This document shows positions 1 through 64,000 of a stretch of 64,000 bases of DNA, in pieces. Source of the DNA: an uncultured Leptolyngbyaceae cyanobacterium (GTDB taxonomy: Bacteria > Cyanobacteriota > Cyanobacteriia > Leptolyngbyales > Leptolyngbyaceae); the NCBI GenBank assembly GCA_938023035.1, contig CALIDI010000018.1, positions 124,001 through 188,000 of the forward strand. The letters run 5' to 3'. Below the pieces are notes generated by a model. The model had not been told where the DNA came from, did not search any database, and was given only the letters and a program-made list of their open reading frames with translations. The stretch's first letter is position 1; each line of letters starts with the position of its first letter. The translations under genes and the position numbers were made by a program.

Positions 1-2
1 AT

Positions 3-65
3 CCTCAGGGTTGTGCGTGGGGGCCTTGTGCCACGGAGCTGTATTACTTTGACGAGCTAGGTTAA
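3..65 (+). CDS. possible C-terminal tail of a truncated CDS
   Basis: A frame open from the window edge ends at a TAA at 63-65. It encodes about 20 residues (containing CAWGPCATELYYFDELG) that read like protein rather than random sequence, being rich in aromatic and acidic residues. The family cannot be recognised from so short a piece, and the other two frames also close within 60 bases, so this is weak. Confidence 0.25.
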   Translation, partial: PQGCAWGPCATELYYFDELG

Positions 66-532
66 ACCCGATGATTTTGACTCTGGTTTTGCTTGGTCGA
101 GCGCCTGATAAATCTCCTGATAAACCGGTTGAGTACCCTAGAAGCATTGTGCAGGCTAGACGGCAACCCAATTTCAGAAAATTCTCGGGATGTCGATTTC
201 CTACGTTAACTTAAGGGAGGGTAAGAGTTGGTGCGATCGCCAGTAAAGTCATGGCAGCTATTTTTGAGTGTAAGATTTTCTCTCCTGGCATAACCAGTTA
301 GAATAAGTGCTTGTAGCTGCGGTAGAGAGATGCCACTAATCTAGTCCGGTCGCAGGGCATTGACTTTTATCACCGTCGCCAGGCTTCTTGTGGGAACGGC
401 AAGCCAGAAAGCCTAGTTAACATTGGCGGTTGAGCACTTGGTTTGATCTTGAGCTTTCTGACTAAAGCGATGGTTCTCAGGTACCCTCTTTCACTCAATG
501 ATGGTTACCGCCTTATTTTTTAGTAAGACCCT
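66..532. other. intergenic region upstream of bioD
   Basis: No gene is seen in these roughly 470 bases. There is one HIP1-like site near 234. The right part (about 355-478) is a copy of dispersed repeat family B, listed separately. No clear sigma-70 promoter or terminator was recognised before bioD. Confidence 0.5.
355..478 (+). repeat. dispersed repeat family B, copy 1
   Basis: Shares with 18380-18492, 22572-22685 and 23290-23430 a layout of a GTCGCC-like block, then CCTAGT, then GGCGGTTGAGCACT, then a terminal block of the form CTTTCTGACTAAAGC. The copies diverge but keep order and spacing. No reading frame is carried. It is probably an old non-coding mobile or structural element. Confidence 0.6.
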
Positions 533-1258
533 ATGGGATTATTGATTACCGGAACTGATACAGGCGCAGGCAAAACCGTTTTGACAGCGGCATTGATGGC
601 CTACTGGCGGAAATACCACCCCCATCGCCAACTGGCGATTCTGAAGCTGGTGCAGTCGGGGGTTGGCGATAGTGAGCTTTACAGCCAGCTCTTTTCCCTG
701 GATTTAGAGAGTGTGGCTCCCTTGAGATTTCAGGCGGCGATCGCCCCACCGCTGGCAGCTGAGCGCGAAGGTCGGCACGTCGATCTAGAACTCCTGTGGC
801 AGCACTATGAGCAACTCCGGCTCCAGAGTGATTTTCTTCTGGTCGAGGGGGTTGGTGGGTTAGGTTGCCCGATCACTAATGAAACAACTGTTGCTGACCT
901 TGCCTGGGATTGGCGTTTGCCAGCCGTTTTGGTTGTGCCAGTCAGATTAGGAGCAATTGGGCAGGCTGTGGCCAATCGGGCTTTGGCCTGCCAAGCGCGC
1001 CTCCATTTAAAGGGGATTGTATTAAACTGTGTTGAACCCTGTACCGATGCTGAACTAGCTGACTGGGCACCGATTTCACTGATACAAACACTTACTCATA
1101 CGCCAATTTTGGGAGTGATTCCCCACTTGGCGGATTCAACCAACCTAGATACCTTGGCCCAAATGGCGGCAAATTTGCAACTCGAGCGGATTCTGCCTGA
1201 TAGGATTATTCGCAATATACTGACAGGTTTTGATCACAATAGGGCGATCGCCCAATAG
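533..1258 (+). CDS. bioD: dethiobiotin synthetase
   Basis: ATP-dependent closure of the ureido ring of 7,8-diaminopelargonate with CO2, the penultimate step of biotin synthesis in the cytoplasm. The N-terminus has the BioD P-loop (ITGTDTGAGKT, residues 5-15). The family substrate lysine region (LKLVQSG, about 38-44) and the EGVGGLGCPI loop (about 105-114) are present. At 241 residues it is close to the usual 220-240. The ATG at 533 is the first start before the conserved strand. No other bio gene is adjacent, and the next gene (phosphatase) is convergent. The lysine loop reads LKLVQSG where many BioD proteins have KPVQTG, a common cyanobacterial variation. Confidence 0.9.
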   Translation: MGLLITGTDTGAGKTVLTAALMAYWRKYHPHRQLAILKLVQSGVGDSELYSQLFSLDLESVAPLRFQAAIAPPLAAEREGRHVDLELLWQHYEQLRLQSDFLLVEGVGGLGCPITNETTVADLAWDWRLPAVLVVPVRLGAIGQAVANRALACQARLHLKGIVLNCVEPCTDAELADWAPISLIQTLTHTPILGVIPHLADSTNLDTLAQMAANLQLERILPDRIIRNILTGFDHNRAIAQ

Positions 1259-1316
1259 TCTGCTAGTTTTTGACGTGTGAGCAGGGTCAACTCCAAATTC
1301 AGCGATGTTAAGAACT

Positions 1317-1802
1317 CTAACGGCAGGTCGCTAGCTCTTGCTGAACAAACGCGAGTAACCCAGTACAAGCATCCATTAACAAAGCAATCACCTGGTTAAA
1401 TCCTTCCGTTCCCCCGTAGTAAGGGTCGGGAACTTCCTTTAGAGAATGATGCGTACAAAAATCACACATCAGCCGAACTTTATGCTTGAATCTGCCTGCC
1501 GGGTCAAGATAACAAACATTGGCAAAGTTATCGCGATCCATTGCCAGAATCAGATCAAATGTCTCGAAGTCGGTAGGGGTAAACTGACGCGCTCGCCCTT
1601 GCATCGCAATGCCAATTTGATTGATTGCCGCTGTCATTCGGCGATCAGGAGGGCTGCCAATGTGGTAACTAGAAGTACCCGCTGAATCGCAGATCACGCG
1701 ATCGCTCAATCCAGCCTGTTGAATCAGATGGTTCATAATATTTTCAGCCGCAGGGGAGCGACAAATATTACCGAGGCAAACAAACAATAGCTTGTAAGGC
1801 AT
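1317..1802 (-). CDS. low-molecular-weight protein-tyrosine phosphatase
   Basis: Cysteine-dependent phosphatase acting on phosphotyrosine proteins or small phosphate esters in the cytoplasm. The signature P-loop VCLGNICRSP starts at residue 8, with nucleophile Cys9 and Arg15. The general acid aspartate lies in DPYYGG (about 125-130). The 161-residue length fits the family (about 150-160). It starts at the only ATG before the motif. It is convergent with bioD and stands alone. The ATG is not preceded by a strong Shine-Dalgarno. In bacteria such enzymes often partner tyrosine kinases of exopolysaccharide export, but no such kinase is seen here. Confidence 0.9.
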   Translation of the reverse strand: MPYKLLFVCLGNICRSPAAENIMNHLIQQAGLSDRVICDSAGTSSYHIGSPPDRRMTAAINQIGIAMQGRARQFTPTDFETFDLILAMDRDNFANVCYLDPAGRFKHKVRLMCDFCTHHSLKEVPDPYYGGTEGFNQVIALLMDACTGLLAFVQQELATCR

Positions 1803-2135
1803 CTGTTACACCAATAAGCTGACTTCGTCCTGCAAACTCTGATCGTTCTATGAAAGCTTAACCGTGAGCGACAGTCATCACCACAATAAACTCGGCAAAC
1901 TCCGGGTAGGGGCATCGAGTCAGCTTCAGCCAAGTTCTGCTCAGCTAAACGCGGCGACTTAGAAAGTCCACCTAGGATTAGCACTTGATCAACTGGCTTT
2001 GCCCTCAGCACCTCTGAGCAAGTCTCAAGCTACAGGAAGCTTGCCGACGCGCAATTGATAAATTGCCACACCCCAATGAAAGGTGGGAATAAAAAGTGAT
2101 ATGGCTCCCTATTAAAACGAGCGGATGCTGTGAGG
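1803..2135. other. intergenic region, no feature recognised
   Basis: About 330 bases without a supported gene between the phosphatase start and the ybaB stop. Short open frames here are out of frame with any recognisable family. No tRNA, clear hairpin or repeat copy was found. Confidence 0.5.
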
Positions 2136-2483
2136 CTACATTCCTGGCAAATTTAGGCCGCCGGTCAGCTCTTCCATCTTTTCCCGCATAATCGTGGTTG
2201 AGCGTGTGTAAGCGTCCTTCATAGCGGCTAAGACCAGGTCAGACAAAACTTCAGCCCCTTCATTCATTATTTCTGGCGCAATGGTGACTTGAACCGGCTC
2301 TTGATTGCCACTTAAAACGACCCGAATGGCACCACCAGCGGCTTCGCCGCTGACCTCCATTTGCTCTAGCTCTTCTTGCAGGCGCTTGGCCCCCTCCTGC
2401 ACTTGCTGAGCCTTCTTAAAGGCTTCAGTGAGCTCTTTCATTTTGCCTAAGCCAAAGCCAAACCCCTGTCCTTGTCCTGACAT
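2136..2483 (-). CDS. YbaB/EbfC nucleoid-associated protein
   Basis: Small DNA-binding protein that forms dimers and coats the nucleoid. Its 115 residues match the family (100-115). After a Gly-rich start there is a long amphipathic helix (about 14-45, [20 protein letters not shown]), then the beta-hairpin region with [19 protein letters not shown], and the terminal helix with [20 protein letters not shown]. The ATG at 2483 begins [11 protein letters not shown], a typical cyanobacterial N-terminus. It is not beside recR or dnaX, its usual partners in other bacteria. It lies downstream of murB with a 160-base gap. Confidence 0.9.
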
Positions 2484-2645
2484 AGCGATCGCCTAATTAA
2501 TTGTACAAACTAAATCCAACCACTTGCTGCCCAAAGGTGACACTCCACTTCCGATTTCTACTAGACAAGGAGCAGACACCCTTTGTCAACTGATTCATTA
2601 TGACACTGTTAGAGAACCTGGGGCACACCAATCGCTCGTTTGCAC

Positions 2646-3653
2646 TCAAGTTGCCTGAAATTCACCGAGGATCCGCACTTCTGGCTCTAACAACAGCGAC
2701 CATTGTTGCTGCACTTGCTGCTGCACATGCTGGATTAAGCGAAAAATATCGGTAGCCGTCGCATTCCCACAATTCAGAATAAAGTTAGCATGACGCTGAG
2801 CCACCTGAGCACCACCAATCTGATGCCCTTTCAGCCCGGTTTGCTCAATCAGCCAGCCAGCCTTGTACTCGCCAGGATTACGAAAGACACTGCCACAGCT
2901 TGGTAAATGATAGGGCTGTGTAGTGCGCCGGTGCTCTAAATGCTGACTAGTATGCTGAACAACTGCATCCGGGTCGCCCCCTGGCCGCAATTGAAACGTT
3001 GCCTGGGTAACCAGCCAGTTTCGCTGCTTTTGCAACGCAGAGGTGCGATAACGAAACCCTAACTCTGCGGCCGTCAACACTGTGATTGTGCCGTCGGGTA
3101 GCAACACCTCAGCGCTCACCAGAGAGTCGGCAATACAACCGCCATGGGCACCCGCATTCATTACAACGGCCCCACCCACCGTTCCCGGAATGCCAACGGC
3201 CCACTCTAGCCCCCGCAAGCCACGATCAGCAGCCTGCCACGCCAGTTTTGGCAGCGGCTCTCCAGCCCCCATCGTGACATAGCCAGTGTCTAAATCAAAG
3301 TGAGAATAGCGGAGCCGACGAGTGCCAATCACTAAACCCGGTAGACCGCGATCGCTCACCAGCAAATTAGACCCCGCACCCAGGATCGTAATCGGCAATT
3401 GTCGCTGGTTCGCCCAATGGATACTTGCCAGCAGATCTTCTACAGTTCGGGGAGCCACGTACCATTCTGCCGGCCCACCCACCCGAAAAGAGGTAAAGGC
3501 TGCTAAAGAGACCAACGGTTTGATCAGACAATCTTGACTGATTTGAGTCGGCTGATGGTCATCAGTCAATAGGCGGCAATCGGCAGCCTCGCGGACAAAA
3601 AGCGAAACTTCATGATGACCGCCCAACTTCGGTGGATCGAATGAAAGAGTCAT
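2646..3653 (-). CDS. murB: UDP-N-acetylenolpyruvoylglucosamine reductase
   Basis: FAD- and NADPH-dependent reduction that makes UDP-N-acetylmuramic acid, the second committed step of peptidoglycan synthesis. The FAD-binding signature is clear: FRVGGPAEW (about 56-64), [14 protein letters not shown] and [19 protein letters not shown]. The catalytic serine is in [11 protein letters not shown] and the terminal glutamate in LEPEVRILG. The 335 residues include an N-terminal extension of about 40 residues seen in cyanobacterial members. The gene follows murC by 87 bases on the same strand, the usual cyanobacterial murC-murB order, so the two are probably cotranscribed. Confidence 0.95.
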
Positions 3654-3740
3654 AAGCCAGGGTTTGAGTTAGGTTCCAGACTGAAAATTGAAGGATGCAC
3701 CGAACAAAATTGCTCATTCAGCAAGCAGAGCGACTTGGGC

Positions 3741-5279
3741 CTAAATGCAGAGTGGCTCGGACGTTTCTGATGCTTGAGTCTGATAAAAGCTCATCAACTC
3801 AGGAATTAGTTGGTTCAAGTTTCCAGCTCCCAAGAAGAGGGCAATGTCTCCTGGTTGAAGTAAGTGTTTCAGCCGTTCTGCCACCGATGCAAGCGTTGGC
3901 TCATAAACGACCTGAGGATGGTTTTGGGCAATGGCCTCGGCAAATTGCCGCCCCGTAACCGTTCCAGGGTTTAGCTCCCCAGCGCTGTAGATATCGGTTG
4001 TGAGCACAATATCAGCGCTACCAAAAGCGTTCGCAAATTCCTTTAGAAAGGTCTGGGTGCGGCTATAGCGGTGGGGTTGAAAGATAGCTACAACCCGTTT
4101 TCTGGCAGCTCCAGAACCAATAGTTTGCAATTTGGCCGCTGCTAACGTTACCTCGACTTCACTGGGGTGATGAGCATAATCATCGACAAATAGAATGCCG
4201 CCGTACTCACCTCGCTGTTCAAACCGCCGTCGCGCCCCTTCAAAGCGACCGAGAGCCTCCACAATAGTGACAAAATCGAGCTGGAGTAATCGGCCCACGG
4301 CAACCGCAGCTAGGGCGTTACTTAAATTATGTCGGCCCAGCAATCTCAGCTGTAGGGTGCCCAGTTGTTGGCCCCGTTCCCAAATTTGAGCGGTGGTGCC
4401 AGTGCCGGTATAGTGAATCTCATCGGCGACGTAATCGGCTTTTGAGGCAGGGTCAAGGCTATAGGTAATGGCAGGGCGCAAACGATCGCGAGCCGTGGCA
4501 CAATCAATGCTGCCGATCAACACCTGACACTGCTGGGCAAAAACCTGGAATGTCTCAACAACTTCATCCAAGTTACTGTAGTGGTCAGGGTGATCCAGCT
4601 CAATGTTGGTCACAATCCCAACCTCAGGCTGTAGCTTGACCAGAGAGCCATCCGATTCATCCGCTTCAGCAACCAGCCATTCGCCAGTGCCTGCCCAGGC
4701 ATTGCCTCCCCAGGCATTGACTTCACCCCCAACCACAATGGTAGGATCAATCCCCGCCTGCATCAGCATGTAACCAATCATGCTGCTAGTCGTTGTTTTA
4801 CCGTGGGTACCGGCGATCGCAATGCCGCGATACTCAGCCATCAGAGCGGCCAGTACATCAGAACGATGCAAAATAGGACAACCTAACTCGATCGCTGCCT
4901 GATATTCAGGATTTTCAGGATGAATCGCTGTTGAACAGACTACCTGTGGCAGGAGACAGCTTTGGTAAGCTCGCCCGGTTCGCGATCGCCCAGAAGGCTT
5001 CTCTGAGACAGGCGTTCCATTCGTTGCCCCACCAACAGCCGTAACCAAATCCCGTGAAATAGATTTTTTCTGAAAAAACTCTAAATTACTGGCGGCCTGA
5101 CTCCAGAAAATATGTACTCCTTCATCCTGTAGACGCTGAGTAATATGAGTTAAGCGCAGATCAGAACCAGAAACAGCTAAGCCTCGCCTTGCCAGAATAT
5201 AAGCAAGCGCTGACATTCCAATTCCACCAACTCCAATGAAATGAAGCGGTCTGCCATTAAAATCGACAGGATTGACCAT
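3741..5279 (-). CDS. murC: UDP-N-acetylmuramate--L-alanine ligase
   Basis: ATP-dependent ligase that adds L-alanine to UDP-MurNAc. Domain order is as expected: an N-terminal Rossmann fold with GVGGIGMSALA (16-26), the ATP loop GTHGKTTT (157-164), the HNLSNALAA central motif, and a C-terminal ligase domain with DDYAHHPSEV and FQPHRYSRT. The 512 residues are somewhat long because the variable loop between the N-terminal domain and LPQVVCSTAI (residues 70-109) is about 40 residues. This loop is partly encoded by repeat-like DNA with a HIP1 site. The ATG at 5279 has a strong GAGGAG ribosome-binding site five bases upstream. murB follows. Confidence 0.95.
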   Translation of the reverse strand: MVNPVDFNGRPLHFIGVGGIGMSALAYILARRGLAVSGSDLRLTHITQRLQDEGVHIFWSQAASNLEFFQKKSISRDLVTAVGGATNGTPVSEKPSGRSRTGRAYQSCLLPQVVCSTAIHPENPEYQAAIELGCPILHRSDVLAALMAEYRGIAIAGTHGKTTTSSMIGYMLMQAGIDPTIVVGGEVNAWGGNAWAGTGEWLVAEADESDGSLVKLQPEVGIVTNIELDHPDHYSNLDEVVETFQVFAQQCQVLIGSIDCATARDRLRPAITYSLDPASKADYVADEIHYTGTGTTAQIWERGQQLGTLQLRLLGRHNLSNALAAVAVGRLLQLDFVTIVEALGRFEGARRRFEQRGEYGGILFVDDYAHHPSEVEVTLAAAKLQTIGSGAARKRVVAIFQPHRYSRTQTFLKEFANAFGSADIVLTTDIYSAGELNPGTVTGRQFAEAIAQNHPQVVYEPTLASVAERLKHLLQPGDIALFLGAGNLNQLIPELMSFYQTQASETSEPLCI

Positions 5280-5283
5280 TTTT

Positions 5284-5294
5284 ACTCCTCACAC
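5284..5294 (-). promoter_or_regulatory. murC ribosome-binding site, perfect complement of the Yfr1 core
   Basis: On the minus strand the sequence is GTGTGAGGAGT, then AAAA, then the murC ATG. GAGGAG is the Shine-Dalgarno. The whole 11-mer is the exact complement of ACUCCUCACAC, the conserved single-stranded core of the cyanobacterial small RNA Yfr1. That small RNA is known to repress targets by pairing at their 5' leaders. A regulatory link is inferred only from this match. Confidence 0.5.
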
Positions 5295-5721
5295 ACCACA
5301 TCACATTGGATGTCTCGCGTCATCATACCAGAATCATTTTTTTAGGTACAGAGTTAAACTCTGAGCGTAGGATACATACCGTGAGAATTGAGTCTTTGAT
5401 CTCAAGCGTTCTCAGAGTTATATCACCAAGTGTTAGAATCAACCGTTTTTTTCTCGCCTTACTGTGAAAAAATGCCCCTGATCTGCCCCAGAGATAAGTT
5501 CCGATGAGAACTGTTTTTATCTTGCATAAAGGTTAAGCATTACCCCCAACTTAGGGTTATTAATCAAAGCACCGATTGCATCAATTTGCAGTGAATGAAC
5601 CCATACGCAGACTTCGTCTTCTATTCTTACGAATAGAGTTTTTTAGCTGTAGGCCAGCCTTTCTCAGTCCAGAAAAATACTGAACCCAGCGGTGCAACAG
5701 CAAGTCTGAACTGAGAGATAA
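5295..5721. other. intergenic region upstream of murC
   Basis: AT-rich spacer holding the murC promoter region. No gene, tRNA or clear terminator was recognised. A stretch near 5600-5640 (ACGCAGACTTCGTCT) resembles short cyanobacterial repeats but was not matched to another full copy here. Confidence 0.45.
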
Positions 5722-5850
5722 GGTTATACCGATTGGCACAAAGCCTGTAGCAAATACCCGCTTGAACGTCTGGTGCTGCCAGACTTCTACTAGCCAAAAT
5801 CGCCCATCGTTTGACAGGCTTACCCACGGTCAAAATCCAAAATGGTCTTA
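5722..5850 (+). repeat. dispersed repeat family C, copy 1
   Basis: Aligns by eye with 16726-16860. Both start with a GTTATA(C/T)CGATT block followed by CACAAAG or AACAAAG. Both continue through a GATACCCG-like block and AGCCAAAATCGC, and both end with ATCCAAAAT or ATCCAGAAT then GGT. It is non-coding. A family A copy follows closely, making this spacer a repeat cluster. Confidence 0.65.
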
Positions 5851-5925
5851 CTTACAGAAATACCCCCGATTGCGAAAGGCTTCCGGGAGTTTTTGCCATA
5901 AAAACGTTGACCTAGTGCAGCAAGG

Positions 5926-6115
5926 CAGAAATTTCTGGACTAGCCTTAGTCATCCTCATCTCCCTTGCTTGAATGCCTACCAAGGCTATGCCTCTGCTCT
6001 TACCCAGAGAGCAGGGGAGCTAAATCGAAGCCCCTCTCCCAGAGTGGAAGAGGAATATAGCCCTAAGGGGCATTCAAGAAAGGGGTGAGGGGAACCAGAC
6101 GGATGCCTGAGCCTA
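5926..6115 (-). repeat. dispersed repeat family A, copy 1
   Basis: Read on the minus strand it runs from a CTAGTAGGCTCAGGCATC edge through CCCCTTTCTTGAATGCCCC, AGGGCTATA and a pyrimidine-rich arm to GGCTAGTCCAGAAATTTCTG. Nearly the same blocks in the same order occur at 13450-13625 and 23430-23632. No coding capacity. This copy has an extra inner segment that repeats the CTTGAATGCC motif. Confidence 0.75.
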
Positions 6116-6357
6116 CTAGCGACCAAAGTCGGCACGAAGACGAACGAATTGGCCTCATTGCCTAGAACATCAGATCTTGTCTGCTGTTACACTCTCATTG
6201 GCTGACAAGTGATCTAGAATACCGAGAATTTCTGTTGCGTCTGAGCCGACATCAGTGGAAGCTCCAGGGAAGATCATCAGGGATTGCTTGCGCGAGCTTA
6301 GAGCTAACCTTGACCACACCCCAAAGCAACAGGTTATCTGGAGTAAAACGCTAGCAG

Positions 6358-6699
6358 TTGTGTAAGCTGGGAATTCATATTTCAATTGATGATTTTGGCA
6401 CGGGCTACTCTTCCTTAAGCTATCTCAAAAATTTTCCTCTGGACACGATTAAAATTGACCGTTCCTTTGTGCAAGAGTTAATAGTAGATCCTAACGATGC
6501 GGCGATTGTCAGTGCGGTCATTGCTCTGGGGAAGGGCCTCAACCTCAGCGTTGTAGCCGAGGGAGTTGAAACAACTGCCCAGCTTGACTATTTGCGATCG
6601 CTCCAATGCTATGAAATGCAGGGGTTTTTGTTTAGCTGCCCGCTTGCAGCCGCTGCGGCCACAGCACTGTTGCAAACGAACCAAATTCTAGCAAGCTGA
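6358..6699 (+). pseudogene. C-terminal remnant of an EAL-domain (c-di-GMP phosphodiesterase) protein
   Basis: The 113-residue frame holds only the last part of an EAL domain: ISIDDFGTGYSSLSYL, TIKIDRSFV, SVVAEGVET and QGFLFSCPL. The N-terminal two thirds, including the EAL signature itself and the first metal-binding residues, are missing. An in-frame TAG sits at 6352-6354, just upstream. No ATG precedes the conserved region; only a TTG is available and there is no ribosome-binding site. The upstream 200 bases do not translate into EAL-like sequence. It is best read as a degraded remnant of a GGDEF/EAL or response-regulator-EAL gene. It should have no phosphodiesterase activity. Confidence 0.8.
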
Positions 6700-6769
6700 T
6701 TATGGCAGCGAAGTTCTCATTGCAGCCAAGTTCAGATCACAACCTGTGGCCTTTGGGGAATGAGGGTGA

Positions 6770-8368
6770 TCAGCCAACGTTGACAGTCGTTTCACTATCT
6801 AGGCCGGGGTTTTTCACGGCGAAGATGCGTAAGGGTACGGCCTTACCCTTGACCCATTGAGGAGGCAGGGCATCGGTTAAAATCCTGGCCGGCAAAACTT
6901 TTTGGGTTGCCTGAGTCACCAGTAGAGGCTGCCCAACCACCTTGGTTAAGGATTCTACCCGCGCGGCCACATTCACCGCGTCTCCGATGGCGGTATACTC
7001 CATCCGGCGGTTGCTGCCAATACTGCCTACCACCGCCCGACCGGTGTGGATGCCAATTCCCATAGATAGCGTTTGTTTACCCTCGCGCTCCAGGCGGTCG
7101 TTAATTTTAGCTAAACTCACTTGCATTGCCAGAGCCGCTTCTACCGCTTGAGTGCCATGGTGATCGCCCGAACTGCCCACCCCAAATAGGGCCATAAAGC
7201 CGTCGCCCAAAAACTTATTCACCATACCGTCATATTGGCGCTCGACAATTTCGACCATATCAGTCAAAAACAGGTTCAGCAGGGCAACGACTTCTTGAGG
7301 GGCAAGGGTTGAGCAGCGCTGGGTAAAGTTGCGCAAATCTGCAAATAGAATGGTTAATTCTTGCTCCATCCCCCCCAGGCTGGGGTCGCGGCGCAAAATT
7401 TGGATGGCGGCCAGCTCCCCCACATGCCGTCCAAAGGTTTCTTGCAAAATTCGATTTTCCTGAAGTTGAGCCACCATCTGGTTAAATTCATTGATCAAAG
7501 GCCCAAATTCATCAGCTCGTGATACTTCCAGGCGAATATTCAAGTTGCCATGAGTGACAGCGGCGGCTGTGCGCTGGAGCAACTTAATCGGCTCAATCAC
7601 AAGCTGTTCGACCATCCAGGCGCTACTGAGATTAAAAATAATGCCTAGGCCGCCAACGGCGATCGCAAACCAGACATCTTGCTTAATATCGTCATGGGGT
7701 GCCAGACTCAGCAATAGCAACGAAACAATCGGGCAGACCCCTCCACATAGGGCAAACAGTACACTGCGCCAGCGGAGAGAGAGAGGAAAGGCACCCGGCA
7801 CCTGAAAGGGGCGGGTTTCTTGAAAAAAGTGAGGGTAGAGCAAGCGTTGACTGCTCAGCTCCACTAAAAAAAAGCCATGGGTAATCGCAATGAGACCTGC
7901 AATCACGAAGGAAACCGGCAGATCAAACCAGATGCGGGGGTTGATCTCTCCCGGAGCTTGGGCCAAGGCTAGCAAAAACACAGGAATGCAGAGGAACCAC
8001 AGCACCCCAGCGATCGCGCCACCAAACCAGGGCAAATTAATCACCCGCCGTTGCGTCTGTATGAACTCAGCAGTACTAACCGGCTGATGGGCGTACAGCC
8101 CCAGCCAAGGTCGCCGCAAAGACCACACAGACCAAATCCATAACCCCACCCCAATTGGATAAACGACCCCATTAAACAACTTGACGGTTTGCCAAAACAC
8201 CGCCAACTGAGCCGCCGTTAACACTGGCTGCACATAGGTAGCGTTGTACCAAATATTAAATAAACTCCCGAGAATCTGGGCTAAAACCGGAGCGGCTGCG
8301 ACCCATCCCAGGCTACGATCAATCAATTGGGCAGAGCTGAGCGGCTGAACCAATTGTTGTCTAGTCAT
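6770..8368 (-). CDS. membrane adenylate cyclase with HAMP domain
   Basis: Predicted class III cyclase making cAMP from ATP at the plasma membrane. The N-terminal part (about 20-245) has around six hydrophobic segments. A HAMP linker (about 249-302) and a cyclase homology domain (about 335-515) follow. Catalytic residues are intact: metal-binding Asp344 (FADLRNF) and Asp389 (NKFLGDG), adenine-selecting Lys385 and Thr459 (EYTAIGD), and transition-state Asn466 and Arg470 (NVAAR). Lys plus Thr is the pattern of Anabaena CyaB1-type adenylate cyclases, so a guanylate cyclase is less likely. The ATG at 8368 is preceded by AGGAGGGAAG. It stands alone; the signal sensed by the membrane part is unknown. 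Confidence 0.9.
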   Translation of the reverse strand: MTRQQLVQPLSSAQLIDRSLGWVAAAPVLAQILGSLFNIWYNATYVQPVLTAAQLAVFWQTVKLFNGVVYPIGVGLWIWSVWSLRRPWLGLYAHQPVSTAEFIQTQRRVINLPWFGGAIAGVLWFLCIPVFLLALAQAPGEINPRIWFDLPVSFVIAGLIAITHGFFLVELSSQRLLYPHFFQETRPFQVPGAFPLSLRWRSVLFALCGGVCPIVSLLLLSLAPHDDIKQDVWFAIAVGGLGIIFNLSSAWMVEQLVIEPIKLLQRTAAAVTHGNLNIRLEVSRADEFGPLINEFNQMVAQLQENRILQETFGRHVGELAAIQILRRDPSLGGMEQELTILFADLRNFTQRCSTLAPQEVVALLNLFLTDMVEIVERQYDGMVNKFLGDGFMALFGVGSSGDHHGTQAVEAALAMQVSLAKINDRLEREGKQTLSMGIGIHTGRAVVGSIGSNRRMEYTAIGDAVNVAARVESLTKVVGQPLLVTQATQKVLPARILTDALPPQWVKGKAVPLRIFAVKNPGLDSETTVNVG

Positions 8369-8846
8369 GGTTCGACTTCCCTCCTACTTCTAAGGAGACC
8401 TATTAAGGAGACCTGTAGCCAGTCAAGTTCCTTGCAACCAATCTGCCCATTTGACAGCACAGTGCGCACCGGTAAGGCGGACTCAAAGCAATACACCTTC
8501 CCCGCCATTACCAAGCCAGCACCCCGCAAGCAAGTCGTCAGAATCTTACTCGCCCTTAATAAATTCGCACCCTAGCGATAAACAGATGAAGTAATTTTCC
8601 CAAGTTTTCCTCAAAACGGTAAGGTCGCCCTACAAGGCTTTTGCAAGCCCAAGTCGGCCCGCACTCTCAACCAATTCCTGACTAGTTGAGCAAAGCCTTC
8701 TACCAACATCTTCCTTACCATCTCACCGTAGATAGCCCAAATTATAAACACATCCCTTCCTACGGACTTTCCTGACGAAACTGGCTCCAGATTTAGACCC
8801 ATTCCTTGACCTTTGACGAAATGATAGATTTCGAGCTGAACTGAGC
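8369..8846. other. intergenic region between cyclase and hfq
   Basis: Nearly 480 bases without a supported gene. A short direct repeat, AAGGAGACCT, occurs twice at 8391-8413 in the cyclase leader. No tRNA, terminator with a T-run, or repeat-family copy was identified. Confidence 0.45.
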
Positions 8847-9062
8847 TCAGAGCCTGGGCTTCAAGTACACTATCGCCTGTCGCCAAACAATCGTATCTTG
8901 GTCGTACTGATCCACAATACAAAGGCAGATAGGATCTTGCCAGCGCACTCGGCCAGCCAATAAATCCCCGGTTGAAAGTTTGAGTTCAACCTCTGTACCA
9001 TCTTTGATCAGGCTTTGAATCTGGCGAATACTCGGTAGGCCGACGTCAAGTTCTGTTGTCAT
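8847..9062 (-). CDS. hfq: cyanobacterial Hfq-like RNA-associated protein
   Basis: Sm-fold protein. In cyanobacteria it has lost canonical small-RNA binding and is known to be needed for type IV pilus function through PilB binding in Synechocystis. The 71 residues match the family: GLPSIRQIQSLIKDGTEVELKLSTGD (Sm1-like), RVRWQDPICLCIVD, and a YLKP end in place of the enterobacterial YKHA. I chose the ATG at 9062 (MTTELDVGLPS). A longer frame to 9113 would add a poorly conserved hydrophobic stretch and lacks family support. It is divergent from pdxH across 120 bases. dapF, a frequent cyanobacterial neighbour, is not here. Confidence 0.85.
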   Translation of the reverse strand: MTTELDVGLPSIRQIQSLIKDGTEVELKLSTGDLLAGRVRWQDPICLCIVDQYDQDTIVWRQAIVYLKPRL

Positions 9063-9182
9063 GGGATTGTACTCAACAATGATTCCCCGTCTAGTGTAGA
9101 AGGAAATTTCCACGATAATAAAAAACCATTGGGAAGTTTACGATCAGTGATGAAATCATCGTTCTGCTTCTAAGCAATCCCT

Positions 9183-9824
9183 ATGAGTCTTTCCATTGCT
9201 GACCTCCGGGTTAATTACAGTCGCCAGGCACTCTTAGAAACCGATCTTCATCCCGATCCGATTCACCAGTTTCGGCTTTGGTTTGACCAAGCGGTTGCGG
9301 CTCAGGTGCCAGAGCCAAATGCGATGACGCTGGCAACCGCAACGAAGGCAGGAGTACCCTCCGCTCGAGTCGTTTTACTCAAAGGGGTGGATGAGCGGGG
9401 TTTTGTGTTCTACACCAACTACACCAGTCGTAAAGGTCAGGAACTCGCCGCAAATCCCCAGGCAGCGCTTGTTTTTCTCTGGCACGAGTTAGAGCGTCAG
9501 GTCAGGGTTGAGGGGAGTGTTGAACGCGTGTCTGATGCTGAAACAGAAGCCTACTTTAAGAGTCGTCCCTTAGCCAGCCAATTGGGGGCCTGGGCTTCAG
9601 AACAAAGCCAGATCATTGCCAACCGAGAAAGTTTGGAACGACGGTATCGAGAACTAGAAGCGACCTATCAGCATCAAGCTGTGCCCCGCCCTCCTCATTG
9701 GGGCGGCTATCGCGTGATTCCCCATCAAATTGAGTTTTGGCAGGGTCGCCCGAGTCGTCTTCACGATCGCCTTTGCTATCGCCGTCAGCCTACTTCCTGG
9801 AAAATTGAGCGGCTTTCTCCCTGA
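9183..9824 (+). CDS. pdxH: pyridoxamine 5'-phosphate oxidase
   Basis: FMN-dependent oxidation of pyridoxine or pyridoxamine 5'-phosphate to pyridoxal 5'-phosphate in the vitamin B6 salvage route. Characteristic segments: the [21 protein letters not shown] core, [17 protein letters not shown], the VEGSVERV strand, [13 protein letters not shown], and a C-terminal [24 protein letters not shown] block that binds FMN and substrate. The 213 residues match the E. coli enzyme closely. The ATG at 9183 gives the standard short N-terminus. It shares the short upstream region with the divergent hfq gene. Confidence 0.95.
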
Positions 9825-10069
9825 AATTGTGTTAAAAAGCCTAGAGACATCTGGCTCAGGTTGCTGGCAGACAAGGATGAGGCAGCCCTTAGCTTCGCGG
9901 GTTTAGCGGCGCTCTACCACAGGCCGAGGGTTGCCCCAAGTGTAATGAACCATCGCAGAGAATGAAGTAATCTCCAAATACACTACAAAAAATGTAGCGC
10001 TCTAAAGTTATTCCCTGCTAAGTTACGGAGTATTGCGGTTCAAGAAGATTAAAAAAATATTATGAAATC
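9825..10069. other. pdxH downstream region
   Basis: No gene seen. It contains a small hairpin (CTACA, A-rich loop, TGTAG, near 9980-9995). A possible promoter, TTGCGG at 10033 and TATTAT at 10058 with 19-base spacing, may serve the small-RNA candidate that follows. Confidence 0.4.
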
Positions 10070-10212
10070 CTTGAAAGGCTTCTGCCACTGCAATACTGGT
10101 TACAGTTGAAATGAGGTCAGCTTAATAGAGACCTTAAAGATAAATCTCCTTGAATAAGTGGACAAGGTGCTTGCTCTCCTAGATAGAGGGTCGGCACCTT
10201 GTTTTGTGTTGG
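10070..10212 (+). ncRNA. candidate small non-coding RNA
   Basis: A possible -10 box (TATTAT, 10058-10063) would start transcription near 10070. The transcript would contain small hairpins, including GGTC/GACC around 10118-10137, and end at the strong terminator hairpin at 10162-10205. No convincing frame lies inside, and the terminator is about 340 bases beyond the pdxH stop. It could instead be the long 3' end of the pdxH mRNA. No known Rfam family was recognised. Confidence 0.4.
10162..10205 (+). terminator. strong rho-independent terminator-like hairpin
   Basis: ACAAGGTGC (10162-10170) pairs perfectly with GCACCTTGT (10194-10202). Inside, CTCTC (10174-10178) pairs with GAGGG (10186-10190) around a seven-base loop. 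TTTT and then GTGTT follow the stem on the plus strand. The minus strand has no T-run, so it acts on rightward transcription. Confidence 0.75.
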
Positions 10213-10344
10213 GGTCAGAATTGTTTGACGCTTTTGGGGGGCAACAGCAAAATTCATGGCTCCCAAAAGACGTGATGCTTCGCTTTCAGCCTTTCCAAGG
10301 AGTGAGTCAGGTTCTGGTTTCTCGTTGGGCTTGGCCTGCGAGAG

Positions 10345-11028
10345 CTAAAACTCAATTCCAGCCTGGGCCTTGACCCCCTGCTCTCGGAAAGGGTGTTTGA
10401 CTAGGGTCATTTCCGTTACTAAGTCGGCTCGCTCAATCAGCGCTGGTGGCGCCCCTCGACCTGTGAGGATAACGTGGGAATGGGATGGTTTTTCATCGAG
10501 GCCGGCAAGAACCTGTTCAACGGTCAGGTACCCGAGTTTGAGGGCAATGTTAATTTCATCAAGCAGCGTTAGCTTAATCTCTGGGTTGCGCAGGTAGGTG
10601 AGGGCTTTTTCCCATGCAGCTTGGGCGAGTCCTCGATCGCGATCGCGATCCTGCGTTTCCCAGGTAAACCCTTCTCCCATGGCATAAAACTCTAGCAGGG
10701 GGCGACGCTCCGGAGTTGTCTCTGTCCAGGGTCGAAATGCGGCTTTTTCGGCTGGCTCCCAGGCTCCTTTGATGAATTGAATGATAACGACACGAAACCC
10801 ATGGCCCAGCGATCGCAACACCATCCCCAGCGCGGCTGTCGTTTTGCCCTTGCCATGGCCAGTATTCACAATAATTAAGCCTTTTTCTGTGGTCATGCTG
10901 GCCAATCGCTCGGCTTGCACCTGCTTACGCCGTTGCATCTTTTGGCGATACTGCTCAGCACTAAGATCGGTAGTGCCTTCTCCAGCTACTGTCGTTGGGG
11001 TATCTTCAGAAGCGGTGCGTTGATCCAT
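10345..11028 (-). CDS. cobO: cob(I)yrinic acid a,c-diamide adenosyltransferase
   Basis: Transfers the adenosyl group of ATP to the cobalt of corrinoids in adenosylcobalamin synthesis (CobO/BtuR/CobA type). The P-loop GHGKGKTTAALG opens the core domain, followed by RVVIIQFIKGAWEPAE, EFYAMGEGFTWETQDRDRD, LLDEINIALKLGYL and VILTGRGAPPALIERADLVTEM. All are standard for the family. I favour the ATG at 11028 (MDQRTASED). An upstream start at 11070 would add 14 residues without similarity. An N-terminal basic, Gln-rich helix (about 25-40) precedes the P-loop, as in other members. No cobalamin riboswitch could be recognised upstream. Confidence 0.92.
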   Translation of the reverse strand: MDQRTASEDTPTTVAGEGTTDLSAEQYRQKMQRRKQVQAERLASMTTEKGLIIVNTGHGKGKTTAALGMVLRSLGHGFRVVIIQFIKGAWEPAEKAAFRPWTETTPERRPLLEFYAMGEGFTWETQDRDRDRGLAQAAWEKALTYLRNPEIKLTLLDEINIALKLGYLTVEQVLAGLDEKPSHSHVILTGRGAPPALIERADLVTEMTLVKHPFREQGVKAQAGIEF

Positions 11029-11240
11029 AAAACTTCCACAATTCCCTAGAGCTTTTATGATCCCCTCCATGCATCGTGGTACCGGCTTTCCTGAGAGCTC
11101 GAGCAGCGATGGAAGGGAGTGCTAGGCATCATCAAAAGAGGCCCCGACCAATTCTTTCACCAGCCAGATAGAAGACCGGTAACCTCGTCTATTTCACCGT
11201 TGAACTGGAATCGTCTTGATACGGCTCGTTCAAGCGACAT

Positions 11241-11531
11241 CTATAGTTCTTGCACTAGGACATAGGGCTGCACAATTAAGGCGTTGAATCGTTTGGCCCG
11301 ATTCTGCTGCCAGTTTGACAATTGGTCAGGGGAGGGTTTTTGAATTAGTGCCTCCGCAATCCAGCGCTGAACATAGATCACGTTATCATTGGCGATCGCC
11401 TCAGCTACATCAATCAAATTTAAGGCAGCACTAACAATAATGACCGAATCTCTTTTTGCGTGCGGTTCTAACCAGTCCCACTCGGCTTCATCAAGAGCTG
11501 CGACTAGCTGGCTTCTGAGTTCACTCATCAT
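11241..11531 (-). CDS. DUF2288 family protein
   Basis: Conserved small cytoplasmic protein of unknown function. The 96 residues fit DUF2288: an N-terminal helix with LVAALDEAEWDWLEPHAKRDSVI, then LIDVAEAIANDNV, a WIAEALIQKP turn and a C-terminal LSNWQQNRAKRFNALIVQPYVLVQE. There are no membrane segments and no cysteines. The second Met (11528) may be the real start. It lies 170 bases upstream of cobO on the same strand, but no functional link is known. Family assignment is from memory of the motif pattern. Confidence 0.75.
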   Translation of the reverse strand: MMSELRSQLVAALDEAEWDWLEPHAKRDSVIIVSAALNLIDVAEAIANDNVIYVQRWIAEALIQKPSPDQLSNWQQNRAKRFNALIVQPYVLVQEL

Positions 11532-12236
11532 CGCTCAATCCGCGCTTAAACGACATTTGAAGGAATTGCCAAGAGGCTCTGACAACGATGGCGAGATGCC
11601 AGCGTAACCCATCAACCGTGCCTAGCTAAACCCATTGACTTAGAGGTGCAAATCCTACCATAGATCTGCCCTCTCTGACGAGCGATACTGGCCGAGGACT
11701 TTTAACGGTGGAATCTAGCCAGTTGGTGATTTTAGCCCAACCTGATTTATAGTGGATTTGCTGACATTACTTGAGATCTGTTTGCTGGTCTACACTGCGG
11801 GGTTAAATAGATATTCAGTCAGTTGGGGTAAAAGTAACACCGAATCAGCATATAAACTGACACGTAATTTTTTATAGAAGACTGATTTGGCCAGCGCTCT
11901 CATCCACTGTTCTGCATTGGTTGATTGTAGAAACCATCTATGACAAAAGCCGGCGGCTTTTGTCATAGATGGTCAAACTAGGTCTAACTCAAAGTCTAGG
12001 TCTCTTGGCAGGCTCAACGTTTGCTCTGGGGCAGGCCAGGGTTGGTCGCAGAGGCTTTGGTACGGTCATTCATCGTCTGAATTTAGATTCCTCAAAGTTT
12101 ATGATCCACTCTCTCAGCGAATGAACCTTGTCCTATACTCTGATTCTATGAACGGTATTTCAATCATGTTTGATTCATCAGAAAATAGGGCTGTTTTTTA
12201 ATTTTATAAAAAAATAAGGCTGCTTTGTTTAATTCT
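11532..12236. other. intergenic region upstream of cysteine desulfurase
   Basis: About 700 bases without a supported gene. The main feature is the 41-bp perfect palindrome at 11933-11973. The last 60 bases before the desulfurase start are very AT-rich and probably contain its promoter. Confidence 0.5.
11933..11973. repeat. perfect 41-bp palindrome
   Basis: Left arm 11933-11952 (ACCATCTATGACAAAAGCCG) is the exact reverse complement of right arm 11954-11973, around a single central G. Twenty perfect pairs with a one-base centre can form a cruciform or an RNA hairpin. There is no T-run on either strand, so it is not a standard terminator. It lies about 260 bases upstream of the cysteine desulfurase start. 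Confidence 0.95.
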
Positions 12237-13418
12237 ATGCAAATTTATCTAGACTATAGTGCAACAACACCGCCCCGATTAGAGGCGATTACGGCAATGC
12301 AGCAGGTGTTGGCTCACACTTGGGGGAATCCTTCGAGCGTACACCGCTGGGGAGAACGGGCAGCCCTGGTGTTAGAGCAGGCCAGGGCACAAGTGGCTCA
12401 ATTGATTAACGCAGCACCTGAGTCGATTGTATTGACATCGGGGGGGACGGAGGCTGACAATTTGGCGATTATGGGGGTGGCACGTCAGTACTCAACCCCC
12501 CAGCATGTGGTTATTTCTAGTGTGGAGCACTCTGCGATCGCCCGTCCGGTTGAGCAATTAGAGCGCTGGGGGTGGCAGGTGACCCGGCTACCGGTGGATC
12601 GCAGTGGGCGGGTTAACCCTGCTGATTTACAAGCGGCTCTGCAACCCAACACGGTGCTGATTTCAGTGATCTACGGTCAAAGCGAAGTGGGAACGTTACA
12701 GCCCATTGAAGCTTTGGGGGCGATCGCTCGCTACCATGGAGCCTTGTTTCACACCGATGCGGTGCAGGTTGCAGGTCGGCTACCTATTGAAGTGAAGACA
12801 TTACCCGTTGATCTGCTGTCTCTCTCCAGCCACAAGCTCTATGGCCCCCAAGGGGCTGGAGCACTGTACGTGCGACCGGGGGTTTCCCTGATGCCTCTAC
12901 TGGGGGGAGGCGGGCAAGAAATGGGGTTGCGTTCGGGTACTCAGGCTTTACCAGCGATCGCCGGTTTTGGGGCCGCTGCCGCCTGTGCCTTACAAGAACT
13001 TGCCGATGAGTCTCGCCGGTTAATCGCCCTTCGCGATCGCCTATTTGACTTGCTGGCAGATGTTCCAGGGTTAGTGCCTACGGGCGATCGCTTGCATCGG
13101 TTGCCTCACCATGTCAGCTTCTGTTTAACCGAAGCCGATGGCATCCGGCTAAACGGTCGGGCGATTGTGCGACAGATGAACCTGGCAGGCATTGGCATTA
13201 GTTCAGGTTCGGCCTGTAGCAGCGGCACCCTCAACCCCAGCCCAATTTTATTGGCCATGGGTTATAGCGATCGCGTCGCTCGCACTGGCCTGCGCCTAAC
13301 GTTGGGTCGTGAAACGAGCCTCGCCGACATTGAGTGGACAGCTATGGTACTGAAGCAGATACTCGCGAGAATGATGCCCCCTGTTGCCGTATTACCCAAA
13401 GATCTAGGCAATTTCTAA
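12237..13418 (+). CDS. cysteine desulfurase (IscS/NifS family)
   Basis: PLP enzyme that removes sulfur from cysteine to form a persulfide for Fe-S clusters or thio-cofactors. From the ATG at 12237 (MQIYLDYSATTPP) the protein has 393 residues, typical of group I. The PLP lysine is in SSHKLYGPQG (Lys200), the cofactor loop in SGGTEADNL and HTDAVQ, and the catalytic cysteine in SSGSACSSG (Cys327) on a long mobile loop, as in IscS. No iscU, nifU or iscR is adjacent. The C-terminus after the conserved helix is short and poorly conserved. Cyanobacteria carry several paralogues, so the exact sulfur acceptor cannot be assigned. Confidence 0.93.
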   Translation: MQIYLDYSATTPPRLEAITAMQQVLAHTWGNPSSVHRWGERAALVLEQARAQVAQLINAAPESIVLTSGGTEADNLAIMGVARQYSTPQHVVISSVEHSAIARPVEQLERWGWQVTRLPVDRSGRVNPADLQAALQPNTVLISVIYGQSEVGTLQPIEALGAIARYHGALFHTDAVQVAGRLPIEVKTLPVDLLSLSSHKLYGPQGAGALYVRPGVSLMPLLGGGGQEMGLRSGTQALPAIAGFGAAAACALQELADESRRLIALRDRLFDLLADVPGLVPTGDRLHRLPHHVSFCLTEADGIRLNGRAIVRQMNLAGIGISSGSACSSGTLNPSPILLAMGYSDRVARTGLRLTLGRETSLADIEWTAMVLKQILARMMPPVAVLPKDLGNF

Positions 13419-13449
13419 TGCATCCCTCAGTCAAGGGAACTGAATCTAG

Positions 13450-13635
13450 TAGACTCAGGCATCTGTCTGGCTCCCCTCGCCCCTTTCTTGAATCCCCCTT
13501 AGGGCTATATCCTTCTCCCGGAGTGGGCGAGGCGCTTCGATCCGGCTTCCCTTGCTCCCTTGATGGAAGATGGGACTAGGGGATGAAGATGGCTAAGGCT
13601 AGTCCAGAAATTTCTGCCATTCAATACTAGCCTCT
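13450..13635 (+). repeat. dispersed repeat family A, copy 2
   Basis: Begins CTAGTAGACTCAGGCATC, runs through CCCCTTTCTTGAAT, AGGGCTATA and GGAGTGGGCGAGGCGCTTCGAT, and ends GGCTAGTCCAGAAATTTCTG. It matches copy 1 on the opposite strand, with the same edges. Located just after the desulfurase stop. Any frame through it is incidental. Confidence 0.8.
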
Positions 13636-13714
13636 GTGGCACCGAGTTTCGCCAACAACCTGTCTCCTCTTGCGTCAGGGTACTGGCTAAGCCCGCCCTT
13701 GCTATGCCCCCTAG

Positions 13715-14137
13715 TCAGGGGGCCGACTCATTCGAGGGTAAGGGGGGCGGGGGTGGGAGTTGGGGCGATCGCAGCGTGGCATAGGCTAAGCCCCAGCCTA
13801 AAACAAAGCCTAGCCCACCAAAGCGCACGATCTGCCAGAAGGGTCTTTTGAGACTGCTCCAGGAAAACAGCCGACTCTCTAAATTGACTTCTAACTCCCC
13901 TAACTGGGCTTCAATCTGCTGGAGTTCTGTCCGCAATTCTGGAATAGCGCGGTAGTTAGGAATTTGATAAATGCGCTCGCGGCGATCGCCCAACTCTGCC
14001 TGCCGTTGTTGATCCTGTAGCACCTGGGTATGGCGCTGTTTGAGGTCTCGCAGAGCCTGCTCCACAGTCGCCAAATCCTGCTCAAAGGTAAGCCTTTCCG
14101 GTTGTTCAGGCGATGACTCTGGCATAGAACATGACAT
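13715..14137 (-). CDS. coiled-coil protein with C-terminal membrane segment
   Basis: Not assigned to a named family. From the ATG at 14137 (MSCSMPESS), preceded by GGAG nine bases upstream, it has 140 residues. A long charged coiled coil runs from about 16 to 90 (LATVEQALRDLKQRHTQVLQ and LRTELQQIEAQLGELEVNLE). A basic-aromatic stretch (KRPFWQIVRFGG) and a single hydrophobic segment (about 107-123) follow, then a proline-rich tail of PPPPPLP type. The layout suggests a tail-anchored protein with its coiled coil in the cytoplasm. It is divergent from the DEXH helicase gene. The longer frame to 14209 adds residues that look non-coding. Confidence 0.65.
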   Translation of the reverse strand: MSCSMPESSPEQPERLTFEQDLATVEQALRDLKQRHTQVLQDQQRQAELGDRRERIYQIPNYRAIPELRTELQQIEAQLGELEVNLESRLFSWSSLKRPFWQIVRFGGLGFVLGWGLAYATLRSPQLPPPPPLPSNESAP

Positions 14138-14268
14138 CCTTGGAAACTCCGCACAACCAGTATTCCCTAAAATGCAAACGATGCGGCGAGAAGGACAAAA
14201 CCCTTCCACTCTCCCACATCCTTCTCTATAGTAAATCCAGAGAAACCCCCACCCTACCGGAATCTGCC

Positions 14269-16680
14269 GTGTTAGAGCCGATCGCCCAATGGTTTGCCCG
14301 CCAAAACTGGCAGCCCCTCTCCTTTCAGCAGGCTACCTGGGAAGCCTACCTGGCAGGCAAGAGCGGTATGATCCAGGTGCCGACGGGTTCAGGAAAAACC
14401 TATGCTGCTGTCATGGGGGCGATCGCTGAAATGCTAGCAACCCCTCGTCAGGGCTTGCAACTGCTCTACATCACGCCCCTGCGAGCACTAGCACGCGATA
14501 TTGAGCAATCGATCCGACGACCGCTGGTCGAAATGGGCTGGGCCTTACGGGTTGAGTCACGCACGGGGGATACCTCCTCAGCCCAAAAGGCCCGCCAGCT
14601 AAAAAATCTTCCTGAGATTCTAATCACTACTCCCGAATCCCTGGCGCTGATGCTCTCCTATCCTGGCGCAAAAGAGCGCTTTCAGCACTTGCAAGGCGTG
14701 ATTCTAGACGAATGGCATGAGTTGTTGAGTTCAAAGCGGGGTACTCAAACGGAACTGTGTCTGACCCGCTTGCGCCAACTGCAACCGAGTTTACGCACCT
14801 GGGCCATCTCAGCCACCCTGGGTAACCCCCTGGAAGCCGCTCAAGCAGCCGTTGGGTTAGGAGTAGAGCCAGTCCTCATCCAGTCAGATTTGCAACGGGA
14901 AACGATCATTCGCAGCATTTTGCCAGAATCGGTGGATACCTTTCCCTGGGCTGGACACCTGGGTTTACGCATGTTTGAAGACCTAGTGGCGGCACTCGAC
15001 ATCCAGACCTCCACCCTGATTTTTACCAATACCCGCTCCCAAGCTGAGCGCTGGTATCAGGCCCTTACCTTTGCCCTGCCTGACAAGGCGGAGTACATCG
15101 CTCTGCACCATAGCTCTATTAGTGTTAAGGAGCGGGAGGCAATCGAGGCGGCGGTTAAAACAGGAACCGTCAAATGGGTGGTCTGCACCTCCTCGTTGGA
15201 TTTGGGGGTCGATTTTCAGCCGGTGGAACGGGTGGTGCAAATTGGTAGCGCCAAAAATGTAGTCCGGTTGTTGCAGCGGGCCGGGCGCTCTGCTCATGTG
15301 CCCAAGGGCAAATCAGAAATTTTCTTTCTGCCTACAAATGCATTGGAATTGCTGGAGATTGTGGCTTTTCGCCAGGGTTTAGCCAAAGGGGATCTGGAAA
15401 AGCGGCGATCGCTGCCGCAACCCTACGATGTGTTAGTTCAACATCTGGTGACCCTGGCCTGTGGAGATGGCTTTGAGCGCGATTCTACCCTAGCGGCTGT
15501 CCGCCAAACGATGGCCTATCAGCACCTCACCGATGCCGAATTTGACTGGGTTTTAGAGTTTATTACCCAGGGGGGTAAATGCCTGGGAGCCTACCCCCGC
15601 TATAAAAAGGTAATTTGCCAGGAAGGCGTTTACAAAGTGGCCAACGCTCAGATTACCCGAATGCATCGGCTGGGAATTGGTACCATCACTTCCAATCAAT
15701 TGGTACGGCTGGTGTATACCAACCGCAAAGAAATTGGCACCGTTGAGGAAAGCTTTGTTTCTCGTCTGAAGAAAGGTGATGTGTTCTTTTTTGCAGGTCG
15801 CCAGCTTGAGTTTTTTATGCTGAAGGATATGGTGGCCTACGTCAGGGGTACAACCCGTAAATCCACGGTCACCCCCATTTGGGGCGGTGGCAACCTCGCG
15901 ATCTCAGATACCCTCAGCCGCCATCTGCGTCGAGAAATCGCTGCCATTCACAGCACAGACCCAGTTAGTGAGGAAATTGCCTGTCTGGCACCTATCCTCG
16001 CCGCTCAAGAGCGGATTGCTCAAATTCCCACAGCAGAGGAATTACTAATTGAGTCCTGCCATACCCGTGAAGGTCAACATCTGTATGTGTTTCCCTTTGA
16101 GGGACGGTTTGTGCATGAGGGGTTGGGCTTTCTCTGGGGCTACCGCTTCGCTCATCAAAAACCAGCAACATTTACGATTTCGGCGAATGACTATGGCTTT
16201 GAAATTCTTGCTCCTAAGGACTATCCTTTCCAAGAGCTTTTTTCTTCTGAGTTTTTCAGCCGTGCTACCCTGGTGGCCGATATTAAGGCCAGTGTTAACC
16301 TATCAGAGTTGATGGGGCGTAAGTTTCGCGGCATTGCCCAGGTAGCAGGGTTAGTGTTTCAGGGTTACCCCTCTGCGAAGAAAACCACAAGCCAGTTGCA
16401 AGTCAGCGCATCGCTGCTCTACGAGGTATTCTCTAAATACGAACCAGATAATCTGCTGCTGCAACAGGCGGAGCAAGAAGTGTTGCGAGAACAACTGGAG
16501 GTGCAGCGACTAGCGGCTACCCTAGAGCGGTTACAGCAGCTCAAAATTGTGTGGTGCCAGAGTTGTCGCCCTTCGCCCTTTGCCTTTCCACTATTAGTCG
16601 AGCGCTGGAGTTCCCGCCTGTCGAATGAAACGCTTCTCGACCGGATTGAGCGCCTCAAGGAGCAGTGGCGCGATCGCTGA
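14269..16680 (+). CDS. ligase-associated-type DEXH-box helicase (Lhr-like)
   Basis: SF2 helicase of the Lhr-related group associated in many bacteria with an ATP-dependent ligase, an exonuclease and the phosphoesterase PdeM in DNA repair. Motifs: Walker A VPTGSGKT, TPLRALA, the Walker B variant DEWHEL, SATLGN, SSLDLGVDF and QRAGRSAHVPKG. A winged-helix-like and Lhr-type C-terminal region with HPF-like FEGRFVHEGLGFLWGYR follows. I prefer the GTG at 14269 (V in SAVLEPIAQWF), giving 803 residues, near the usual 800-830. The frame is open upstream to 14131, but that part overlaps the divergent gene. No ligase gene is in the window, but pdeM lies at 26.3 kb. Confidence 0.88.
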   Translation: MLEPIAQWFARQNWQPLSFQQATWEAYLAGKSGMIQVPTGSGKTYAAVMGAIAEMLATPRQGLQLLYITPLRALARDIEQSIRRPLVEMGWALRVESRTGDTSSAQKARQLKNLPEILITTPESLALMLSYPGAKERFQHLQGVILDEWHELLSSKRGTQTELCLTRLRQLQPSLRTWAISATLGNPLEAAQAAVGLGVEPVLIQSDLQRETIIRSILPESVDTFPWAGHLGLRMFEDLVAALDIQTSTLIFTNTRSQAERWYQALTFALPDKAEYIALHHSSISVKEREAIEAAVKTGTVKWVVCTSSLDLGVDFQPVERVVQIGSAKNVVRLLQRAGRSAHVPKGKSEIFFLPTNALELLEIVAFRQGLAKGDLEKRRSLPQPYDVLVQHLVTLACGDGFERDSTLAAVRQTMAYQHLTDAEFDWVLEFITQGGKCLGAYPRYKKVICQEGVYKVANAQITRMHRLGIGTITSNQLVRLVYTNRKEIGTVEESFVSRLKKGDVFFFAGRQLEFFMLKDMVAYVRGTTRKSTVTPIWGGGNLAISDTLSRHLRREIAAIHSTDPVSEEIACLAPILAAQERIAQIPTAEELLIESCHTREGQHLYVFPFEGRFVHEGLGFLWGYRFAHQKPATFTISANDYGFEILAPKDYPFQELFSSEFFSRATLVADIKASVNLSELMGRKFRGIAQVAGLVFQGYPSAKKTTSQLQVSASLLYEVFSKYEPDNLLLQQAEQEVLREQLEVQRLAATLERLQQLKIVWCQSCRPSPFAFPLLVERWSSRLSNETLLDRIERLKEQWRDR

Positions 16681-16725
16681 CTGGGTATGAACCATCTTCC
16701 CCACCCAAGGACTTGCTGGCAGGGT

Positions 16726-16860
16726 AATGTTATATCGATTTAAACAAAGAATGCGGCAGATACCCGATTGCCCGCTGTGTGCCACCGGGCTGCTACCAGC
16801 CAAAATCGCACAGCGTTCGGCCAGCGCCCCACACATCCAAAATCCAGAATGGTGTTAGAA
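16726..16860 (+). repeat. dispersed repeat family C, copy 2
   Basis: Aligns with 5722-5850 from GTTATATCGATT through GATACCCG, AGCCAAAATCGC and GCGTTCGGCCAGCG to ATCCAAAATCCAGAATGGT. It sits between the convergent helicase and methyltransferase genes. No coding capacity or clear terminal inverted repeats. Confidence 0.65.
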
Positions 16861-16868
16861 GAGATAGG

Positions 16869-18296
16869 TTAAGGCACACCAAAGGGATAGGGGCGATCGG
16901 GCCAAGGGCCAGGCCAACGGAGCAAAACCACCTCTTCCCGCATTTGTTCTTTGGTGGCCGTGGCTGTGCGGGTTCGAAAAAGCTCAATATCCAGCACTTC
17001 GTAGCCTAATCCTTCAGCTAATTCGGCGAGGAGTTGCCCAGTGCGAATTAAAACCTGCAAATAGGATTTTTGATCGCCCACGACGTAGGCCAGTTGAGCA
17101 CCCGATCGCAACAGCGGGCGCAACTCTGCCAGATGCCGCGCCATACCCCCAAAATAGAGAGTGACCGCCCTGGGATAGAGCCGCTCAAACCCGCTGGTCT
17201 TGCCCAATTCACAGCGACGCGCTTCGATTGTCTGGGCAATGCGCTGAATTTCTGGATGCTGCGACACCCATCCATCATCGGTGTCGGCCTTGTAGATATT
17301 GCGGGTATTCGAGCGAATCAAATTCTGCTTAAACGCCCGCAAGTTAGCCCGGTTTTTAAGCAGGCCTAGCAGTACCGACTCGAGCCGGGTAGTTCGGGTG
17401 TAGTCTTTTTCATTTGGGTAGGGTGGCGAGGTAATTACTGCGTCAATGGAGTGGGGTTGCAGGAGTCGGGGCAGTTGACGGGCATCCCCGTAGTGGATTG
17501 TGGCAGTAGCAGCCGGTAGGGCTTGCAGAGTGGGCAAATCCTGAGCGATCGCCCTCACCGCTCGCAACCAAGTCTCGACAACCGGAGCATCTGCCTTGGG
17601 TTTACCGACCCCCACCTCTGGGCCAAACCGCAGATTACTAATGTCAGTGACCAGCGCCTTTGCCAGCGCCAGGCGCAGATGGTGAGAATAATCTGCTTCT
17701 GCCGATGCAGAGAAGGAGCTAGGGCAATGAGCATAGCCTGGAGTAGGGAATACATTCGCTGCCTGGCCAGCGAACAGCCCCATCTGCTCCAGCAAAACCA
17801 ACGTCTTGTGGAGGGGTAAGGGACTAATCGAGTTTTTGAGGAGTAATTGTTGGCTATCTGCGGGCAGGGTGAGCCAATGGTTCTCTGACTGGCTCAGAGC
17901 CGCTTCGGTGGCAGTGGCAATGTCAGTCGCGATCTCGGCCAGTTGCTCTGCATCCAAGCCCCACTGGGTTTTAACGCTGCTCGCATACCATGCCATCGGA
18001 TTCGCCTCGACACCGACACTGGCAATCCCCTGCTTTTTACACTCCACCACCGTTGTACCCGTACCACAAAAGGGATCCAGCACGCACTGTTGAGGGGTAA
18101 TACCAAAGCGGGAGAGATAGGTTTGCACCAAATGAGGCGGATAAGACAAGACAAACCGATACCAACAATGGGCAGCTTGATCGGCCACCCTCACTTGGTT
18201 ACGCTCCGGGTCACCATAGGGCAAGCCCATGGCCGCATCACTTCCAGGTGGGTGCGTTGCGGCAGCGGTCACATGATTTAGCGTTGGAGGTTCCAC
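16869..18296 (-). CDS. DNA methyltransferase, N4-cytosine/N6-adenine type
   Basis: AdoMet-dependent amino-methyltransferase. The AdoMet motif DPFCGTGT is at residues 74-81 and the catalytic TSPPY at 289-293, so motif I precedes motif IV, separated by about 200 residues. TSPPY rather than DPPY favours N4-cytosine. A C-terminal segment with YFGGMARHLAELRPLLRSGAQLAYVVGDQ contributes further fold strands. No restriction endonuclease or specificity subunit is beside it, so it appears to be an orphan. The start at 18296 is the ATG of MEPPTLNHVT; a Met at residue 23 is possible. Its recognition sequence cannot be read from the sequence. Confidence 0.8.
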   Translation of the reverse strand: MEPPTLNHVTAAATHPPGSDAAMGLPYGDPERNQVRVADQAAHCWYRFVLSYPPHLVQTYLSRFGITPQQCVLDPFCGTGTTVVECKKQGIASVGVEANPMAWYASSVKTQWGLDAEQLAEIATDIATATEAALSQSENHWLTLPADSQQLLLKNSISPLPLHKTLVLLEQMGLFAGQAANVFPTPGYAHCPSSFSASAEADYSHHLRLALAKALVTDISNLRFGPEVGVGKPKADAPVVETWLRAVRAIAQDLPTLQALPAATATIHYGDARQLPRLLQPHSIDAVITSPPYPNEKDYTRTTRLESVLLGLLKNRANLRAFKQNLIRSNTRNIYKADTDDGWVSQHPEIQRIAQTIEARRCELGKTSGFERLYPRAVTLYFGGMARHLAELRPLLRSGAQLAYVVGDQKSYLQVLIRTGQLLAELAEGLGYEVLDIELFRTRTATATKEQMREEVVLLRWPGPWPDRPYPFGVP

Positions 18297-18766
18297 AGGC
18301 TTGAGGCGCAGTGCTAAAGGATTATACGTTAGCCCATTGACTCAACACAAACCGGGTCACCTTCATTCTCCCATTGAGGTCTCATCGCTGTTGCCATGCT
18401 GCTGATAATGACGGCACAACAGACAATTCACCCAGCGTTGGCGGTTGCACACTGCCTTTTATCCGTAGCTTTCTGACCAAAGCTCCATTTAGATCAACAA
18501 GTACGCATCTTCACGGGATCGGACAGGAGAAACATTTTTGAGAAAAACGCATCTTGATCACTTGAGAGGCCAACCCTGCTGAATGTTTGATCGGTTTTTT
18601 TCTACTCTCTGTGATTGTACCCGTATCAGAGAATGTTATGGATCACAATTCCGTAAGACCCCGTATCATTGATGAAGTTAGAAGAGAGCAAGATGATAGA
18701 AGTATAGAAAAGAACAATCTGACTGAAAAGGGCATCTTCATTAACCATTCCCCAAAGGAGGGAGCC
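18297..18766. other. intergenic region between methyltransferase and small membrane protein
   Basis: About 470 bases. The centre (about 18380-18492) is a family B repeat copy. The remainder holds no supported gene; the longer open frame reaching back to 18587 shows no family similarity before the ATG at 18767. Confidence 0.45.
18380..18492 (+). repeat. dispersed repeat family B, copy 2
   Basis: Blocks in order: TCATCGCTGTTGCC, GACGGCACAACAGACA, GTTGGCGGTTGCACACT, then GTAGCTTTCTGACCAAAGCT. These match the same order in copies at 355-478, 22572-22685 and 23290-23430. Non-coding. Confidence 0.6.
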
Positions 18767-18925
18767 ATGATGGAAAGGAACTCTGAAACCACACTCTTCA
18801 TTCAATCGATGATAGCGATCGCCGCTGTTTTACTGTTTGGTGCCATTAGCCTAACCTTGGTTAGCAACGTGTTTGCTCCCCGACAATTATCCCAAGTCAG
18901 CAATGTTACGACTCCGGTACAGTAA
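18767..18925 (+). CDS. small single-pass membrane protein
   Basis: Unrecognised 52-residue protein. The ATG at 18767 has an excellent ribosome-binding site (AAAGGAGGG, six bases away), which decides the start against the longer frame from 18587. A hydrophilic N-terminus (MMERNSETTLF) leads into one hydrophobic helix (about 12-38, with AIAAVLLFGAISLTLVSNVF) and a short polar tail. Size and layout are like small thylakoid or plasma-membrane subunits, but it does not match any named photosystem or cytochrome small subunit that I know. The neighbouring genes give no hint. Confidence 0.65.
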   Translation: MMERNSETTLFIQSMIAIAAVLLFGAISLTLVSNVFAPRQLSQVSNVTTPVQ

Positions 18926-19121
18926 GCACCATTCCTGAACGGGTCAATACGGTGGCCCGATCCTTTTTCACTTGATGCAAAGACAGCGGTTTCGTTTAAG
19001 ACAAACTGAATCTAGGCCAGGCATTGACCAAAACCGACAAAACCATGACTGGTCGTTTCAGCATAAACGCACTATCAGACCTCAACGTCAAACCCAAGCC
19101 AGGCTTAATTTTGACCGATTG

Positions 19122-19439
19122 CTAAAGCTCAGAGTTAGGAGTAGCAGGTTGCTCACTTTTGGTTTTCACTCCATTTACACCCCCCAATTGCTGCCTGACA
19201 TCATCAATCGCATCATTGAGTTGAGCAATCTTACCCTCCAGCTTGCGGCGTGCCAGTTCCATATCCGAGCGATGACTCCCTGAAGAAGTGGCCTTTGGAT
19301 CAGAGGGTTCCTCTTCTACGAGGGTGTCATCCTCTTGCGAAAGGCGAGAAGCAACAACAGCACCCAAAATGCCGCCGACCACCCCGCCGACGAGTGCACC
19401 TAAAAAAAAGCCACCTGCAAAGTTATCTCGTTGACTCAT
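19122..19439 (-). CDS. small glycine-rich membrane protein (YtxH-like)
   Basis: A 105-residue protein from the ATG at 19439 (MSQRDNFAGG). The N-terminal hydrophobic segment (about 6-33) is Gly/Ala-rich with repeated GALVGGVVGGILGAVVAS motifs, as in YtxH-type stress-related proteins. An acidic, Ser-rich linker follows, then a C-terminal amphipathic helix (about 60-88, ELARRKLEGKIAQLNDAIDDVRQQL). Probably anchored in the plasma membrane with the coiled coil outside the bilayer. It lies downstream of upp on the same strand by 35 bases and may be cotranscribed. The function is unknown. Confidence 0.7.
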   Translation of the reverse strand: MSQRDNFAGGFFLGALVGGVVGGILGAVVASRLSQEDDTLVEEEPSDPKATSSGSHRSDMELARRKLEGKIAQLNDAIDDVRQQLGGVNGVKTKSEQPATPNSEL

Positions 19440-19474
19440 GCTGTAGACCGTCTCCACCAATATTTTTTATTCTG

Positions 19475-20125
19475 TCATGTTCCAAAGGTGCGATCGCCCG
19501 CATCTCCCAAACCCGGAACAATGAAACCATTATCATTCAAGGATTCGTCAATCATTGCTGCAAAAATATTTAAACTTGGGTAATGACTCCCCAGTTTTTG
19601 GAGGGCGATCGGGGCCGCCACGACAGAAATGATCCGTACAAAGGCAGGATCAACACCGCGCTGCGTTAACTCAGCCATGGTGGCCAACATCGTGCCACCG
19701 GTAGCTAACATCGGTTCCGTAATCAAAACGCGGGTTTGAGGATGAAACTGCTGGGGCAACTTATTCAAATAACAAGTTGGCTCTAGAGTTTCTTCATCAC
19801 GGGCAAACCCAATGTGGTAAACCGATGCCAAGGGTAGGAGGGTCTGCGCTCCATCTAAAAGCGCCAGCCCTGCCCGCAAAACTGGTACAACCGCAACGGG
19901 AATTTCAGGGTCAATAAACGTGGCAGGGCAGGGAGCCAGAGGCGTCTCAATCATCACATCGCGGGTAGGCAGCCACTCCCGCACCGCTTCATAGGTCAGC
20001 CAACGACCTAATTCGGTCATGGCACTGCGAAACAGGGTTGTCGGAGTAGTGGCATCGCGTGCAACCCCTAACCAGTGCTTGATCAGCGGATGAGGGGGAA
20101 CATAGACACGCAATTGCAAAGTCAT
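19475..20125 (-). CDS. upp: uracil phosphoribosyltransferase
   Basis: Salvages uracil by forming UMP from uracil and PRPP in the cytoplasm. The PRPP-binding segment ITEPMLATGGTMLATMAEL and the uracil-binding C-terminal part (GLGDAGDRTFGT) are present, as are PVLRAGLALLDG and YHIGFARDEET in the middle. The 216 residues fit the family (about 208-216). The ATG at 20125 starts MTLQLRVYVPPHPLIKHWL, a typical N-terminus for the cyanobacterial form. A small YtxH-like gene follows. No pyrR or uracil permease is adjacent. Confidence 0.93.
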   Translation of the reverse strand: MTLQLRVYVPPHPLIKHWLGVARDATTPTTLFRSAMTELGRWLTYEAVREWLPTRDVMIETPLAPCPATFIDPEIPVAVVPVLRAGLALLDGAQTLLPLASVYHIGFARDEETLEPTCYLNKLPQQFHPQTRVLITEPMLATGGTMLATMAELTQRGVDPAFVRIISVVAAPIALQKLGSHYPSLNIFAAMIDESLNDNGFIVPGLGDAGDRTFGT

Positions 20126-21021
20126 AGGAGTTTGATAGAGACGAGAGGCTGATTAAGAAGCGCGCACTGAGTATTCCCTGCATCTACTCTGCCAAACGGG
20201 AACCGCAGGCAATAAAACTCCCCCTATTGTACGAGGGCACTCTCAAGGGATCAGAGTCATTTAAGCATACTTTCGGTCAAACGCAGACTCATTCAGGCGG
20301 CTAAAGCCATTTGCCCGGCAAGTCTAGTTACCCCAGTGGTTGCCATTCCAGCGTTCCAGCAAAGAAATTTTGACGAGCATCTTGATACAGGTTCTCAAAA
20401 TTTCTCCTGGGTTCACTTGCCGCCCCTTGCTGACTGACAAAACTTTTTTTGCTGGCGGCTCGAAGCCGCGCCTACAGGGGCAAAACCCGCCTACGCAGGT
20501 TTTCGGTAAGGGTAGAGAGCTAACGCAGGCCGACTGCGTTGATGTCGCAACGGTTTCGACCGCCCGGTGCCCAGTTTTTGTCAGTCGACCAGCTTGCCGC
20601 CCCCTAGTTACCCGGCAAATTGATCGCCCTAGCCACCGGGTGCAAGAGGAAACCCTCTGACTGGGAGCGGATTACCCCTTCCTTTAAACCTCCAGATGAT
20701 TTCGGCAGTGTTCCCAGGCGGGGCACCGCCCCACTGTTTCCTTTTGTCCAGTAACTGGGATTTCCTGCTTACCTGGAGTTTACTTAATTTGACAAACTAT
20801 CAGGGATAGCCCAATCGCCCCGCTGGGAAATCACACATTCTATTGACAATAGTTTTCAACAAGGTTATGGTTATTTCAGTGTTCTCCTCTCTAAAGGATC
20901 GGCAGGCGGGATTGGATTGCGATTGCAGCCAGTCCCTTTTTGTTTGGCGATTCGGTCAATAAGTCGGCCCCGCTTCCCGTTAGACTAGAGATTGGCTATT
21001 TTTACGCAATCTCAAACCTCC
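20126..21021. other. intergenic region between upp and crtH
   Basis: About 900 bases without a supported gene. The left half contains a MITE-like insertion (20416-20604). The right half has short GC-rich hairpins near 20730 (GGGGC/GCCCC) and then the crtH upstream region. A 106-codon frame at 20340-20660 runs through the insertion and looks non-coding. Confidence 0.5.
20416..20604 (+). mobile_element. MITE-like insertion with inverted repeats and 11-bp direct repeats
   Basis: The 11-mer CTTGCCGCCCC occurs at 20416-20426 and again at 20593-20603. Just inside are inverted repeats: GACTGACAAAACT (20432-20444) and its reverse complement with one extra A (20573-20586). The inner part carries GCGGCT/AGCCGC and AAAACC/GGTTTT hairpins and no transposase. 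This is the structure of a short non-autonomous element with a target duplication, though an 11-bp duplication is long and would suit an IS4-like mobiliser. Confidence 0.6.
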
Positions 21022-22569
21022 ATGACCCTTTTTGCTTCTGTTCCTTCCACAACGTCTGCTCCAGTTGAACCCATACCCCAAGTTTGGGATGCGATCGTGA
21101 TCGGTTCGGGGATTGGTGGCCTGGTCACCGCAACTCAGTTGGCAGCAAAGGGAGCGAAAGTACTGGTTTTGGAACGCTACCTGATTCCAGGAGGGAGTGC
21201 TGGTTACTTTGAGCGCAACGGCTATCGGTTTGATGTCGGGGCTTCGATGATTTTTGGGTTGGGGACTCAAGGCACCACAAATTTATTAACCCGTGCCCTG
21301 GCCACGGTCGGAACTCACCTAGAAACCATTCCTGACCCCGTGCAAATTCATTATCATTTGCCGAATGATCTGGATGTGAAAGTCAGTCGAGATTATGAGA
21401 ATTTTTTGCAAGTATTGATTGCCCGATTTCCCCAAGAGGCAAAGGGGATTCGGCAATTTTACGGGGAATGCTGGCAGGTGTTTCATTGCCTGAATGCGAT
21501 GGAATTGCTTTCCCTGGAAGAACCTCGGTACTTGGCCCGGGTTTTCTTTCAGCATCCTTTGGCCTGTCTAGGGCTGGTGAAGTATCTACCGCAGAATGTA
21601 GGAGAAATTGCCCGGCGTTACATCCACGACCCTGTTCTGCTTAAGTTTATTGACATGGAGTGCTATTGCTGGTCGGTGGTACCCGCTGACATGACCCCAA
21701 TGATTAATGCGGGCATGGTCTTTAGCGATCGCCACTATGGTGGCATTAACTACCCCAAAGGAGGTGTGGGCAAAATTGCCGAGAAATTAGTGGAAGGTTT
21801 AAAAAAACATCACGGCCAGATCCGCTATAAAGCGAGGGTCTCCCAAATCTTGCTGGAAAAGGGCAAAGCCGTAGGGGTGCAACTGGCCAACGGGGAAATC
21901 TACCGGGCAAAGCGCATTATTTCCAATTCCACCCGCTGGGATACCTTTGAAAAGTTATTGCCGCATGACCAAATGCCCCCAGCAGAGCGCCGCTGGCAAA
22001 GGCGTTATCGCAAGTCTCCCAGCTTTCTCAGTTTGCATTTAGGGGTGAAGGCTGAGGCCCTGCCAGCGGGCACCGAGTGTCACCATATCCTGCTACAGGA
22101 TTGGGCCAATCTAGAAGCTCCAGAAGGCACTATTTTTGTTTCAATTCCCACCCTACTCGACCCTGATTTGGCACCAGCGGGACACCACATTATTCATACC
22201 TTTACCCCCAGTTGGTTGGAAGACTGGCAGAACTTGTCGCCAACGGCTTATCAGCAAAAAAAAGAAGTCGCTGCCGAGCAGTTAATTCATCGACTAGAGC
22301 AGATCTTTCCTCGCCTTTCTCAGTATCTGGATTATCAAGAAGTTGGCACCCCCCGTACCCATCGCCGTTTTTTAGGACGCATAGATGGTACCTATGGACC
22401 GATTCCCGCTCGCAAGTTATCTGGTTTGTTGGGCATGCCCTTTAACCGAACTTCAGTGCCAGGCCTTTACTGTGTGGGAGATAGTACCTTTCCAGGGCAG
22501 GGCTTAAATGCCGTCGCTTTTTCTGGCTTTGCCTGTGCTCATCGCGTCGCAGTTGACTTGGGGTTATAG
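21022..22569 (+). CDS. crtH: carotenoid cis-trans isomerase
   Basis: Flavoprotein converting poly-cis lycopene (prolycopene) to all-trans lycopene in the cyanobacterial/plant carotenoid route, membrane-associated. The N-terminal FAD-binding motif [27 protein letters not shown] is followed by [25 protein letters not shown]. The C-terminal FAD segment reads [21 protein letters not shown]. The 515 residues from the ATG at 21022 match CrtISO. A TTG at 20992 would add ten residues but has no support. The phytoene desaturase CrtI is excluded by the CrtISO-type [20 protein letters not shown] and [13 protein letters not shown] segments. No other carotenoid gene is nearby. Confidence 0.93.
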
Positions 22570-22571
22570 TC

Positions 22572-22685
22572 ATGGCTCTGTTTCTCTTGGCGACGGCGAG
22601 TCTAGAAGCCGACCCAGCATAGGTAGTTGGGCAATAGGCTTTGTCTACAGCATTTTGACCAAAGCGGCATAAACGCTCGGTCAAT
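22572..22685 (+). repeat. dispersed repeat family B, copy 3
   Basis: Located immediately after the crtH stop. Shared blocks: TCTCTTGGCGACGGC, GACCCAGCAT, GGTAGTTGGGCA, and CAGCATTTTGACCAAAGCG. Order and spacing are as in the other copies. Non-coding. Confidence 0.55.
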
Positions 22686-22686
22686 A

Positions 22687-22914
22687 TCAGTCAACTACTC
22701 GCAGCCGTCCAGCACGCAGTAAGTCAAACACCTGATTAATTAGAACCTCGTCATGGGCTGTGATTATCTTTTTTTGCAGCAGTGCCTGCATAAACCGTTG
22801 TTGGGTCACTCGGTTAATTTTGCCGGATTCCATAATGGCTCTGAATAATGACTGAATTTCGTTCAGGGCTGGCTGGGAATGGCTCTCTTGATGTTTTTTG
22901 GAAAATGCACTCAT
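22687..22914 (-). CDS. conserved-looking small hypothetical protein
   Basis: A 75-residue frame from the ATG at 22914 (MSAFSKKHQESH). It is hydrophilic and largely helical, with EIQSLFRAIMESGKINRVTQQRFMQALL and ALLQKKIITAHDEVLINQVFDLLRAGRLRVVD. The N-terminal 20 residues look disordered. The composition is protein-like and the C-terminus has the pattern of short cyanobacterial hypothetical proteins, but I cannot name the family. There are no membrane segments. It is convergent with crtH, with a repeat copy between. Confidence 0.6.
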   Translation of the reverse strand: MSAFSKKHQESHSQPALNEIQSLFRAIMESGKINRVTQQRFMQALLQKKIITAHDEVLINQVFDLLRAGRLRVVD

Positions 22915-23149
22915 GTCAGTATTCAAAATTCAAACGGTGGGACAATCTCAGGGAAGCAGTGAGTCTCTGTCGGGGTGATTGACGATATGAAGACACGGTC
23001 AGCCAACCAGCCTGCTTGAAGGTCTCGCTGACTTTGGGTAAAGCGATTCGCCTTATTCATCTACCAACACTAGATGAGCGGTGCGATCGCCATCCGTAAC
23101 CACCCCAAAAGATGTTTTAATTCAAACAAATTTCCCCCTCTCAAAACAG

Positions 23150-23193
23150 TGAAAAATCACTGAAAACCCTCTGAAAACTCTATGAAAACTCTA
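23150..23193. repeat. four tandem 11-bp repeats with phased A-tracts
   Basis: TGAAAAATCAC, TGAAAACCCTC, TGAAAACTCTA and TGAAAACTCTA follow each other without gaps, then TGG. Each starts TGAAAA, so four A-tracts are spaced exactly 11 bp apart, close to one helical turn. Such phasing produces intrinsic DNA bending and may also form a tandem protein-binding site. The first unit also forms half of a CAGTGA/TCACTG hairpin. Confidence 0.85.
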
Positions 23194-23289
23194 TGGTATT
23201 GGCTTTGGAGAAACGCGCTTGGTGGTTAAAACCGCGACTATTGAAATGAAGTCCACTGACATGGCTCCTAGTCAACCAGCTATTGACCG

Positions 23290-23430
23290 AGCCTGATACT
23301 ATCGCTGTCGCCGTGTCTCTGATGGCGACGACCAGGCAGAAAACTGACCTAGTCTAGCAGTTGAGCACTGGCTTTTTGCCCGCAGCGTTCTGACCTGAGC
23401 TATCGCTCGGCATTTCTGGCAAACGCTGAG
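23290..23430 (+). repeat. dispersed repeat family B, copy 4
   Basis: Contains GTCGCC (23308-23313) and GGCGAC forming an inverted repeat around 11 bases. CCTAGTC, AGCAGTTGAGCACTGGC and CGTTCTGACCTGAGC follow, in the same order as the other copies. It abuts the family A copy. Confidence 0.6.
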
Positions 23431-23632
23431 TCGGCTAAGGCATGAGTCTGGCTGCCCTCCCTTCCTTTTCTTGAATGCCTGTTAGGGCTATACCCCTCTC
23501 CCACTCTGGGACTTATCCACCCGCTCTCAAGATACAAGCGCTTCAATCCGGCTTCCTTGCTGGATGGGGAAGGAGCTAGGAGATGAGCGTGACTGAGGCT
23601 AGCCCAGACATTTCTGCCTGGCTGTATTAGGT
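23430..23632 (+). repeat. dispersed repeat family A, copy 3
   Basis: Runs from TCGGCTAAGGCATGAGTCTGG through CTTTTCTTGAATGCCTGTTA, AGGGCTATACCCCTCTC and GCGCTTCAATCCGGCTTCC to GGCTAGCCCAGACATTTCTG. Blocks and order match copies 1 and 2. It has an extra inner stretch near 23510-23545. Confidence 0.7.
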
Positions 23633-23656
23633 TCTAAGCTAGGGAACGAGAAACAA

Positions 23657-23700
23657 TGTTAATCAGAGCTTGTTAATCAGAGCTTTATTAATCAAAGCTT
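23657..23700. repeat. triple 14-16-bp tandem repeat
   Basis: TGTTAATCAGAGCT occurs twice in direct tandem (23657-23670, 23671-23684). It is followed by a third degenerate unit, TTATTAATCAAAGCTT. About 300 bases upstream of the next gene. Could be a replication-slippage product or a regulator array. Confidence 0.75.
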
Positions 23701-23997
23701 TACCCAGGGTGAGGCAATTTTAGACAGCCCTTTACGCAGGTAGAGGCGGAAGTTTGTATGGTAGGAGAAGTTCAGGGTGATCGCAAAATCTCTACGTGTA
23801 TCTTCTGAATCGTTTTTGACCCGCTTTTAAGTAGCTCACTGCATCTAAGTTTCGAGAGTCTATCATCTTTTCCGTACATGACTCGGAATTGTTATACCCT
23901 TTAAGGTTTTGATTTCAGATTTAGACTGGCAAAAATTTTGTGCCATCCGGCTGTTTACACCCTATTTGCTCTCCATTCTGCTTAACCTCGGATTTCT

Positions 23998-24300
23998 ATG
24001 TCTGATCATGCTTCCCGTTTGTTGCCAATATTCCGTTCTTTCCATGACGGTCGCTGGGACTGGTTAACGCCCTTTCGTCATCATCTGGATAATCTGGAAA
24101 TTCGCGATCGCCGCCTAGCCTATCTCCTTTACCGATTAATCCCCGGAGAATGCCCCTTTGAGCGCGATATTGTGATATTCGGTCGCAGGGTGGTGCACAT
24201 CCCTCCTCTCTGCAAACTCAACCCTCTCTACGAGCAATTGGTTGGCTTGCGGTTTCGTTCTCACTGCTACTTGGTTGATGTTTGTGGTGAGCAGGTTTAA
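23998..24300 (+). CDS. Mo-dependent nitrogenase C-terminal-like protein
   Basis: A 100-residue protein of the small cyanobacterial family annotated as Mo-dependent nitrogenase C-terminal domain. The diagnostic stretch is complete: LDNLEIRDRRLAYLLYRLIPGECPFERDI, VHIPPLCKLNPLYEQLVGLRFRSHCYL and a DVCGE end. Despite the name these stand-alone proteins are found in many cyanobacteria, including non-diazotrophs, and their function is not established. Cysteines in ECPFER, PPLCKL and DVCGE could bind metal. The ATG at 23998 is the only start before the conserved region. No nif genes are in the window. Confidence 0.82.
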   Translation: MSDHASRLLPIFRSFHDGRWDWLTPFRHHLDNLEIRDRRLAYLLYRLIPGECPFERDIVIFGRRVVHIPPLCKLNPLYEQLVGLRFRSHCYLVDVCGEQV

Positions 24301-24569
24301 GGCAAAAAGTCATGGCTCATGGGGTGGGCCTAAATTAACCCCATGCCTAGATGACAGAAAGGCTAAGGAATCAGGGTTCTACCACCTGAAACCCAGCCCC
24401 AGAGGCATCTCTCGGTGCCGTCCGTGTCTCTGGGGTAGAGCGATCAGGTTTACCGCTTGATTCATCTGTATTCTTAATGAGTCATCCCCAGAAAAGGATG
24501 ATGCCTAACTTCTCACTGGTGAGAGTGCACGGGTTCTCGGCAGCCGCTCAAATCTGATTAACTCTGACG

Positions 24570-25799
24570 TTAGGGGCCATGTCCCTGAAGCCGTTTGACA
24601 ATCACGCTGCGGTTTTGTTTGGCTTTGGCATCATCAGGATTAATTTCGAGAATTTTTTCAAAGCAGGCGATCGCCGCCTCAAGCTGTCCCAAATGAAACA
24701 AGGCATTTCCTCGGTTATTCAGCGCATTGACATCATCAGGTTTGAGTGCTAAGACCTTGTCGCAACTGGCGAGGGCTTCTTCATAGCGCTTCAGGCTAAT
24801 CAGGACACTACTCCGGTTTGCCCAAACGCGGTGATCCTCTGGCCGCAGTTCTAATGCCTGGTCGTAGCTGGCGATCGCTGCTTCAAATTGTTTCAGGTTT
24901 TTCAGTGCAATGCCGCGACTAAACCAGGCTTCAAAGTGATCGGGTTGGAGTTGAACAACCCAATCAAAACTGGCAACTGCCCCTTCCCACTCGCCCAACT
25001 TTAGCAAAGCACTCCCACGCCCATAGGCGGCTTCTCCATGGTTTCGATTAACACCCAGAGCTTTCTCATAGCCCAGTAGGGCATCTTTCACCTGACCAAG
25101 CTTTTTCTTGCATTGGGCCCATTGGTACCAGGCTTCGGCATCCTCAGGGTTGAGGCTGAGGGCCTTGTCGTAGCTATTCATGGCGGCACCGTAGTCGGCC
25201 AGTGCCATTAGGGCCGCCCCCCGGCAACTGTAGGTGGCCGCATCCTCAGGATTTAGCTCCAGGGCACGGTTATAGTGCTTGACTGCACCCTCGTAGCGTC
25301 CGGAGGCATGCAAGGCTAAGCCCTGACTATACCAGAGGTCTGCAATGCCCGAATGCTGCTCTAAGGCATGACTCAAAGCACCGATCGCGGCTTCATAGTC
25401 TCCTTGACAATAAAAACTCAGCCCCAGGCTATAGTAGGCATTTGGGAAATCTGATTGCAGTTCTATGACCTGCTGAAAGCTAGCCGTGGCTTGCTCCAGT
25501 TGTCCCAAATTGTAGGCGGCCCAACCCAGGGCATAGTGATAAGTGGGGGTCTGTGGCTCTAGATGAATGGCTTCGGTATAACAAGCGATCGCTGCCTCTA
25601 GCTGCGCCCCATCGACCAGCGCATTCCCCTTTTCATACCAGGCCAGGGCATTGCTGGGTTCCTGTTGCAACAACTGATCAAATTGGGCGATCGCCGCCGC
25701 ATAGTTGCCCTCTTGGCTCAATGCTATCCCTTGCTGCAGCAAGTCTTGAGAAAATGTCGTCTCAGTCTGTACTGCTTGACTCATAGTTTCTACAGACAT
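24570..25799 (-). CDS. TPR-repeat protein
   Basis: Protein-protein interaction scaffold built almost wholly of 34-residue tetratricopeptide units. From the ATG at 25799 (MSVETMSQAV) there are 409 residues. About eleven complete units and a partial twelfth run from residue about 16 to the end, each with W/Y-G-A-L-Y-A-A-P spacing (for example NALAWYEKGNALV and EAWFSRGIALKNL). No other domain, signal peptide or membrane segment is seen. Upstream Met codons (25883) give an unlikely Cys/Phe-rich start, and 25784 is also possible. It shares architecture with the TPR protein at 59.2 kb. The binding partner is unknown. Confidence 0.88.
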   Translation of the reverse strand: MSVETMSQAVQTETTFSQDLLQQGIALSQEGNYAAAIAQFDQLLQQEPSNALAWYEKGNALVDGAQLEAAIACYTEAIHLEPQTPTYHYALGWAAYNLGQLEQATASFQQVIELQSDFPNAYYSLGLSFYCQGDYEAAIGALSHALEQHSGIADLWYSQGLALHASGRYEGAVKHYNRALELNPEDAATYSCRGAALMALADYGAAMNSYDKALSLNPEDAEAWYQWAQCKKKLGQVKDALLGYEKALGVNRNHGEAAYGRGSALLKLGEWEGAVASFDWVVQLQPDHFEAWFSRGIALKNLKQFEAAIASYDQALELRPEDHRVWANRSSVLISLKRYEEALASCDKVLALKPDDVNALNNRGNALFHLGQLEAAIACFEKILEINPDDAKAKQNRSVIVKRLQGHGP

Positions 25800-25971
25800 C
25801 TCATTCGGTAACCTTGCCTTAGCTTGCCCATAAAAATACAGGCATGCAACACAGTTACAGTTAATTGCTACGAACCGGTGCACAGGGGAATCAAACCCGG
25901 CTACGTGGGCAAGCGATGAATGTCTGAAATCAGATTCAAGGCTGAGAAGCTATCAGAGGAATCAAACCCGG

Positions 25972-26304
25972 CTACATGGTCAAGCGATGAACGTGGTCGA
26001 GCATTTGTAAGCCATGTACCAAGGAGGCTCCACCCCGAATAGCCGTTGCCACATGGATGGCTTCGGTCATTTGCTCTAAGTCTGCCCCCTGCTGCAAACA
26101 CTCTCTACTGTAAGCATCAATACAGTAGGGGCATTGCACCGTATGGGCTACGGCCAAGGCAATCAGAGCTTTTTCGCGGGTTGAGAGTGCCCCCTCCGCA
26201 AACACCGCCCCATAGTAGGCAAAAAATTTCTCCGCTAGTTCCGGGTTACCTTCAGCAATGGTGCCAAAGCTCGGCAAATGTTCGGACTTGTAGTAAGACT
26301 CCAT
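25972..26304 (-). CDS. AhpD-like/carboxymuconolactone decarboxylase family protein (arsenosugar-associated type)
   Basis: Small helical redox protein of the AhpD superfamily. The 110 residues closely follow the subgroup annotated as arsenosugar biosynthesis-associated peroxidase-like protein: FGTIAEGNPELAEKFFAYYGAVF, STREKALIALAVAHTVQCPYCIDAY, and EAIHVATAIRGGASLVHG. The redox pair is CPYC (about 58-61). The position usually held by histidine four residues on is tyrosine. It starts two bases after the pdeM stop on the same strand, so the two form an operon. No arsS or arsM gene is in the window, so a role in arsenic metabolism is uncertain. Confidence 0.85.
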   Translation of the reverse strand: MESYYKSEHLPSFGTIAEGNPELAEKFFAYYGAVFAEGALSTREKALIALAVAHTVQCPYCIDAYSRECLQQGADLEQMTEAIHVATAIRGGASLVHGLQMLDHVHRLTM

Positions 26305-26306
26305 CG

Positions 26307-26954
26307 CTAACCTTCAAAGGGAATAACTGCATTATCGGCAACCACGTAGGCGATCGCCCCCGGCTTTAAGGTGATTTCATATCCCCCCGTAAACTCGCCA
26401 AAAGAGGGTAATGTCAATTGGCGATCAGGTTCATAGTGAAAGCAGGGTAAACGCAAGTCATCTAAGCGGGTCTTCAAGCGCAGGCAGGGGTGGATATGAC
26501 CACAAATATTGAAGCAGCCAGGTATGGCAACGGGTTCATGACTGAAGACCAGGTTATCTTGCTCAATTGCTGTCGTCAGGCACTCCATTGGTAAGGTTTG
26601 TAGCCGGGTGAGCAGGGCGCGATCGTGATTGCCCAGCAATAACCTCACCCTGACACTACTCTGCTGCAAAAACACCAACCAACTATCCAGAACCTCTGGT
26701 ACCCAGGCAAGTGGAGAGTGAAATAAATCGCCCAGGATAATGAGCTGTTTGGGCTGCCAGCGATCACACAAGCACTGTAGCCGTTCAATATTTGCCTGAT
26801 TCACGCCGTTGGCAATGGGAATACCCTGGGCTTGAAAGGTTTCAGATTTCCCCAGATGAATATCGGATACCAGCAACAGTCCAGATTGTGGGATGTAGGC
26901 GGCCTTCTCTGGCAAAAGTATCACCTCAAGGGCTTGCAACTGAATCCGCAGCAT
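26307..26954 (-). CDS. pdeM: PdeM-type metallophosphoesterase
   Basis: Calcineurin-like phosphoesterase of the ligase-associated DNA repair group. Metal-binding motifs are in order: LLVSDIHLGKSETFQ (DxH), IILGDLFHSP (GD), LLLGNHDRAL (GNHD) and FNICGHIHPCL (GHxH). The 215 residues fit PdeM. The GIPI segment after the first motif is typical of this family. It starts at the ATG at 26954 (MLRIQLQALEV). An AhpD-like gene follows directly. The usual partners, a DEXH helicase and ATP-dependent ligase, are not adjacent, but a helicase of the matching type is 10 kb away. Confidence 0.88.
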   Translation of the reverse strand: MLRIQLQALEVILLPEKAAYIPQSGLLLVSDIHLGKSETFQAQGIPIANGVNQANIERLQCLCDRWQPKQLIILGDLFHSPLAWVPEVLDSWLVFLQQSSVRVRLLLGNHDRALLTRLQTLPMECLTTAIEQDNLVFSHEPVAIPGCFNICGHIHPCLRLKTRLDDLRLPCFHYEPDRQLTLPSFGEFTGGYEITLKPGAIAYVVADNAVIPFEG

Positions 26955-27141
26955 ACTAGGTTAACCGATCACTGACGCCATAGAAACAGGTCATCTCCTT
27001 CAAGGCGTGACTTAAATCAACCACACAATTGAGAATACGCTCTATTGAATTGCTATCTTGCGTATAAATGAGCGATACAAGCTAGCAACAGGCTAAACCA
27101 AAAAATGGCTTATCTGATAGCTCTATAACCTTTACCCATCA

Positions 27142-27213
27142 AGCGGGTAACGCGATTCGAACGCGCGACATTCACCTTGGCAAGGTGACGCTCTACCACT
27201 GAGCTATACCCGC
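27142..27213 (-). tRNA. tRNA-Gly (anticodon GCC)
   Basis: On the minus strand the cloverleaf is complete. The acceptor is GCGGGTA with TACCCGC and discriminator T. The D arm is GCTC/GAGC, the anticodon arm TCACC-TTGCCAA-GGTGA, and the T arm GCGCG-TTCGAAT-CGCGT. CCA is not encoded. Anticodon GCC reads glycine GGC/GGU. Confidence 0.95.
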
Positions 27214-27544
27214 AATTTGCGATGTGTCTAAATATGCCAAATCCTAAGCCAATTGTCAACCAGATTGGCAGCTAGTCCAGGGCAAACGCAGCCAAAGGTA
27301 GACATTGCTGAATCTGGGTAGGAATCACCCCATTCGCCCTTGCCCCAGGGCCTCTGCCATTGAGAAAAGGGTACAGCCCTGACAGGCATTCAAGCAGGGG
27401 GGTGAAGGCCATGCATCCCTAATTGTGAAGCAAGGCCATTATTTTTCTCAATATATCCTAATGAAGACTTGCCGGAGTTAGCAAGATACGCTTGTATAGG
27501 CGGTAAGATTGGCTCGGAATTTTTCCCCAATCATATTGGATTGA
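27214..27544. other. intergenic region upstream of tamB
   Basis: About 330 bases without a gene. It contains a partial family A repeat (27325-27425) and the tamB leader. No clear promoter was recognised. Confidence 0.45.
27325..27425 (-). repeat. dispersed repeat family A, partial copy 4
   Basis: Read on the minus strand: CACCCCCCTGCTTGAATGCC, then TGTCAGGGCTGTACCC and a degenerate arm. It matches the central CTTGAATGCC...AGGGCTATA part of the long copies. The terminal CCAGAAATTTCTG edge is missing. Confidence 0.55.
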
Positions 27545-30500
27545 ATGTTTTGGGTCATGACACATTCGCCGAATTCCGATCGCACTCCAAGTCCCGGGCC
27601 AGATCCAAATCAACCTCCTCGATCGCCCCATTCTCGTCGGCGCTGGCGTCGCCTGCTGGTTCCTACGGGAATTGTTGCCGTCAGTCTAACGGGGGCCGCT
27701 TGGGTCGGGTACTCGGTGCTCAAGGCTCAACTCCCGGCGATCGCCGAACGAGAACTGAGCAAAACCCTGAAGCGGCCAGTTAAGTTCGGAGCAGTTGAGC
27801 GCCTCACCCTGGGTGGGGTAAAAATTGGGCCGTCCAGCCTCCCCCCCACTGCCACCGATCGGGGCACTATTGCCTTTGAGTCGGCAGAAATTCGCTACAA
27901 CCTTCCCAAAATCCTCTGGACCCGCAATCTGCATCTAGATATTGAGGTGGAGAAACCCAGCATCTATCTGGAGGAAAATCAGGATGGGCAATGGCTGGCG
28001 ATTGAATTGCCAAAGGAGGATGACGATCCCCCAAAGGCCCGTTCCGATCTCAATAGCATTCGTTTTCGGGATGCAGCCATTACCCTGATGCCCTGGGGCA
28101 AATATGGCAAGTCTCCGGCTTTACCCGTGACGTTGCAGCAAGCCACTGGGACGGTGCAGTTTTCCGATCGCGGACGGCAACTCAATTTTGAAACCACTGC
28201 TCAATCTGCCCGGGGGGGGAGCGTCAAACTCAGGGGTGAGTTACAACGCCTGTCGAAGGCCGCAGTACCCAAGGGGATGATACCCAACCTGATTAATCTA
28301 CAGGTGCAGGCCGAAGAGTTTTTGGTCTCAGAATTTGATCGTTTGGTGAAACTGCCGATTGATCTCCAAGCTGGACGCGCCGATGCCAATGTGGCAGTGA
28401 AACTGGATCCACGCAAAAAATTGCCCAATCTCTCTGGTACAGCGGAATTTCGCGGCGTCAATCTGCGGGTTCCCCAGGCACCCTCGGTGATTCGAGCCGC
28501 AACAGGAACGCTCCGACTACAGAGTACACGGCTGCGGTTGGAGAATACCCAGGCTCAATTTGGCCCTATTCCTCTCAAGGCAAAGGGAACGGTGGATTTG
28601 GATCGGGGCTTTGACCTGACAGCAACGCTTCCTTCGACGACACTGCCAAACGTAACGACGGCTCTGAAACTGAAATCGCCAGTGCCTCTGGCCGGCTCTG
28701 TGGCAGCGGATGTAACCATTACTGGCCCCTTTGAGCAAGTGGTGCTGTCGGGTAAGGCCCGTAATCTGGGTACCCTCAAAATCGACCAGGTGGATGTGGA
28801 TCGGCTCAATGCTCAATTTCGCCTGGAGGCGGAAAAACAATCTCTGGTGATCTCAGAGGTGCTGGCGGTGCCCCGCGGCGGTGGTCAGGTCACAGGGGAT
28901 GGCACCGTTAACTTGAAGGGTTCGCCTCAACTGGCCTTTGATTTTCAGGTGCGGGATGTGTTGGCAGAGGCGATCGCCCGGAACTATGCTAAAAGTCTCA
29001 TCCTGCCTCCGATTGGGCGAGTGACTGCGACAGGAAAGGTCACGGGGCCGAGCGATCGCGCCCGGGTTGATTTTAGCCAGATTACCCTGCGCCCTGCGGA
29101 TGGGGGGTTGGTAACGGGAACGGGTACCGTCCAGTTTGGGGCTACAGAACCCCAACTAGCCTTTCAGTTTCAGGGAGAAAATGTTCCGGGCAATCCGATT
29201 GCGCGCACCTACGCCTCGATTCAAACGGCTCCGATTGATATTGGTTTGATCAATGCCCAAGTCGATATCCGTGGCACTCTGGAAGATTTGAACATTCGCT
29301 TACAAGACCTAATCGCCCGCCCCCAACAGGGAGGCAGCATCACCGGGGCAGGGAATATCCGCCTGCGGGCAGGCACACCCGAGTTCGCCCTGCGCTTTCG
29401 CGCGAACGATCTCCCCGCCGATGGCCTGGCCCAGGCCTATGTCGAGCCTACGGTGCTGCCCTTTGGCATTGGCCGCGTTACGGCAGGGGTAGATCTAGAG
29501 GGCACTGTGGATGACTTACGGGTGAGAATTCCCGATTTTCTGGCACAGCCCTCTGTGGGGGGCACGGTCTCCGGTGCAGGCGTGATTCGCCTGCAAGACA
29601 ATCAACCCCAGTTTGCTTTGAATCTGCGAGCAGATGGGCTATCTGGTGAGGCGATCGCCCGCGCCTATAACCAGGGAAACTCCCCACCGGTACAACTGGG
29701 GCCAATCACCGCAACAGCCAATATTGCCGGCACCCTGACCGCACCCGAGGTGATCGCGACTGCGGTCATCCCTGTCCAGGGCGGTACTGTCAATGCAGCC
29801 GTGCAGGCGGCAGGGGGTGATTGGCAGGCTACCGTCACGGGCGATCGCGTCAGCCTTGTTGGCCTTGCACCCGACCTGCGCGGGCAATTAGCAGGTCGTA
29901 TCAGCGCCAGTGGGCAGGTCACCTCCTTCCGCCCGGGGGATATTCGCGCCCAGGGGCAGGTGCGTCTATCAGAGGGGGTATCTCTGATCAACCGGCCCAC
30001 GACGGCTGATTTCCGCTGGGATGGTCAAAAAATTGTGCTAGACCAGGCTTTGGCCCCTGGTTTTGCGGCGGCAGGCTTCCTATTTGCCCAACTCGAAGGG
30101 GCAGGTGCCCCTGCCCTTACGGGTTTTGATCTCAATGTCCGCACCCGTGACCTTAGCCTGCAAACCCTAGAATTGCCGCTGCCGGTCGCCGTTTCCTACG
30201 CTGGCCTAGTGGATTTTAGGGGCCGGGTTCATGGCTCACCGGCGGTTCCTAAGGTGGCGGGTGACGTTGTCCTAAAGGGCTTCCGGCTCAATGATCAGGC
30301 CTTTGAGTCCCCCCTCACTGGCACCCTACAAGTGGATAATGGCGTCGCGCTGAATTTGAGCGGAGCGAGCGATCGCCTGGCCCTGACCCTCTCCCCTACC
30401 TATCAACCCGTTGCCTTTGAAATCCGCCGGGGTAACGAATTCTATGCCAAAGGGAGCGGCCAGGGAGATATCCTCCGGATAGAAGCAGAGAAACTCCCTC

Positions 30501-33004
30501 TAGCCCTAGCCAATATCCCCGGGGTTCTCCCCCTACCTGTATCCGGCACCGTCACAACCCCTGGCCTTACCGTCAATCTGAAAACCTTTGAAACCACGGG
30601 TTCCGTCAGTATTATCGACCCGGCCTTCGGCACCTTTCGAGCCAGGCAGTTTAGTGGTCTGATCCGCTTTGCCAACGGCGTGGCGACCCTCAAAGAAGCC
30701 CAACTTACCCGTGGCGAAACAACGCTACAACTCAGTGCTGCGGCCAATCTGCAGACCACTGATCCCACCTTTGATGGTCAACTTCGCATCGCCCGGGGAC
30801 GCATTGAAGATGTACTGGAGTTGTTGCAGGTTTTCAACCTGACCGATTTAGCCCGCACCACCCTGCAACCTAGCTACGGTAATCAGGCAGACTTAAAAAT
30901 TGAACCCCTGGATCTTGCCGATGCCACGGTTTTAGAACAATTGCAACGACTGGCAGAGGTGCGCAAGTTGCTCGAGATCGCCGAGGCCAAACGGCAGCAG
31001 GCACCGATTCCAGCACTGCGCGAATTGAAAGGCGTCTTTGATGCCGAGATAATGGCTTCCGGGTCACTGAACCGGGGCATCAATGCCACTTTTGATCTAC
31101 AGGGACAAGATTGGCTTTGGCGCGATTATCGAGCGGATCGGGTGATTGCCCAGGGGAGTTTTGCGGAAGGGGTACTGACCTTACTGCCCGTGCGAATTCA
31201 GGCGGGTGACGCCGTCATTGCCTTTTCTGGACAATTACTAGGAGAACAGCAGTCGGGTCAGTTTCGGATGGTGAATGTGCCGATTGAGGCCATTCAGGAG
31301 TTTGCGGTAGCAAGTATCGGCGGGCAATTGGCCCAGTCGCTGCGCTCAGTCGTGGTCGATGGCAAGCTCAATGCCACGGCAACTCTTTCGGGTCGATTTG
31401 ACAATCCCCAGGCGATCGGCGAAGTTACCCTAGCCGACGGTTCTCTCAACGGCACGGAGGTTCAATCTGCCCAAGGCAGTTTTCAATACAGTGATGCCCG
31501 CCTCGATTTTGGCGGTCGCATTCTGGTCACCGGCAACGAACCGTTACGAATTGCGGGGAGCCTTCCTTACAAGTTTGAATTTGCCAAGGTCACCCCCAAA
31601 AGTAGTGACATTGCCCTAGATGTGGATGTGCGCAATGAAGGGCTAACCCTGTTAAATTTATTGAATCGTGAGGTTGCCTGGGTCGATGGTAAGGGTGAAG
31701 TCAAGCTCACTGTTAGAGGCACGCTGCTGCGCCCCGATGTGGATGGGTTTATTCGTCTGGAGGGGGCAACGATCAGTGCTCGGGCTTTGCCAGAACCGCT
31801 CACGGATGTCAACGGCCAAATTAAATTTAATGACGATCGCATCCTCATTACCCAGACTCTCCAGGGGCGTTTCACTCGGGGTGAGGTATCTGCCGAGGGG
31901 AGCATTCCCCTAGTAGCGCCATTGCTTGAAACCGATCCAGATTTTGGTAAAACCATTGCGGTCAACCTCGATAATCTCAACCTCAATCTCAAGGGTCTCT
32001 ACCGGGGCGCAATTAATGGGCGAGTGGAAGTCTTAGGCACGGCACTGCTCCCTCAATTGACTGGGGTGATTCGGGTGTCTGATGGGGAAGTGTTACTGGC
32101 CCAAGCACCTACAACAGAGGCTTCCAGTGACGATGCTGCACCCACCATGGCTTCGCCCGTTGAGTTAAAAAATCTGCGGATTGAACTGGGCGATCGCCTA
32201 CGAGTTACCAGCCCTCCCATTCTCAACTTTGTTGCTGTCGGTTCCCTGACCGTCAACGGCCCCCTAGATGACCTGCAACCAGAAGGGGTGATTCGCCTAA
32301 CGGCGGGCCAGGTGAACCTATTCACTACCCAATTCACCCTTGATCGGGGCTATCCCCAACAGGCTGAGTTTATCCCCAGCCAGGGGCTTAACCCTAACCT
32401 GAATGTTCGCCTGATTGCTTCCGTTCCAGAAGTGCGGGGGAGCGGCATTCCCGCCAGCGCCATCTCCTCCGAGATTGCAGAGAGTGCCATTCCGACCACC
32501 CAGTTTGGCGGGTTGCAAACCATCAGAGTGCGTGCAATTGTCAGTGGGCCTGCCGATCAGATTTTTGACAACCTGACGCTCACCAGCAGCCCCAGTCGTT
32601 CTGAAACCGAAATCGTTAGCTTGATTGGGGGTGGCTTTGTCACTACCTTGGGACGCGGCGATAGCGTATTAGGCCTGGCAAACCTGGCGGGTTCTGCCCT
32701 GTTGACGAATGTGCAAACCTTGGTTGGTAACGCCCTTGGCCTCAGCGAATTTCGCCTCTTCCCCACTCTGACACGCTCCGACTCTAGAGACTCGCGCACG
32801 GCCTCCTCCACCCTTGGGTTAGCGGCAGAAGCCGCCGTCGATATCACACCAACGGTTTCCCTATCAGTTCTGAAGATTTTAACCACCGACAATCCCACCC
32901 AGTTTGGGGTGCGCTACCGCTTGAATGATCGCACCCTGATTCGTGGCTCAACAGACTTTTCCGGCGATAGCCGTTTAGTGATTGAGTATGAAGCCAGATT
33001 TTAG
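27545..33004 (+). CDS. TamB-domain envelope protein (DUF490)
   Basis: Very large (1819 residues) periplasmic protein of the TamB/AsmA superfamily, thought to form a hydrophobic groove linking inner and outer membranes for lipid transport or outer-membrane protein assembly. A proline/arginine-rich cytosolic start leads into one membrane helix (about 37-57). Many beta-strand repeats follow, including near-duplicate segments such as GGLVTGTGTVQFGATEPQLAFQ and GGSITGAGNIRLRAGTPEFALR. The C-terminal TamB domain (about 1400-1819) ends in the outer-membrane-like VRYRLNDRTLIRGSTDFSGD and EYEARF. Starts at 27545 and 27557 (MTHSPNSDR) are both possible. Cyanobacteria lack a TamA partner beside it. No frameshift was seen. 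Confidence 0.88.
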   Translation: MFWVMTHSPNSDRTPSPGPDPNQPPRSPHSRRRWRRLLVPTGIVAVSLTGAAWVGYSVLKAQLPAIAERELSKTLKRPVKFGAVERLTLGGVKIGPSSLPPTATDRGTIAFESAEIRYNLPKILWTRNLHLDIEVEKPSIYLEENQDGQWLAIELPKEDDDPPKARSDLNSIRFRDAAITLMPWGKYGKSPALPVTLQQATGTVQFSDRGRQLNFETTAQSARGGSVKLRGELQRLSKAAVPKGMIPNLINLQVQAEEFLVSEFDRLVKLPIDLQAGRADANVAVKLDPRKKLPNLSGTAEFRGVNLRVPQAPSVIRAATGTLRLQSTRLRLENTQAQFGPIPLKAKGTVDLDRGFDLTATLPSTTLPNVTTALKLKSPVPLAGSVAADVTITGPFEQVVLSGKARNLGTLKIDQVDVDRLNAQFRLEAEKQSLVISEVLAVPRGGGQVTGDGTVNLKGSPQLAFDFQVRDVLAEAIARNYAKSLILPPIGRVTATGKVTGPSDRARVDFSQITLRPADGGLVTGTGTVQFGATEPQLAFQFQGENVPGNPIARTYASIQTAPIDIGLINAQVDIRGTLEDLNIRLQDLIARPQQGGSITGAGNIRLRAGTPEFALRFRANDLPADGLAQAYVEPTVLPFGIGRVTAGVDLEGTVDDLRVRIPDFLAQPSVGGTVSGAGVIRLQDNQPQFALNLRADGLSGEAIARAYNQGNSPPVQLGPITATANIAGTLTAPEVIATAVIPVQGGTVNAAVQAAGGDWQATVTGDRVSLVGLAPDLRGQLAGRISASGQVTSFRPGDIRAQGQVRLSEGVSLINRPTTADFRWDGQKIVLDQALAPGFAAAGFLFAQLEGAGAPALTGFDLNVRTRDLSLQTLELPLPVAVSYAGLVDFRGRVHGSPAVPKVAGDVVLKGFRLNDQAFESPLTGTLQVDNGVALNLSGASDRLALTLSPTYQPVAFEIRRGNEFYAKGSGQGDILRIEAEKLPLALANIPGVLPLPVSGTVTTPGLTVNLKTFETTGSVSIIDPAFGTFRARQFSGLIRFANGVATLKEAQLTRGETTLQLSAAANLQTTDPTFDGQLRIARGRIEDVLELLQVFNLTDLARTTLQPSYGNQADLKIEPLDLADATVLEQLQRLAEVRKLLEIAEAKRQQAPIPALRELKGVFDAEIMASGSLNRGINATFDLQGQDWLWRDYRADRVIAQGSFAEGVLTLLPVRIQAGDAVIAFSGQLLGEQQSGQFRMVNVPIEAIQEFAVASIGGQLAQSLRSVVVDGKLNATATLSGRFDNPQAIGEVTLADGSLNGTEVQSAQGSFQYSDARLDFGGRILVTGNEPLRIAGSLPYKFEFAKVTPKSSDIALDVDVRNEGLTLLNLLNREVAWVDGKGEVKLTVRGTLLRPDVDGFIRLEGATISARALPEPLTDVNGQIKFNDDRILITQTLQGRFTRGEVSAEGSIPLVAPLLETDPDFGKTIAVNLDNLNLNLKGLYRGAINGRVEVLGTALLPQLTGVIRVSDGEVLLAQAPTTEASSDDAAPTMASPVELKNLRIELGDRLRVTSPPILNFVAVGSLTVNGPLDDLQPEGVIRLTAGQVNLFTTQFTLDRGYPQQAEFIPSQGLNPNLNVRLIASVPEVRGSGIPASAISSEIAESAIPTTQFGGLQTIRVRAIVSGPADQIFDNLTLTSSPSRSETEIVSLIGGGFVTTLGRGDSVLGLANLAGSALLTNVQTLVGNALGLSEFRLFPTLTRSDSRDSRTASSTLGLAAEAAVDITPTVSLSVLKILTTDNPTQFGVRYRLNDRTLIRGSTDFSGDSRLVIEYEARF

Positions 33005-33088
33005 CCCGATAAAATCAGCCCCCTTGTTGAACATCTGGGGTTAGGATGGGGTATAACAATCGCATATATCAACTGTTCGAACGCCACT

Positions 33089-33412
33089 ATGCAGACGACG
33101 CTGATTTGGGTTGCCGCGACGGCAAGCGCTCCGATAGTCACTCCTGAACGGGCGGCTCAGGTTGTGCCAAAACACTACCCCAACTACAAAATCATTGTGT
33201 TGAATGACGACTTCAACACCTTTCAGCATGTGGCAGAGTGTCTGGTGAAGTACATTCCTAATATGACCCCTGACCTTGCTTGGAAGTTGACTAACCAGGT
33301 GCACTATGAAGGGCAAGCGATTGTTTGGGTTGGGCCATTAGAGCAGGCAGAGCTATACCATGAGCAATTACGGCGGGCGGGCTTAACGATGGCTCCCTTA
33401 GAAGCCGCATGA
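33089..33412 (+). CDS. clpS: ATP-dependent Clp protease adaptor ClpS
   Basis: Adaptor that delivers N-end-rule substrates to ClpC/ClpAP. The conserved fold starts at YKIIVLNDDFNTFQHVAECLVKYIPNM and continues with AWKLTNQVHYEGQAIVWVGPLEQAELYHEQLRRAGL. The substrate-pocket residues NDD and the downstream VH.EG are present. The 107 residues include a 25-residue N-terminal tail typical of cyanobacterial ClpS1. It starts at the ATG at 33089. It is followed at 75 bases by the DUF2103 gene, which may be cotranscribed. Confidence 0.92.
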   Translation: MQTTLIWVAATASAPIVTPERAAQVVPKHYPNYKIIVLNDDFNTFQHVAECLVKYIPNMTPDLAWKLTNQVHYEGQAIVWVGPLEQAELYHEQLRRAGLTMAPLEAA

Positions 33413-33487
33413 GCTGGAAGCTAAAAACCGTCGGAAGTGCAAAGTGAATTAGTGAATTAAAGAGGCGACATAAACCCTCAACCGAAC

Positions 33488-33778
33488 ATGGCAAAACAAC
33501 CGCAGGGCCGCCTCGTCTGGAACCACTCGACCCACCTGGATGGCTTGATTCCAGTCCTGGAACGATTAGCGCAACAACCCCACATCCAGACGATTACCCC
33601 TGGTGTGATCGCCCGTGTTCGCGCCCACGCCCCTAAACTGGTGATTAAGGTATCTTTGCCTATTCGCGGTGGCTATAAGCTGCTTGCTCGACGGGGCAAA
33701 ACTGTGCAAGAGGTGTTTGTGCTGACGTCGTTGGAGCAGGCTGACCTAGAAGCGGCGATCGCCCAAGCTCAGAGGTAA
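33488..33778 (+). CDS. DUF2103-like small protein
   Basis: A 96-residue cytoplasmic protein of a cyanobacterial family annotated as a predicted metal-binding protein (DUF2103). It has HSTHLDGLIPVLERLAQQ at the N-terminus, a basic beta-rich core (IARVRAHAPKLVIKVSLPIRGGYKLLARRGKTVQEVFV) and a helical end. Few candidate metal ligands are visible (His in NHSTH and RAHAP), so metal binding is not certain. It lies just after clpS and overlaps nothing. The name is from recall of family pattern only. Confidence 0.6.
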   Translation: MAKQPQGRLVWNHSTHLDGLIPVLERLAQQPHIQTITPGVIARVRAHAPKLVIKVSLPIRGGYKLLARRGKTVQEVFVLTSLEQADLEAAIAQAQR

Positions 33779-33898
33779 AGGCAGCAGCAGAATGAACTGT
33801 AGCAACCGTAGCCACCTGATTTAGGAAGAGGGGCGGGAGTAAAACTCCTAGCGAGAGGCAGCGGGGGATGATGGAACAACGAGGGAAAGAAGCAGCAG

Positions 33899-35056
33899 CT
33901 AAACGCGGCACAACTGCACATTCGGCAATCGTGACTCCAGTAATCGATTCATCCAGCCTTCCAGGTATTGACGGTTTTGTGCTCGTTTCGTTGGATCTTC
34001 CGTGTCGAGTGGGTGAGGCATTAGCCCTAAAATGGCAGCTGACGTGACACAAAACATCGACTTTTGAAAGCTGACGCAAATCTGTACTCGCACATCAGAT
34101 TCTCCCCTCAATGATTTGCGGTAAAAATCATGCAAATAGTCTGGCAAAAAATGGGTCATATCTTGCATCAACAGCGTCGGCGGAATTCCAGCTCCCCCTA
34201 CCGGCAAGGGATCGGCGTACAACGCCCCATAGGTGAACCGTTCTGGCTCTGCCGCAATCTGCTGGGCCTGGGCATTGTAGGAAACGGTTCCCATAAAGGG
34301 AAAAGAACGGAAAAAAACAGCTTCCACGTAGGGTACGGCGGTATCCATTAAAAAGGTTAACCCTGCCTTTGCCGGTAGCAAGTCAAACGCCTGACCGTGA
34401 ATCATGACTGTATAGGTAATCGGCTTATCAGCAGCCTCTACCAACCCTTGCTTAATATGCTGAACAACTTCTGGGATCGTACGAATTTCGCCCTGATCAT
34501 ACCGATCGGACAGTTCTAGAAACATTTTGCTCATAACCCGCCAAAACTGTCCTAAAGCGCTGTAGTAGCAAAATTGGCGAACCTGTTCTGGCAAAAAATC
34601 AGGAAACACCCGGTGAATCCCAGCGATTAGGAAATTCCCCTTTAGCTTGGCTGCGATCGCGGCCTGAGCCTGTTGAGCAAACTCTGGAGTATCTAGGTAA
34701 GCATCCAAGCCGCCGCCACCATGGTAAAGCATCGCCTTCATGCAGTACTCGGCAAACTCATAGTTAATCCGGTCATGCCACCAATGGCGCAACAGCTTCC
34801 CCAGAGAGACTTCACCGTTGAAATATTTGAAAAACGGAAACAGCTCTAAAAACTGGTGATCGGCGATGTAGATAAGATTTTGCCAATAAGCATCTAGCAC
34901 ATGTCCATAACTTTTAAGGATGCCGACGACTTCCAACAAGTTATCCGGGGAATCTGGCAAAAGGGCACCCCCTTCTTCTAGACGGTAGATGAGTTCCGCC
35001 AGGGGGTGACTGGAGGGCATACGATTGGAGGATGAAACCATGGTCATAGGTGGCAA
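33899..35056 (-). CDS. cupB: CO2 hydration protein CupB (ChpX)
   Basis: Subunit that converts CO2 to bicarbonate at the cytoplasmic face of the NDH-1MS' complex on thylakoids. The signature RHWWHDRINYEFAEYCMKAMLYHGGGGLDAYLDTPEF (about 90-126) and the GNFLIAGIHRVFPDFLPEQVRQFCYYSALGQFWRVMS block identify the CupA/CupB family. The 385 residues suit CupB; CupA is usually about 430-440. Its position after ndhF4-ndhD4, divergent from ccmK, matches the Nostoc arrangement. There is no cupS, also as expected. The start may be 35056 or the Met at 35041 (MVSSSN). Confidence 0.9.
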   Translation of the reverse strand: MPPMTMVSSSNRMPSSHPLAELIYRLEEGGALLPDSPDNLLEVVGILKSYGHVLDAYWQNLIYIADHQFLELFPFFKYFNGEVSLGKLLRHWWHDRINYEFAEYCMKAMLYHGGGGLDAYLDTPEFAQQAQAAIAAKLKGNFLIAGIHRVFPDFLPEQVRQFCYYSALGQFWRVMSKMFLELSDRYDQGEIRTIPEVVQHIKQGLVEAADKPITYTVMIHGQAFDLLPAKAGLTFLMDTAVPYVEAVFFRSFPFMGTVSYNAQAQQIAAEPERFTYGALYADPLPVGGAGIPPTLLMQDMTHFLPDYLHDFYRKSLRGESDVRVQICVSFQKSMFCVTSAAILGLMPHPLDTEDPTKRAQNRQYLEGWMNRLLESRLPNVQLCRV

Positions 35057-35165
35057 GAGTCGGTGGACGGTTTCTACGGTTGGAGATCAGAGGGTCGGTT
35101 AGCAATCGTTTCACAGAGCAACGATGATTGTTTCCCTAGCCATTGGCTGAAGCTCTGGGGTTGAG

Positions 35166-36689
35166 CTAAAGGGCTGCTGGTGAGCGGGTTGAAGCATCAA
35201 TTGGAGCAATCAAAGCCGGCGTCGCTAGTTCGCCCTGGCCTACCAGCAAAGCCGTTAGGGTTGTTTCACTCCAATGGGCCAACCAACCGGGCTGTAACCC
35301 CCAAAGAATGATTAGGAGCGTCAAAATTAAGCTGGGAATGCGATCGCGCCACTCTACTAAGGGAAGCTCTGCAAATTGCTCTGGCAAGCGGCCAAAAAAG
35401 GAGCGATTGACCAACAGCAGCAAGTAAACAGCCGTTAGCCCTGTCCCCACCATACAGAGCAACGTCTGTACTGGGAAGACCGAAAAGCTGCCACAAAAAA
35501 CCATAAACTCGGAAATAAAGCCCATCATGCCAGGAATTCCGGCACTGGCCATGACTCCTACAATCATTAAGCTACCAATCAGCGGTAGCCCCCGCTCGGG
35601 GTTCAATAGCCCCCGTAACACATCAATATCCCGCGTTCCGGTTTTACGGTAGACCACACCCACCAGCAAAAATAGCAGTGCTGAAATCAGCCCGTGGCTC
35701 ACCATTTGAAAAACAGTTCCCAGGGTGCTCAGGGGGGTTGCCGCCGCCGCTGCTAAAAGGATGTAGCCCATGTGCGCAATGGAGCTATAGGCCACCATCT
35801 TTTTCATGTCCTTTTGGGCGATCGCTGTAAACGCCCCATAGAGCACGCTAACCACTGCCCAAGTAGCCAGGTAACGAGCGGCGATCGCCCATGCCTCTGG
35901 AAATAACCCCAACCCAAACCGCAACAGCCCATAAGTTCCTAACTTCAGCAATACCCCCGCCAGCAACACCGAAACAGGAGTCGAAGCCTCCACATGGGCA
36001 TCTGGCAGCCAAGTATGAAACGGCACCAGCGGAATTTTGATGCCAAAAGCCACCAGCAAAATACTCAGCAAGATCAACTGAGCCGATACCGGCAATGTCT
36101 GCGCCAGAGTGACATCATACTCAAAGCTATTCGCCCCACTCAGAAACACTAACCCTAGAAACCCAACCAGAATTAAAATCCCCGATAGAGCCGTATAAAT
36201 CAAAAACTTAGTAGCGGCATAACCACGCCGCGCGCCCCCCCAAATAGCAATCAAAAAGTAGAGAGGAATTAACTCCAACTCATAGAATAGAAAAAAGAGC
36301 AGTAAGTTGTGCGCCAGGAATGCCCCCACCACCCCAGCATTGAGCAACAGAATCAAGATGTAGTAGAGGCGGGGGCGCGTTACTTCTGGGTCGGTACTGT
36401 AGATTGCAATCCAGGTGAGCAGACTGTTCAATACCACCAGGGGCAGCGCCAACCCATCTAACCCCAGTCGGTAATTCAGCCCCAATCGCTCCAACCAAGA
36501 CAGGTTTTCTTCAAACTGAAGGGTTGTCAACCCCACATCAAACTTAAAACCCAGCAGAACCGACCAAATCAAGGCAATCAGCATTGTCAACAGGGCAATT
36601 GCCCGGCCATTATCACCATTCATTGGCTTGGGTAAAACCGCAATGGCAACAGCACTCAGGATCGGTAAACCAATTAAAAAGCTCAGCAT
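35166..36689 (-). CDS. ndhD4: NDH-1 subunit NdhD4
   Basis: Proton-pumping antiporter-like subunit of the CO2-uptake NDH-1MS' complex in the thylakoid membrane. The 507 residues contain about 14 hydrophobic helices. Typical NuoM/NdhD landmarks are the glutamate in FFLFYELELIPLYFLI, the lysine in the FGIKIPLVPFHTWLPDAHVEASTPVSVLLAG helix, and KKMVAYSSIAHMGYILL. Assignment to type 4 rests on the partner genes and the missing cupS, not on sequence alone. It follows ndhF4 by 60 bases on the same strand and precedes cupB. Confidence 0.88.
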   Translation of the reverse strand: MLSFLIGLPILSAVAIAVLPKPMNGDNGRAIALLTMLIALIWSVLLGFKFDVGLTTLQFEENLSWLERLGLNYRLGLDGLALPLVVLNSLLTWIAIYSTDPEVTRPRLYYILILLLNAGVVGAFLAHNLLLFFLFYELELIPLYFLIAIWGGARRGYAATKFLIYTALSGILILVGFLGLVFLSGANSFEYDVTLAQTLPVSAQLILLSILLVAFGIKIPLVPFHTWLPDAHVEASTPVSVLLAGVLLKLGTYGLLRFGLGLFPEAWAIAARYLATWAVVSVLYGAFTAIAQKDMKKMVAYSSIAHMGYILLAAAAATPLSTLGTVFQMVSHGLISALLFLLVGVVYRKTGTRDIDVLRGLLNPERGLPLIGSLMIVGVMASAGIPGMMGFISEFMVFCGSFSVFPVQTLLCMVGTGLTAVYLLLLVNRSFFGRLPEQFAELPLVEWRDRIPSLILTLLIILWGLQPGWLAHWSETTLTALLVGQGELATPALIAPIDASTRSPAAL

Positions 36690-36750
36690 AGGGTACAGCT
36701 AAAATCAGAAATAAATAGGGCAGAAGAAAAAGACAAAACCAGAGCATGCC

Positions 36751-38586
36751 CTAGCGGGTCAGAAAGGCTAAAAGCGCGCCAAATACACTAATCCCAATCA
36801 AAATAGTCAGCAGATAAAACTGCGACTGCCCTGAAATGCTGTACTTTAGGCTTTCTCCCCCTAGAATTGAAGCAAACCCCACCAAATTCACAAACCCATC
36901 TAACACATAGCGATCAAACCAGGCACTCAGTCGCGACAGCGTGCTGACTGACCAAACTACTGTCACCTCATAGAGCCGTTGAACGTAAAAGTCATAGGAG
37001 AGAAGATCCTGGACAAACTTAAGCGGTGCTTGAATCGGGCGCACCCAAACGCGACTGAGGCGCAGGTTAGCCCCAATTAAACAGCCAATCCCACCTGACA
37101 GGGCAATCAACAGCACCGTCACCCAATTGATATAGTCTAGGTCAGGGAGCAAATACAGTTGCTGCAACATCAACGGCACTAATAAGGTCGTTACTGAAAG
37201 AGAAACGAGAGGCACAGCCATTAGCCAGGGCACCTCAGGGGCACGACGGGTCTTCATCTGAGGTGGCCCCAAAAACACCAAACGAAACACTCGCGTTAAA
37301 TTGATCGCGGTGAGCGTATTCACTAATAGGAGGATGGCCACCAGCCAAGGGCTATCGTACCAATAAATATTGATTCCCTCGCGCAAGGCCCAAAAACCAC
37401 CCAGCGGTAACAGCCCGACTAGCCCAGCCGCTCCTACCAAATAGGCCGTGGTAGTGGCTGGCATTCGCGACCATAGCCCCCCCATTTCGGTAATGTCCTG
37501 GGTCGAGGTTGTCACGATAATTGCTCCCGTGCTCATGAATAGCAGTGCTTTGGCGATCGCGTGAGCAAACAAAATGTAAAAGGCTACATTCGTCCACTGA
37601 GTACCTACTGCAATAAACACCAACCCCAGATAAGCACTAGTAGAATGCGCCAAAGCACGCTTAATATCGATTTGCGCCAGCGCCACCAGTGATGCCCCAA
37701 TGGCCGTCATGGTTCCCAACCCCACCAACACTGTTGAGGCCACTGGCGAAAGCACCAAAATCGGTTGCAGTTTCACTAACACATAGGCTCCACAAGCGAC
37801 TACCACCGAGTTACGCAAGATCGAAGCCGGGTTTGGCCCCTCCATTGCTTCATCCAACCACAAGTGCAAGGGAAACTGAGCACACTTGCCGGTAGGGCCA
37901 GCAATCAACGCCAACCCTAACAGCGTTGCCACCGTGGGCGATAGATGTGCCGTCTCCGACCATTCATAGAGATCCGGAAAATTCAGGCTACCCGCTAGAT
38001 TGGCCAGCGCAACAACCCCCATCAACAACAGCACATCGCCAACCCGCTTGGTGAGAAAGGCATCTCGGGCAGCCGTAACGACCAGGGGCTGCGCATACCA
38101 GAAACCCACCAGCAAGTAGGTAGAAAGGGTGAGCATCTCTAGCAGAGCATAGCTGAGAAAGAGAGAATCACTCAGCGCCAACCCACTCATAGCCGCTTCA
38201 AAGAAGCCCATCAACGCAAAGAACCGAGCCAGTGCCCAGTCTTTCTCCATGTACCCAATGGCAAATATCTGTGCCAACAGGCTCATCCCTGTTACTAGCT
38301 GAGCTGCCCCTAGGCTCACAGGGGAGATTTCTAACGCCAGGGAAAGGTCGAGGTCAGCCGCCTTGAACCAGTGCAAAATTAAGGCCTTAGGTTCTTGCCC
38401 CAGCACGGCTTGAAAGGCCAGCATGCCATGAACAAAAGCCACAAGCGTCATCAGTACGTTGAAGTAGGCGGCTGGCCGCGGCCCCGTGCGCCGTACCATT
38501 CCTGTTGACCAGGGCAATGTCAAAACGGCCCCCACTAAGCCATAACAGGGAATCCACCAACAGCTTTGCAAAAGAAACTGATCCAT
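36751..38586 (-). CDS. ndhF4: NDH-1 subunit NdhF4
   Basis: Large distal membrane subunit of NDH-1MS', coupling electron flow to CO2 hydration. The 611 residues contain about 16 hydrophobic helices, including the LAGSLNFPDLYEWSE loop, LIAGPTGKCAQFPLHLWLDEAMEGPNPASILRNS (broken helix with the conserved Lys) and IDIKRALAHSTSAYLGLVF. The sequence CAQFPLHLWLDEAMEGPNPAS differs from the respiratory NdhF1 SAQFPLHVWLPDAMEGPTP pattern, as in the F3/F4 group. It is the first gene of the operon, starting at the ATG at 38586. The upstream divergent region is shared with ccmK2. Confidence 0.88.
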   Translation of the reverse strand: MDQFLLQSCWWIPCYGLVGAVLTLPWSTGMVRRTGPRPAAYFNVLMTLVAFVHGMLAFQAVLGQEPKALILHWFKAADLDLSLALEISPVSLGAAQLVTGMSLLAQIFAIGYMEKDWALARFFALMGFFEAAMSGLALSDSLFLSYALLEMLTLSTYLLVGFWYAQPLVVTAARDAFLTKRVGDVLLLMGVVALANLAGSLNFPDLYEWSETAHLSPTVATLLGLALIAGPTGKCAQFPLHLWLDEAMEGPNPASILRNSVVVACGAYVLVKLQPILVLSPVASTVLVGLGTMTAIGASLVALAQIDIKRALAHSTSAYLGLVFIAVGTQWTNVAFYILFAHAIAKALLFMSTGAIIVTTSTQDITEMGGLWSRMPATTTAYLVGAAGLVGLLPLGGFWALREGINIYWYDSPWLVAILLLVNTLTAINLTRVFRLVFLGPPQMKTRRAPEVPWLMAVPLVSLSVTTLLVPLMLQQLYLLPDLDYINWVTVLLIALSGGIGCLIGANLRLSRVWVRPIQAPLKFVQDLLSYDFYVQRLYEVTVVWSVSTLSRLSAWFDRYVLDGFVNLVGFASILGGESLKYSISGQSQFYLLTILIGISVFGALLAFLTR

Positions 38587-39330
38587 TTAAGCTTCCCTTT
38601 CACGCCAACAATCAAACCTAACCCTTCGGGGGCATCCCAAGAAGCGACGACCTCCGAATTGACCGCCGCATTCCCCTCACCGTCACTCACAAGCGATCGC
38701 TCAAGGGGTTCAGAGAGTCGCAAATGATGAACGCACCAAAGTATCTCGCCCAAATCACCGACCGGCCCTAATCAACGAGAACTCCCAAATGCAGAGTCTT
38801 GGATAACACTGTAGTCTGGGAATGGGCAACTGGCATTCTTAAAGAATACTAAAATTTACTTAACCATTTGTTGTAAAAAAAACGAGCTTTGCATCACAAA
38901 GAACCGTACATAAAGATGTAATAAATTTTATATATAAGTATAAATTATTGTTCATCAAGTTTTTCATTGCCTCGTCTCCCAACAGGTCTATGATGAGGGA
39001 CGTAGTTTCCCAAAGCACCTAGCACCTTGGCATCCTGCGATTAGGATACGCCCCACTAACAGCCATCCGGTAGGGTGTGGCTAGCATGATCCAGTCTCTT
39101 CCCGGGGGATAGTCTCCGTCTTCCCTCAATCAAAGGACAAATTTAATTAACTTTATTAATAATCCTGATTTGCAAGTATCATTGAGCTTTATATTGTCAA
39201 GCGTCAGGCACAATCCTATGCTGATGTAGGAAAGGTAAAAGATTTCTGAAAGTCAAACCATGCGGCACCTCGTCGAATTTTTTGACTTGATAACAAGGAT
39301 TAGTTTTGCTTATTTCTCAGGAGAGCGACA
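38587..39330. other. divergent regulatory region between ndhF4 and ccmK2
   Basis: About 740 bases. The left third is GC-average with no gene. An AT-rich block at 38840-38960 (including TATATATAAG) is the best place for promoters. The structured-RNA candidate at 38994-39128 and a 200-base leader follow, ending in the ccmK2 ribosome-binding site AGGAGAG (39319-39325). No transcription-factor site was assigned with confidence. Confidence 0.5.
38994..39128 (+). ncRNA. candidate structured leader RNA upstream of the carboxysome operon
   Basis: TGAGGGA (38994-39000) and TCCCTCA (39122-39128) are perfect complements and can close a multibranch structure. Inside are ATCCT/AGGAT (39032-39036 with 39043-39047) and AGCCA/TGGCT (39061-39065 with 39078-39082, with further CC/GG pairs). 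A CCCGGG-centred stretch is near 39101. The order resembles a cis-acting RNA, but no known riboswitch consensus was matched, and the transcribed strand is inferred from the ccmK2 direction. Confidence 0.4.
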
Positions 39331-39639
39331 ATGCCAATCGCCGTTGGAATGATTGAGACAAGGGGTTTCCCCGCAGTGGTTGAGGCGGCTGACGCAATGG
39401 TGAAAGCGGCTCGTGTCACCCTTGTTGGCTACGAAAAAATTGGAAGTGGCCGTGTCACTGTGATTGTGCGCGGTGACGTTTCAGAGGTGCAAGCCTCAGT
39501 GGCTGCCGGTATTGAGTCGGCGAAGCGGGTGAATGGGGGAGAAGTGCTATCTACCCACATCATTGCTCGACCCCACGAAAATTTGGAATATGTTCTGCCG
39601 ATTCGTTACACCGAAGCGGTGGATCAGTTCCGTATGTGA
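39331..39639 (+). CDS. ccmK2: carboxysome shell hexamer CcmK2
   Basis: BMC-domain protein forming the hexameric facets of the beta-carboxysome shell. The 102 residues include the [49 protein letters not shown] core. The pore loop is KIGSGR (about 36-41) and the C-terminal helix carries [13 protein letters not shown]. It is short-tailed, as in Synechocystis CcmK2, and first in the operon, so it is named K2. The AGGAGAG ribosome-binding site lies seven bases upstream of the ATG. The next gene is a close paralogue, separated by 189 bases with hairpins. Confidence 0.95.
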
Positions 39640-39652
39640 TGTTGTATCCCGG

Positions 39653-39747
39653 CAGCCTAGTTCAGGCTGTTGTAGGTATGGGGCGATCGCGCATCCACAG
39701 AATTGCTTGTAATATCGAGCAGTCGAATCCGCTAATGGAAGCGGATT
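39653..39747 (+). promoter_or_regulatory. intercistronic hairpins between ccmK2 and ccmK1
   Basis: CAGCCT/AGGCTG (39653-39658 with 39664-39669) has a five-base loop. AATCCGCT/AGCGGATT (39726-39733 with 39740-39747) has a six-base loop. Both are perfect. A third small GGGC-TTT-GCCC hairpin lies at 39763-39773. None has a following T-run, so these are more likely RNA-processing or stabilising elements than terminators. Confidence 0.6.
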
Positions 39748-39828
39748 GAGTCAAAAGGTTCAGGGCTTTGCCCCTTAAAAGGTAAGCGTCTGATTTGTAA
39801 AAACGTTAATTTGGAAGGGAGTCCGGAA

Positions 39829-40170
39829 ATGGCAATTGCAGTTGGAATGGTTGAAACCCTTGGTTTCCCCGCCGTAGTTGAAGCCGCTGATGCGATGGTG
39901 AAAGCGGCTCGCGTCACCTTGGTGGGCTATGAAAAGATTGGTAGTGGTAGGGTTACGGTCATTGTGCGCGGTGATGTTTCGGAAGTGCAGGCGTCTGTAG
40001 CAGCTGGCATCGAAAATGTCAAACGGGTCAATGGGGGGCAGGTACTTTCGACCCATATCATCGCCCGTCCCCATGAAAACCTGGAATATGTTCTCCCCAT
40101 CCGCTACACCGAAGCAGTGGAGCCTTTCCGTGAAAGCGTCAGCGGTATTCGCCCTATTAGCCGTTCATAA
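39829..40170 (+). CDS. ccmK1: carboxysome shell hexamer CcmK1
   Basis: Second BMC hexamer of the shell, with 113 residues from the ATG at 39829 ([14 protein letters not shown]). An 18-base longer start at 39811 has no support, since GGAAGGGAG lies upstream of 39829. The core is almost identical to CcmK2 (about nine differences over 100 residues). The C-terminal tail is 11 residues longer ([12 protein letters not shown]). The longer tail matches CcmK1 of Synechocystis. It is followed by ccmL after six bases, so translation may be coupled. Confidence 0.95.
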
Positions 40171-40176
40171 TCTCCG

Positions 40177-40476
40177 ATGCAAATTGCTAAGGTGCGTGGC
40201 ACGGTCACCAGTACCCAAAAAGAAGACAGCCTCCGAGGCGTCAAGTTTTTGGTGGTGCAGTTGCTAGATGATGAAGGCCAGCCCCTACCTGTCTATGAGG
40301 TGGCAGCAGATGGAGTGGGGGCTGGAGTTGGCGAGTGGGTGCTCGTGACTCGAGGGAGTGCCGCTCGTCAGGTTCCAGGGAGTGAGCAGCGCCCCGTTGA
40401 TGCAGCGGTCATTGCCATTATTGACACAGTGAGTGTTGATGGGCAACGGCTATACAGCAAACGGGAACAGTGGTGA
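40177..40476 (+). CDS. ccmL: carboxysome shell pentamer CcmL
   Basis: EutN/CcmL-type protein forming the pentameric vertices of the carboxysome shell. The 99 residues begin MQIAKVRGTVTSTQKEDSLRGVKFLVVQLLD, continue with the EVAADGVGAGVGEWVLVTRGSAAR glycine-rich loop and end DAAVIAIIDTVSVDG, the complete family pattern. The ATG at 40177 follows the ccmK1 stop by six bases. A 164-base gap precedes ccmM, suggesting a separate translation unit or RNA processing site. Confidence 0.95.
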   Translation: MQIAKVRGTVTSTQKEDSLRGVKFLVVQLLDDEGQPLPVYEVAADGVGAGVGEWVLVTRGSAARQVPGSEQRPVDAAVIAIIDTVSVDGQRLYSKREQW

Positions 40477-40640
40477 GCCGGGGAGCACTAGCTAGGGAGG
40501 GACTAGGTAAGAGGGCTTCTGAATTCGTCATTTGCCTTGTCCAGCTTAGTTGTGTTCAGTTTCCGGCTCAGGTTCGCTTGTGCTTTGCTCTCCACCCTTT
40601 TCAGGCGTGTTGCGATTTTTAGCAAGAGAGAGAGTTGAAT

Positions 40641-42662
40641 ATGGCAGTCCGTATGCAAGCGGCTCCGCCAACGCCTTGGTCAAGGACGCTTGCTGAACCC
40701 AAGATTGACGAGTCAGCTTATATCCATGCGTTCTCTAATTTGATTGGAGATGTGCGCGTTGCTGCTAATGTTTTGATCGCACCAGGTACATCAATTCGTG
40801 CAGATGAAGGCGCTCCTTTCTACATTGGAGATGGTGCTCATGTGCAAGATGGTGTTGTGATTCATGGGCTGGAGCACGGAAAAGTTAAAGGTGATGACGG
40901 TAGTGACTACTCTGTTTGGATTGGTCAAGGTACTACCATTGCTCACTTAGCTTTGATTCATGGCCCAGCTTACATTGGTGCTAACTGCTTTATTGGCTTT
41001 CGCTCAACGGTCTTTAATGCTCGCGTTGGAGCTGGCACAATCATCATGATGCATGTGCTGATTCAGGATGTCGAAATTCCGCCGGGCAAGTTTGTGCCTT
41101 CCGGTGCCGTGATTACATCCCAACAGCAAGCGGATCGATTGCCAGATGTACAGGAGCGCGATCAGCAGTTTGTCGCTCATGTGGTGGGAATGAATGCGGT
41201 GCTGAGGCAGGGCGGACTCTCTGAGAGCGCTGCTCGAATGGCTCCGCTTCGCGAAGAACAAAATTTGTCCAGTACTTCCAGTCAGCAAGATATGAACACT
41301 TACGCACACAATCAATCAACGAGCCTGAGTGCCGATGTCGTCAATCATGTGCGACAGTTGCTCGCTCAGGGCTATCGAGTTGGAACCGAATATGCGGACG
41401 AACGTCGGTTTCAGACCTCTTCATGGAAGAGTTGTGCGCCAATCCAGGCGACGAGTGATAGCGCTGCCCTGAGAGAATTGGAGGCTTGTCTGGCCGAGCA
41501 TCAGGGGGCTTACATCCGCCTGATCGGGATTGATCCACGGGCCAAGCGGCGCGTTTTTGAGACGATTATTCAGCGTCCTGAGGGGAAGACGGTACAAGTC
41601 TCTCGGAATAATGGTCGGGTTGCCTATAGCGCAGCGCCTGCGGCTAACTATGGTACGGCTTCTGGGTCTCAGGCAAGGGGGCGTTTGCCCGGAGAGGCGA
41701 TCGCCTTTGTCCGTAACCTGCTTGCTCAGGGTGCCCGGGTTGGCACTGAGCATGCAGATGCACGTCATTTTCAGGTAAGTTCTTGGTCAAGTTGTTCACC
41801 TATTCAAGCCAGTCGTGAATCAGAGGTGATTGCTGCCTTAGAGGGCTGCTTAGCCGAGCATGCAGGTGAGTACGTCCGTATGTTTGGAATTGACCCCCGT
41901 GCCAAGCGGCGATTGGGCGAGATTGTAATTCAGCGTCCGGATGGTAAGACGGTCACTTCTTCGGGGTCGGGGAGTTACTCAACCCCGGCTAATCGACCTG
42001 CTCAGGCAACTGCTTATCCCTCTACAGCCCGGTTAAGTCCGGATGTTACGCAGCAGATCAATCAGTGGGTGGGGCAGGGCCATAAGATTGGGGTTGAGTT
42101 TGCCGATAAACGCCGGTTTCAAACCAGTTCCTGGACAACCGCCGCAACGGTTGAGTCGGGTGGGTTTGCAGCCGCGATCGCCCAAGTTGAGGCAATTATT
42201 GCTCAGCACCCAGATCACTATGTCCGCATTGTTGGCATTGACCCACGGGCCAAGCGGCGCGTAGCAGAGGTGGTGGTACATCGTCCCAATGGCAAGACCG
42301 TTGCGGTTGCACCGATTCCCACGACCGATGCGGCTCGCTCTTCAGGGTCGGCTCCCAGTTATGGGAGTACTTTCGCTAGTGGCTCTACCAGTGGCACCAG
42401 TAGTGAAGCCGCCGCCCAGGTACGCCAACTGCTCAGCCAGGGGCATCGCATCAGCTTAGAGTTTGCCGATGAGCGGCGTTACAAAATTGGTTCTTGGACG
42501 ACGGGTGCCCCTATTCACGCCAATCATGAGGCAGGCGTCTTGTCAGCTGTGCAGGCATTCTTGAGTGAGCATCCTCATCACTATGTCCGCTTAATTGGGG
42601 TCGATCCAAAGGCAAAGCGGCGGGTGACAGAAGTCATGATTCAGAAACCAAGTACGAAGTAA
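40641..42662 (+). CDS. ccmM: carboxysome scaffold CcmM (gamma-carbonic anhydrase domain plus four SSUL repeats)
   Basis: Organises Rubisco inside the carboxysome and links it to the shell. From the ATG at 40641 the protein has 673 residues. An N-terminal left-handed beta-helix domain (1-200) keeps the zinc ligands His75, His102 and His107. The positions equivalent to the activating Cys194/Cys200 pair of the Thermosynechococcus enzyme are Ser and Met. Four Rubisco-small-subunit-like repeats follow, each with IDPRAKRR or VDPKAKRR. Cysteine pairs occur only in repeats 1 and 2. A short form is expected from an internal start; Met codons at 41238 and 41292 are candidates, with no strong ribosome-binding site. 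Confidence 0.96.
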
Positions 42663-42678
42663 GCCGTTAGGAGTGGTG

Positions 42679-42707
42679 GGGGTGAGTAGGGGTAAACCAC
42701 TCACCCC
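42679..42707 (+). terminator. stem-loop between ccmM and ccmN
   Basis: GGGGTGAGT (42679-42687) pairs perfectly with ACTCACCCC (42699-42707) around an 11-base loop, then TTCTAGCTTCT. The T-run is weak, so it may be a partial terminator or a 3'-end stabiliser of the upstream message. It lies 16 bases after the ccmM stop. Confidence 0.6.
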
Positions 42708-42737
42708 TTCTAGCTTCTATAGATGAGAGATTGCGTC

Positions 42738-43337
42738 ATGTCTTTGCCGCTACTGCGATTACAGCCAATTACAACCGCTCACTATCATGTGAGTGGGGAT
42801 GTGCTGGTGGCAGAAGGGGTCGCAATTGCTCCAGGAGTGTTAATTCAAGCTGATACTAATAGCCGCATTGTGATTAAGGCTGGTGTCTGTATCGGGGCAG
42901 GCTCAATCATCCATGCTCATAATGGTGCTATCGAAATTGGAGAGGGTGCCAATATTGGGGCAGAAGTACTGCTCATTGGTCAGGTCAGTATTGGCGACCA
43001 TGCCTGTATTGGCACTGCTAGCACAATTTTAAACACGGCGATCGCTAAGAGCCAGGTTGTTTCACCCGGTTCCTTAATTGGGGATGCCAGTCGCCAGGCA
43101 GATGAATTGCAAAGCAGCGAAACCACCGTTATCGCCGCTGCGGCAGTGGCCACTGAAGCCGTTGAGCCTGAGCCAGTCCAAGCAGCAGCAACTCCAGAAG
43201 CAAACAGCACCGGAGTAAATGTCTACGGGCAAATGTATGTCAATCGTATGTTTGTTAAACTGTTTCCCCATAGCAAGCCCAATGCCACCCCCATCTCAGA
43301 AAAACCTGCCCACTCCGATGACCCCTGGGATGATTGA
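42738..43337 (+). CDS. ccmN: carboxysome assembly protein CcmN
   Basis: Adaptor that bridges CcmM and the CcmK shell. The N-terminal part (about 1-120) is a hexapeptide-repeat beta-helix (VLVAEGVAIAPGVLIQADTNSRIVIKAGVCIGAGSIIHAHNGAIEIGEGANIGAEVLL). A low-complexity Ala/Pro/Glu linker follows. The C-terminus has an amphipathic encapsulation peptide (VYGQMYVNRMFVKLFP) that binds the shell, and then a short acidic tail. I prefer the ATG at 42738 (MSLPLLRLQPI). The ATG at 42723 would add five residues. Confidence 0.92.
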   Translation: MSLPLLRLQPITTAHYHVSGDVLVAEGVAIAPGVLIQADTNSRIVIKAGVCIGAGSIIHAHNGAIEIGEGANIGAEVLLIGQVSIGDHACIGTASTILNTAIAKSQVVSPGSLIGDASRQADELQSSETTVIAAAAVATEAVEPEPVQAAATPEANSTGVNVYGQMYVNRMFVKLFPHSKPNATPISEKPAHSDDPWDD

Positions 43338-43545
43338 TTGCCAGCCATCTTTTCCCAAAGTGGGTTGGATCACACAATCAACGGAAATGAGGGAAATGAG
43401 AGGGTTAGAATCAGGGTATGACCTTTGTCTTGTTGCTGGGATCCGGACTTTCGGTTAGCGATTCCCTTTGCACTCTTTGCAACGGTTTCTTCTACTACCT
43501 TGAGCCACCCACCCAAAGCAGCGTAATCCCTGCCCCTGAGGAACG

Positions 43546-44397
43546 ATGATTCGACGCGAAGACTTTACGGATACCGCCTTAGGATTGGTTTCAGCCCAAA
43601 GCTTCCCGGCCATTGTTGGCATTGCCGACCATATGCTGAAGTCATCGGGTGTAACTCTGGTCGGTTACGAAAAAATTGGGAGCGGACGCTGTACCGCTAT
43701 TGTTCGAGGTGGGGTTGCCGATGTGCGTCTCGCGGTGCAGGAAGGGGCAGAGCGGGCTCAGCAATTTGGCCAAGCCCTAGAAACTTTGGTGATTGCCCGA
43801 CCGATGCCGAACCTGGAAGCCGTGCTACCGATTGGCAACCGTCTCGCTCAATTAGCAACAGGGCGGGGCCACCATAAGCTCAGCAACATGGCGGTAGGGC
43901 TTCTAGAAACAAGAGGCTTTCCAGCAATGGTAGGTGCGGCTGATGCCATGCTGAAGGCTGCCAATGTATTTTTAGCCGGTTATGAAACGACTGGGGCAGG
44001 TCTTTGTACTGTCGTGATTCGAGGAAGTGTCTCGAATGTTGCGATCGCCCTAGATGTAGGCATGGTTGAAGCGGAACGGATTGGAGAACTGCATGCGGTA
44101 ATGCTAGTGCCTCGCCCTCTAGACGATCTGGATCAAACCCTACCGTTGGCAAGCTGCTGGATCGAAGAACGGCAACCCCTACGTTTGCCCCTGACGATGA
44201 AAGAAACCCAAAAAGAGGAAGTTACCCTGGCAGAGACTCCAGCAATCGCCAAAGAATTGACCTTACCGGCTTCAGAATTATCCATGGGCGTACCGGAAGA
44301 GCGACTACCCTTGTCTCTACCAACCAGAGACCCTGAGTTAGGAGACTCCTCCATTCCTCCCACGGATGCTTCACCCCACCTGCGGCGTAAGCCTTAA
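43546..44397 (+). CDS. ccmO: tandem-BMC shell protein CcmO with long C-terminal tail
   Basis: Shell protein of two fused BMC domains forming pseudohexameric trimers. Domain 1 (about 9-97) has the pore segment KIGSGR. Domain 2 (about 118-205) has the pore segment TTGAGL. The 283 residues include about 75 after the second domain that are proline-, glutamate- and leucine-rich and appear disordered, which is uncommon. It lies 208 bases after ccmN on the same strand, so the locus is a full K2-K1-L-M-N-O. The ATG at 43546 follows GAGGAACG. Confidence 0.92.
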   Translation: MIRREDFTDTALGLVSAQSFPAIVGIADHMLKSSGVTLVGYEKIGSGRCTAIVRGGVADVRLAVQEGAERAQQFGQALETLVIARPMPNLEAVLPIGNRLAQLATGRGHHKLSNMAVGLLETRGFPAMVGAADAMLKAANVFLAGYETTGAGLCTVVIRGSVSNVAIALDVGMVEAERIGELHAVMLVPRPLDDLDQTLPLASCWIEERQPLRLPLTMKETQKEEVTLAETPAIAKELTLPASELSMGVPEERLPLSLPTRDPELGDSSIPPTDASPHLRRKP

Positions 44398-44416
44398 CTG
44401 AGGATTGGGAGCGTGG

Positions 44417-44941
44417 CTAGGGGCTATCACGATCGCAATACCCCTGGTAACCGACTGCATCCAGACGCTGCTGCTTTTCCAGCACCATGGAAGTTAATCC
44501 TTGGCGGTAGGCTTGTACCTTTGCCATCAATGCTGCATCCTCAATCGCTAGAATCTGAATTGCAAGTAGACCCGCATTTTTGGCATTGCCAATCGCCACC
44601 GTTGCCACAGGAACCCCTCCAGGCATTTGCACAATCGAATAGAGGGAGTCGACCCCTTGTAAATACCGACTCGGAACGGGTACACCAATCACCGGCAAAG
44701 GAGTAATTGCTGCTATCATCCCCGGCAGATGAGCAGCACCCCCAGCCCCGGCAATCACCACCTTAAGCCCCCGACGCAGGGCTGTTTTGCCATATTCCAT
44801 CAGCCGGTCTGGGGTACGATGGGCCGAAACAATTGCCACTTCGTGGGGCACCGAAAATTCCTCGCAAACCGCGATCGCGGCCTGCATCGTCGGCAGATCG
44901 GAATCACTGCCCATAATAATCCCAACAAGAGGCTGCGTCAT
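44417..44941 (-). CDS. purE: N5-carboxyaminoimidazole ribonucleotide mutase
   Basis: Class I PurE, moving the carboxyl group of N5-CAIR to form CAIR in de novo purine synthesis. Diagnostic segments: [56 protein letters not shown], and [26 protein letters not shown]. The 174 residues from the ATG at 44941 (MTQPLVGI) are normal. A TTG at 44950 adds three residues. It is convergent with ccmO, with only 19 bases between the stops. No purK is adjacent. Confidence 0.95.
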
Positions 44942-44950
44942 ACCCTTCAA

Positions 44951-45253
44951 TGAGTGTTTAGTACAATCAACTAGGTCCCATCCAAAGCGAAGCTAAGAGG
45001 ACACTTCAAAAGCTTATCCCCTGGTAGCCTGGCCGACTTAAATCGCAGGACTACGAACCAAAGCCTGCCTCCGCAGACTCCGTTTGGGTGAAGTTCACAG
45101 CGATAGAGTTAAACCTACATCGTCGCAGTTTTAACCACCGGACACTTTTCAAATACCCGCCCAGACCCAAATCGAGCGTTCAACCGCCAAGACCAGCTAA
45201 GCTCCCTGACTTGCCATTAGCAAAAGAAGCATGGTAAAGAGCGTTGGATCGCC
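44951..45253. other. intergenic region between purE and rpsU terminator
   Basis: About 300 bases without a gene. The stretch around 45060 (GCCTGCCTCCGCAGACTCCG) resembles common cyanobacterial short repeats, with no second full copy noted here. No promoter was clear. Confidence 0.4.
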
Positions 45254-45290
45254 TAAATAAAAGCAGGAAAACCCATCTAGTTTCCCTGCT
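45254..45290 (-). terminator. rho-independent terminator of rpsU
   Basis: On the minus strand, AGCAGG-GAAAC pairs with GTTTT-CCTGCT around TAGATGG, followed by TTTATTT. It lies 26 bases after the rpsU stop. Confidence 0.8.
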
Positions 45291-45315
45291 GATCCATGGC
45301 TAATGCCAATCAAGG

Positions 45316-45489
45316 TTAATAGCTACGCTTACGAGACGCTTCAGCCTTACGCTTACGCCGCAAGCTAGGCTTCTCATAGCGCTCACGCCGCCGAACCTCA
45401 GAAAGAATTCCAGCTTTTTGAATTTTCTTCTTAAAACGTCTTAATGCGGAATCAATCGTTTCATTTTCGCCTAAACGGATTTCTGCCAC
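45316..45489 (-). CDS. rpsU: 30S ribosomal protein S21
   Basis: Small basic ribosomal subunit protein near the mRNA 3' anti-Shine-Dalgarno. The 57 residues read [19 protein letters not shown], then [23 protein letters not shown] and a Lys/Arg-rich end ([15 protein letters not shown]), a complete S21. It begins with GTG at 45489, preceded by AAGGAGGTG ten bases upstream; no ATG is available. The start codon and small size make it easy to overlook. A terminator follows the stop. It appears to be monocistronic. Confidence 0.95.
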
Positions 45490-45756
45490 GCCCTGTTGTC
45501 ACCTCCTTGATTAGCGATAGCCATGAAATCTACAATACAGCACCTTAAGAACCAGTGGAGACTAGGGTTAACATTTATCGGCAATCTGCTTGCTAACAAG
45601 TGTATGTTTCCCTAGTGGAGTGCTATTAAACTTCTCCAGTTCCTTGAAACCAGCTCGTGACTGTAGTTTTTCTGGTTTCAGATGACTAAAAAAGACCACG
45701 TATCGTCAGTCAGTCAATATCCCTAAAATAACTGCCTTGCCCTGCCTAACAGAAGG
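45490..45756. other. spacer upstream of rpsU
   Basis: Contains the rpsU leader with AAGGAGGTGACAAC and an AT-rich promoter region. No gene seen. Confidence 0.4.
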
Positions 45757-46152
45757 TCAGTACGAAGGAGAACGCAAGCCACCGCGCTGACTTGCACGAC
45801 GAGTCGGTGCTCGGTGCCCTGAGGAGTGGCTGCCACTCTGCGGTTCATCGTCGCGCGAACTCGCTGGACTACCGTATACATCTAAATGTGCAACATAGCC
45901 TGAAATCTGAGCCGCTGCACTCAAAATAGCGCGAATCGCTTGAATGTTACGCCCTCCCCGGCCAAATACTCGCCCTTTGTCATCAGCATCAAAGGCAAGC
46001 CTCACCCACACCTTGCGCCGACTCAGCGATAACTCGCAGTCAACCCGAATCGATTCGGGTTGCTCAAGAAACGGACGCACCAAAAAGGCAACTAGCTCCG
46101 CAAAATCTGGAACGTCTGAGTGGCTAGTAGGGTTGATCACGGGTTCAGGCAT
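45757..46152 (-). CDS. khpA: KH-domain RNA-binding protein
   Basis: Small RNA-binding protein of the KhpA family, regularly found after rpsP. From the ATG at 46152 ([10 protein letters not shown]) there are 131 residues. The start overlaps the rpsP stop by eight bases, so translation is probably coupled. The KH core has [21 protein letters not shown] and the [22 protein letters not shown] loop (GxxG). A C-terminal tail rich in Ser, Arg and Gly (about 95-131) is a low-complexity RNA-binding extension. The longer frame to 46215 lies inside rpsP and is rejected. Confidence 0.9.
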
Positions 46153-46393
46153 TGACCTGCTCAAAAACCTTTGCTTTTTCAAGAATGCTGCGAACTGTAT
46201 CGGTCGGCTGGGCACCTTCCTTCAGTCGCTTGACAATAGCAGGAACATCTAACCGCATCTCATCGGTTCGCGGGTTATAGAAACCCAACTCTTCAAGAGG
46301 ACGACCATCACGGCGGCTTGTGCTGTTCATCGCAACAATTCGGTAGCTGGCTTCCCGCTTTTTACCCAGGCGCTTTAATCGCAACTTGATCAT
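46145..46393 (-). CDS. rpsP: 30S ribosomal protein S16
   Basis: Ribosomal protein S16, with 82 residues: [42 protein letters not shown], then [27 protein letters not shown]. This is a complete match to the family. It overlaps the KH-domain gene by eight bases and probably forms a two-gene operon. ffh, a frequent upstream partner, is not present: the next upstream gene is an aminopeptidase. Confidence 0.96.
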
Positions 46394-46540
46394 GACTTTG
46401 CTTGCTTATCTCCTTGTGATGACTCTTGATTGTTAGACAAACTGCATGATACCTACGTTTTCCTACGGGAGAATAAATGCAGTCTTTCCCAAGTTTCTTA
46501 CTATACCATAGTCTAACAATAGGTAGCTGCTATGATACGG

Positions 46541-49165
46541 TCAACCTCCAGGGTTGTCACACGTTGTTTTGGCTTCGAGGGTTTCTAGGCGGCTCCGCAA
46601 TTCCTGGTTTTCTTTTTTAAGCTGATCGATTTCTTCGCGCAGTTGTTTGAGGGCTTTATCCGAGCCGATATTTTTCTGCACTTTCTGAACCGCTTCTTCG
46701 GCGATGCGCCGAACGCGCCCATCGGGGGTTTGCTCCGCAAGAGCCTGGAGAATTCCAATAGCACGAGCTGTTTCCATTTGACCGAGGGCGTTGACAACGG
46801 CCACCTGGGTTAGGAAAAAGCTTTCGCGGGAGAGTTCTTGCAGGCGAGCCAGGATGCGTTCTAGGTTGACGTTGATTTGTCCAGTCGAAATTGTTCCTAG
46901 GGCGCGGATGGCATTTAGACGGAGGGCTTGGGGTATGCCTATCTGGGTATATTCTAGAATTAGGTTCAGGGCGGGTTCTGAGGTTTTCATCTGGCTTAAG
47001 GCGGCGATCGCCCCTGAGCGCACGACTTCATTCCAACCCTGCCGCTCCTTCAGTGCGGTTTTTAGCAATTCCAGCACGTTCTCTTCTTCGCCTTCGACCA
47101 GGTTCCCCGCCACAATGCTACCCAGGGCGCGCAGGGCAGCGGCTTCCACGTAGTAGCTGGGGTCTCCTTTTGCAGCTAGGGGCTTAACGGCATGATAACT
47201 TTGCAGGGTTTTAATCCCAGATAGGGCTTCTACCGTCGCCCGCCGCACTCGAGGATTGGCATCTTCTAGCCCCGGCAGCAAGCCAGTCAAGGCCTGATCC
47301 AGCTTGATCTTGGCTAAGGCTGTAGCAACCTCTACCCGTACCCCCCAGAAGGAATCGGTCTGGAGTGCTTCTGAGAGGGCTTTAACGGCTTCTAATCCAC
47401 CTTTTTTAGCGAGTGCAGCAGCGGCATAGATGCGAGAAATGGGGTCAGGGTCATAGCGTAGTTGGGCCTTCAACTCAGGTAGGGGATACTCTAACGTGAC
47501 GGTCTTGAGGGTGTGATTCCCCAAGTCAAAGGAGATAAAGTCGGGCTTTTTCTCTAGGGGGAAATAGAAGCTCTGCTGATGTTCATGGATTCGGATCAAT
47601 AGACGTTGGGTTTGGTGCACAGACTTGGGTGAGCCATCGTTAGTAGCGGTTTCAACGTAGCCAAAGGCAAGGGGCAATTTGAGATCGAAGAGATTGGCCC
47701 GGTCGCTATTATCCTTTGCTTGGGTCTGGGTTACGGTGACCTTAGCCAGGTGGCTATCTCCGTCCCAACTGTAGGCCACCTGGTAGTCGGGGTGCCCGCC
47801 TCGGTAAACGTATTGGTCAAAGAGAAACAGCAGATTGCGACCCGTGGCTTTTTCGATCGTGCGGAGCAAGTCAACCGTTTCCACTGTTTGGTGGGCGTAG
47901 TCATTGACAAAGGTTGTGATCGCCCGCCAGAACAGTTCCTCACCTAATTCGGCACGAATCATGTGATAAACGCAGGCACCCTTTTCATACAAATGGCGAT
48001 CGTAGAGTTCAATCGCCTCCCGATAAACATGGGTAACAATAGGGCGACGATAGCGCGAAGCATCTTCATCCAGATAATTGCGGGCCTCATTGAGCAGGTA
48101 ATAGGCTGCGTCATCGGCTCCGTACTCCTGCTCTGTCCACATGACTTCTGAATAGGAAGCCATGCCTTCCTTAATCCAGGCATGGGACCAATGTTTAATC
48201 ACCACCAAATCCCCAAACCATTGGTGGGCCAACTCGTGGGCGACTAGCGACTCGGTACTGCGGTTATCCAAGGCGGCTCGCTCATCGATCAGGCAGCGAT
48301 CAGTGAGCAGCGTTGTGGAGGTGTTTTCCATGCCTCCAAAGATAAAGTCATCGACACAAACTTGGGCATATTTGGGGTAAGCGTAGGGATACCCATACCG
48401 CTGGCTAAAGAACTCCAACATTCGGGGGGTTTTGCCCATGCTGAGGTGGGCTTCCGGTTCTCGCCCTTTTTCGACGTAATAGATGATCGGCTTACCTTGC
48501 CACTCATCGCGGATTTCCGCAAAGTTACCGACGGCCAAAGTCATCAGATAGGTAGGATGCACTTCTTTTTGGAACCAGTGATAAATTTTGCGGTCTCCGT
48601 CAACTTTGGTGTCAATCAGTTCCCCATTAGAGATTGCCAGAAACTGCTTGGGGACTTGCACCCGTACCTCTGAAGTCGCAAGTTGGCCAGGATAGTCAAA
48701 ACAGGGAAACCAGAAGCGAGAGTCTTCATCTTCGCCCTGAGTCCAGACTTGAGTGGGTTTATTGGGATAGTCGGGATTGGGCGCGACAAAATAAAGGCCT
48801 CGTTGGGGCTTTTCTACCCCATAGGCGATCGCAATGCTAATAGGTTTGCCTGCCTGGGTGGGCTGCCCCAAGTGCACATGCAGTTGCTCTCCGTTGTAGT
48901 CAAAGGCTTGAGCCATCCTATCAACCTGAACCGACTCTATCGCTAAGTTCACTGCATCTAAATCAAGGCTAGCAATGCCATCGCGGACAGGGTTCAGTCG
49001 AATGGTGCAAGTGCCTGCAAAGCTTTGATTGGGGATGTCGAGCGTCAGATCAAGAAAAATATGCTCAACTTGACCGGGGCGATCAGGATTGTAGTGGGGG
49101 CGGGCACCAGGTAACTCAAAGGACTGATGACCGTTATTCTCTGTATCAAAATAAAATGTTGACAT
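46541..49165 (-). CDS. M1 family aminopeptidase with C-terminal HEAT repeats
   Basis: Zinc aminopeptidase cleaving N-terminal residues from peptides. From the ATG at 49165 (MSTFYFDTENN) it has 874 residues. The exopeptidase motif GGMEN (277-281) and zinc motif HELAH (310-314) with Glu333 (18 residues on) are intact. The N-terminal beta domain carries VWTQGEDEDSRFWFPCFDYP. After the catalytic part, residues from about 560 to 830 form HEAT-like helical repeats in place of the usual ERAP-like C-domain. A coiled coil (about 835-868) ends the protein. A TTG at 49180 is a possible but weaker start. It may act as a monomer-scaffold enzyme; the partner is unknown. Confidence 0.92.
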   Translation of the reverse strand: MSTFYFDTENNGHQSFELPGARPHYNPDRPGQVEHIFLDLTLDIPNQSFAGTCTIRLNPVRDGIASLDLDAVNLAIESVQVDRMAQAFDYNGEQLHVHLGQPTQAGKPISIAIAYGVEKPQRGLYFVAPNPDYPNKPTQVWTQGEDEDSRFWFPCFDYPGQLATSEVRVQVPKQFLAISNGELIDTKVDGDRKIYHWFQKEVHPTYLMTLAVGNFAEIRDEWQGKPIIYYVEKGREPEAHLSMGKTPRMLEFFSQRYGYPYAYPKYAQVCVDDFIFGGMENTSTTLLTDRCLIDERAALDNRSTESLVAHELAHQWFGDLVVIKHWSHAWIKEGMASYSEVMWTEQEYGADDAAYYLLNEARNYLDEDASRYRRPIVTHVYREAIELYDRHLYEKGACVYHMIRAELGEELFWRAITTFVNDYAHQTVETVDLLRTIEKATGRNLLFLFDQYVYRGGHPDYQVAYSWDGDSHLAKVTVTQTQAKDNSDRANLFDLKLPLAFGYVETATNDGSPKSVHQTQRLLIRIHEHQQSFYFPLEKKPDFISFDLGNHTLKTVTLEYPLPELKAQLRYDPDPISRIYAAAALAKKGGLEAVKALSEALQTDSFWGVRVEVATALAKIKLDQALTGLLPGLEDANPRVRRATVEALSGIKTLQSYHAVKPLAAKGDPSYYVEAAALRALGSIVAGNLVEGEEENVLELLKTALKERQGWNEVVRSGAIAALSQMKTSEPALNLILEYTQIGIPQALRLNAIRALGTISTGQINVNLERILARLQELSRESFFLTQVAVVNALGQMETARAIGILQALAEQTPDGRVRRIAEEAVQKVQKNIGSDKALKQLREEIDQLKKENQELRSRLETLEAKTTCDNPGG

Positions 49166-49445
49166 AGTGGTAGATGGCAATGGCTAATAGAAGGCTAATA
49201 GAGCTGTGTAAACCCTTGATCTGACTCTTTCCAGCGTATCAGAGATATAAGAATGCACCAGGGACTCCTCTAGGTCGTTTGACATTAGAAAGTTTGAAGG
49301 ATTGATTAATGCCAAACCAATCAATTTAAAGCTTCTGCATCTGGTTAAATTCAAAACTCTATTTCCTGAGAGGGACAACCCTATGGCAAGATAGGGGGGT
49401 CGAAACCACTGATATTGACACCCCACCAAAAGTTGTGCGGCACTT

Positions 49446-50549
49446 ATGAAACGACGGGATTTTGATCAACTTAAGCACTGGCTCAAAACCGGTTTAACCC
49501 TTGCTCTGGTTCTGACTCTTTCTTTGGGTTTAGGAGCTGCGGCCAGGCGACCGAGCAGTTTGCCAGCAGGTAACCCTATTACTGATGGTATGGCCCTACT
49601 TCGCTATGCCTTGCCGATCGATAATCCACCGGTGCGAGAGTTGCAAAAGAGCTTAGAGGATATTTCTCAGCAGTTGCGAGCCGTGAAGCGCTGGGGGGCG
49701 ATCGCAGGGGATGTCAGCAAAGCGAAACGCGTTTTAGAAAAACCCGAGGCCCTGTTGGCGAGCGTTCCAGAAGCAAAACAGGAAGCTGCAACAACGCTGA
49801 TTGAGCAGCTCAAAACTGGGTTGAGCGAGCTTGAGCAAGCCGTTGAAGCGAAGGATAAGGAAAAAATTTACCAAACCCGCAATCAACTGCTCGATTGGGT
49901 GGGGCAGCTCGAAGAAGCGATGGTGGTGGGTTTTCCCTTTGAGGTGCCCGCAGAGTACCGTCACCTACCTCAACTGCGGGGGCATGCCACGATTGAGTTC
50001 CAAACCAACAAGGGCAATATCACGGCGGTTGTCGATGGCTACAGTGCTCCCATCACGGCTGGCAACTTTGTGGACTTGGTGCAGCGCGGCTTTTATGATG
50101 GCCTGGCTTTTACCCGAGCAGAAGATAACTACGTGTTACAAATTGGCGATCCCCCCGGCCCGGAGGTTGGTTTTATTGATCCAAAGACAAAGCAGTACCG
50201 GGCGATTCCCCTGGAGGTGTTGGTCGAAGGAGATAAGGAACCCACCTATGGAATCACGATAGAAGATGCCGGTCGCTATAAGGAATTGCCTGTACTTCCC
50301 TTTTCGGCTTTTGGGGCGATGGCAATGGCACGCCCTAGCGATGACCCGAATGGGGGTTCGTCTCAGTTTTTCTTCTTTTTGTTTGAGCCGGAACTGACGC
50401 CAGCGGGGTTAAACTTGCTGGATGGTCGTTACTCAGTGTTTGGCTATGTGACGGCAGGCAAGGATGTATTGGAGAAGTTGAGAGCGGGCGATCAAATTCA
50501 GTCGGCGCGGGTGGTCAAGGGCTTGGAGAACCTGGTGCAACCAGGGTAA
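49446..50549 (+). CDS. lumenal cyclophilin-type peptidyl-prolyl isomerase (CYP38-like)
   Basis: Homologue of plant CYP38/TLP40, which assists photosystem II assembly in the thylakoid lumen. An N-terminal signal-like helix (about 16-33, LTLALVLTLSLGLGAAA) is followed by a four-helix region (about 60-160) and a cyclophilin-like barrel (about 175-367) with HATIEFQTNKGNITAVVDGYSAPITAGNFVDLVQRGFYDGLAFTRAEDNYVLQIGDP. The typical catalytic arginine motif of cyclophilins is altered (ALAFTR rather than FHR), as in CYP38 proteins with weak isomerase activity. Starts at the ATG at 49446. The next gene is 108 bases away on the same strand. Confidence 0.88.
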   Translation: MKRRDFDQLKHWLKTGLTLALVLTLSLGLGAAARRPSSLPAGNPITDGMALLRYALPIDNPPVRELQKSLEDISQQLRAVKRWGAIAGDVSKAKRVLEKPEALLASVPEAKQEAATTLIEQLKTGLSELEQAVEAKDKEKIYQTRNQLLDWVGQLEEAMVVGFPFEVPAEYRHLPQLRGHATIEFQTNKGNITAVVDGYSAPITAGNFVDLVQRGFYDGLAFTRAEDNYVLQIGDPPGPEVGFIDPKTKQYRAIPLEVLVEGDKEPTYGITIEDAGRYKELPVLPFSAFGAMAMARPSDDPNGGSSQFFFFLFEPELTPAGLNLLDGRYSVFGYVTAGKDVLEKLRAGDQIQSARVVKGLENLVQPG

Positions 50550-50657
50550 GTGCGATCGGTCCTGATCGCTCCCTGGTGTTGCCAACCCGCGGGCAGGTGC
50601 AGTATCCATTTGCCAATTTGCCTTGCTAGGCTACTCACAGCACCGAGGGATGATTGC

Positions 50658-53600
50658 ATGACACAACCGACGACTTCTTTAGCCCAACCCTCTTCAGGAC
50701 AATGGCAATTTTGGATTGATCGCGGTGGCACCTTCACCGACATTGTGGCCCAAAGTCCATCTGGGGACATTCGCCTGCATAAATTGCTGTCAGACAACCC
50801 AGAACGCTACCAGGATGCGGCGATTCAGGGTATTCGGGAGATTTTGGGGGTTCCAACCGAGCAACCCATTCCGCTTGGGCAAATTGCTGCCATCAAAATG
50901 GGCACGACCGTCGCTACCAATGCTTTGCTGGAGCGGAAGGGCGATCGCACCCTGCTGTTAATCACCAAAGGCTTTCGGGATGCTTTGCGGATTGGCTATC
51001 AGAACCGCCCCCAAATCTTTGCTCGTCAGATTGTTTTACCCGAAATGCTCTATGAGCGGGTGATTGAAGTAGAAGAGCGCTACAGCGCCCAGGGGGAGGT
51101 GTTAACCCCGGTGCAAATCAATGATGCTCTCATGCAAGCGCTTCAATCAGCTTACGACGATGGCATTCGCGCCTGCGCGATCGCCTTTCTCCACGGCTAT
51201 CGCTACCCAAACCATGAGCAACAAGTCGCCGAGATCGTGCGCGCGATCGGTTTTACCCAGGTTTCTGTTTCCCACACCGTCAGTCCTCTGATGAAACTGG
51301 TCAGTCGGGGAGATACTACCGTCGTCGATGCCTATCTTTCCCCAATTTTGCGCCGCTATGTCAACCAAGTGGCTGAAGCACTCAAGCATCCTGCGCAGCA
51401 GCCCGATACCCCCGACCAAACGCCAGAAAATCCCCTTCCATCCTGCTCCGCCGCCACTCTTCCCCGTCTTTTATTCATGCAATCCAACGGTGGACTGATT
51501 GATGCCCAGCGGTTTCAGGGCAAGGACAGCATCCTTTCTGGGCCAGCAGGCGGTATTGTTGGTGCGGTCAAGACTAGTGCGATGGCAGGCTTCCAGCAGA
51601 TTATCGGGTTTGACATGGGGGGCACCTCCACTGATGTTTCTCACTTTAACGGTGAGTATGAGCGCACCTTTGAAACAGAAGTTGCGGGGGTGCGGCTGCG
51701 GGCACCGATGATGGCGGTTCACACGGTGGCGGCAGGCGGCGGGTCAATTTTGAGCTTTGATGGCTCGCGCTATCGGGTTGGGCCAGAGTCAGCAGGGGCC
51801 AATCCGGGGCCAGCCTGCTACCGCCGGGGAGGTCCACTGACGGTGACCGATTGCAATGTCATGGTGGGTAAACTCCAGGCGAACTTTTTTCCTCAGGTGT
51901 TTGGGGCGGAGGGCCATCTGCCCTTGGATACGACCATCGTGCAGCAGCGGTTTGAGCAACTGGCTAACGACATTCGGGCAAAGACGGGGGATCGGCGAAC
52001 AGCCGAGCAAGTGGCGGAGGGCTTTTTGGCAATCGCAATTGATAAAATGGCCAGCGCGATCAAAAAAATTTCGATTCAGCGGGGCTATGATGTTACCGAT
52101 TATACGCTGTGCTGCTTTGGGGGGGCCGGGGGGCAACATGCCTGTTTGCTAGCCGAGGCCCTGGGCATGAATCAGATTTTCATTCATCCCTATGCAGGGG
52201 TATTGTCTGCCTATGGGATTGGTCTGGCAGAGGTGCGATCGCTCCGGGAACAGGCGATCGAGGTAGCACTGACCGAAGCGGCCCTGCCCGCTATTCAACA
52301 GACCCTGACGGCGATTGCAACGACAGGCAAGGCAGAAATCCAGCAGCAGGGAATTGCAGAACCCCAGATCCATGTTCTGCGCAAAGCCCATCTCCGCTAT
52401 GCAGGCACCGATTCGGCTCTGGTGGTCGATTTTGGGAGTGTTGCCGCCATGCGTGCCCAGTTTGAGCATGCCCACCAGCAGCGCTATGGGTTTACCATGC
52501 CTGATCAGGCCCTGATCGTAGAGGCCGTTGCCATTGAAGCCATTGGTCAAATGAGCATTCTGGAAGAACCGCTGGCGGCTGCAAACCGGTCAGCGCCCCT
52601 CACCCCTGTCGCCACCGTCCCGCTTTACACTAAGGGAGCTTGGCAACAGGCCCCAGTCTATCAACGTCGGGATTTGCAACCGGGCGATCGCATTCATGGT
52701 GCAGCCCTGATTATCGAACCCACAGGAACCAACGTAATTGAACCGGGCTGGTGGGCAGAACTCACCCAGCGTCACCATTTGATTCTGCGGCGAGAGCAAA
52801 GGGAAAAGCCAGAGGCAACAGGTCGCCCCTCAATTGTTGTTAGTGCTGTAACCAGTGCTCCAGAAACAACCCCCGACCCCGTTTTACTCGAGATTTTTAA
52901 CAATCGAGTGCGGGCGATCGCTGAAGAAATGGGCGTCACCCTGCAAAATACAAGCTACTCGGTCAATATTAAAGAACGGCTAGATTTTTCCTGCGCTATT
53001 TTTGATCAGCAGGGAGCGTTAGTTGCGAATGCTCCCCACATTCCCGTTCATTTGGGTTCTATGGGTGAAAGCGTCAAAAGCCTCATCCAGGCCAAGGGAG
53101 CTACCCTCAAACCCGGCGATGTCTTTGCTTCTAACAATCCCTACAACGGTGGCACCCATCTCCCCGATATTACCGTTATCACTCCCGTTTTTATTCCCCC
53201 CAATCCCTCCGTTTCCTCTGCCGCTCTCCTCCCCCAATGTCCCCTCTTCTACGTCGCCTCACGGGGGCACCACACCGACATCGGAGGGATCACCCCCGGC
53301 TCCATGCCGCCCGATAGCACAACAATCGAACAGGAAGGCGTACTGTTAGACAACGTGCCCATTGTCCAGCAAGGACGATTTCAATCAGCCGAACTGTTGG
53401 AATTACTCACGGCAGGCCCCTATCCGGTGCGCAATCCGGAACAAAATTTAGCCGATTTACGTGCCCAAATTGCCGCCAATGAACGGGGGGTACAGGAACT
53501 GCGGCGAATGGTCGAGCATTACGGATTGGCCACTGTGCAAACCTACATGCAACACGTTCAGAACAACGCGGAGGCCGCAGTACGGCGAGTGTTAGATGTG

Positions 53601-54434
53601 CTGCAAGATGGGGACTTTACCTACCCCATGGATGATGGCAGCCAGATTCAAGTCAAAATCACAATGAATCGGCAAGAACGCTCCGCTTGTCTCGATTTCA
53701 CAGGCACTTCGCCGCAACAAGCTACCAATCTAAACGCCCCCTTGGCCATTAGCAAAGCAGTGGTGCTTTATGTGTTTCGCACCCTGATTGAGGACGATAT
53801 TCCCCTCAATGCGGGTTGTCTTAAACCTTTGCAGATAGTCATTCCAGAGGGATGCCTGCTGAACCCCCACTATCCAGCGGCAGTGGTGGCTGGCAATGTG
53901 GAAACCTCCCAGGCGATCGCCAATGCCCTCTATGGAGCACTAGGGGTACTGGCTGCTTCCCAAGGCACCATGAACAACTTCACCTTTGGCAATGACCAGT
54001 ACCAGTACTACGAGACGATTTGTGGCGGTTCTGGAGCCGGGGCTAACTTTGATGGTACCGATGCTGTGCAAACCCATATGACCAACTCCCGCTTGACCGA
54101 TCCAGAGGTACTCGAATGGCGCTTCCCCGTTCTAGTGCAGGAGTTTGCCATTCGTTCCGACAGCGGCGGCTCCGGCAAACACCGGGGCGGCAATGGGGTG
54201 ATTCGCCGTATTCAGTTTCGGGAGGCGATGACAGCGGCGATTTTGTCTAGCCATCGGGTGGTTCCCCCATTTGGCTTAGCGGGAGGCAACCCCGGTGCCA
54301 CAGGACGCAATTTTGTCGAGCGCCAAGGGGGCCGAATTGAAATCCTTGCTAGCAAGGCAGCGGTGTCGGTGCAGCCTGGTGACATATTTGTGATCGAAAC
54401 ACCCGGTGGCGGCGGTTTTGGTGCGCCCACCTGA
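50658..54434 (+). CDS. 5-oxoprolinase (ATP-hydrolysing), HyuA-HyuB fusion
   Basis: ATP-dependent opening of 5-oxo-L-proline to glutamate, the glutathione turnover step. From the ATG at 50658 ([10 protein letters not shown]) it has 1258 residues. The first half is HyuA-like, with [32 protein letters not shown] and [11 protein letters not shown]. The second half is HyuB-like, with [56 protein letters not shown] and an [10 protein letters not shown] end. A single-chain fusion as in eukaryotic OPLAH and many cyanobacteria. The frame is open to 50550 but the extra residues are non-conserved. A hydantoinase function cannot be excluded. Confidence 0.92.
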   Translation: [1258 protein letters not shown]

Positions 54435-54454
54435 GTACTTAAGAATGAAACCGA

Positions 54455-54530
54455 AACCACCCTCATCCCCTTTTTTGAATGCCCGTTAGAACAATACCCC
54501 TCTACTAAAGCAGGAGAGAACCTTTCACCC
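54455..54530 (+). repeat. dispersed repeat family A, partial copy 5
   Basis: CCCCTTTTTTGAATGCCCGTTAGAACAATACCCCTCTACT resembles the central block of family A (CTTTCTTGAATGCCCCTTAGGGCTATAT) with substitutions. The outer edges are missing. It sits between the 5-oxoprolinase and the ABC pseudogene. Confidence 0.45.
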
Positions 54531-54740
54531 CATGAGTTCACGCTCATGATAGGCTTATGCACTGCGCAGCAGCGAGCGGAAGAAAGCTGCTGATGCTGAG
54601 TTCAGGGTTATTTGTGATAAAGATTGGAAACGTTGAGCTGCAAGCAAATAGTGCAATGGGTTTTGCAGAACTGTTAAGTATTCCTTTATTTTTCGGTTTT
54701 TGCTCTCGCTTAGACTACGCATCTTAATGTCTTACGAAGG

Positions 54741-55190
54741 ATGCAACTTTTAACAACCTTAGTAATGCATCCTTCAGTCATGTGCTCAACTCTTACAACT
54801 CACTCAATTCAAATTCATAATCTCACAAAAACCTATCCCAACGGCTATAAAGCTCTGAATGGGGTCAACCTCGATATTCCCATGGGAATGTTTGGTCTAC
54901 TGAGGCCAAATGGAGCGGGCAAATCCAGCCTGATGCGCACCATTGCTACCCTCCAGGAGGCTAGCGAGGGCACTATCCAGTGGGGTGATATCAATGTCCT
55001 GGAAGAAAAAGTGAAGGTGTGCCAGGTGTTGGGCTATCTGCCCTAGAGCTTTGGTGTGTATCCCGGTGTTTCCGCTGAGAAGCTGCTGGATCACTTTGCG
55101 GCATTGAAGGGTATCACTCATAGCAAGGAGCGGAAGGGGTTAGTCAAGCACTTACTGCAATAGGTGAATTTGTATGGGGGGATGAGGGCC
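54741..55190 (+). pseudogene. decayed ABC transporter ATP-binding gene fragment
   Basis: The start of an ABC-2-type ATPase is clear: IQIHNLTKTYPNGYKALNGVNLDIPMGMFGLLRPNGAGKSSLMRTIATLQ (Walker A, with Arg for Gly before PNGAGKS), then QVLGYLP. The in-frame TAG at 55044-55046 stands where the family has CAG for Gln (YLPQ). The frame then reads SFGVYPGVSAEKLLDHFAALKGIT and reaches a second stop, TAA, in place of the second Gln of LLQQVNLY. The signature and Walker B regions are missing. It is a remnant disrupted by two nonsense changes and a deletion. No transporter membrane gene follows. Confidence 0.85.
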
Positions 55191-55523
55191 TGAAAGGGTG
55201 ACATGCGCTCGATGCACTCAGCACAGCAGACGGTAGGGATGGATTTTCGCTCGGAAGACTTGTATATATGCGTGATCTTCTTCAGCATTGATGCGGACAT
55301 TGCCTTAAAGTTGCGCAGTAACCTGCAAAAGCGGGTTTTGGTCGCCTATCTGCGGTTTTAATCGTCCAGGAGAAAAGATTCGTCAATCAACCAGCCTTTT
55401 TTACTGTTTCTACCTCTTCGCCCTTTCACTCTTGATCCAGCTTCGCAGGTGTCTAAGGGATGCGTCCAATCTAATCCAGCAAGGCTAAGATGAAATCTAG
55501 ACCTATCGGTGTAGTGGTGTGAC
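55191..55523. other. spacer after the ABC remnant
   Basis: About 330 bases. A 53-codon frame starts near 55202 after AAAGGGTGAC, but its sequence is not recognised and it could equally be more decayed DNA. The upstream region of the TonB-like gene lies at the right end. Confidence 0.35.
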
Positions 55524-56567
55524 ATGGCAAGGGTTCATTTCGCAATCAAAGATTTGAGCCGAGGGCTGCGCTCAGCCAAAACGAGGCTCGTGCCCCTGTT
55601 ACGCACTCCTGCCGCGTTAGCAGCCTTTGCATCTCTAGCGATTCACGGGGTTGTTTTGTTAGCGCTGCCATTAAACCCCACAACCAAACAAAAAGAGGTG
55701 GCGCTGCGCACTGTGCAGGTGGTGGAACTCACCCCTCTAGAGCAGAGTCGCTTACCTCGAATCTCCAGCACTCCTGACCTATCAGATAAAACCTCTCTAG
55801 ATTTTCGCTATCGTTCTCTACCCACGGAAAAGCTACCCCCTCCTCTTCCCCCGCTGGATTTAAGTCGAACCCTGGGTACACCTTTCCCAGGTGGTTCCCT
55901 AGAGATAACCAGACAATCGCCAGATCCACGCCGTCAGCAACAGCGCGAGATACGGATTGACCTGAACGATAAGGCTGACAAAAAGAGCAACAAAAGCTCT
56001 GCCTCAGACTCACTGAAGTCAGAGTTAACGACCGAACCAGCGATCGCAAGCCCAAAGGCTGAAACATCCCAGAGATCACCTGAGCAACCGGCAGAGAAGC
56101 CAGAAGAAAAGGGTGAGCCTCCTGCTCGTAACAACCAAGACCCGCAACAGCCACTCACCCAAAAGCTCGCTCAAAAAATTGGCCAACCGGTATCAGAAGC
56201 GGATGCATCGAATGAATGGCTCGCCTGGTATCAAGATTTAATCGAGCGACAAGTCCCTGCCGAATTAATTATTAAGGCTCAAAATAATCGGGATGCGCCC
56301 CCACTGAATATTCCTTGCCCTGACAAAACGCCCTGTGCGGAGAAGATAGACAAAGTGTCGGTGAACCCCTTCTTCATGATGGTAGTGGCTAATCGGCAGG
56401 GGCAGGTGGTTGGTGAACCTTTAGTCGTACTCACAGGAGATAAACAACTGGATCAGGCCATTATTCGTCAGGTGGAAGAGCAGGTGCAGGCATTAAAGCC
56501 GCAACCTGAATCTGAGGAAGAGTATCGGGTGATTCACTATAAAATTCGGTTTGTGAATGCGGCCTGA
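55524..56567 (+). CDS. TonB-like membrane-anchored protein
   Basis: A 347-residue protein with a basic N-terminus, one membrane helix (about 32-52, AAFASLAIHGVVLLALPL) and a long Pro/Ser/Glu/Lys-rich periplasmic linker (about 75-215). The C-terminal folded part (about 225-347) has NPFFMMVVANRQGQVVGEPLVVLTGDKQLDQAIIRQVEEQV. The N-terminal anchor, extended linker and small C-terminal domain are typical of TonB energy transducers, but the YP box or canonical TonB_C motif is not clear, so it may be a TonB-like protein of another role. No exbB-exbD lies nearby. It is followed 14 bases later by the rfaE-like gene, probably the same operon. Confidence 0.65.
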   Translation: MARVHFAIKDLSRGLRSAKTRLVPLLRTPAALAAFASLAIHGVVLLALPLNPTTKQKEVALRTVQVVELTPLEQSRLPRISSTPDLSDKTSLDFRYRSLPTEKLPPPLPPLDLSRTLGTPFPGGSLEITRQSPDPRRQQQREIRIDLNDKADKKSNKSSASDSLKSELTTEPAIASPKAETSQRSPEQPAEKPEEKGEPPARNNQDPQQPLTQKLAQKIGQPVSEADASNEWLAWYQDLIERQVPAELIIKAQNNRDAPPLNIPCPDKTPCAEKIDKVSVNPFFMMVVANRQGQVVGEPLVVLTGDKQLDQAIIRQVEEQVQALKPQPESEEEYRVIHYKIRFVNAA

Positions 56568-56581
56568 TCGTTAGCACGAAG

Positions 56582-57688
56582 ATGGATGGGTCGGTATCGC
56601 CGGAACTTATATTTTTTGACTGTTTGCAGCAGTACAGGCAGCGCCTGCTGGATCTGATTGCTGACTTTAGGCAGGCACGGGTGCTGGTGGTGGGTGACCT
56701 GATGCTGGATGAGTTTTTGACGGGCCAAGTGGAGCGGGTATCGCGGGAAGCCCCGGTATTGGTGATTCGTCATGAGAGTACGCGACAGGTGCCAGGGGGC
56801 GGAGCGAATGCCGCTTTTAACCTGGCAACGTTAGGCGCACAGGTCAAAATTGTGGGGGTGGTGGGCGATGATGCCCAGGGGCAGGCGTTGCTGCGAATGT
56901 TTGAGCAGGCGGAGATTGACCCAACGGGGGTGGTGATCGATCGCGATCGCCCCACCGTTACCAAAACTCGGATTTCTGGCCATGCCCGTCAATCGGTGAC
57001 TCAGCAAATTGTACGGGTTGACCGCAAATCAGATGCACTGCCTGATCCGGCGCGACAACAGCGGTTAGCCCAAATCATTCGTCATCAGGTTGCGACGGTC
57101 GATGCAATTGTGTGTTCTGACTATGGTGATGGGGTGTTTACGCCCCCAGTCATTGAGGCGGCTTTGACCCATCCCTGTAGCGTTGTCGATAGCCAGCGCC
57201 AACTTTCCCACTATGTTGGTGCAACCATTTACACGCCCAATCTCCCAGAGGCCGAGCTGGCTCTGGGCTACGCTTTAACGGATGACTTGGGCAAAACCCA
57301 AGAGAGGCTTCTAGAGCAGGCGGGGCAGGAGTTATTAGCCCGTACTCAGGCAAAGGCCATTTTGATTACCCGTGGGGAAGAGGGCATGAGTCTGTTTGAG
57401 CCAGGTCATCACAGCCAGCATATTCCTGCCTTTAACCGCACCGATGTCTACGATGTCACGGGCGCAGGGGATACGGTCGTGGCCGCTTTAACGCTGGGGC
57501 TAAGTCGGGGGGCAACTTCTTGGGAAGCGGCAGTTTTAGGAAACCTGGCTGCCAGCATTGTGGTGCGGCAGTTTGGCACCAGTACTACTACCCAGGCTGA
57601 GATGATCGCTGCGCTGCGATCGCTGTTAAAGCGCCGCCCTCGCCTATCGGGCAGTCAAAACCCCGCCGCTGCGAGCCGGGATCTGTAG
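56582..57688 (+). CDS. D-glycero-beta-D-manno-heptose-7-phosphate kinase (RfaE1-type)
   Basis: PfkB/ribokinase-family kinase phosphorylating heptose 7-phosphate in ADP-heptose synthesis for lipopolysaccharide. The 368 residues correspond to the kinase half of E. coli HldE only; the nucleotidyltransferase half is not attached. Seen: VVGDLMLDEFLTGQVERVSREAPVLVIRHES, PGGGANAAFNLATLGAQVKIVGVVGDDAQG and the catalytic DVTGAGDT (Asp297). It starts at the ATG at 56582 right after the TonB-like gene. Its last 45 bases overlap the convergent amylase gene. Confidence 0.88.
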   Translation: MDGSVSPELIFFDCLQQYRQRLLDLIADFRQARVLVVGDLMLDEFLTGQVERVSREAPVLVIRHESTRQVPGGGANAAFNLATLGAQVKIVGVVGDDAQGQALLRMFEQAEIDPTGVVIDRDRPTVTKTRISGHARQSVTQQIVRVDRKSDALPDPARQQRLAQIIRHQVATVDAIVCSDYGDGVFTPPVIEAALTHPCSVVDSQRQLSHYVGATIYTPNLPEAELALGYALTDDLGKTQERLLEQAGQELLARTQAKAILITRGEEGMSLFEPGHHSQHIPAFNRTDVYDVTGAGDTVVAALTLGLSRGATSWEAAVLGNLAASIVVRQFGTSTTTQAEMIAALRSLLKRRPRLSGSQNPAAASRDL

Positions 57689-59113
57689 CGCTAACCCCTG
57701 AGAGGTGCCTGTCACTGTTAATGGGCCAAATGACACCTGCCAGCTTTGGGGTAACCGTTCCAATGAGGCCCAGCGATCGTCAGGGGAGACCTGTACTTGG
57801 GCCGCATCTAAACCCACATTGATGGCGACAATGACGATTTCGGCATCCAACTGCCGAGCAAAAACGTAGACGAATCCTTGTGCCAGTAACACCTGATAAG
57901 CGCCTGTACGCAAGGCTGGTAGGCGATGGCGCAGAGCGATGAGTCGGCGGTGATAATCCAGTAATGCCTGATCCCACTGGCTTTCTGGAGGAAAGGCGCG
58001 ACGACTATCAGGGTCAAGCTCTCCTGGTAAACCGACTTCATCCCCGTAGTAGATGCTGGGTGCCCCTGGAAAGGTGAGTAGCAGTAGGGTCGCTAGTTCG
58101 ACACTGGCTCGATCGCCCTGGGCGATTGAAAGCAGGCGGGCTGTATCATGACTGGCCAGAAGATTAAGTTGGGTTAGATGAATTTGCCAGTCATAACGAC
58201 CGAGCAAATCCTGGATTTTAGCGGCGTAGCCAGCAGCATCTAGGGCTGGATAGGGGGAATAGGCCCGATCTTGGACGAGATCGAGGCGCACGCGATCGCC
58301 CGCTGTAAACGCAATGGTGGGAGCTGTAAACAGATAATTCATCACACCATCAAACTGAGTGCCATCCAGCCATTCCTGGGCATCACCCCAGACTTCTCCG
58401 ACAATATAAGCATCCGGATTCACCGCTTTTACCCGCTGGCGAAACTCTTGCCAAAAACCGGGGGTTTTAATCTCAAAGGGAACATCCAAGCGCCACCCAT
58501 CAATGCCAAACTCTAGCCAATACTCCGCGACCTGCATTAAGTATTCACGCACATCCGGATTGTCGTGGTTAAAGACTGGCAAAGCGCGATTGTCTGCCCA
58601 ACCGACATAGTTGGCTGGGCGATCGCCAACATAGGGAGCCAAGGGCCAACCCTCAATTTTGAACCAGTCGAGCCAGGGAGAATGGGGGCCATTTTCAAGA
58701 AGATCGTTAAAAAAGAAAAACCCCCGACTAGCGTGGTTAAAAACGCCATCCAGCACGACTTTGATGCTACGCTGGTGAGCCGCTTCCAGCAAATCTTGCA
58801 GAGCCTGATTCCCACCCAAAATTGGGTCAACCTGGTAATAGTCATGGGTGTGGTAGCGATGGTTTGCCGTTGATTGAAAAATCGGCGTGAAGTAAATCGC
58901 TGTAATTCCGAGGGTTTGCAGATAATCCAGATTTTCCATGACTCCCCATAGATCACCTCCCTTGTAGCCCTGCAACGTGGGAGGATCTCCCCAGGCTTCC
59001 CAGTTAGCCTGGCTAAAGATAAACGGTTGAGGTGCCTGGGTGCGAGCAAAACGATCTGGAAATATTTGGTAGAAGACTGCGTGTTTAACCCAATCTGGTG
59101 TGTGAATCGACAT
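57644..59113 (-). CDS. GH13 alpha-amylase family glycosidase
   Basis: Alpha-glucan hydrolase or transglycosylase of glycoside hydrolase family 13, perhaps neopullulanase- or maltogenic-amylase-like. From the ATG at 59113 (MSIHTPDWVKHAVFYQIFPDRF) it has 489 residues. Catalytic motifs: DGVFNHASRG (region I), DGWRLDVPFE with the nucleophile Asp (region II), YIVGEVWG with the acid Glu (region III) and LLASHDTARL (region IV). The (beta/alpha)8 barrel is followed by a short C-terminal beta domain. No signal peptide, so probably cytoplasmic, acting on glycogen products. The longer frame upstream to 59311 is poorly conserved. The 3' end overlaps the rfaE1-like gene. Confidence 0.9.
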   Translation of the reverse strand: MSIHTPDWVKHAVFYQIFPDRFARTQAPQPFIFSQANWEAWGDPPTLQGYKGGDLWGVMENLDYLQTLGITAIYFTPIFQSTANHRYHTHDYYQVDPILGGNQALQDLLEAAHQRSIKVVLDGVFNHASRGFFFFNDLLENGPHSPWLDWFKIEGWPLAPYVGDRPANYVGWADNRALPVFNHDNPDVREYLMQVAEYWLEFGIDGWRLDVPFEIKTPGFWQEFRQRVKAVNPDAYIVGEVWGDAQEWLDGTQFDGVMNYLFTAPTIAFTAGDRVRLDLVQDRAYSPYPALDAAGYAAKIQDLLGRYDWQIHLTQLNLLASHDTARLLSIAQGDRASVELATLLLLTFPGAPSIYYGDEVGLPGELDPDSRRAFPPESQWDQALLDYHRRLIALRHRLPALRTGAYQVLLAQGFVYVFARQLDAEIVIVAINVGLDAAQVQVSPDDRWASLERLPQSWQVSFGPLTVTGTSQGLALQIPARSGGVLTAR

Positions 59114-59213
59114 AAATAACCCCAAGCAAGGCAGGATAGACAGCCCTCTTACTTTCGTGGTTCTAGCGCCGTTCGTCCAGTAGGGGCTATACCCTGATTG
59201 ATTCGCCCTTGCT

Positions 59214-60617
59214 TCAATCCGTATCCGATGGGGCTTGGGGCACATTAAAGAAGATGCTATCCAGCATATTGTCTGAGTCCGAGGTGGCCTCATCGAGGCG
59301 CTCTGAGGCAATCACCTGTTCCCCTTGACAGCTTTGTAAAGCTAGGCGGCGACGGGCTTGAGCATCAGGAAAGTCTGGCTTAATCTGTAGGGCATGATCA
59401 AAACTGGTAACAGCATCGGCATGTTTGCCCAGGTGGCTGAGAGCGGTTCCTCGGCGATACCAGGCCAGATAAAACTGCGGCTGAAGCTTCACCGCCCGGT
59501 CATAGCTCTCGATCGCAGCATCGTTTTGACCTAAATGCCCTAACGCCACGCCACGACAGTACCAGGCTTCGGCAAAGTCAGCTTGTATGGCGAGGGCGCG
59601 ATCGCAGCTTTCAATCGCTTCTTCGTAGCGTCCTAATTTTCGCAGGGCAACGCCGCGACTATACCAAGCCCGACCAAAATCGGGCATCAAGGCAATTGCC
59701 TGGTCGTAGCACTCTAAGGCCGTTTCATAGCGACCTGAACGATGCAGTGTAGTACCCCAGTTATACCAAGCAGCACACAAATCGGGATTTAGCCTGAGTG
59801 CCTGGCGATAGCTCTCAATCGCTTCCTCATAACGCCCCAACTGATCCAGGCTGTTGCCTCGGTTATACCAGGCTTCGTACATCGCAGGATTGAGCTGTAA
59901 CGCCTCATCATAACTGGCGATCGCCTCTTCGTAATGGCCTAGCCGTTGCAGCACATTTCCCCGGTTATACCAAATGGCAGAATCGTTACTCCGCAAAGAA
60001 AGCAACCAGTCATAGCTGCTCAACGCCTCTTCATAGCGTTTAAGCTGATTGAGCAAATTGGCCCGGTTGTACCAAGCTTTCGCAAAGTTAGGGCGCTGGG
60101 CCACGGTTTGATCAAAACTGGCGATCGCCTCTTCATAGCGCCCCATTTTGGCAAACAGAATACCCCGATTAAACCAGGCTTTAGAGTATTCTGGATTGAG
60201 CGCAATTGTACGCTCAAAGCAATCGAGAGCTGTTTGCAAGTCCCCCAGCTTTTCAGCCGCATTGCCCTGGTTATACCAGGCTTGATGATAATCGGGCCTC
60301 AGGCGAGTCGCGGCCTGATAGCTCGCGATCGCCTCCTCGTAGCGCTCCATTTCAAACAGCGTCATGCCTCGATAGTTGTAAATCACTGGCACCTTTGGCG
60401 CAATATTCAAGGCCAGATCAAAACTTTCCAATGCCGCAGGATATCGTTTCAATTCATACAGGGCCATGCCCCTGTGGTACCAGATATCAGCTCGATTCGG
60501 GCAACGCTGTAGAATTTCATCAAAGGTCATCAAAGCCTCGGCATATTGCCCCATTTGCAATAGCTGTAAGCCGCGCTGTAAGAACAGTTCCGGGTCAGAA
60601 ATATCAATCACAGACAT
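59214..60617 (-). CDS. TPR-repeat protein
   Basis: A 467-residue scaffold made of about twelve consecutive 34-residue tetratricopeptide units with a partial thirteenth. Most carry the AWYNRGN or AWYSRG pattern followed by LGRYEEAIESYD. A short acidic C-terminal tail (SDSDNMLDSIFFNVPQ) follows the array. No signal peptide, membrane segment or catalytic domain. The ATG at 60617 (MSVIDISDPEL) starts just before the first unit. It is upstream of the amylase gene with 100 bases between. Similar in build to the protein at 24.6 kb. Confidence 0.9.
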   Translation of the reverse strand: MSVIDISDPELFLQRGLQLLQMGQYAEALMTFDEILQRCPNRADIWYHRGMALYELKRYPAALESFDLALNIAPKVPVIYNYRGMTLFEMERYEEAIASYQAATRLRPDYHQAWYNQGNAAEKLGDLQTALDCFERTIALNPEYSKAWFNRGILFAKMGRYEEAIASFDQTVAQRPNFAKAWYNRANLLNQLKRYEEALSSYDWLLSLRSNDSAIWYNRGNVLQRLGHYEEAIASYDEALQLNPAMYEAWYNRGNSLDQLGRYEEAIESYRQALRLNPDLCAAWYNWGTTLHRSGRYETALECYDQAIALMPDFGRAWYSRGVALRKLGRYEEAIESCDRALAIQADFAEAWYCRGVALGHLGQNDAAIESYDRAVKLQPQFYLAWYRRGTALSHLGKHADAVTSFDHALQIKPDFPDAQARRRLALQSCQGEQVIASERLDEATSDSDNMLDSIFFNVPQAPSDTD

Positions 60618-61484
60618 GGTTAGAGGCCGATGTACGCATTCAAATTAAATCAGCAAAAATATCGAAACAGGTGCAACTTCACCAAAAAAAACCAGTCCTT
60701 CATGCAGAGCCGCTGCACTGCAAGAAATGATTGAAAGCAATGGGCAAATTTAACCAGGTGAATGAGGCAATGATGATAATTTACGCTGCCTAGCAAAAAA
60801 TTGCGACTTTTTTCTAAAATCGCTCGATCCGCCAACTTTTTTATCGCAATTGTGCTCAATAGTTCTTTGGGTTTCTTGGCGTCAGCAGGCATTCTTCAGG
60901 TGCATCCCAGTTTTGCAAGGTTGCCACCCTGCGGGAAGCGCAAAGTGCTCCATCCCCCAGTTCCTTCCCCCAAAATGGGCAAGGGGAAGCCGAATTCAAA
61001 GCTTCTCTCCCGTCCTGGGAAAGGGATTGAGGACAAAGGCTACATTAAGTGGGGTGAACCCTATTCCTCCCCTGTCCATGGTTTGCCTGACCCTCTCTTG
61101 CTCGCCCAACAGCGCAGGAGTAGAAACCAAAGGCTTCGGCTCTACGGATGTAATGAAATGCAAACATTTGTAATCTGTCATCGGGTATAGCTTACAAGTT
61201 GTAAAGGTAACCGATGCAAGTGGTTTATTTGCGCCTGCCCACAGGTCACTGGGTCAGTCAGTGGTGGATCTACAGTTGGCAGTCGGCTCAGGCTCAGAAG
61301 GTGAATATAGTGGATGTTTGGGGGCATTTAAACCTCAACATTTCTCTGCCCGATTCTCAAAGCCAGTGACTTTTTCTTAGCCCAAGTCGAGCTTGGAGCC
61401 TACTGGTTCCCCGCAGGTAAAACTAGGTGTGGACTTGGCTAATGTTGAGTCGCTCAATTTGCTCCTGTTTTCTCTGATCTATCT
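60618..61484. other. 867-bp region with only weak coding signals
   Basis: A TTG-started frame (60801-61187) has a signal-peptide-like start (FFIAIVLNSSLGFLASAG) but then runs through pyrimidine- and purine-rich repeat-like DNA (60925-61040, including CCATCCCCCAGTTCCTTCCC and GGGCAAGGGGAAG). This suggests a gene interrupted by a repeat, or chance. A 51-codon frame lies at 61214-61369. No RNA gene was recognised. Confidence 0.4.
61214..61369 (+). CDS. possible small hypothetical protein
   Basis: A 51-codon frame starting ATG after AAAGGTAACCG, encoding a Trp- and Gln-rich peptide (with GHWVSQWWIYSWQSAQAQ). The ribosome-binding site is reasonable. There is no recognised family and no conservation test is possible here, so it may be spurious. 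Confidence 0.25.
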   Translation: MQVVYLRLPTGHWVSQWWIYSWQSAQAQKVNIVDVWGHLNLNISLPDSQSQ

Positions 61485-62903
61485 ATGGCTACTGCAACGA
61501 TCAATCCTGCTCAACGAGTTGCCTGGCTTGCAATTTTGCAAGCTTTAGCCGTGCTGTGGCTATCGCTTTATCAGGCTCATCGGCTGTTTACAGGCTACGT
61601 CCATCGCTCTGCTCCGGTGAGCTTCTGGCAAAATCTCCAAGATTTACTCGATAGCGGTGGGTTATCTGAGCAGGGGTGGGGATGGCAACTCATTGGGGTA
61701 ATCAGCCGCCTGGGTTACCAGGGCCTAGACGTATTTGTTTTGCTCTACGGGTTTCGTCTGGCGCTTTCACTCCAAGGACGCCCCCTGCACCTGGGGAAAT
61801 TTTTAGGCTGGGCGGTAGGCCAGTTGCTGCTACCCTACTGGATTGTGGCATTGCTGGCTTATCCGACGCTCTGGGCGATCGCCCAGGCGACTGACAGCTA
61901 TACGCCCAATGCCTGGTATAGTTTTGCTGGCCTTACCTTTCCCCTGTTATTTGATTACAGCGGGCGCATCCTAGAGCGCACCAATCCGACTTGGTGGCTG
62001 GTGCCCCTGTTACTCCAGTTGACGTTACTGTTTCCCTTGCTGTGGCACCTCTTACAGCGCTGGGGGGTGAGAAACCTAGTGTGGGTCAGCACCCTCCTAA
62101 CCTTGCTTTACCGCAGTCTGGCGGTGGGGGCTGGGGGGGCGCACCCGCCCTATGTTTTGCTGGATACCGGGGGGGGCTGGCAACCCTTTGCCTCGGCTCT
62201 GGCATGCCTGAGCACGTTTGTGATGGGGATGGGAGCTGCTGCGGCTTATCAGGCCGGGCGTGGCGTGGTTTTCTGGCGGTGGCCCCGGTGCCTGGGAATG
62301 GGATTGGGGCTGTATGGCTTGGGTTTTCTAGCACAGTTTGATCGCTGGGGTTGGGTAGTTGCCGACTTGCTCTTGCCTCTGGGTTTAGGTCTGGTTGGAA
62401 TGGTCGGATTGCGTCTACTGACGGAGCCAAGCTGGTTACAAGCATGGTTAACCTGGCTCGGAAAGCACAGCTATAGCTATTACCTGCTCCATTACTTTGT
62501 GATTGATCGCACGATCAAACTGGTGATTCGGAATGATGTCAAACTTTATACCCTACTGCTACCTGTGATGGTGTTGGGCACCTTTGTTTTGGCGATGCTC
62601 GTAGAGGCCATGGTGCCCTTTTGGCGAAAGCTTGGGCGCGGCATTTGGCGCGACTTAGACTTTGTTTTGCGGCGATCGCCCCAGCTACCTCCGCGCCACT
62701 GGCGGCCTCAAGTGGGCGAGGTTGTGAGCTATCAGGATCGCCCTGATTGGCGTGTTGTTAAGCGCGAGCCATTGCTAGATGAACAGGAAATCTGGCTTTG
62801 CCAGGTTACCGATGGGCAGCGATCGCTGTGGGTTGCAGAAACCGAGTTAGAACCTTCCGAAACACCACCGGATCAAGAAGAAGCTACCTATCGGAGGATC
62901 TAG
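61485..62903 (+). CDS. acyltransferase 3-like integral membrane protein
   Basis: A 472-residue protein with about ten hydrophobic helices (residues 10-400) of the OafA/acyltransferase 3 kind: LQALAVLWLSLYQAHRLF, the GYQGLDVFVLLYGFRLALSL helix (the family's V-D-x-F-F-x-L-S-G-F region, altered), WWLVPLLLQLTLLFPLLW and KHSYSYYLLHYFVIDR. A soluble C-terminal tail of about 70 residues (RPQVGEVVSYQDRPDWRVVKREPLLDEQEIWLCQVTDGQRSLWVAE) looks like a small beta-rich domain. It would O-acylate a surface glycan. The catalytic histidine is in the first helix (QAHRLF). It precedes a glycosyltransferase, consistent with exopolysaccharide synthesis. Confidence 0.75.
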   Translation: MATATINPAQRVAWLAILQALAVLWLSLYQAHRLFTGYVHRSAPVSFWQNLQDLLDSGGLSEQGWGWQLIGVISRLGYQGLDVFVLLYGFRLALSLQGRPLHLGKFLGWAVGQLLLPYWIVALLAYPTLWAIAQATDSYTPNAWYSFAGLTFPLLFDYSGRILERTNPTWWLVPLLLQLTLLFPLLWHLLQRWGVRNLVWVSTLLTLLYRSLAVGAGGAHPPYVLLDTGGGWQPFASALACLSTFVMGMGAAAAYQAGRGVVFWRWPRCLGMGLGLYGLGFLAQFDRWGWVVADLLLPLGLGLVGMVGLRLLTEPSWLQAWLTWLGKHSYSYYLLHYFVIDRTIKLVIRNDVKLYTLLLPVMVLGTFVLAMLVEAMVPFWRKLGRGIWRDLDFVLRRSPQLPPRHWRPQVGEVVSYQDRPDWRVVKREPLLDEQEIWLCQVTDGQRSLWVAETELEPSETPPDQEEATYRRI

Positions 62904-62992
62904 CCTGACCCCGGTTTAGCCCCCTAAACGTGCTCAATTGTTTGGATTGACTAGAAATGAACCCCCTAACCCATGGCTAAAGGAGAACCCCT

Positions 62993-64000
62993 GTGAGGAA
63001 GTGGACGGACGATATTACAAAACTCATCTTTGCCCATGTCGTCTTGATTGGTGTACCAACCTTGTTTTATTACTGCCTCCGGATCGGAGGCATTTCATTG
63101 CTCAATCTACACCTGGCGATCGCCGCCTTTTTTTTGGTCAGTTCGCTCATTATCATGACCGAATGCACCGTTGCTTTCATGCGGCGGTTTGCCACTGTTG
63201 AGCAACCCCGCCCACGCAACGCCTTAGACCGATGGTTGCGCTGGGTCAAGCAAGCCTTGGGTCTTAGTGGTCAGCAATTGCCTCTCAGCCCTCATCCGGT
63301 ACCTCGTTGTACTGTGCTGGTGGCAGCTTACCTACCCAATGAGCAGGATATTATCCTCGAAACGATTCATCATATTTTGGCAACTGTGCGCCGCCCCAAA
63401 GCAGGCTTAGAGATTATTCTGGCCTACAATACCCCGGTTCACTTACCCGTTGAAGAAGATTTGCGCCTGCTTGCGATCGCCCACCCAGAACTGCGCCTAC
63501 TGCGCGTTGAAGGCAGCCGCTCGAAGGCTGAAAATCTGAATGCAGCCATGGAGCTAATTACAGGAGAAATTACCTGCATTCTGGATGCAGATCATCACCC
63601 CCCTGCTGATTGTTTTGAGCGGGCCTGGCGCTGGCTGGAGCAACACTACGACGTCGTGCAAGGGCGAAACGTGATTCGCAATCATGCCGATAATCTCTTT
63701 ACCCAAAATATCGCGGTGGAATTTGAAATGGTTTACGGCGTAGCTCATCCCGCCAAATCCTATCTAATGGACTCGACAATTTTTGGTGGCTCTAATGGCT
63801 ACTGGCGCAGCGACGTGCTGAAGCGCATTCGGTTTAACCCAGCCATGCTAACAGAGGATATTGATGCCTCAATGCGAACTTTGCTGAGTGGATACCGAAT
63901 CATTCATGATCGCAGCATCATTACCACGGAACTGGCCCCGGCTGATTTTCATGCCTTTTGGTTTCAGCGAAAACGCTGGTCTCACGGTTGGCTAGAGGTG
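62993..64000 (+). CDS. family 2 glycosyltransferase, membrane-bound (truncated by window end)
   Basis: First 336 residues of a processive-type GT2 enzyme, open to the window edge. It starts at GTG 62993 with AAAGGAGAA nine bases upstream. Two hydrophobic segments (about 10-35 and 38-58) precede the catalytic domain. Motifs: VLVAAYLPNEQDIILET, the UDP-sugar/metal DAD in CILDADHHPP, the TEDIDASM acceptor Asp motif and QRKRWSHGW (QxxRW), which together indicate cellulose-synthase-like processive transfer. It follows the acyltransferase by 90 bases on the same strand. The product (cellulose-like, chitin-like or other) cannot be decided from this part. Confidence 0.9.
   Translation, partial: MRKWTDDITKLIFAHVVLIGVPTLFYYCLRIGGISLLNLHLAIAAFFLVSSLIIMTECTVAFMRRFATVEQPRPRNALDRWLRWVKQALGLSGQQLPLSPHPVPRCTVLVAAYLPNEQDIILETIHHILATVRRPKAGLEIILAYNTPVHLPVEEDLRLLAIAHPELRLLRVEGSRSKAENLNAAMELITGEITCILDADHHPPADCFERAWRWLEQHYDVVQGRNVIRNHADNLFTQNIAVEFEMVYGVAHPAKSYLMDSTIFGGSNGYWRSDVLKRIRFNPAMLTEDIDASMRTLLSGYRIIHDRSIITTELAPADFHAFWFQRKRWSHGWLEV

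Follow-up and report, generated by a model that had tools for sequence, protein, structure and literature searches.

What is a perfect 41-bp palindrome doing upstream of two divergent genes in the genome of an uncultured Leptolyngbyaceae cyanobacterium, and how did it come to stand there? The locus lies in a 64-kb window, by which we mean the whole stretch of 64,000 nt that was analyzed. A preliminary description had reported the palindrome at 11933–11973 in a 700-bp spacer; the coordinates are exact, all 20 pairs match around a single G, and the arm that it quoted is correct as far as it goes, comprising the first 19 of the 20 nt. The spacer measures ~705 bp from the DUF2288 start at 11531 (minus strand) to the desulfurase ATG at 12237 (plus strand). 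This ATG was taken as the start because homologs align from there in tblastn; the list of open reading frames (ORFs) has 12225. The following features are referred to below.

11241–11531, minus strand: DUF2288 protein gene, left neighbor (Pfam PF10052, E = 1.2e-33)
11532–12236, no strand: divergent spacer of ~705 bp, a gene junction that none of the other genomes examined shares
11927–11930, plus strand: tetranucleotide GTAG, separated from the left arm by 2 nt, resembling the tag of GTAG-type REPs and possibly there by chance
11933–11952, plus strand: 20-nt left arm, 100% complementary to the right arm
11945–11961, no strand: inner A4-GCCGGCGGC-T4 core, which resembles a terminator on either strand but whose GC stem is short, judged from sequence and folding
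11953, no strand: central unpaired base G between the arms
11954–11973, plus strand: 20-nt right arm, the left arm’s perfect reverse complement
12237–13418, plus strand: right neighbor, encoding a cysteine desulfurase-like class V aminotransferase (Pfam PF00266, E = 6.6e-69)

Rarity and folding of the palindrome

The proposal that such a structure is extremely unlikely to arise by chance agrees with our estimates. With independent bases at 50.8% GC, perfect 20-bp arms around a 1-nt center are expected ~4e-6 times in the 4.75-Mb genome, and 20-bp perfect arms with any loop of 0–12 nt ~6e-5 times; real genomes contain more long palindromes than this model predicts. We surveyed 844 kb, roughly 18% of the genome, made up of the window and 39 further stretches of 20 kb each, for perfect hairpins whose arms reach 13 bp or more and whose loops do not exceed 12 nt. 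Four were found, the 41-bp palindrome being the longest. The second longest, with 19-bp arms, and a third are members of a repeated CTCCC/GGGAG type. The fourth lies 25 bp past a gene and is followed by a T-run, as would be expected of a normal terminator. For arms of at least 15 bp with up to two mismatches and a score filter, a mononucleotide-shuffled control gave 0 hairpins versus 3 in the real sequence.

Palindromes of the repeated CTCCCAA/TTGGGAG type were seen in the same genome at L179:2567–2605, L182:8672–8740, L185:2601, L187:16022 and L193:2129, one of them with 19-bp perfect arms. The second longest perfect hairpin of the window itself is a 22-bp perfect palindrome, CAACCCGAATCGATTCGGGTTG, at 46041–46062.

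The strand of the palindrome is predicted to form a stem of 19 bp closed by a GGC triloop, at −30.0 kcal/mol. If transcribed, it would give the long RNA hairpin that was suggested earlier for the region upstream of the desulfurase gene, but it ends 263 nt before the ATG. A larger structured RNA was considered and rejected because, without the palindrome, the spacer folds no more strongly than usual (z = −0.97 without it, −3.70 with it; 25 shuffles). At the gathering threshold, Rfam recognized only a tRNA in the window (27142–27213), with no family covering the palindrome, and a consensus scan of 11200–12400 returned neither a terminator nor a sigma-70-type promoter. None of four small spacer ORFs matched Pfam at E ≤ 1, and the 41-aa ORF at 11752–11877 had no plasmid match.

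Perfect symmetry in a draft assembly of 62 contigs might also reflect an assembly or amplification artifact. We regard this as very improbable: the palindrome is located ~136 kb into a 198.5-kb contig, and neither flank is an inverted copy of the other, whereas fold-back chimeras would have long inverted flanks.

The spacer as a gene junction

The palindrome lies upstream of both neighboring genes, 401 bp from the DUF2288 start and 263 bp from the desulfurase start. Among 28 cysteine desulfurase loci of relatives, none has DUF2288 within ~1.5 kb on either side, and in 12 of the 28 the desulfurase gene is directly preceded by a response regulator gene (~1.5 kb upstream per locus). The source genome has its copy of that response regulator on contig C20, with other sequence past the 3′ end; over 247 aa it shows 100% identity to its counterpart in a same-genus genome, and no desulfurase gene follows it within the 1.5 kb examined. 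From the absence of DUF2288 at the 28 loci, the regulator at 12 of them and its location on C20 in the source genome, we conclude that the spacer is a junction seen only here among the genomes examined.

The single same-genus genome examined has neither the palindrome nor this gene neighborhood. Beyond the coding start, the spacer showed no convincing similarity to the 28 cysteine desulfurase loci. The same applied to the DUF2288 loci, of which 29 were inspected from 40 relatives with DUF2288; one 21-nt piece matched at E = 0.054. The window as a whole contains 79 copies of GCGATCGC, the HIP1 site; these copies and the set of genes present point to a cyanobacterium.

Copy number and the origin of the dyad

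The genome-wide arm search that the preliminary description had named as a check was run with up to 3 mismatches and located the 20-nt arm at one place only, with no second copy. A 12-mer from the arm, ATGACAAAAGCC, was followed up as a possible genome repeat; it occurs exactly at one other place (C1:874–885) in an apparent coding frame, which was taken as chance. The core pattern is absent from the 387 other genomes of the class (1/388, the source genome), and a 35-mer with up to 3 mismatches likewise matched the source genome only (1/388). The full-dyad pattern had 0 matches in viral contigs, where the 14-mer CTATGACAAAAGCC was present in at least 120 stretches and is too short to inform. 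BLAST gave no match of the spacer to plasmids and, for a 76-bp core against phages and plasmids, only chance-level pieces (E 2–8; five phages and one plasmid). A limited search of publications on palindromic repeats and hairpins returned nothing about this locus. By itself, a single-copy palindrome is a minor observation, real but modest and mildly unusual.

Perfect twofold symmetry in a divergent spacer would suit an operator, a dyad bound by a dimeric or tetrameric regulator that controls one or both of the flanking genes, DUF2288 and cysteine desulfurase. A dimer-binding site was among the four readings that the preliminary description put forward without preferring any, next to a cruciform, the RNA hairpin and a mobile-element trace. 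We nevertheless consider an operator quite improbable. Within 3 mismatches the arm has no other site in the genome, none of the adjoining proteins that were checked is a transcription regulator and no similar dyad stands upstream of DUF2288 in the 29 relatives’ loci; moreover, operators seldom need 20 perfect bp per arm.

The palindrome could instead be a remnant or founding copy of a mobile palindromic element of the MITE or REP type, the other copies of which do not survive in the assembly. In REPs of the GTAG type, a GTAG tag adjoins the hairpin, as described in PMC3733652. Our locus is similar to such GTAG-tagged REPs with RAYT (Y1) transposases in having a ~40-bp spacer palindrome with GTAG beside one foot (11927–11930), which could be chance and is weak evidence. 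It differs from them in its single copy, where high copy number would be expected of a REP, in its perfect arms and in the lack of Y1_Tnp (PF01797) in the assembly: 0 matches were obtained in the source assembly (G000), which is 95.9% complete, versus presence in 4/4 other genomes searched. Inverted and direct repeats in the flanks were not above shuffle level, and the best joint score for a target-site duplication (TSD) and terminal inverted repeats (TIRs) around the palindrome was 13, compared with 14–17 in the top 15 of 60 shuffles. Without inverted terminal repeats, target duplication and Y1 transposase, the trace of a mobile element envisaged earlier is unsupported. Collapsed repeats could be missing because the assembly, in 62 contigs, is 95.9% complete; overall, we judge a mobile origin unlikely. 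A published cyanobacterial MITE, Nezha, is mentioned in PMC3733652.

Speaking for a mobile origin, 45-bp perfect palindromes of nearly equal size form the heart of high-copy, MITE-like elements in two sampled cyanobacterial relatives, G026 and G039. These repeats have 40 or more copies and conserved flanks, and those of G039 additionally have terminal inverted repeats and 8-bp target duplications, all of which the 41-bp palindrome lacks; the G026 element had no match in the source genome at E ≤ 1. In G026 (L216:7870–7953), the repeat extends over at least ~83 bp around its own 45-bp perfect palindrome, with 40 copies scored of 191 candidates. The G039 element (L250–L253, about 1500–1640) spans ~120 bp, ends on one side in a 45-bp perfect palindrome distinct from that of G026 and has at least 40 copies (40 places scored of 192 candidates). 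By eye, 4/4 copies examined terminate in GGCTCTTCTG/GGTTCTTCTG-type inverted repeats flanked by 8-bp duplications, similar to the ends of the ISL3 family.

Another possible origin is neutral: a small chance dyad may have been copied back on itself by fold-back or template switching during replication or repair, leaving a functionless by-product. The single copy with no relatives in the class, the bare ends lacking TIR and TSD and the location in a long spacer that is non-coding and marks a rearrangement junction are consistent with such an event, and spontaneous conversion of imperfect into perfect inverted repeats is cited in PMC6060812. We still hold this neutral origin to be somewhat unlikely, as the A4/T4 symmetry around a GC center is a terminator layout that random fold-back would not favor. 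Because the imperfect-to-perfect conversion has been described (PMC6060812, as cited there), perfect arms alone are no argument for selection. That selection maintains a lineage-specific single-copy dyad, as a cruciform or single-strand hairpin for a new protein, insulating the divergent promoters or as a recombination site that made the junction, seems highly doubtful to us.

Terminator-type layout and look-alike hairpins

Over neutral fold-back, a mobile trace, an operator and an artifact, we tentatively favor a bidirectional terminator-type hairpin that may have been stranded in the divergent spacer by rearrangement, with arms perfected by hairpin-templated repair. A GC core set between an A4 and a T4 tract would constitute such a hairpin, and the outer complementary sequence would lengthen its stem so that RNA transcribed from either strand could form the same structure. 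Hairpins of this kind would normally be set between the 3′ ends of two genes. Given the position between two gene starts at a rearrangement junction, we infer that the hairpin was probably stranded from a former 3′-end spacer when a rearrangement in the lineage made the junction. Alternatively, it may end unannotated short transcripts inside the 705-bp spacer. In support of the terminator-type reading we count the gene 3′ ends at which most of the look-alike hairpins described below are placed, a similar palindrome in the cyanobacterium G056, the lineage-specific junction and the ordinary folding of the rest of the spacer. Repair with one hairpin arm as the template for the other could have turned a near-palindrome into a perfect one, and a special function would not be needed.

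The absence of a following T-run had led the preliminary description to set the palindrome apart from usual terminators. This holds for the outer ends: the 8 bases past the full stem are CAAACTAG on the plus strand and TTCTACAA on the minus strand, neither with the T-run that directly follows the hairpin of an intrinsic terminator. What was overlooked are the internal A4/T4 tracts, as each 3′ arm contains a run of four T (11958–11961 on the plus strand and its mirror on the minus strand), 5 of the 8 bases right after GCCGGCGGC are T, and matching hairpins stand at gene 3′ ends elsewhere. Like bidirectional intrinsic (Rho-independent) terminators of convergent genes, the palindrome is a symmetric hairpin with A-tract, GC core and T-tract and a stem that is perfect on both strands. 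It differs from them in a GC core of only 3–4 bp, in a T-tract enclosed in a longer perfect stem and in its place between gene starts, theirs being between gene ends. The location in a divergent spacer, upstream of two gene starts, is the wrong place for a terminator and counts against the reading that we favor.

We scanned a collection of 84,980 species, each represented by one genome, for look-alikes with the 11-bp inner arm TGACAAAAGCC...GGCTTTTGTCA and a loop of up to 9 nt. Hairpins were detected at 10 places in ten other genomes of unrelated organisms. With gene contexts derived from ORF calling (≥80–90 aa) in place of annotation, six of the ten lie between converging gene ends and two directly past the 3′ end of a tandem gene, in a set enriched for terminators by design because the search pattern contains AAAAGCC/GGCTTTT. 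One further look-alike lies inside an ORF, one is unplaced with no gene called to its right, and none (0/10) occupies a divergent spacer. In five of the ten, the stem is perfect well past the T-tract, with a total hairpin of 35–43 nt and the same architecture as the 41-bp palindrome; the longest, 43 nt, is from Erwinia. The GC core of our palindrome is weak by comparison, with a predicted −1.3 kcal/mol for GCCGGCGGC alone (−5.6 kcal/mol including the A/T tracts) versus −4.9 to −10.4 kcal/mol in nine of the ten look-alikes and 0.0 in the tenth (L205).

How cyanobacteria end most of their transcripts without Rho is described as unsettled in PMC13289151. According to the same paper, ends resembling canonical terminators account for only 22% of transcription units in Synechococcus elongatus, and strong structure is present at 46% (75/163) of the defined ends that lack U-tracts. 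Over half of these defined U-tract-less ends are not highly structured (PMC13289151); we counted this and the 22% share against the terminator-type reading. The question of how cyanobacterial transcripts end lends itself to tests on hairpins that are long and perfect but have no U-tract outside the stem, and the present junction offers a simple case in which a 3′-end element may be stranded between two gene starts by rearrangement.

Two individual hairpins from other genomes deserve mention. The Erwinia hairpin (L204, around 4440–4485) is perfect over its 43 nt and stands between converging genes; its arm, ACCGTCTGACAAAAGCC, resembles ACCATCTATGACAAAAGCC of our palindrome, a likeness that is probably a coincidence. 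In another cyanobacterium of the same class (G056, L169:2639–2684), a perfect palindrome of 46 bp, again single-copy and with the A4...T4 arrangement, begins within the final codons of a cysteine desulfurase gene and extends across its stop codon.
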